Position numbers and translations under genes: made by a program. The notes beneath the pieces are model-generated. The model had not been told where the DNA came from and ran no database searches. It saw only the letters and a program-made list of their open reading frames with translations. This document shows, piece by piece, positions 1 to 20,441 of a DNA stretch of 20,441 bases. Source of the stretch: a virus; IMG/VR virus record IMGVR_UViG_3300044940_000234, positions 1 to 20,441 of that record; one strand, given 5' to 3'. Within the stretch, counting starts at the first letter, position 1; the number at the start of each line of letters is the position of its first letter.

Positions 1-63
1 CCACCCATTGTCCCGTTGGATGATGGTTGATTGGTAAATCGTTGGTTCGATCACGGTCTTCAT
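1..63 (-). CDS. 5' end of an unknown gene, cut by the left edge
   Basis: Only the first 21 codons are visible, beginning MKTVIEPTIYQS and staying open to the window edge. The start is supported by a very strong ribosome binding site: GGGAGGTGA lies a few bases upstream of the ATG at 63. It is the fourth gene of the minus-strand early group and follows the 330-residue gene after a 122-base gap holding a stem-loop. The peptide is too short for any family assignment. Confidence 0.65.
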   Translation of the reverse strand, partial: MKTVIEPTIYQSTIIQRDNGW

Positions 64-111
64 GTCTCACCTCCCATGCGGGGCGGGGACCCCGCTCGAA
101 TGCCGCCTTGT

Positions 112-125
112 GACGGCCGGCCGTC
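112..125. repeat. 14-bp perfect palindrome GACGGCCGGCCGTC
   Basis: A perfect dyad without spacer lies in the gap between two minus-strand genes, about 50 bases upstream of the next start codon. It could be a protein binding site or the tip of an RNA hairpin. In such GC-rich DNA a 14-bp palindrome can also arise by chance. Confidence 0.4.
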
Positions 126-151
126 GCATGGTGCGGCGGCCGGGGCATTAA

Positions 152-171
152 CCCGCCCCGCAGGGGGCAGG
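152..171 (-). terminator. stem-loop after the 330-residue gene
   Basis: On the minus strand CCTGCCCC pairs with GGGGCGGG around a CTGC loop. One pair is a U-G wobble that exists only in minus-strand RNA, which supports transcription in that direction. It lies 14 bases after the stop at 186 and is followed by TTAATG, so there is no real U tract. It may be a weak terminator or a processing hairpin. Confidence 0.4.
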
Positions 172-185
172 CCACTCTGCACATC

Positions 186-1178
186 TCAACACCCGCCAGC
201 GTCGCCGAACGCATCGGCGATATCGTCGGTGACAGCTGACCACCCGTGCCGCAGGACGGCGGTCAGTTGGGGGCCGTCGAGATGGTACTTGTCGTCGCCA
301 TCCTCGGCGACGACGAACAACCCGTCGTCGTCATGGCCGACGACGAGCCCGGGCGGACTGCCATGCGTGTCCTCGACCATCCGGCCGAGGGCGGCGGTCG
401 CCTCGGCCTCGGTGGAATAGGCCTGGTTGTCGTCGGCCATGGCCGCGACGGCAGCAACCGCGGCGTTGAGCGATGGGTAGGTCTCGGGCCGTCCTTCGAC
501 AGCCCACGCTTCGGCCCAGTATGTGCCGTCGTCGCACGGGGCCAGCCCGCCGTGCAGGATGTCGATCTCCGCGACGGTCGCGTCGCGGATGACGTACCGC
601 GACGCGACGCACCGCATGTCCTCGACGCGGACATCCTGCCACGTCGGCTCGGCGCCGTGATCGGCGGTCTCTGCCGCTTCCGCAATCGCCCACCTGAGGG
701 CGCAGCGGTCGAGAGTGACCCAGCGATCACCCTGCCGCCAGCAGGGGATCAGCCCCCCGCCGTCGCAGTTTTCCCCGCCGCGGATGTCCCATCCGCGGAT
801 GCGGGGCAAGCCTCCGTAGGCTCCGTCGTCGTTGCGCCGCCGCCAACCGCGGCGGCGGTGTTCGGCATCCGGCGGCAGGATGCCGACGAGATGCCATCCA
901 TCGACTCCGATCGGCGCCATGCCCGGCGCCGAGATGCGGAGCGTATAGCTGGGCCATGCGGCCGCGACGTCCTCATCCCAGCACGCCGCCCACGGGGCGG
1001 CATGGGTGCAGGTCACGTCGGCTTCGATGACGCTGACGATACCGGCATCGACCAGCCAGTCGCGCTGGTCGTCGGACAGACGCGGCCATTCGGCCGCGAG
1101 GTCGATGTGCAACAGGGAGATGGCGCGGCGGGCGATGCGGGGGTCGTCGCGGTCGATGATGGCTTTGATAGCGGACAT
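186..1178 (-). CDS. hypothetical protein, 330 aa, early group
   Basis: I do not recognise this protein. The start chosen is the ATG at 1178 (MSAIKAIIDRD), because AAGGAG stands 7 bases upstream; the longer in-frame reading from 1271 has no such support and would run through a hairpin. The protein is acidic overall and rich in Trp and Asp, with no membrane segment. The N-terminal part (residues 1-30) resembles short helical regions; the middle is rich in Trp-Asp/Gly motifs and the C-terminal 130 residues carry many Asp-Asp pairs (for example GHDDDGLFVVAEDGDDKY). It follows the 73-residue gene and is flanked on both sides by stem-loops, so it may be translated independently. Its leader carries ACAAGGA, which resembles a CsrA binding site. 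Confidence 0.7.
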   Translation of the reverse strand: MSAIKAIIDRDDPRIARRAISLLHIDLAAEWPRLSDDQRDWLVDAGIVSVIEADVTCTHAAPWAACWDEDVAAAWPSYTLRISAPGMAPIGVDGWHLVGILPPDAEHRRRGWRRRNDDGAYGGLPRIRGWDIRGGENCDGGGLIPCWRQGDRWVTLDRCALRWAIAEAAETADHGAEPTWQDVRVEDMRCVASRYVIRDATVAEIDILHGGLAPCDDGTYWAEAWAVEGRPETYPSLNAAVAAVAAMADDNQAYSTEAEATAALGRMVEDTHGSPPGLVVGHDDDGLFVVAEDGDDKYHLDGPQLTAVLRHGWSAVTDDIADAFGDAGGC

Positions 1179-1200
1179 GATCAGTCTCCTTGTGTAAAAT

Positions 1201-1221
1201 CCGCCCGCATGTCGCGGGCGG
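1201..1221 (-). terminator. intercistronic stem-loop with short U run
   Basis: CCGCCCGC and GCGGGCGG form a perfect 8-bp stem with a 5-base loop. In the minus-strand direction it is followed directly by ATTTTACAC. It lies between the 73-residue and the 330-residue genes and starts with the same CCCCGCCCGCG string on the minus strand as the hairpin at 1489-1512. It could be a partial terminator or an mRNA processing/stability element. Confidence 0.55.
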
Positions 1222-1230
1222 GGGAGAGTG

Positions 1231-1452
1231 TCAGTTTCCCTCGCGCCATCGCTCGATGGCGCGATCGGCACGGCGGACGGCTCGCCGCGCCTCGCGCGCC
1301 AGTTCGCGGGCGAGCTTCTTGGTCATGTGGATGGCGGCGTCCATCCGCGCGTTCATCCATCCCTCGACAGTCAAGTGGCAGTAGCCGTCCAGATCGGCGG
1401 GCAGATGGCCGCCGAACATGCCGTAGCGGGTGATGTGGAAGCTGGTCCTCAT
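1231..1452 (-). CDS. hypothetical small basic protein, 73 aa
   Basis: Unrecognised. The N-terminal half contains MRTSFHITRYGMFGGHLP and the C-terminal half is a strongly basic helix with many Arg/Ala residues (KKLARELAREARRAVRRAD), suggestive of nucleic-acid or partner binding. The start at 1452 has only a weak upstream GAGG about 10 bases away. It stands alone between two GC-rich stem-loops in the early minus-strand group. Reading on the opposite strand is also open here, as usual at this GC content, but the small size, order and direction agree with its neighbours. Confidence 0.55.
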   Translation of the reverse strand: MRTSFHITRYGMFGGHLPADLDGYCHLTVEGWMNARMDAAIHMTKKLARELAREARRAVRRADRAIERWREGN

Positions 1453-1488
1453 GGTCGAGTACCTCGGTTTGGTGTGAGTGAATGAAAC

Positions 1489-1512
1489 CCCCGCCCGCGC
1501 CCGCGGGCGGGG
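1489..1512 (-). terminator. 10-bp intercistronic stem-loop
   Basis: CCCCGCCCGC pairs perfectly with GCGGGCGGGG around a 4-base loop. On the minus strand it is followed by GTTTCATT. It lies just after the stop of the 178-residue gene and before the 73-residue gene. The very stable stem with a weak U tract fits an intrinsic terminator or a processing hairpin. Confidence 0.6.
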
Positions 1513-1522
1513 AAAAGCAAGC

Positions 1523-2059
1523 TCAGTTGGCGTACCAGATGCCCGCTACTACGCGGACATCCCAGGTGGTCTCGCCACGACGGGTGAACCCGTCGTGGCC
1601 GCCGATGACCCAGCGGCCGGCGAGTCGCAGGCGGTAGCCGCCCTCGACCCGCTCGCCCCACACGGCGTGGTCACCACGCCCATGCCGCGCCCACCCCCGG
1701 CCTCGGGAGAGGCCCTCGTAGTGATGGGCGGGGACAATGATGCCATCCCCAGTTGACACTCGGATAGCCTCGGCGATGGCGCGCAGGTCTTGCGGCGTCG
1801 CGCCGCGGCTCGCAGCCAGTATTAGAGCCCGGCATCGGCCGTCGCCGATCTGCTCGGCAGTGATGCAGGCCATCAGCGAGCGGACGTGGTCCCGGAGCCG
1901 GTTAAGCTCGGCCTCGGCCGCCGCGACGGCGGCCTGGTCGAGGTTTTTTTCGGCCGTCTTCTTTCTGACGACGGCCTCGTCGTACTCCGCGAGCATGGCG
2001 GCAATGGCGGCCGCAGCCTCGACGGGGGTGGCGGGGGTGGCGGGGGTGGGGTTGGTCAT
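1523..2059 (-). CDS. hypothetical protein, 178 aa, first gene of the early group
   Basis: Unrecognised. The start at 2059 is supported by GGAGA 7 bases upstream. Residues 1-15 are a Pro/Thr/Ala-rich tail (MTNPTPATPATP). Residues 15-65 are a predicted helical coiled coil rich in Ala, Glu and Lys. The C-terminal half (about 105-178) has many Gly, Arg and Trp residues (HYEGLSRGRGWARHGRGDHA) and looks like a separate beta-rich part. It is the first gene after the leftward promoter in the divergent control region, so it should be expressed when the neighbouring repressor-like gene allows. A phage early protein is a reasonable guess from position only. Confidence 0.65.
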   Translation of the reverse strand: MTNPTPATPATPVEAAAAIAAMLAEYDEAVVRKKTAEKNLDQAAVAAAEAELNRLRDHVRSLMACITAEQIGDGRCRALILAASRGATPQDLRAIAEAIRVSTGDGIIVPAHHYEGLSRGRGWARHGRGDHAVWGERVEGGYRLRLAGRWVIGGHDGFTRRGETTWDVRVVAGIWYAN

Positions 2060-2070
2060 GGTCTGTCTCC

Positions 2071-2090
2071 GAGTTAGTGGGAGTTAGTGG
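2071..2090 (-). repeat. tandem 10-bp repeat in the leader (GAGTTAGTGG twice)
   Basis: Two identical adjacent copies of GAGTTAGTGG (CCACTAACTC on the minus strand) lie immediately upstream of the ribosome binding site of the 178-residue gene. The core CCACTAACT recurs at 15008-15016 just upstream of the csrA ribosome binding site. Confidence 0.6.
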
Positions 2091-2091
2091 T

Positions 2092-2115
2092 TGAGGGGCT
2101 GTCATCTGCCCCTCA
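2092..2115 (-). promoter_or_regulatory. leader hairpin of the early operon
   Basis: TGAGGGGC pairs with GCCCCTCA around an 8-base loop. The hairpin lies in the untranslated leader between the leftward promoter and the first early gene. It may modulate transcript stability or translation. Confidence 0.5.
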
Positions 2116-2122
2116 CACCCAT

Positions 2123-2150
2123 ATATTATCCCGCCGGGCTAAATTGTCAA
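2123..2150 (-). promoter_or_regulatory. leftward promoter: TTGACA, 16 bp, TAATAT
   Basis: On the minus strand a perfect TTGACA (2150-2145) is followed after 16 bases by TAATAT (2128-2123). The stretch lies in an AT-rich patch that stands out from the GC-rich surroundings and points at the 178-residue gene. The string TAGCCC, 6 bases, ATAATATATG spanning this promoter recurs almost unchanged upstream of csrA. Confidence 0.6.
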
Positions 2151-2163
2151 CAAAAAAAATCTG

Positions 2164-2177
2164 ATTTTTCGAAAAAT
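2164..2177. promoter_or_regulatory. 14-bp palindrome, candidate repressor operator
   Basis: ATTTTTCGAAAAAT is a perfect dyad in the 155-base gap between the divergent early operon and the repressor-like gene. It sits just upstream of the -35 region of the leftward promoter. A perfect AT-rich palindrome is unlikely by chance in this GC-rich window. It is a natural candidate site for the helix-turn-helix protein encoded next to it. Confidence 0.55.
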
Positions 2178-2185
2178 TGTGCCCC

Positions 2186-2203
2186 ACCAGGCTCAGTCCT
2201 GGT
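2186..2203. promoter_or_regulatory. interrupted dyad ACCAGG-N6-CCTGGT, candidate operator
   Basis: Two perfect 6-bp half-sites separated by 6 bases end 11 bases before the start codon of the repressor-like gene. Its position suggests autoregulation. Its sequence differs from the AT-rich dyad at 2164-2177, so the two may bind different proteins. Confidence 0.5.
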
Positions 2204-2214
2204 ACTCTACCACT

Positions 2215-2466
2215 ATGGACACACACACACATGCTGAGATCGCTGCACGTCTGCGGGCAGCGAGGGCGCGTGCCCGACTATCGCAGGCTGCCGCCGGTCA
2301 GATGGCCGGCGGGCTATCCTATGTCACGATGTGCCGATTCGAGAGGGGGCAGCGACTCCCATCGCTCGACACACTGTACACGCTCGCCGACGTGTACGGC
2401 GTGACGATATATGACCTGGTTCCGCCGCGGAGGGTGTTGCCCGATGCGTCCAACGCAAATCATTGA
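2215..2466 (+). CDS. XRE/Cro-C1-type helix-turn-helix regulator, 83 aa
   Basis: A small DNA-binding protein made almost only of one HTH_XRE domain (about residues 8-67). The recognisable pieces are LRAARARARLSQAAAGQMAG for helices 1-2, the recognition helix region SYVTMCRFERGQRLPSLDTL, and LADVYGVTIYDLV, the typical end of the domain. The ATG at 2215 is preferred over an upstream start at 2179 because the latter would place the operator-like dyad inside the coding region and adds residues not typical of the family. There is no clear ribosome binding site, so it may be leaderless or poorly translated. It faces the early minus-strand operon across a control region with two dyads, the layout of a phage immunity switch. 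An (AC)6 run lies right after the start codon. Confidence 0.85.
   Translation: MDTHTHAEIAARLRAARARARLSQAAAGQMAGGLSYVTMCRFERGQRLPSLDTLYTLADVYGVTIYDLVPPRRVLPDASNANH
2219..2230 (+). repeat. (AC)6 dinucleotide run at the start of the regulator gene
   Basis: Six AC units lie directly behind the start codon of the XRE-type gene, within codons 2-6. Gain or loss of one unit would shift the frame and inactivate the protein. The run is short, so slippage rates would be modest. Confidence 0.5.
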
Positions 2467-2513
2467 CGCATATAGACATACGGCTAGAGCGCGACATTGA
2501 CAAAGGAGAAGAG

Positions 2514-3116
2514 ATGAGGAAGGTGTTCACCACCGGGCAGGTGGCCAAAATTTGCAACGCCGCCCCGCGAACCGTCTCGAAATGGTTCGACTCCGGCCGA
2601 CTCAAGGGCTATCGCATCCCGGGCAGCCAAGACCGCCGGATTCCCCGCGAACAACTCATCCGCTTCCTCAAGGAACACGGTATGCCCTTGGGAGAGCTGG
2701 AAGAAGAACAATGGCACAAAATTCTCTTGATCGGCACCGAGAAGTTGTTCAACGACCGGCTCAAGGAACTGTTACCGAAGGAAGACGATTACAAGTTCGA
2801 GCAGGCCAACAGTGGTTTCGAAGCTGGCGTCCTCGCCGTCAGTTCCCACCCGGACACGATCATTATCGATTTGTCATTGGGACGAAGCGAGGCCATCCAA
2901 ATCGCCGCCAATCTCCGCAAAGATAAAGCCTACGCCTCGACACTGATTATTGGTCTGGCTAGCGAGGATGAAGCCGCCCCCGAGCAACTGGCCCAATACG
3001 GTTTCAATGACATTTTCAAGAAGCCGTTTGACCTGGCGCTGCTCGGCGAGAAAATCAAGAACATCGCCGAAGCCAAATGGGGGCGGTCGCACGGCTACCG
3101 CCCCCGGAACGGATGA
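2514..3116 (+). CDS. excisionase/MerR-like DNA-binding domain fused to a receiver domain, 200 aa
   Basis: Start at 2514 (MRKVFTTGQVAKIC), chosen because AAAGGAG stands 5 bases upstream. Residues 3-60 form a winged-helix excisionase/MerR-type domain (TGQVAKICNAAPRTVSKWF, then RIPGSQDRRIPREQLIRFL). After a short linker, residues about 68-190 are a receiver domain. The phosphoacceptor Asp in TIIIDLSLG and the Lys in FKKPF are present, but the acidic pair expected after strand 1 is absent (ILLIGTEK), so it is probably a non-phosphorylated pseudo-receiver. From memory of the family, this exact architecture is strongly conserved in Planctomycetes chromosomes. Its base and codon use is more AT-rich than the surrounding phage genes, which suggests recent capture from a host or that the prophage sits close to host DNA. 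It lies 47 bases behind the XRE gene, same direction. Confidence 0.88.
   Translation: MRKVFTTGQVAKICNAAPRTVSKWFDSGRLKGYRIPGSQDRRIPREQLIRFLKEHGMPLGELEEEQWHKILLIGTEKLFNDRLKELLPKEDDYKFEQANSGFEAGVLAVSSHPDTIIIDLSLGRSEAIQIAANLRKDKAYASTLIIGLASEDEAAPEQLAQYGFNDIFKKPFDLALLGEKIKNIAEAKWGRSHGYRPRNG
3079..3105 (+). terminator. stem-loop at the end of the regulator gene
   Basis: GGGGGCGGT pairs perfectly with ACCGCCCCC around a 9-base loop. The hairpin overlaps the last codons of the gene ending at 3116. It stands where the plus-strand genes meet the convergent minus-strand operon, so a terminator role is logical, but there is no U tract on either strand. Confidence 0.4.
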
Positions 3117-3287
3117 CCACACCCGCTGGGGGGTCGCCCACCCCGGCATCCCTATACCGATCACTACAGACTGACGCCATCCCTGTCGCACACGCAGCGC
3201 CCCACCTCCCGATCGACGATCTCATATCCCAGTGGCTGGGCAGCCGCCTGAGCTAGCCGCAGATGGCCTACGGCCAGACCAGTGGGC
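3117..3287. other. convergent intergenic region
   Basis: This 171-base gap separates the plus-strand regulator from the 3' end of the minus-strand structural operon. On the minus strand one frame is open from inside the glycosyltransferase gene down to a TAG at 3164, with coding-like residues such as LGYEIVDREVGRC, but I find no start codon in it. It may be a gene remnant or a frameshifted tail. Confidence 0.4.
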
Positions 3288-4793
3288 TCACCCCAGCCGA
3301 CGCAGACAGACTGCCTTGTGCTGGTACTCGATCGCCGAGTGCCAGCCGAACTCGACCAGCGGCTCTGCTCGCGGGTCGAGCCCGCGATACCCGCCCAGGT
3401 GCGTGTCGCGGGCGCCGTGCTGATGGCGATCCTGCGTGCAGATGAGCCAGCGCCATCGCCCCGCTGCGATCACCTCCGTCAGCCAGCGCCGCACCAAAGC
3501 GGTCGGCCAGTGGTGCAGCACATCCTTGGCCATCAGCACGGTGGCTGACGGCAATGCACCTACATCCGTGATATCACCGACCTGGGGCGTGTATCGCTCG
3601 CTTGGCCCGCCGATCACCTCAGAGACGCAATCGACCCCCACGATGCGCATGTCGCATCGTTGCGCAATCGCCCGTGCGACACGTCCATCACCGCATCCCG
3701 CATCCACCCCCGTCTGCCAGTCGCCGGCGATCGCCATCGCACTGATGATGCGGATATACTCAGCCGCCTCGCCCTGCGGGTCGCTCCCAGGCCCACTCCC
3801 CCAGCCCCACAGCCCGCATCGGTAGATCTGGCCAAACACATCCGATGGCGATCCGCCGTGATCCAGCACATCAGCTAGTATGTCCCACACCTCGGCCTCG
3901 CGCGGCAGATGGTAGGTGGGGCCGGAATAGCCATGCCGGCCAGGTGGGATGTCGGATACACGCCAGAGCTTGCCCTGGCACCGATGGATGATGACCGGGT
4001 CACCAACAAGGTGGCAAACGAAGGCCGGGTGCTGCCAATCGGCCGGCCCCAGATCATGCCATCGCCAGCCGCCGGCCGAGAGAGACACGCGCCACGTGTC
4101 CTGATCGCCGAACATGTGCGCGAAGTAGTAGTCACTATGCTGGCACATCCAGTCTGCTGTCAGGATCAGCGGCCACGCACGCTCGCGGTCGATCCAGAGC
4201 TGCCCACCCTGGATCTGTGGCACGCCGCCATCACCATCCGGCCAGACCATCGGCCACTTGACGTTGCCCGCGCAATTCGGCAGATCGCGCCAGAAAGCGA
4301 AAGGATGGGATGCGGTCAACGCCTCGAGATGTGCGGTCGGGTTGGCGACACAGTAGGCGTCGGCGTCGAGGTACAGCACACGACGCATGTCGCAGTGCCG
4401 GATGGCGTGCAGCTTGGCCTCCCAGCCACGCAGGATGCGTGGCCGGGTACGCTCGGCGACTGCCAGTGCGCCGACAATCTCGACATCGAGGCCGGCCACA
4501 TCCTCGGGACGCACTGGCTCGGGGTCGGCATCATGCCCGTGCCAGACCTGGATCGGGCCGGCATAGCCCAGCCGACGCAGCAGACGACATCCGACGACCA
4601 CGCCTGGCCAGTAGCGCCCGCCGCCGACGTAGAGTACACCCGACTCGTGCCGGTGGCCGGGATATTCTTCGGCATCGGCCTGCGCGACTACTCGTTCGAG
4701 CGCGTCACGATGCGCTCGGACGACATGCGGGCACGTATGCCAGGTCGAGGCTCGCGTCTGCTCAGGCTCTGGTAGCGGATCGATGATCGACAT
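3288..4793 (-). CDS. glycosyltransferase-methyltransferase fusion, 501 aa
   Basis: Two enzyme domains are visible. Residues about 52-280 look like a nucleotide-sugar glycosyltransferase of the GT-A type: VLYVGGGRYWPGVVVGCRLL at the beginning and a DXD metal/sugar-nucleotide motif in RVLYLDADAYCV (DAD near residue 143). Residues about 328-500 are a class I SAM-dependent methyltransferase, with GWGSGPGSDP as the lead-in found in phage-type methyltransferases, motif I VDAGCGDGR near residue 363, an acidic residue in VGVDCVSEV and a post-I DVLHHW motif. The ATG at 4793 overlaps the previous stop as TGATG. It is the last gene of the structural operon, after the tail proteins. It could glycosylate and methylate a virion surface or host surface polymer; the substrate cannot be read from sequence. 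Confidence 0.82.
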   Translation of the reverse strand: MSIIDPLPEPEQTRASTWHTCPHVVRAHRDALERVVAQADAEEYPGHRHESGVLYVGGGRYWPGVVVGCRLLRRLGYAGPIQVWHGHDADPEPVRPEDVAGLDVEIVGALAVAERTRPRILRGWEAKLHAIRHCDMRRVLYLDADAYCVANPTAHLEALTASHPFAFWRDLPNCAGNVKWPMVWPDGDGGVPQIQGGQLWIDRERAWPLILTADWMCQHSDYYFAHMFGDQDTWRVSLSAGGWRWHDLGPADWQHPAFVCHLVGDPVIIHRCQGKLWRVSDIPPGRHGYSGPTYHLPREAEVWDILADVLDHGGSPSDVFGQIYRCGLWGWGSGPGSDPQGEAAEYIRIISAMAIAGDWQTGVDAGCGDGRVARAIAQRCDMRIVGVDCVSEVIGGPSERYTPQVGDITDVGALPSATVLMAKDVLHHWPTALVRRWLTEVIAAGRWRWLICTQDRHQHGARDTHLGGYRGLDPRAEPLVEFGWHSAIEYQHKAVCLRRLG

Positions 4794-5626
4794 CACTCAC
4801 CGCCTGCGCATGGCATATACATGATCTCGCCTACGAACGTGCCCGATGTCGGCGGCGGCGAACATATGCCTACCGCACACGGATGGATCAGTACCCACAT
4901 CTGACCATTCCACTGCCACGCACAATACCCGGCTGGCGGGGACCCACCGTCACCACTATTCCCGCCACTACTACCACCAGTACTACCACCGCTGGCACTA
5001 CCACCACTACTGCCACCGCTTCCGGACCCGCATACTGGTACCATGACCAGACCAGTGCCAGACTGGTAGTAGATACCAGTCACAGCCCCGGTGTATGGAT
5101 CACGTGTCACACACAGTCTGGCTAAACAATCCGTGCAAGCGACCCCCGAGCTGCCGCCACTGCCAGCGCTGCCAGTACTCCCAGCACTCCCCCCACTCCC
5201 GCTGCCGCTGCCACTCCCGCTGCCACTAGTCTGCGTGTCGCCCATAGGCAGCGTCAGCCACCATCCGCTGGTCGCATCCCACCAGGCTAGCACTGCGGTC
5301 CCAGGCCCGCCCACCGCGACTGGTGCAGCCACGCGCAGACGGCGGATCGGCTGTCGGACGTAGACCCGCCGATCGGTATGGACCCACGCCTCCTCGCCAT
5401 CCGCCTGCCACCACTCGGGCGGGCCGCCGCGTGTCCAACCGCTGGTGAGTAGTACCAGCGTCATCGGCAGCGGCGGCTGAGCGATGAGACGTGTACCCGT
5501 AGCCGACTGGGACACGACCAATTGAGTCGCGCCGCGAATGCGAGTCGCCAATATGCCTTCGGCGACTCGATCGGCTGCCTGCGCCGTGATGGGATCGCCA
5601 CGCCGAGGGCGGTCTGGATAGTGCAT
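4793..5626 (-). CDS. tail-region protein with Gly/Ser linkers and Cys modules, 277 aa
   Basis: Start taken at the ATG at 5626 (MHYPDRPRRGDPITAQAADR), 2 bases after the stop of the preceding gene; a longer in-frame reading would overlap that gene by 100 bases. Residues 1-130 form a compact part rich in Trp and beta-type residues. From about residue 133 there is an extended Gly/Ser linker, a first Cys module (CTDCLARLCVT to MVPVCG), a second long Gly/Ser linker, and a final Cys module (YCAWQWNGQMWVLIHPCAVG). Such flexible linkers between small disulphide- or metal-stabilised modules would suit an exposed tail tip or fibre-like protein. I do not recognise the family. Position between the distal tail protein and the glycosyltransferase supports a virion role. 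Confidence 0.65.
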   Translation of the reverse strand: MHYPDRPRRGDPITAQAADRVAEGILATRIRGATQLVVSQSATGTRLIAQPPLPMTLVLLTSGWTRGGPPEWWQADGEEAWVHTDRRVYVRQPIRRLRVAAPVAVGGPGTAVLAWWDATSGWWLTLPMGDTQTSGSGSGSGSGSGGSAGSTGSAGSGGSSGVACTDCLARLCVTRDPYTGAVTGIYYQSGTGLVMVPVCGSGSGGSSGGSASGGSTGGSSGGNSGDGGSPPAGYCAWQWNGQMWVLIHPCAVGICSPPPTSGTFVGEIMYMPCAGGE

Positions 5627-5628
5627 AG

Positions 5629-6441
5629 TCAGGGCAAGAAGATGTCCGCAAAATTGGCCGACTCGTACCGAGGCGTGCCACCCATCAGCACACGCTGCCA
5701 CCCCGCAGGCGGACCGATATAATCGTGATTCCACCCGTACACATCGACACCGCGCTTGATGACCCGCACCTTGAAGTGCCAGGCGACGCTATAGGTGACC
5801 TTCGGTGCGCCACCATCCAGCGACCACTGCCAGTCGAGGTCCCACGCCTCGAATAGCACCGTCTCGGGCGGGTAGCCGAGGAACGCGGCTTGATTGACTT
5901 TCCCCAATCGATCTGTGAGCTTATTTCGATTGATCGCGCCGAGATTGCCGAGCGTGATCACCCAGTCCTGCACAGGCACGACGATCCGACCAGTGCCGCT
6001 ATCCTCCTGCGGGATCGGGCCAGTCGGATATCCACTCGGGTTGCTCTCGTACCTCAGCGCGCGTGCCGGGAACAGCAGGAACTCGCCGCCGCCGCGCACC
6101 TGCACCTGGATGCTGGCTCCGCTCGGCAGTGTCGGTGCCTCGCTCGCACCACTGGGCCACTGGCTCGATGACACTGAGCTATCCAGCTCGGCCAGATAGA
6201 TCAGCGTCACCCTGGCCCACTGATACACAGCCGGCGAGGTCGTGATGACACCAAGCGGCTCGACCTGCGCACGGCGACAGCGGCAGAGCGGGATCATCGG
6301 ATCGAGCGTGCCGATCTGCGATGCGACCCACGCCGCATGACCGGCCCACGGCACGATGACCTCACGCTCGACCTGCAGCCGCTGACCAGTCTCGATGGAC
6401 CAGCGAGCACTGCCCTGGATCTCCTCCACGACCACCTCCAC
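5629..6441 (-). CDS. probable distal tail / baseplate protein, 270 aa
   Basis: It is the first gene after the tape measure, the position of distal tail (Dit-like) or tail-tip proteins in siphoviruses. The protein is rich in beta-type residues and Trp/Tyr, with pieces such as KVTYSVAWHFKVRVIKRGVD and DYIGPPAGWQRVLMGGTPRY near the C-terminus, which resemble jelly-roll or beta-sandwich tail proteins of planctomycete-type phages. Start is a GTG at 6441 with a weak ribosome binding site, 15 bases behind the tape-measure stop; no better start is in frame. No enzymatic motif is visible. The family call rests mainly on gene order. Confidence 0.6.
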   Translation of the reverse strand: MEVVVEEIQGSARWSIETGQRLQVEREVIVPWAGHAAWVASQIGTLDPMIPLCRCRRAQVEPLGVITTSPAVYQWARVTLIYLAELDSSVSSSQWPSGASEAPTLPSGASIQVQVRGGGEFLLFPARALRYESNPSGYPTGPIPQEDSGTGRIVVPVQDWVITLGNLGAINRNKLTDRLGKVNQAAFLGYPPETVLFEAWDLDWQWSLDGGAPKVTYSVAWHFKVRVIKRGVDVYGWNHDYIGPPAGWQRVLMGGTPRYESANFADIFLP

Positions 6442-6456
6442 AGTGACATCGCGATG

Positions 6457-7749
6457 TCACTGGTATCTCGCCGCCAGGCCCTGTACCCGGATACCAGGCC
6501 CCTTGGCCATGTCGACCAGACCCATGATACCAGCAGCAGCTTTCTCGGCCGCTTGAGCCTGCCGTTCAGCCAGCACTTTGAGCGCTGCTTCTTGCTGCTG
6601 CCGCGCTAGACCCGCAAAGCCAACAAAGCCAAAGCGATCCTCTTGTCGAGCTTGTTCAAGATGTCCCTGTTGCGGCTGTCGCAGACTAGCGAGCATCTGC
6701 TGATCTCGCACGCGGCGACGCGCATCGAATTGCGAGCGCCGGCTATCGATCTCCGCCAGCAGGGCATCGATGCGATCGTTCGACTCTCGCACATTCGCCT
6801 CCACGAATCGCGGCATCTCCTTGATGGTATGCTTGAAGCCCTCGGTCAATGGCTTGAGGTTGGGCGCGTCCCAACCCTTGCCGCTGATCCAGTCAGTCAC
6901 ACTCGTCCAGATACGGCGGATATTCTCGCCGGCATTGCGGAAGACGGTGAGGATGAAATCCCCCAACGTATTGAAGATCTCACGCCAGTTGCCCGACAGC
7001 CAGCGACCGACCTCGACGACGTTCAGCGCGAATGCCTCGAGCCGCTCCCAGCTATTGGACGCGAAGAGCTTAAGCCGCTCCCACCACAGATCCACATACA
7101 GGCGCCAGTGATCTGAGAAGAACAGCACCGACTCGATCCAGCCGCGCACGGTCTCGGCCCACGACTGGCCGCTCTCTCGCAGCGAGGCACCTAGTGCACC
7201 GAATAGGCCATCAATGGCCGACGAGATGGCATCGATGGCCGTGGCCACTGTAACCAAGATGCCGTCCCAGACCATCTTGACCGTGTCGAGTGCCGCCAAC
7301 ACGGTCGGCTTCCACTGCTCCCATGCGGCCGACAGATGTGCAGTGATGCCATCGATGCCGGACTGTACCCCGAAAACGCGAGCGACCAACTCGCCGAGCT
7401 CCATGCCGATCTCACGCAGCCGCGACCACATACCGTCCCAAGCGGTCGTGATGCCCTGGAGTGCTGCGCCGGCATCCTCGGCGCGGCCCATCTCAGAGAG
7501 TAGCGCTGTGACACCGACGGCCGCTGCGCCAGTGCCTGCTACGATGCCACCCAGGCTGGCAGTCGCCACACGGCCCAGTGAGGCCAGACGGCTGCCGATG
7601 CCGGCCAGCGACCCGCTGAGCCGGCCCGCCAGCCCGCGACCGCTCTCGCCAGTAGCGTCCAGGCGGCCGCGAAGCTGGTCCAGACCACGCTGAGCCTGAC
7701 CGAGACCACGCACCCCCACATCGACGTAGAGCTCGCCAGCTTGGGACAT
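6457..7749 (-). CDS. tail tape measure protein, 430 aa
   Basis: The protein sets tail length and is packed in the tail tube. The N-terminus (ELYVDVGVRGLGQAQRGLDQ) is the typical start of tape measure proteins. Residues about 30-90 are Gly/Ala/Ser-rich and partly hydrophobic (GGIVAGTGAAAVGVTALLSE), a likely membrane-active segment. The middle contains repeated Trp-rich amphipathic helices (SWERLEAFALNVVEVGRWLS), and the end is Gln/Arg/Ala-rich coiled coil. At 430 residues it is short for a tape measure, predicting a short tail. The start at 7749 comes 1 base after the stop of the frameshifted chaperone, the classical order chaperone G/GT then tape measure. Confidence 0.85.
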   Translation of the reverse strand: MSQAGELYVDVGVRGLGQAQRGLDQLRGRLDATGESGRGLAGRLSGSLAGIGSRLASLGRVATASLGGIVAGTGAAAVGVTALLSEMGRAEDAGAALQGITTAWDGMWSRLREIGMELGELVARVFGVQSGIDGITAHLSAAWEQWKPTVLAALDTVKMVWDGILVTVATAIDAISSAIDGLFGALGASLRESGQSWAETVRGWIESVLFFSDHWRLYVDLWWERLKLFASNSWERLEAFALNVVEVGRWLSGNWREIFNTLGDFILTVFRNAGENIRRIWTSVTDWISGKGWDAPNLKPLTEGFKHTIKEMPRFVEANVRESNDRIDALLAEIDSRRSQFDARRRVRDQQMLASLRQPQQGHLEQARQEDRFGFVGFAGLARQQQEAALKVLAERQAQAAEKAAAGIMGLVDMAKGPGIRVQGLAARYQ

Positions 7750-7750
7750 G

Positions 7751-7895
7751 TCAGAGTCGCACCCGCATGATGCGTCGCACTGGGTCGATCCCGGAAAGCA
7801 TCTGCAGCTCAGCCACCGTCAGCTGCAGCACCTGATCCACCGTCCATCCAGTCGCCTCGATGACGCCCCGGATCAGACCGGGCCAGTCTGGGGGG
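7751..7895 (-). CDS. -1 frameshift extension of the tail assembly chaperone
   Basis: Downstream of a run of six C residues (plus-strand G run 7890-7895) the -1 frame is open and codes for about 45 residues including PPDWPGLIRGVIEATGWTVD and LTVAELQMLSGIDP. It stops at 7751, one base before the tape-measure start. This WP-x-LIR and W/T-x-x-x-V pattern is typical of the second half of gpGT-type tail chaperones. The extension has no good start of its own, so a programmed -1 slip from the upstream gene is the simplest explanation. CCC-on-C-run slippage of one tRNA is possible; a canonical X-XXY-YYZ heptamer is not present. Confidence 0.72.
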
Positions 7896-8337
7896 CGGTC
7901 GTAGGGCGATGCCCACTCTCCGGCCGAGGTGGCAGGATGATCTGCACCGATCGCTCGAACTCAGCGAGGTCGGCCTGAGCCAGCCAAGCGGCCGCCTGGT
8001 CGAGCGTCCGAATCTGGTCGCCGTGATGACGATGCAGCACCAGCATGGCGATCGACGCTAGACGCACCTCGGTGGGGGCGTGGCTCATCAGTGTCTCCAC
8101 CGACTGCTCGGCCCACTCCCGCTCAGCCGCGTGAGCTGCTGCCCAGTACTCTCTGGCCTGCGCTGCCGGGACACTCGCTGCATATTCAGCCGCTCGACGG
8201 AGCGGGCTGCCCAGATGCCGCCGTAGCTCTCGCTCCACCGCCAGATAGCCAGCCAGTGTCGGTGGTGTGAGCCGATACTCGATGCCGCCGACCGTGAGCC
8301 GCTCTTCCTCGCGGCCCAGTGTGAGCGTGAGGCTCAT
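7873..8337 (-). CDS. tail assembly chaperone (gpG-like), 154 aa
   Basis: Acts as chaperone that coats the tape measure before tube polymerisation in siphoviruses. The call rests on position between tail tube and tape measure, on its length, on the mostly helical sequence after a beta-like start (SLTLTLGREEERLTVGGIEY), and on the existence of a -1 frame extension reaching to the tape measure. Start ATG at 8337 overlaps the tail tube stop by 4 bases (ATGA). The zero-frame product ends shortly after the C6 tract with Pro/Thr/Gln-rich residues. Confidence 0.78.
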   Translation of the reverse strand: MSLTLTLGREEERLTVGGIEYRLTPPTLAGYLAVERELRRHLGSPLRRAAEYAASVPAAQAREYWAAAHAAEREWAEQSVETLMSHAPTEVRLASIAMLVLHRHHGDQIRTLDQAAAWLAQADLAEFERSVQIILPPRPESGHRPTTAPQTGPV

Positions 8338-8714
8338 GTGCTGGCCTCCGTCACTGGGCCGACCGCCTCGAATGCGACGGTGGCAGAGACTGCCTCACCG
8401 GTGTCCACGTTCACAGCGATCGTCACGTCGGTAATGATCGCGTCGAAGGTGTAGGTGCGATCGCCCGTACCGTCCCAGTCACCGTGCTTGAGGACCATCG
8501 ATGCGACGGTGTTGCGCGGCGGCGGAGAGGCTGTCGGTCGCAGTGTGGCTGAGCCGCTGGCATCCTGAGTGCCAGGCACCCCCGTCTTCCATCCGCTCGA
8601 TGCTGACGTGCCGAACTTGGTGACCTCAGTCTTGAGGCTGAGAGTCCAGTCTGTGATGGTGTGTGCAGTGCTGCTATAGGTGAGCGTACCTGTCTTGCCG
8701 CTGACGAGTGGCAT
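8334..8714 (-). CDS. major tail (tube) protein, 126 aa
   Basis: Forms the tail tube. The beginning MPLVSGKTGTLTY, followed by a Thr/Ser/Val-rich beta sequence and the central LKHGDWDGTGDRTYTFDAII, fits phage tail tube proteins, as does the C-terminal VNVDTGEAVSATVAFEAVG, which resembles the end of the conserved TP901/lambda V-like tube fold. A very strong ribosome binding site (GAGGAGGGG, about 3-6 bases before the ATG at 8714) fits high expression, expected for a tube subunit. It follows the tail terminator gene after 22 bases and overlaps the chaperone gene. Confidence 0.83.
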   Translation of the reverse strand: MPLVSGKTGTLTYSSTAHTITDWTLSLKTEVTKFGTSASSGWKTGVPGTQDASGSATLRPTASPPPRNTVASMVLKHGDWDGTGDRTYTFDAIITDVTIAVNVDTGEAVSATVAFEAVGPVTEAST

Positions 8715-8736
8715 ATGCCCCTCCTCGGCAGCACGA

Positions 8737-9117
8737 TCACCACAGATGCAGTGTGATCGTGCCGGACCCGGTGATATGCTCCGTCGCCGGGTCCCTCGTC
8801 AGCTCGAGCGTGTACCCCTCCCATGTCGGGCAGGATCGCCCACTGATCGTCAGTGGGCACAGATGGTCGAGAATAGCCTGAGCGATTGCCTCGACGGCGT
8901 CGCCAGTGGCCGCTTCGATGACATGCCGCACAACGAGCGTATCCATGATGGCACCGCTCGCCCGCTGTCGCTTGGTGATCAGGTAGCCCTGCAGTGCGAT
9001 GGCTGGTACTGGCCAGCCGGGCAGTGGCTCACCGATCACCACGCGGGTGGCCGGCACCAGCGCTGCCAGCTCTGGCACAGATCCCCATCGTGTCACGATG
9101 TCACCCAGCACGCTCAT
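8737..9117 (-). CDS. tail terminator / tail completion protein, 126 aa
   Basis: Expected role is to cap the tail tube and join it to the head. The length, the start MSVLGDIVTRWGSVPELAAL, the mixed alpha/beta pattern, and ATGDAVEAIAQAILDHLCPL followed by a beta hairpin resemble DUF3168/gp17-like tail completion proteins. Gene order (after the gp10-like gene, before the tail tube) is the same as in HK97-type phages. The start at 9117 overlaps the previous stop by 4 bases. Identification rests on fold-like pattern and synteny. Confidence 0.68.
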   Translation of the reverse strand: MSVLGDIVTRWGSVPELAALVPATRVVIGEPLPGWPVPAIALQGYLITKRQRASGAIMDTLVVRHVIEAATGDAVEAIAQAILDHLCPLTISGRSCPTWEGYTLELTRDPATEHITGSGTITLHLW

Positions 9118-9551
9118 GGCAGTCTGGCGGCATCCATCAGCAGCACACGGATGGCATCTCGCGTCTCATCGAGTGCTCTCGATAGCCACGGCCGCCGTGG
9201 CAAGTGCCTCGCGCCCAGCTCGTGGTAGATCATGTAGTCGCCGCCCGCGCGGATACCGACTCGCGCATGCAGCGGGTCGACCAGCCACCAGGTGATCGCC
9301 GATCGGCCAACACCTGTGCGAAGCGCGGGTGGCTGGCCCGGCCGGCTCGGCGTGTACACGGTGTATGTGCTGCCACGTCGACCACCGGGCGTATCCCGGC
9401 GACGCCGTCGGGTGGTGCGTCTGGCCGGCACACTGCAGAGTACTCGCGATCGTGTGTGCAGCAGCACGGCAGCACGCAGGACGGCAGCCTCGATCCGCTG
9501 ACGCTGCTGCTGCATCAGCACGGTGCCCGACCATCGCACTGTCGCGCTCAT
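9114..9551 (-). CDS. HK97 gp10-like minor head-tail connection protein, 145 aa
   Basis: The C-terminal half carries the hallmark of the HK97 gp10 / putative tail-component family: a GDYMIYHELGARHLPRRPWL stretch, where Tyr-x-x-x-x-Glu-x-Gly-x-x-x-x-Pro-x-x-Pro is followed by an amphipathic helix. The N-terminal half is a long helix (QQQRQRIEAAVLRAAVLLHT) followed by an Arg-rich loop, a variable region in the family. Start ATG at 9551 overlaps the upstream stop by 4 bases. Length is within the family's usual 110-160 residues. Confidence 0.78.
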   Translation of the reverse strand: MSATVRWSGTVLMQQQRQRIEAAVLRAAVLLHTRSRVLCSVPARRTTRRRRRDTPGGRRGSTYTVYTPSRPGQPPALRTGVGRSAITWWLVDPLHARVGIRAGGDYMIYHELGARHLPRRPWLSRALDETRDAIRVLLMDAARLP

Positions 9552-9763
9552 ACGATGGCCCTCGTGATTCGGCCCCCCTGATCGCCACCGAATGCCCCAT
9601 CGTCGCTGCCACTGGCCAGTGCCGCCTCGATGTCGCGGAGCATGGCGAGTAGCCGCTCATACTGCTCGACCCACTGCTGATGCGTGCCGGGCTGCAGATC
9701 GATCGCGGCCATGCGTGCGACGATCCGCTCACGCTCGGCCTCCAGTGTTGCCCGCCAGCTCAT
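9548..9763 (-). CDS. small hypothetical, possible head-tail joining protein, 71 aa
   Basis: The ATG at 9763 (MSWRATLEAERERIVARMAA) is chosen because GGAGA stands 6 bases before it. A longer version from a GTG at 9862, overlapping the previous stop as GTGA, is possible and would add 33 residues, but it would translate through a very strong RNA structure. The protein is mainly two helices with Gly/Asp-rich ends, similar in size to gpW-like joining proteins. Function is inferred only from its place between capsid and tail genes. Confidence 0.6.
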   Translation of the reverse strand: MSWRATLEAERERIVARMAAIDLQPGTHQQWVEQYERLLAMLRDIEAALASGSDDGAFGGDQGGRITRAIV

Positions 9764-9769
9764 GAGTCG

Positions 9770-9774
9770 TCTCC
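9770..9774 (-). promoter_or_regulatory. ribosome binding site deciding the start at 9763
   Basis: GGAGA with a 6-base spacing to the ATG at 9763. It lies immediately after the base of the hairpin domain at 9776-9855, so access may depend on that structure. Confidence 0.6.
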
Positions 9775-9775
9775 A

Positions 9776-9855
9776 AGCGTGCGGCCGTGTGGCCTCGGGA
9801 CCTCCCCAGTACGCTTGAGCCGCGCGGGAACCGCTCCCGCGCACGGCCGCACGCT
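9776..9855 (-). promoter_or_regulatory. 80-nt multi-branched RNA structure between genes
   Basis: A 14-bp perfect closing stem joins 9776-9789 with 9842-9855 (AGCGTGCGGCCGTG against its complement). Inside it an 8-bp hairpin (GCGCGGGA and TCCCGCGC, 9822-9842, 5-base loop; its last base overlaps the closing stem) is perfect. The remaining inner part can form a third arm (GGCTC with GAGCC-like bases, and GGG with CCC). It matches no riboswitch or ribozyme class I can recognise. It lies between the 102-residue gene and the ribosome binding site of the next gene. Confidence 0.55.
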
Positions 9856-9858
9856 GGC

Positions 9859-10167
9859 TCACAGACCGTATCGCGACCTGGCCGAGTCAGTCAGCGGCTG
9901 GATAGCCTCGCCACACGTCACTGCACGATCGATGATCCAGACATGATCGAGGACCGCTCTCCGGACACGTCGGAGCATCACCCGCCGCCACAGCGACCAC
10001 CACGGCGTATCGTGGATGGCTCGATCGACCAGACGGACCGCATCGTATGACTCGCTCGGTCGGTAGCTCATCCGGTAGGATGCCCGATAGAGGATCTCCT
10101 CGAGCCACTGGGCGATCACTGGACCTAGTAGCCGGATGATGGCCAGGATGATGGTACTCCACGTCAT
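9859..10167 (-). CDS. small membrane-anchored protein, 102 aa
   Basis: The ATG at 10167 overlaps the stop of the protease gene as TGATG, so the two are translationally coupled. Residues 3-20 (WSTIILAIIRLLGPVIAQ) form an N-terminal hydrophobic segment; the remainder is basic and Trp/Arg-rich (DTPWWSLWRRVMLRRVRRAV) and would lie at the membrane surface. The family is not recognised. Together with the upstream protease and the other membrane protein it forms a compact trio, which might act in envelope passage or lysis. A much longer in-frame reading upstream is only the antisense-free shadow of the protease gene. Confidence 0.62.
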   Translation of the reverse strand: MTWSTIILAIIRLLGPVIAQWLEEILYRASYRMSYRPSESYDAVRLVDRAIHDTPWWSLWRRVMLRRVRRAVLDHVWIIDRAVTCGEAIQPLTDSARSRYGL

Positions 10168-10961
10168 CACTGACCTCCTGGCGATCGTACCGGCATCTCG
10201 ATCGGCTTGATGTCGAGCCAGTCGGTGGGTGTAGCGATCATGCGCCGGATGACCGTCGGCGATGCACCCCACACGTCGCCCACGGCGGCCAATCGTGTCG
10301 TGCAGCAGACTGGGCTGAGGAGCCGCCCATCCGCGTCTGCGATGATGCCGCCGCCACTGTCGCCATTGCTGACGCTGAGCCGGTAGCGGAGCTGACCGTT
10401 GCTGTCCTCGCCGGCCAAGAGCGTGCCCGACTCCTGGTTGCCCGGCTGGTGGACGCCATAGCCACCATGCCACACGGCCGAGCCGACGGCCGGGACGTTC
10501 TCGGCGACCAAGGCGAATGGCAGGTCGTCGTAGTGTTCGGTCACCAGTATGGCACAATCGGCAGTGCGATTGATCGCGCTGACTGTGGCCTGCACCGACA
10601 CTCCGTCTCGGGTCAGGATCTGCACGGGCTCGCCGACCCGCTTGACGCAGTGGGCGGCACTCACGACATGCCAGCGGCCATCCGATCGCCGTGGCCCCAC
10701 GATCGTGCCGGAGCAGTATCCATGCTGCATGATGACCTTGCCGATGGCCCTCCACGGGTCGGCTTTGGGCTCGGGCTTGGGCTCAGGCTTGGGTTCCGGT
10801 CTTTGCTCTGGTGGTGGGGCTGGGGCCTGACAGCCGCGGCCACCAGCGACATACGCCACCGTGCCGCCCCCGAGGATGGTCAGCAGTGCCGTCAGGATAG
10901 CCACCAGCAGTGACCGCCACGGTTCCCGCGGCCAAGTCGGTGTCGACTCACTCGTGGTCAT
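10167..10961 (-). CDS. membrane-anchored trypsin-like serine protease, 264 aa
   Basis: The catalytic triad of peptidase family S1 is visible: His104 in SAAHC, Asp135 in RTADCAILV, and Ser202 in NGDSGGG. The N-terminus has a short polar head, then a membrane segment (residues about 17-40, SLLVAILTALLTILGGGTVA), then a Pro/Glu/Lys linker (PEPKPEPKPEPK, about 55-66), then the protease domain. The topology predicts a signal-anchored enzyme working outside the cytoplasm. The start at 10961 (MTTSESTPTW) overlaps the previous stop by 14 bases; longer in-frame readings overlap the upstream gene by over 100 bases. Cys residues flank the His, as in secreted trypsins. It lies between capsid and tail genes, where such an enzyme is unexpected. 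Confidence 0.88.
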   Translation of the reverse strand: MTTSESTPTWPREPWRSLLVAILTALLTILGGGTVAYVAGGRGCQAPAPPPEQRPEPKPEPKPEPKADPWRAIGKVIMQHGYCSGTIVGPRRSDGRWHVVSAAHCVKRVGEPVQILTRDGVSVQATVSAINRTADCAILVTEHYDDLPFALVAENVPAVGSAVWHGGYGVHQPGNQESGTLLAGEDSNGQLRYRLSVSNGDSGGGIIADADGRLLSPVCCTTRLAAVGDVWGASPTVIRRMIATPTDWLDIKPIEMPVRSPGGQ

Positions 10962-11214
10962 TGCTCGCACCTCGCCATACGGCCGCGCACGCACACACGA
11001 CGCATACGACGGCCAGAGCCACGCACACGCCCATGACCGCCCCGTGCCAATAGGCCACAGCCAGCGCCTCGGCCGATGGCACACGATCGGCCGCTTGACC
11101 GATTCGGTCGGCGGCCTGGCCGACCTTGGCCGCCGCCTGGTCCATTCGCTGGACTGCAGACCGGCTGTCCGCGATCAGATCGCGGATGCCGGTCGTCTCT
11201 GTCGGTGGGCTCAT
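10948..11214 (-). CDS. small coiled-coil membrane protein, 88 aa
   Basis: Start taken at the ATG at 11214 (MSPPTETTGIRDLIADSR), 4 bases after the major capsid stop. Residues 10-48 are a helical coiled coil with repeated VGQAADRIGQAADRV. Residues about 55-80 are one membrane segment (GAVMGVCVALAVVCVVCACA), followed by a short charged tail. A one-pass protein with a coiled coil could be a holin-like, spanin-like or virion membrane protein; no family is recognised. It is directly followed, with overlap, by the membrane-anchored protease. Confidence 0.68.
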   Translation of the reverse strand: MSPPTETTGIRDLIADSRSAVQRMDQAAAKVGQAADRIGQAADRVPSAEALAVAYWHGAVMGVCVALAVVCVVCACAAVWRGASNDHE

Positions 11215-11218
11215 GTCA

Positions 11219-12424
11219 TCACGTCGGCAGATTGCGCGACCAGACTCGCGGCTGCACACACACCGGCACGCCACACTCGGTGACCTGGTATCGCACCCAG
11301 ATGTCGTGCGAGAATCGCTGCGATGGCGTGGGGTCCTCGTTGACCTCGATCGGCCAGAGCTGATAGTACCGCCAGGCCTGCGTCAGATCGCCGAAGTACC
11401 AGGTGCCGATGGCATTCGCCTGCGTCACGCCCGCCGCGATCTGCCGCGAGTACAGGTGCGGACTGACCAGCAGATTCACCCCCGGCGTGCCACCTTGGCC
11501 CGAGTATGGATTGCCGGCGATGACCGTGTTCGCGCCGCTGCCGCTGCGAGTCTCGATCGCATTGAGGATGCGATAGGCGAGCGATCGCCGCTGCTCCGGT
11601 ACGAGTAGATGTCGCTGCAGGAGTACTGCCGGCCCACCAGTGCCTGTGATCGTATTGCCGATCAGCAGGTTGGTGGCATCATCCAGATCGGTCCAGTCTG
11701 CCAGTGCATTGACGTGACTATTGGTCCAGCGACCGCTCGTGAGGAACAGATCGCTGACGGTCTCGCTCGTCTCGCCGGCTCGCTGCTCGACCACGCAGTT
11801 GGCCACCAGGCCGGCCACCATATCGCAGATCAGATCCTCCTTGGCACGCGCGATCGCCGCACCAGCGTCACGCGCGGCCTGCAGCAGCGCGCCAGTGTCG
11901 TCCTCCAGCACCGCCTCCCGCGTGATCGGCAGCTGGAACCCCTTCTTGCGGGCCGGCAGATTCCGCACCCGCTCACCATAGATGCCGAGGATGGGATACT
12001 CCTGGCTCTCCTGGATATCGCCGACCGACTTGCCGTCCTGCAGCGGGATGGTCGGGCTCGGCATCTCCGTGCGTCGCTTCTTCCCCTCCACGACTGGCAG
12101 CACCTGCGATAGCACGGTATCCGGCAGGCGAGCGCCCTCCAGCACGGCGGCGTCGACGATACGCTGAGTGACGAGCCGGAATGCGCTGGTGGTGATGGCA
12201 CCCGCGGCCTCCATGAGTCGCAGATGCTCGCTGCGGCCCTCCATGAGTCTCAGGCCGTCATATCCGATGGGTGTACCTGCCGCATCGATGAGATGGGCGG
12301 CCAGGTCGCGCAGGCTGAATTCCTGCGGCTTGATGTGTCCGTGTCGTAGTCCCTCGGTGAGATCAGTCAGAGTGCGCCGGGCATCCAGCTTCCAGTCGCG
12401 TGCGAGACGCGACGACTGGATCAT
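11219..12424 (-). CDS. major capsid protein, 401 aa
   Basis: HK97-fold-type shell protein by length, position and composition. It follows the decoration protein and protease/scaffold genes in the normal head order. It begins with a helical N-terminal region (to about residue 120), then EGKKRRTEMPSPTIPLQDGK and RNLPARKKGFQLPITREAVL, typical of the N-arm/E-loop to P-domain transition in capsid proteins of this kind, and ends with a beta-rich region including YFGDLTQAWRYYQLWPIEVN and SHDIWVRYQV. The ribosome binding site (GAGGTGA near the ATG at 12424) is good. No separate propeptide can be defined with confidence. Confidence 0.85.
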   Translation of the reverse strand: MIQSSRLARDWKLDARRTLTDLTEGLRHGHIKPQEFSLRDLAAHLIDAAGTPIGYDGLRLMEGRSEHLRLMEAAGAITTSAFRLVTQRIVDAAVLEGARLPDTVLSQVLPVVEGKKRRTEMPSPTIPLQDGKSVGDIQESQEYPILGIYGERVRNLPARKKGFQLPITREAVLEDDTGALLQAARDAGAAIARAKEDLICDMVAGLVANCVVEQRAGETSETVSDLFLTSGRWTNSHVNALADWTDLDDATNLLIGNTITGTGGPAVLLQRHLLVPEQRRSLAYRILNAIETRSGSGANTVIAGNPYSGQGGTPGVNLLVSPHLYSRQIAAGVTQANAIGTWYFGDLTQAWRYYQLWPIEVNEDPTPSQRFSHDIWVRYQVTECGVPVCVQPRVWSRNLPT

Positions 12425-12433
12425 GCATTCACC

Positions 12434-12874
12434 TCACAGGAGATTGACTCGTCCGACGATGCGGACGGTGACCGTGTTGTTCGCGGCCACGCTCACCGCG
12501 CGGCCGATGCAGCGCGTCGCCGTCGCGTGCGTCTGCACCTGATCGTTGCTGGGTGTGCCTGAGTTGTCCGTCACGCGCACCATGTCGTTGACGGTGATGG
12601 CACCGCTAGCGCGAAGCTGGAAGTCACCCCGGGTGGCGATAGGCACACGGCCAGTGTCGCCCGCCTCTCGTCGAGCCACGCAGATCCCGACGAAGTTGGT
12701 GCCGACCACCTGGCTGCGTGCATCGTGATCGGTACCGGGTGCCTGAGAGGCGCGGCGCACGACACCAGCGACTGAGTCCCACCAGCAGATGTCCCCAGCC
12801 TCGAACGCGTCGCTCGTGGCCTTCGGCAAGTCGATGATGGCCGGGTCGCCCCGGACGATACGCACGACGCTCAT
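12434..12874 (-). CDS. head decoration / DUF2190-like protein, 146 aa
   Basis: The mostly beta sequence with the pieces DICWWDSVAGVVRRASQAPG, FVGICVARREAGDTGRVPIA and GRAVSVAANNTVTVRIVGRV matches the pattern of capsid decoration or head-fibre stabilisation proteins (DUF2190 type): a small beta barrel with a repeating G-V-A-x-R-x-A-G-D-T-G element. It lies directly upstream of the major capsid gene, with only 9 bases between, and has a strong ribosome binding site (GGAGGA, 7 bases before the ATG). Expected role is to stabilise the expanded capsid by binding its outer surface. Confidence 0.75.
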   Translation of the reverse strand: MSVVRIVRGDPAIIDLPKATSDAFEAGDICWWDSVAGVVRRASQAPGTDHDARSQVVGTNFVGICVARREAGDTGRVPIATRGDFQLRASGAITVNDMVRVTDNSGTPSNDQVQTHATATRCIGRAVSVAANNTVTVRIVGRVNLL

Positions 12875-12876
12875 GG

Positions 12877-13320
12877 TCAGATCCTCCAGTCAGCCAGACG
12901 GGTAGTCAGGTCAGGGGCCGGAGCAGCGGGCCAGCCACTCGCCGCGATTGGGCCAGTCTGGGTCAGCCGTCGCACCTCCTCGATGAGGGCGGCACGCCGG
13001 GTCGCATTGCGCTCGTGCCGGATGGCCTCCCGCAGCCGTGGCGGCACGCGGGCCGGATCGAGCTTGGCCTCGGCCATCTGCTGGTCGGCCTGCTCAGCGG
13101 CCATGTACTCGTCCAGCTTGGCCTGGAGCGCCTGGAGCTGGGTCTTGAGATCACCCATCGGCGTGGCGATCTCTTGTTGGATCTGCTTCTTCAGCGCGTC
13201 GAGTAGATCAGGCCGCTTGGCGGCCAGATCGTCGAGAGTGAGGCTCTGATAGAGTGCCTCGAGCGGGTCCGGGGCGGCCGCTTTCGCATCGGCAGTCGGT
13301 GGAGTGGTCACATCAGGCAT
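12877..13320 (-). CDS. nested scaffold protein inside the protease gene, 147 aa (candidate)
   Basis: An in-frame ATG at 13320 (MPDVTTPPTADAK) is preceded by GAGGA with a 7-base spacing, a better initiation site than that of the full-length gene. The product would be the acidic, coiled-coil C-terminal part (QQEIATPMGDLKTQLQALQA, residues about 62-100 of the short form) ending with an Arg/Pro-rich tail, exactly the composition of phage scaffolding proteins. Overlapping protease-scaffold genes with an internal start are known from lambda C/Nu3. Expected function is to nucleate capsid assembly and be cleaved by the protease. Confidence 0.6.
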   Translation of the reverse strand: MPDVTTPPTADAKAAAPDPLEALYQSLTLDDLAAKRPDLLDALKKQIQQEIATPMGDLKTQLQALQAKLDEYMAAEQADQQMAEAKLDPARVPPRLREAIRHERNATRRAALIEEVRRLTQTGPIAASGWPAAPAPDLTTRLADWRI

Positions 13321-13818
13321 AGCGCGGTCCTCATACAGGGAGCGAGTGGTCGCCGGCTCGGCCACCAGATCGACCGAGCGGACGGATTCGATGGCTTCGA
13401 CGATGGTCTGACCGTCGTGCGTGACGGTGCGACCCTCGGCGTCATGGGACAGCCCGAGTGAGGATGGGTGCCGCTCGGCCGCGCCCAGGACGACGCGGCC
13501 AAACTCGGTGTCGGGAGCGAGCAGGTGCAGGTCGCCGCGCAGGCCGCCCTCGGCGAGTCGCACGCCGGACAGCCAGCCGACCAGATCACGTACCGAGCGC
13601 CGACCATCAGGCTGATGGTCAGCGAAGACACGCACGCCCTCGTAGAGGCGTGCGGCCGCGGCCAATGCGTCGTGGGTGTAGACCCGCTGATTCGCGGAGA
13701 CATGCCCGAGGATCAGGACATCGCGGATGACCCCCGCGTCGCGATCGACGCGGGAAGACGATGTGGGGGCTGACGTGTACTCGCGGAGACGCATTGCGGG
13801 ACGCACCAGATGGCGCAT
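12877..13818 (-). CDS. prohead protease with C-terminal scaffold domain, 313 aa
   Basis: Capsid maturation protease. The N-terminal domain (about residues 25-160) shows the pattern of prohead proteases of the T4 gp21/S77-S80 kind: ILGHVSANQRVYTHDALAAA, VFADHQ with the candidate catalytic His68, LGLSHDAEG with the candidate nucleophile Ser124, and VRSVDLVAEPATT where Asp150 could complete the triad. The C-terminal half is a long acidic coiled coil suited to act as scaffold. The start at 13818 has a poor ribosome binding site and lies behind two competing hairpins; an alternative ATG at 13794 is in frame. Gene order (head morphogenesis, protease/scaffold, decoration, capsid) fits. Confidence 0.8.
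   Translation of the reverse strand: MRHLVRPAMRLREYTSAPTSSSRVDRDAGVIRDVLILGHVSANQRVYTHDALAAAARLYEGVRVFADHQPDGRRSVRDLVGWLSGVRLAEGGLRGDLHLLAPDTEFGRVVLGAAERHPSSLGLSHDAEGRTVTHDGQTIVEAIESVRSVDLVAEPATTRSLYEDRAMPDVTTPPTADAKAAAPDPLEALYQSLTLDDLAAKRPDLLDALKKQIQQEIATPMGDLKTQLQALQAKLDEYMAAEQADQQMAEAKLDPARVPPRLREAIRHERNATRRAALIEEVRRLTQTGPIAASGWPAAPAPDLTTRLADWRI
13328..13332 (-). promoter_or_regulatory. internal ribosome binding site for the nested scaffold
   Basis: GAGGA on the minus strand, 7 bases before the in-frame ATG at 13320. It is the main argument for a separate scaffold product. Confidence 0.6.
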
Positions 13819-13828
13819 CCCGCGCGAT

Positions 13829-13869
13829 CGTCATCGGATAGAGCCGATGACGAGACACAGACATCGGCT
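13829..13869 (-). promoter_or_regulatory. two mutually exclusive hairpins before the protease gene
   Basis: CGTCATCGG (13829-13837) pairs perfectly with CCGATGACG (13844-13852), 6-base loop. The same middle segment can instead pair with a third copy: AGCCGATG (13842-13849) with CATCGGCT (13862-13869), 12-base loop. Only one of the two can form at a time. The element lies in the 94-base gap before the protease start and could switch translation or attenuation. Confidence 0.5.
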
Positions 13870-13912
13870 ACCCGTATTCTGGGCAGTCAGGCGTGGAGTG
13901 TCAATATGATCA

Positions 13913-14842
13913 TCACGGCGGCGCCAGCATGGGCACGTATGTACAGCGGCAGTTCGGCGCGTCGGGCAGATCCGGTGCGAGCTGCCCGTGACGGTCGCGG
14001 AATGTGCCGTCAGGAGAGCGTCGGTAGACTCTGCCGTGACGGCGGCGATGCTCCGGGCGAGTGCGATCATCCAGCACAGCCTGGATGATGAGACCAGTCA
14101 CCATGTCACCCAGTGCGCCCAGAGTACGATGCATGTGGTCACGCTCGAGGGCTCGGCGCATCTCTGTGCGGGCGATGCGCCGGGCCTGCCACCCAGGTGC
14201 CGATACGACTGTGCGGATGCCATGCGATAGCTCCGTCACCGTCTGACCCGAGGAGATACCAGCCGTCAGTGCTGCCTCGATGGCCGCCTTGGCCGCTGAG
14301 TCCCACAGCCGGCTGGAGAGACGCCGCTCTAGCGTATCGCTGGTGGGGGTCGGTGCCGTCCAAATGCGGATCAGATCTGCACGACGGAGTGGCGGTAGTA
14401 TCGCCTGGGCGACGGCGGCTCTCAGAGTCCTGGCAGATCGCTGGCCGACCGTAGCAGGCTGCAGGTCCATAGCGACGACGACGGGGTCGCGAGGACCCAC
14501 AGCCTCACGGATCGGCTCGGGCGACAGACGATCGCGCAATGGACTCACCAGGTCGCTGGGGATCGCCCGAGCCAGCGCAGACGCGGCTATGGATCGGCCA
14601 TCGACCAGGCTATCTGCGATCACAGCTAGCATGCGACGGATCGTGCGCTGCAGTGTGATCTCGATGACATAGCGACGCATTGCCGGCGGGTGCCGCAGTG
14701 CAGATCGCGCGATCCGCTCTGGCAGCCTCTGCCAGAGATCGCGAATGGCAGCATCAGCCCGGTCGAACCGACGCTCGATAGCATCAGCCGTGCGAGGATG
14801 GGCGGCGATCATTCGCCGGGTCCATAGAGCGTAGGGATTCAT
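13913..14842 (-). CDS. phage head morphogenesis protein (Mu gpF / SPP1 gp7 type), 309 aa
   Basis: Minor head protein bound to the portal. The C-terminal domain carries the family signature: a helical region SSGQTVTELSHGIRTVVSAP and ARRIARTEMRRALERDHMHR, where an Arg-Thr-Glu motif precedes a helix, then DDRTRPEHRRRHGRVY and the closing Cys motif LPDAPNCRCTYVPML. The N-terminal 200 residues are helical and Arg-rich. Start taken at the ATG at 14842 (MNPYALWTRRMIAAHPRTAD), because an upstream in-frame reading from 14908 adds residues that only mirror the csrA gene. It overlaps the end of csrA by 59 bases in another frame and lacks a good ribosome binding site, so translation may depend on csrA translation. 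Confidence 0.85.
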   Translation of the reverse strand: MNPYALWTRRMIAAHPRTADAIERRFDRADAAIRDLWQRLPERIARSALRHPPAMRRYVIEITLQRTIRRMLAVIADSLVDGRSIAASALARAIPSDLVSPLRDRLSPEPIREAVGPRDPVVVAMDLQPATVGQRSARTLRAAVAQAILPPLRRADLIRIWTAPTPTSDTLERRLSSRLWDSAAKAAIEAALTAGISSGQTVTELSHGIRTVVSAPGWQARRIARTEMRRALERDHMHRTLGALGDMVTGLIIQAVLDDRTRPEHRRRHGRVYRRSPDGTFRDRHGQLAPDLPDAPNCRCTYVPMLAPP

Positions 14843-14996
14843 CGGCGATTTCTGCGCGCATGACGCGGATGTGACGTGGTGCATCGATGCCGATGCACAC
14901 GGATGCATCGGCTCGCACTACCATCACTCGCATGCGTGTGCCGTCGGGGCATTCGAGGATCAGCGACTGGCCACGACTCCGTCGTAGTACCAGCAT
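14784..14996 (-). CDS. csrA: CsrA/RsmA-type translational regulator, 70 aa
   Basis: The sequence follows CsrA from end to end: MLVLRRSRGQSLIL (canonical MLILTRRxGExxxI), a beta hairpin, RMRVMVVRADASVCIGIDAP and RHIRVMRAEIA. Residues important for RNA binding in the family, Leu4, Arg6 and the Arg of the VxREEI-like element (here VMRAEI), are present. The insert ECPDG between strands 1 and 2 is slightly longer than usual. CsrA dimers bind GGA motifs in mRNA leaders and block or stabilise translation. The start is preceded by GGGGGAG. It sits between the portal region and the head genes, with its own promoter-like dyad and leader, and its 3' end overlaps the head morphogenesis start. The final residues (DPANDRRPSSHG) are not typical and belong to the overlap. 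Confidence 0.88.
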   Translation of the reverse strand: MLVLRRSRGQSLILECPDGTRMRVMVVRADASVCIGIDAPRHIRVMRAEIADESLRSMDPANDRRPSSHG

Positions 14997-15007
14997 CTAC
15001 TCCCCCT

Positions 15008-15027
15008 AGTTAGTGGGGTGACCCCAC
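15008..15027 (-). promoter_or_regulatory. csrA leader: CCACTAACT motif and small hairpin
   Basis: CCACTAACT (minus strand, 15016-15008) stands just before the csrA ribosome binding site, as it does (twice) before the 178-residue early gene. It overlaps a hairpin in which GTGGGG (15013-15018) pairs with CCCCAC (15022-15027) around 3 bases. Folding of this hairpin could expose or hide the motif. Confidence 0.5.
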
Positions 15028-15073
15028 GGACGGCATCCCGCCTCTCGCTGGGCCACCATCGGCCCGATACGGT

Positions 15074-15098
15074 CCCACCGCATATATTATGCGGTGGG
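15074..15098 (-). promoter_or_regulatory. 25-bp perfect dyad with -10-like core upstream of csrA
   Basis: Arms CCCACCGCATA and TATGCGGTGGG flank a 3-base centre. The AT-rich centre contains on the minus strand ATAATATATG, the same 10-mer as in the leftward early promoter, preceded by TAGCCC in both cases. The element starts right after the stop of the 105-residue gene. It could be a promoter overlapped by an operator, a terminator hairpin, or both. No clear -35 hexamer is seen. Confidence 0.55.
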
Positions 15099-15416
15099 CT
15101 AGGCTAGCGCCACTGCTAGCTCATGCAGCACCCATTCCGCAGCTGAATGGTCGTCGCGATCTTCTCGTAGATGCCGATATCCTTCGGCATCCTCGCAGCC
15201 GGCTTCCTCGAGGGAGTCGGCCAGGATGCCCATGAGGCTCAGATCGCCGCTAGCGAGGATGTGCCGGGCGAGTGCTACTGCGTCCCCAGTCCGCCAGTGA
15301 GACGGCATGTCATAGCCGGGGCCGACCGCGTAAGCGAATGTGCGCTCCACCCATTCGCTGCGCTCGCCCTCGCCGGCGAGCGCGCGAGCTGAGTAGTAGG
15401 CCGCTGATGATGTCAC
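15099..15416 (-). CDS. hypothetical protein, 105 aa
   Basis: Unrecognised small acidic, helical protein. Its C-terminal part (LMGILADSLEEAGCEDAEGY) resembles the repeat-companion pattern (LADxLEExG) often seen in planctomycete and myxobacterial proteins. The middle (SHWRTGDAVALARHILASGD) is amphipathic. Start ATG at 15416 overlaps the portal stop by 4 bases, so it is coupled to portal translation. It ends immediately before the dyad upstream of csrA. A role in head assembly or as a morphogenesis accessory is possible from position only. Confidence 0.68.
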   Translation of the reverse strand: MTSSAAYYSARALAGEGERSEWVERTFAYAVGPGYDMPSHWRTGDAVALARHILASGDLSLMGILADSLEEAGCEDAEGYRHLREDRDDHSAAEWVLHELAVALA

Positions 15417-16798
15417 CCATCCAGCGGCGGGATCAGACCGTCTCCAGACGGTGACCCTCCGCCTGCCGGACCTCCCTCGGCCTCGATGCGCTCACGCTCG
15501 ATGCTCCAGTCGTAGCCGTGACGCGCCGCCACGGTCTCACGCGACACCACGCCCATGCTCAGGAGTACCTGGTCGGCCTGGGCCTCCATGAGACGATTCC
15601 GCGACATGACCATTGGCGGTTCGGCCTCGATGCGGACGACATCGGTGAGTCCTGCGGGCAGCCGGCCGGCACGCTCCGCCGCACGCAGCACTCGTGTGAA
15701 GATCTCCACGTCGTACCAGATCATCTCACTCTGGAGCCGCTCGAACATCTTGACCGCCGGCCCCTCGGCCACCATCGTGCTAGCATAGTTGGCGTTCGAG
15801 GCATCCCCCGAGAGCATATACTCGGGCATGCACAGTCGAGCCGCCACGGCCCGCAACTCCGCTTGCACGGCGGCGACGTAGTTGGCCACGTCGATGCGGT
15901 TAGCCGGTGCGTCCCACTCCTCGCCGGGAGCCAGGTGCATGATGGCTCCCGGCGGTAGGTGCTGATAGGTGCGCCCCTCGGCATCCTTGCCGGTGCCGGG
16001 CGAGCCCGGCTGCACCCACGGCGTGATGCTCTGCCCCATCGCGCGACGCACCACGGCCGCGACACTAGCCTGGATGCTGGCCACGGTGGACATCGCGCGG
16101 AGGATCTGCCACGACCGCCGCAGCGACTCACGACATGGCCAGAGGACGGGCAGGCCGCGCGGGGCCAGACGGTCTACGTTCGCCTTCCGGTGCTGCACCT
16201 GGTCTGCCGGGATCAGCTCGGGTGTACCGACCAGTGTGCCCAGACTGGCTGGCGGTCGTGCGATCCAGTAGCCCTCGACGGTCTCGGCATCGATAGCGCT
16301 CACACGCACGCCGTAGGCATCCTGGGGGCCAGCGCCCTGCGGCGGCACGACATGCTCCGGCTCGATCAGGCGGACGGAGACCTGGCCGTCCGCCTCGAAG
16401 AGGCGCAAGAACACCTCGCCATCGCGATCGAGCCGATACTGGATCTCCCGCTGACGGATCATCCAGCGGTCGCGATCCATCCAGCGGTGTAGCTCATCGA
16501 GAGCGCGAGCCAGGTCACGCGCGTCGACCGACACGTCCGATCGGGGCACGACTCTGTAGCTGTGTCCGCTGCCGATGACATAGCTGCAGCGGACCTCGAT
16601 CGCCGCTGCCGCGAACGGGTGGTGCAGCGCATACCAGCGCATCATGTCGCGGATCTGCCGGTGCTGCTCATGTGTACGATAGGGATACCCATCAGCCAGA
16701 CTGGGGGCCTGCGCAAAGGTGAGCCAGGGAGGATCGCTATCAATGGCCAGTGATCGGGAGACAGACTCGATCAGCCGGTCGATCTGTGCGGGTGTCAT
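15413..16798 (-). CDS. phage portal protein, 461 aa
   Basis: Dodecameric channel through which DNA enters the capsid. Visible family marks: a helical N-terminus with MRWYALHHPFAAAAIEVRCS, the wing/stem region (RLFEADGQVSVRLIEPEHVV, a conserved portal beta segment), the crown-side segment RLCMPEYMLSGDASNANYAS near residues 321-340 (the G-x-x-S/N-N-x-A-S element of lambda/HK97-like portals), and the C-terminal SMGVVSRETVAARHGYDW (about 414-431) with the typical Gly-Tyr-Asp motif. Length is usual. The ribosome binding site GGAGA lies 7 bases before the ATG at 16798. It follows the large terminase after 40 bases. Confidence 0.88.
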   Translation of the reverse strand: MTPAQIDRLIESVSRSLAIDSDPPWLTFAQAPSLADGYPYRTHEQHRQIRDMMRWYALHHPFAAAAIEVRCSYVIGSGHSYRVVPRSDVSVDARDLARALDELHRWMDRDRWMIRQREIQYRLDRDGEVFLRLFEADGQVSVRLIEPEHVVPPQGAGPQDAYGVRVSAIDAETVEGYWIARPPASLGTLVGTPELIPADQVQHRKANVDRLAPRGLPVLWPCRESLRRSWQILRAMSTVASIQASVAAVVRRAMGQSITPWVQPGSPGTGKDAEGRTYQHLPPGAIMHLAPGEEWDAPANRIDVANYVAAVQAELRAVAARLCMPEYMLSGDASNANYASTMVAEGPAVKMFERLQSEMIWYDVEIFTRVLRAAERAGRLPAGLTDVVRIEAEPPMVMSRNRLMEAQADQVLLSMGVVSRETVAARHGYDWSIERERIEAEGGPAGGGSPSGDGLIPPLDG

Positions 16799-16838
16799 AG
16801 CGATGTCTCCATATAACGCCCTCCCGGCTGATAGTCCG

Positions 16839-18038
16839 TCATCTCATCTCGGTCATGAGTCGCAGCGCCATCTCGAGCGCGTCTGGGCCGTCGTCGTGCT
16901 CGCCCATCGGCCAGTCTCGGAGCTGGCGGCACATCAGCCGGCCACCGGGTGTGTCGGCGATGCGTAGCTCACGCCGCACGATGGCCGGGCCCAGACGACG
17001 GATGCGGAGCTCCTTCGCCTGCGCGCCGCACTGGATGCCGTACACCGGATATGGTACCTGGCGCTGTCGGGTCAGCTCAGCAACCAGGAGCGACTGGAAC
17101 GCCACGGCCTCGATGCCGATGGCGTGTGGTCGCCAGCGATCGGACAGAGTGAGCGTATCGGCGATGATCTGGTGGGGTGGCCGGCGGGCCAGGTCGGCCT
17201 CGGCCCACAGCAGCCCGTCGCACCAGCCGAGGGCGACGATGGCCGAGTAGTCGCCCCGGTCAGGTCGAGCGCCGAGCGACGGATCGACCGCGATCACTCG
17301 CCGCGTCATGCGCTGCATCGGCATCGTGGCGGACGGCACCATGACCCAGTCGCCCCAATGCTCGGCGGGCCACTCGACGCCCTCCGGATCGCACCACTCG
17401 GCGTCCAGCTCCTGGCGGGCCCACACGCCGGCCAGGTCGCGATAGAGCTGCTGCCGTACCGACTCGGCGAGGAGTGGATTGGCTCTGGTGGTCGCTCGCA
17501 CGACATGGGCGTCGGTCGATTGCGGGCCGAATACACGGTAGGTCCAGTGGCCGGTGCCCTTGGGCGTGGTGGTCACGGCCAGCCACGGGCACTCGCCGCA
17601 GCGCAGGGCGGGCCGGACGATCTGCATCACGTCCTCGTCGATCTGGGCCGCCTCGTCCATCCAGCAGCCGTGCAGATTGAGACCGCGCAATCGGTCAGGC
17701 CGATCGGCCGACCGAAAGCGAATCTCGGAGCGGCCGGGCAGCGTCATCTGCATGCGGCCGGGCTGCTCGACCAGATCCAACCGCATCACACGGGCCACCT
17801 CGCGCAGCGCCGGCCAATCGATGTCCTCCAGCATGGTGTAGGTGGGTGCGATGACAGCATACTGGCCTGGGGTCATAGCCGCGTGCAGGAGGAGGCGGTA
17901 CGCACCCGCCCAGGTCTTGCCCGCTCCTCGACCGGCGATGAGTGCTACCTGGCGTGCGGTACTGGAGGCGTACTCGGCCTGGTGCGGCAGCACGGGCACC
18001 TCGATGCGGATCGGGCGAGGACGGCGGCGTGCGATCAC
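16839..18038 (-). CDS. terminase large subunit, 399 aa
   Basis: The DNA packaging motor. ATPase domain: Walker A IAGRGAGKTWAG (residues 34-45), Walker B GCWMDEAAQ (about 124-132), coupling motif VTTTPKGTGHW (about 155-165). Nuclease domain of RNase H fold: VIAVDPSLGARPDRGDYSAI with Asp252, GIEAVAFQ with Glu310, and HDDGPDALEMALRL with Asp382/383 or Asp386. All motifs are intact. The start is a GTG at 18038 with GAGGAG 8 bases upstream; the stop of the 41-residue microgene overlaps it as GTGA. The length is slightly short of typical 420-500, but complete. Confidence 0.93.
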   Translation of the reverse strand: MIARRRPRPIRIEVPVLPHQAEYASSTARQVALIAGRGAGKTWAGAYRLLLHAAMTPGQYAVIAPTYTMLEDIDWPALREVARVMRLDLVEQPGRMQMTLPGRSEIRFRSADRPDRLRGLNLHGCWMDEAAQIDEDVMQIVRPALRCGECPWLAVTTTPKGTGHWTYRVFGPQSTDAHVVRATTRANPLLAESVRQQLYRDLAGVWARQELDAEWCDPEGVEWPAEHWGDWVMVPSATMPMQRMTRRVIAVDPSLGARPDRGDYSAIVALGWCDGLLWAEADLARRPPHQIIADTLTLSDRWRPHAIGIEAVAFQSLLVAELTRQRQVPYPVYGIQCGAQAKELRIRRLGPAIVRRELRIADTPGGRLMCRQLRDWPMGEHDDGPDALEMALRLMTEMR

Positions 18039-18160
18039 GTCTGCGTCTCCTCGTTGGCCGGGACGCGATCGGCCTTCCTCCCGGCGAACTGCTCCCAGCG
18101 CTGGACAATCACGTCGCAGTAGGGCCGGATGTCGGACAGCTCACGCAGCTCGATCTGCAT
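18035..18160 (-). CDS. 41-aa microgene resembling the tail of DNA methyltransferases
   Basis: The ATG at 18160 begins MQIELRELSDIRPYCDVI, followed by VQRWEQFAGRKADRV, and stops at 18035 overlapping the GTG of the large terminase (GTGA). AGGG stands 8 bases upstream. From memory of the family, the pattern Y-C/V-D-V-x-V-x-R-W-E-x-F-T/A-G-x-x-A is typical for the very C-terminus of phage and planctomycete DNA methyltransferases (ParB-methylase type). Here it stands alone between the two terminase genes. It may be a remnant of a deleted methyltransferase or a functional small protein that couples the terminase genes. Too short for most gene callers. Confidence 0.6.
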   Translation of the reverse strand: MQIELRELSDIRPYCDVIVQRWEQFAGRKADRVPANEETQT

Positions 18161-18173
18161 GCTTAGTACCCTG

Positions 18174-18536
18174 CTACGTACTTCGTTCTGTTGAGTCACC
18201 GGACACGATCACTCTCTGCACATACTCGATGATCGCGCCCTGCTGATCGGTGGGGATCGGGACATCACGCTGCCCGAGGTACTGCTTCCCGAGCCAAATC
18301 GCCATAGCCGGCGACCTGGCGGCCAGGTCCCACTGGACCCGATGAATGCGGTGCCGCATTTTGGCTCGCCCACGCTCCAGCTCGGCCCGGCAGCGGCGCT
18401 CCATCGTGCGCCGATCGAGTCCTACCAGCAGCGCAATATCCGCGTGAGACAGGCCGAGAGCAGCGCCGGCCAGCACCTGGCGCCGCTGCTCGTCGGTGAT
18501 CGGTACTGCTCGCCTGGCCATATGCCCATGGTACAC
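18174..18536 (-). CDS. terminase small subunit-like protein, 120 aa
   Basis: The DNA-recognition subunit of the packaging enzyme by position and pattern. The N-terminal helix-turn-helix is visible in ITDEQRRQVLAGAALGLSHA followed by DIALLVGLDRRTMERRC. The C-terminal piece VQWDLAARSPAMAIWLGKQY, then LGQRD, is the typical end of small terminase proteins (x-A-x-F/W-L-K-x-x-L-G-W/Q-R-D/E). Start used here is the GTG at 18536 with AGGG 6 bases upstream; an ATG at 18521 (MARRAVPITDEQ) would fit the family equally well but lacks a ribosome binding site. It follows the 152-residue gene after 18 bases. Confidence 0.78.
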   Translation of the reverse strand: MYHGHMARRAVPITDEQRRQVLAGAALGLSHADIALLVGLDRRTMERRCRAELERGRAKMRHRIHRVQWDLAARSPAMAIWLGKQYLGQRDVPIPTDQQGAIIEYVQRVIVSGDSTERST

Positions 18537-18554
18537 GTTTTGCCCTGTACCCGG

Positions 18555-19013
18555 TCAATCGTGTTCGTGCAGTATCGGCTCGATCAGCCGGCGCACCTCG
18601 TCGGGTCTGGCGGCGGCGGCGGCATCGTCTGCTGCTGCACGGCGGCGATCGGCGTCCCGCTGGGTGCGTAGGCGCTGGTCGATGGCTCGCGCGACTGACT
18701 GTGCCAGGGCGGCAGTCAGATCGCTCGCGTAGCGATGGGCGGCGACGGCATGTGGGGCCAGCATGGCTCGGCAGCATGCCTCTGCGTCCTCTACGGTGAG
18801 GCCGTGCTGGCTGATCCAGACCGATATCAGGGCTGCGAGGGGCATGGGTGATTCGAGGCCGACCAGGTGTCGGTGGCATGCCCAGAGAGCAGTGACAGTG
18901 GGTCGCAGGGGCAGTGGCAGCATCCGCAGTGGGTGCTGTGTCAGCTCGGCGAGCGTCTCGTGTGTGAGCGCTACGGGTCGATCGTGCGATGGTGTGTGTG
19001 ATATGTCCTTCAT
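18555..19013 (-). CDS. hypothetical protein upstream of the terminase, 152 aa
   Basis: Unrecognised. Start ATG at 19013 (MKDISHTPSHDRPVALTHET) with a near-perfect AGGAGGAG 7 bases upstream. Residues 20-105 are helical with LRPTVTALWACHRHLVGLES and ISQHGLTVEDAEACCRAMLA, a pattern remotely like phage helicase-loader or replication-inhibitor domains, though I cannot assign it. Residues 105-140 are Arg/Ala/Asp-rich (DQRLRTQRDADRRRAAADDA), probably a charged coiled coil. An in-frame reading continues upstream through the pentanucleotide array, but the ribosome binding site fixes the start here. It is the first gene of the packaging operon downstream of the array. Confidence 0.72.
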   Translation of the reverse strand: MKDISHTPSHDRPVALTHETLAELTQHPLRMLPLPLRPTVTALWACHRHLVGLESPMPLAALISVWISQHGLTVEDAEACCRAMLAPHAVAAHRYASDLTAALAQSVARAIDQRLRTQRDADRRRAAADDAAAAARPDEVRRLIEPILHEHD

Positions 19014-19560
19014 GGTGGGTCTCCTCCTAGCATCGGGGCGCGGCGGGGCGCCTCGCCGCGACTTGCCCCGCCGCGACTTGCCCCGCCGCGCCTGCCGCGC
19101 CTCGCCAAGCCGCGCCGGGCCTCGCCATGCCTCGCCACGCCTGCCGTGCGATGCCGTGCCCCGCCTCGCCTCGCCCCGCCGCGCCCAGCCGCGCCGAGCC
19201 GAGCCTCGCCCGGCCCCGCCACGCCTGCCGTGCGATGCCCTGCCTCGCCTCGCCGGGCCGCGCCGAGCCGTGCCGCGCCAGGCCAAGCCTCGCCGCGCCC
19301 AGCCGTGCCGCGCCTTGCCGCGCCGCGCCTGCCGTGCGATGCCGTGCCCCGCCCCGCCTAGCCATGCCACGCCACGCCGCGCCGTGCCTCGCCTCGCCGC
19401 GCCTTGCCCTGCCCAGCCGCGCCGCGCCTTGCCCTGCCCAGCCACGCCTTGCCGCGCCTCGCCAAGCCGCGCCGAGCCGTGCCGGGCCTCGCCATGCCCC
19501 GCCTCGCCTCGCCGTGCCGGGCCACGCCAAGCCACGCCAAGCCACGCCTGCCGCGCCCTG

Positions 19561-19605
19561 CCACGCCTTGCCGCGCCACGCCTTGCCGCGCCACGCCTTG
19601 CCGCG
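19561..19605. repeat. three exact copies of a 15-bp unit inside the array
   Basis: CCACGCCTTGCCGCG occurs three times in a row (three pentamers per unit). It shows local expansion by slippage or unequal recombination. Confidence 0.85.
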
Positions 19606-19940
19606 CCTGCCGTGCAATGCCGTGCCTCGCCTCGCCAAGCCGCGCCCTGCCTCGCCCCGCCATGCCAGGCCTGCCGTGCCCCGCCTGGCCCTGCCTGGCC
19701 TCGCCGGACCCGGCCATGCCCCGCCCTGCCGGGCCATGCCAAGCCACGCCTGCCGCGCGATGCCGTGCCGGGCCACGCCAAGCCACGCCTGCCGCGCCCT
19801 GCCCCGCCTCGCCTCGCCGTGCCGGGCCACGCCAAGCCACGCCTGCCGTGCGATGCCCTGCCTCGCCCCGCCATGCCGTGCCTCGCCGCGCCATGCCAGG
19901 CCTGCCGTGCGATGCCGGGCCTCGCCTCGCCACGCCTCGC

Positions 19941-20010
19941 CAAGCCGCGCCACGCCCGGCCCTGCCACGCCAAGCCGCGCCACGCCCGGCCCTGCCACGC
20001 CAAGCCGCGC
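19941..20010. repeat. 30-bp tandem duplication inside the array
   Basis: A 30-bp block of six pentamers, beginning CAAGCCGCGCCACGC, is repeated exactly at 19941-19970 and 19971-20000, with the first 10 bases of a third copy at 20001-20010. This indicates recent block duplication. Confidence 0.85.
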
Positions 20011-20253
20011 CGAGCCGTGCCACGCCTTGCCGCGCCCTGCCGTGCCTCGCCGCGCCATGCCAGGCCTGCCGTGCGATGCCGGGCCACGCCAAGCCCCGCC
20101 TGGCCGTGCCCTGCCGCGCCGTGCCTTGCCACGCCGAGCCGGGCCACGCCTGCCGTGCCACGCCTCGCCGAGCCGTGCCACGCCAAGCCTCGCCTGCCGT
20201 GCCGGGCCCAGCCGGGCCCGGCCGTGCCGCGCCCAGCCGTGCCTGCCGTGCAG

Positions 20254-20441
20254 TCACCCTGCCACGACCTGTGCCAGCCGTCTGACCGCGACCTCGATCT
20301 GCGCCACATCGGCACCCGCCTGACGCAGACGATCGATGCTGGCCATGATGCCACGCACCTGCTGCTGGAGCAACGACATCGCTGACGCGATGAGGTCTGG
20401 ATCGCGTGCCACTACGTCGACTCGCTCATACCGAGCAGGCG
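20254..20441 (-). CDS. 3' end of an unknown gene, cut by the right edge
   Basis: One minus-strand frame is open from the edge to a TGA at 20254 and codes for at least 61 residues, including RDPDLIASAMSLLQQQVRGI and DVAQIEVAVRRLAQVVAG at the C-terminus. The amphipathic, Gln/Arg/Ala/Val-rich helices differ sharply from the translations of the array and look like normal coding sequence. No start codon can be chosen because the gene continues beyond the window. It is the gene upstream of the array in the packaging direction. No family recognised. Confidence 0.62.
   Translation of the reverse strand, partial: PARYERVDVVARDPDLIASAMSLLQQQVRGIMASIDRLRQAGADVAQIEVAVRRLAQVVAG

Follow-up and report, generated by a model that had tools for sequence, protein, structure and literature searches.

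A long punctuated GGC-NN array in an uncultivated phage is very probably a guide-RNA array of a VIPR system

The DNA analysed here (the window) spans the whole of a 20,441-base virus record. An array of GCCNN pentanucleotides is located at positions 19036–20252 of the plus strand, where an earlier note, made from the letters alone, had placed one. Its presence is borne out by several counts. The program TRF calls a period-5 array of 240 copies at 19048–20233, and the 33-nt pattern (GCCNN)6GCC has 126 forward matches in the window, compared to 0 for the reversed pattern. The count of unit types proposed in the note, for which the array was split at GCC, gives 205 exact pentamers of the form GCCNN, in which each of the 16 possible NN dinucleotides is present, and 15 interruptions of four nucleotides. 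The minus strand is the coding strand of the flanking genes, and the array there reads (GGC-NN)n. As the note had described, the array is strand-asymmetric, with G-rich sequence in the sense of transcription, and fills the space between a stop codon and the ribosome binding site of the next gene. On the minus strand it starts right after a TGA stop (20254–20256) and ends just before the Shine-Dalgarno sequence of the gene at 18555–19013.

The triplet is constant and all 16 dinucleotides occur, but the two variable bases are not as free as they had been thought to be. On the RNA (minus) strand, G is the first base in about half of the units, and TA is found once. Moreover, the dinucleotides resemble codon positions 1 and 2 in composition and, in one guide, match a conserved motif of a target (see below).

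The interruptions are formed by a unit of four nucleotides, GCCT on the plus strand, which gives GGC-A-GGC in the RNA. The 5′ G of these marks is located at positions 20247, 20198, 20154, 20070, 19906, 19847, 19793, 19754, 19675, 19611, 19552, 19333, 19229, 19145 and 19096 (minus strand), and a variant unit (GGCATCGCAC or close to it) precedes 8 of the 15. The marks split the array into 14 segments of 7–43 units each (19097–20247, minus strand) and a 3′ tail (19036–19096, minus strand). The tail, past the last mark, contains two GGCAAGTCGC units and a strong GC hairpin (fold z of −2.46); as a general feature, the tail hairpin shows no trend across other arrays. Internal duplications are also present in the array.

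The array is unlike both microsatellites and CRISPR, in agreement with the note. With its period of 5, it has none of the identical 20–50-nt repeats with unique spacers of the CRISPR type. A search of Rfam finds nothing above chance, and no hammerhead is found in the part of the window that was searched. A blastn search with the array against phages and plasmids gives no match, and this result is uninformative because low-complexity filtering was on.

The genes next to the array are all on the minus strand. Directly downstream is a gene for a protein of 152 amino acids (18555–19013), followed by a small HTH protein in the terS position (18174–18536) and by the terminase large subunit (16839–18038; PF03237 at 4.7e-16, phrog_2 at 1.2e-34). 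The array is located about 1 kb upstream of terL. On its other side the contig stops 189 nt past the array, cutting a gene of which the C-terminal 61 amino acids remain (20254–20441). A peptide search with this fragment finds no relative.

An array is present at the corresponding position in a close relative (L141), which shares 98% identity with the window across 4.6 kb. In the two arrays the upstream segment is partly shared, the last guides differ, and the 3′ tail is identical. An assembly artefact is unlikely to be the source of the array, judging from this comparison: the position and the tail agree, while part of the units differ. The differences in the guides of two phages that are 98% identical also fit active turnover.

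Such arrays are not confined to these phages. The earlier note had suggested looking for GCCNN arrays in other phages, and a scan of viral contigs with the pattern (GCCNN)8GCC finds at least 120 stretches. Most of these stretches are mosaic arrays in which NN takes many forms, and break units of their own recur in many of them. In comparison, a similar scan of cellular genomes mainly finds microsatellites with uniform units, along with a few mosaic arrays. Four contigs of bacterial genomes (L209, L161, L235 and L238), including an alphaproteobacterial one and a Fibrobacteres metagenome-assembled genome, hold mosaic arrays together with an open reading frame of the Vipr family (described below). 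In five other loci (L026, L044, L093, L114 and L134), the mark GGC-A-GGC is replaced by recurring breaks of the form GAAC, TGCGGT, TGAGGTA, GTTCC, or GGC-T-GGC in the RNA. These alternative break units are likely to be the guide boundaries of other VIPR types.

A literature search on mosaic or pentanucleotide repeats gives one match, the VIPR system (PMC13142463). According to this 2026 preprint, VIPR systems are found in phages and combine a small protein of the RAMP type, Vipr, with vrRNAs in which GGY alternates with NN; few of them have been studied at the bench (PMC13142463). The arrays described here have the same composition. Among the viral arrays, ACC (GGT in the RNA) accounts for 112 of the 239 single-base deviants of the constant triplet, with about 27 expected at equal chances, and the constant triplet is therefore GGY. 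The window array thus consists of tandem GGY/NN pentamers, with a constant GGY and a hypervariable NN.

The protein found with such arrays also points to VIPR. Clustering of the open reading frames near arrays gives one dominant family, V0, with 63 loci, a length of about 211 amino acids, and a median distance of 19.5 nt from the array. Two other families, F4 and F6, are contaminated by translated array sequence and were left out of the interpretation. V0 is encoded on the GGC strand in 59 of 61 cases. The V0 profile matches the Vipr protein of phage SUSP1 in the Protein Data Bank (36pp) with E = 7e-36, and one V0 member alone matches it at 4.3e-32. The AlphaFold model of V0 (pLDDT of 91) matches Cas7-like RAMPs of type III and type VII CRISPR complexes in all 50 of the matches listed. 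By profile and by predicted fold, the protein associated with arrays at the other loci is a homologue of known Vipr with a RAMP fold. As a positive control, the V0 HMM and the GGY/NN scan recover vipr and its flanking runs in phage SUSP1. Among 115 array loci that were collected with the repeat pattern as the sole criterion, a Vipr gene is located within 1.5 kb in 59 and terL within 3 kb in 4. A Vipr-like family, phrog_4652, also has matches in the control genomes of Caulobacter vibrioides and Thermotoga maritima.

Apart from Vipr, three small families are found repeatedly beside arrays (L021–L140): V2, which is similar to phrog_15946, a ParB-like family, and a possible winged-helix family. 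They are probably accessory genes of different VIPR types, and V2 may be one of the VIPR accessory genes vap1–6. Members of V2 match phrog_15946, and at several other loci the gene order is vipr, V2 and then the array. The GGC-A-GGC mark, of which the window has 15, is enriched with V2: it is found at 15 of 20 V2 loci compared to 17 of 68 array loci (Fisher p = 1e-4). When 1844 six-frame segments are compared to the V2 profile, the 61-residue fragment at the contig edge scores best and is in the right C-terminal register, but the match is weak (6.2 bits, E of 0.99), and against phrog_15946 itself the fragment gives no match. The order V2 and then array is likely in this phage as well.

According to the preprint, the guides of VIPR pair with their targets with a skip of one nucleotide, as decoded in experiments on other VIPR systems (PMC13142463). 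The composition of the dinucleotides is compatible with such pairing. Among 50 loci, the sense phase of codon positions 1 and 2 gives the best correlation of the six phases in 32 (about 8 expected), with a pooled r of 0.57, although part of this codon-like composition could come from base-composition preferences of the RNA itself.

Three guides of the window array were scanned for targets, giving one clear target, one suggestive target, and none for the third. The clear case is found in segment 5 (19794–19843, minus strand), which reads GT TT GT CC AC GA GA GG AG GC. Its first eight dinucleotides, GT TT GT CC AC GA GA GG, are present again in segment 10 (19334–19548, minus strand) after a two-unit duplication, and in truncated form in segment 6; segment 10 has 43 units and probably contains several fused guides. 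Decoded with the one-nucleotide skip, these eight dinucleotides have an exact match in 39 viral contigs. In 29 of the 39 the match falls at one motif, G[IV]GK[ST]T...VFVPTE[DE]G, in frame and with the skipped base at the wobble position. A control with a permuted guide gives 4 matches. Two of the 29 target proteins were checked against Pfam, and both are AAA_24 (1e-48 and 9e-48); one target protein checked against PHROGs is a Sak4-like ssDNA annealing protein (phrog_124, 5.5e-43). The assignment of the other 27 is based on the shared motif.

The second guide, AA GC AC TG GC GA TT CT GC, is contained in segment 11 (19230–19329, minus strand) and matches 5 contigs. In 3 of them the match is in frame at CRAKATCAEFLA, with the AKATCAEFLA motif of a DUF2800/PD-(D/E)XK exonuclease. 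The exonuclease is suggestive only as a target, because these three contigs look like copies of one phage. The third guide has 17 scattered matches and no clear target. A comparison of the guides with the window and the relatives analysed, allowing up to 2 mismatches in 9 dinucleotides, gives no match. By sequence, the dinucleotides match target DNA with a skip at the wobble base, clearly so for one guide and suggestively for a second.

One of the target contigs (L293) is from metagenome 3300045902, the same metagenome as a relative of the window with 98% identity in TerL (L144). Another phage contig (L025, 4379–6998) has a vipr gene and an array of its own just behind AAA_24 (Sak4-like) and DUF669 genes, and this AAA_24 gene is matched by the window guide. 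Apparently, one VIPR phage is targeting another in this case.

We conclude that the window array very probably encodes the guide RNAs (vrRNAs) of a VIPR system. Since one of its guides has an exact match, in the register of the codons, to a conserved motif in a DNA-recombination gene of other phages, the array looks like a weapon of phage against phage rather than a packaging site.

The main alternative to a complete system is a VIPR array with no vipr of its own, either as a relic or served in trans by the Vipr of a co-resident phage or the host. This would fit the absence of a vipr gene from the window and from its relatives' records, one of which has 30.5 kb (L145). However, the contig is a fragment that is cut beside the array, the GGC triplet is almost intact across 1.2 kb, and the differences in guides between the 98% identical phages fit active turnover. 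We consider a relic or a trans-served array unlikely.

Two further explanations place the array outside VIPR. The earlier note had listed a packaging or replication site beside terS/terL among possible roles, with the GCC units bound by terminase or a replication protein. Apart from the short distance to terL in the window, which favors such a site, the other loci speak against it: terL is found near far fewer of them than Vipr is (4 and 59 of 115, respectively), and the nearness to terS/terL is therefore a local context. Codon-like NN composition and exact target matches are also not expected of a packaging site, and we regard this explanation as very improbable. Another item of the list, a structural RNA, has come closer to the present reading. 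A GC-rich microsatellite that expanded neutrally, or a coding repeat of low complexity with the frame open on both strands, is given equally little weight. Uniform GCCNN microsatellites are common in GC-rich genomes, long open reading frames traverse the array, and the internal duplications could be expected of such a repeat. On the other hand, GCC is kept while NN takes all 16 values, and the comparison with the 98% identical relative speaks against equal drift of GCC and NN; the preference of triplet deviants for GGT and the Vipr family next to arrays also argue against it. A coding role for the array was also rejected, as other arrays hold TA units, which bring stop codons.

Comparison with known systems places the window array closest to VIPR. 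The binding sites of the RNA-binding protein TRAP are GAG/UAG triplets every 5 nt, with 2-nt spacers, that are bound by an oligomeric protein. There are about 11 repeats in such sites, and the spacer bases hold no target information. The 5-nt triplet spacing and the 2-nt spacers are alike in the window array, whereas the triplet and the protein differ. Class 1 CRISPR-Cas systems are similar in that Vipr is a Cas7-like RAMP by fold, in the multi-guide array, and in the turnover of guides between close relatives. The window array differs from them in having no repeat-spacer structure and no cas genes, and in its non-contiguous pairing. TIGR-Tas shares phage-borne, RNA-guided DNA-targeting arrays with short variable guide parts, but its protein and guide architecture are different as described, and GGY/NN pentamers are not part of the available description (PMC12045711).

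The likeness to VIPR is found in the alternation of GGY and NN, in the array being adjacent to and co-directional with the Vipr family across phages, and in one-nucleotide-skip targets in coding sequences of other phages, with the wobble base unread. There are differences as well. In SUSP1, vrRNAs of about 100 nt each have a tail of their own, while the window array is continuous over 1.2 kb, contains 15 GGC-A-GGC marks and has only one tail; known targets are a satellite or lysogeny regulators, compared to recombination genes here (PMC13142463). In addition, the contig contains no vipr. The preprint mentions 'staggered arrays with overlapping vrRNAs' (PMC13142463), which may be the same form as the punctuated array in the window.

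A mechanism can be proposed that starts from three direct observations, namely the array with its punctuation, the link to Vipr across phages, and the exact in-frame target match. Transcription of the minus strand would yield the array as a series of GGC-NN repeats, together with the genes on either side of it. Processing at the GGC-A-GGC marks would divide this transcript into about 14 guides, and the structured tail would end the array. Vipr, a small Cas7-like RAMP whose gene is presumably off the contig, would grip each GGC and expose the NN, which would pair with target DNA at two bases in three, leaving every third base (the codon wobble position) unread. For at least one guide, the predicted outcome is binding to, and silencing of, the gene for a Sak4-like single-strand-annealing protein in other phages, and in competitors a RecB/Cas4-like exonuclease gene may be bound by the second guide. 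That binding leads to silencing is taken from experiments on other VIPR systems (PMC13142463).

More tentatively, and with somewhat less than even confidence, the window array could be a distinct, multi-guide form of VIPR, in which one long array is punctuated by GGC-A-GGC, has a single tail, and carries guides built on conserved protein motifs (VFVPTEDG of Sak4 and perhaps CRAKATC of the exonuclease), giving a broad-spectrum weapon of phage against phage at the level of motifs. If this is true, one guide would be enough to disable recombination modules across many different competitor phages, because only codon positions 1 and 2 are read.

VIPR is already described, and the window array is a further, long, punctuated member. 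Neither a long punctuated array with one tail nor a Sak4 target is described in the main text of the preprint (PMC13142463). The locus was first noticed from the letters alone, and it contributes an array of 14 segments, found in an uncultivated phage, whose predicted target, a Sak4-like annealing protein, is matched exactly. It also indicates that viral metagenomes hold a large population of similar arrays that can be searched for simply. Two questions become testable: whether the guides are directed at conserved protein motifs, so that many phages are reached together, and how a single long array is divided into guides.

Two observations concern other parts of the phage genome. In the tail-gene region of the window, a protein of 502 amino acids (3288–4796, minus strand) has a methyltransferase domain in its C-terminal part and a sub-threshold mannosyltransferase-like match in its N-terminal part. 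In the close relative L144, about 2.6 kb with two ParB/methyltransferase-like open reading frames (616–3180) is inserted between the terS-position gene and terL, corresponding to positions 18122–18128 of the window. Judged from this insert, the site between the two genes is a cargo hot spot.
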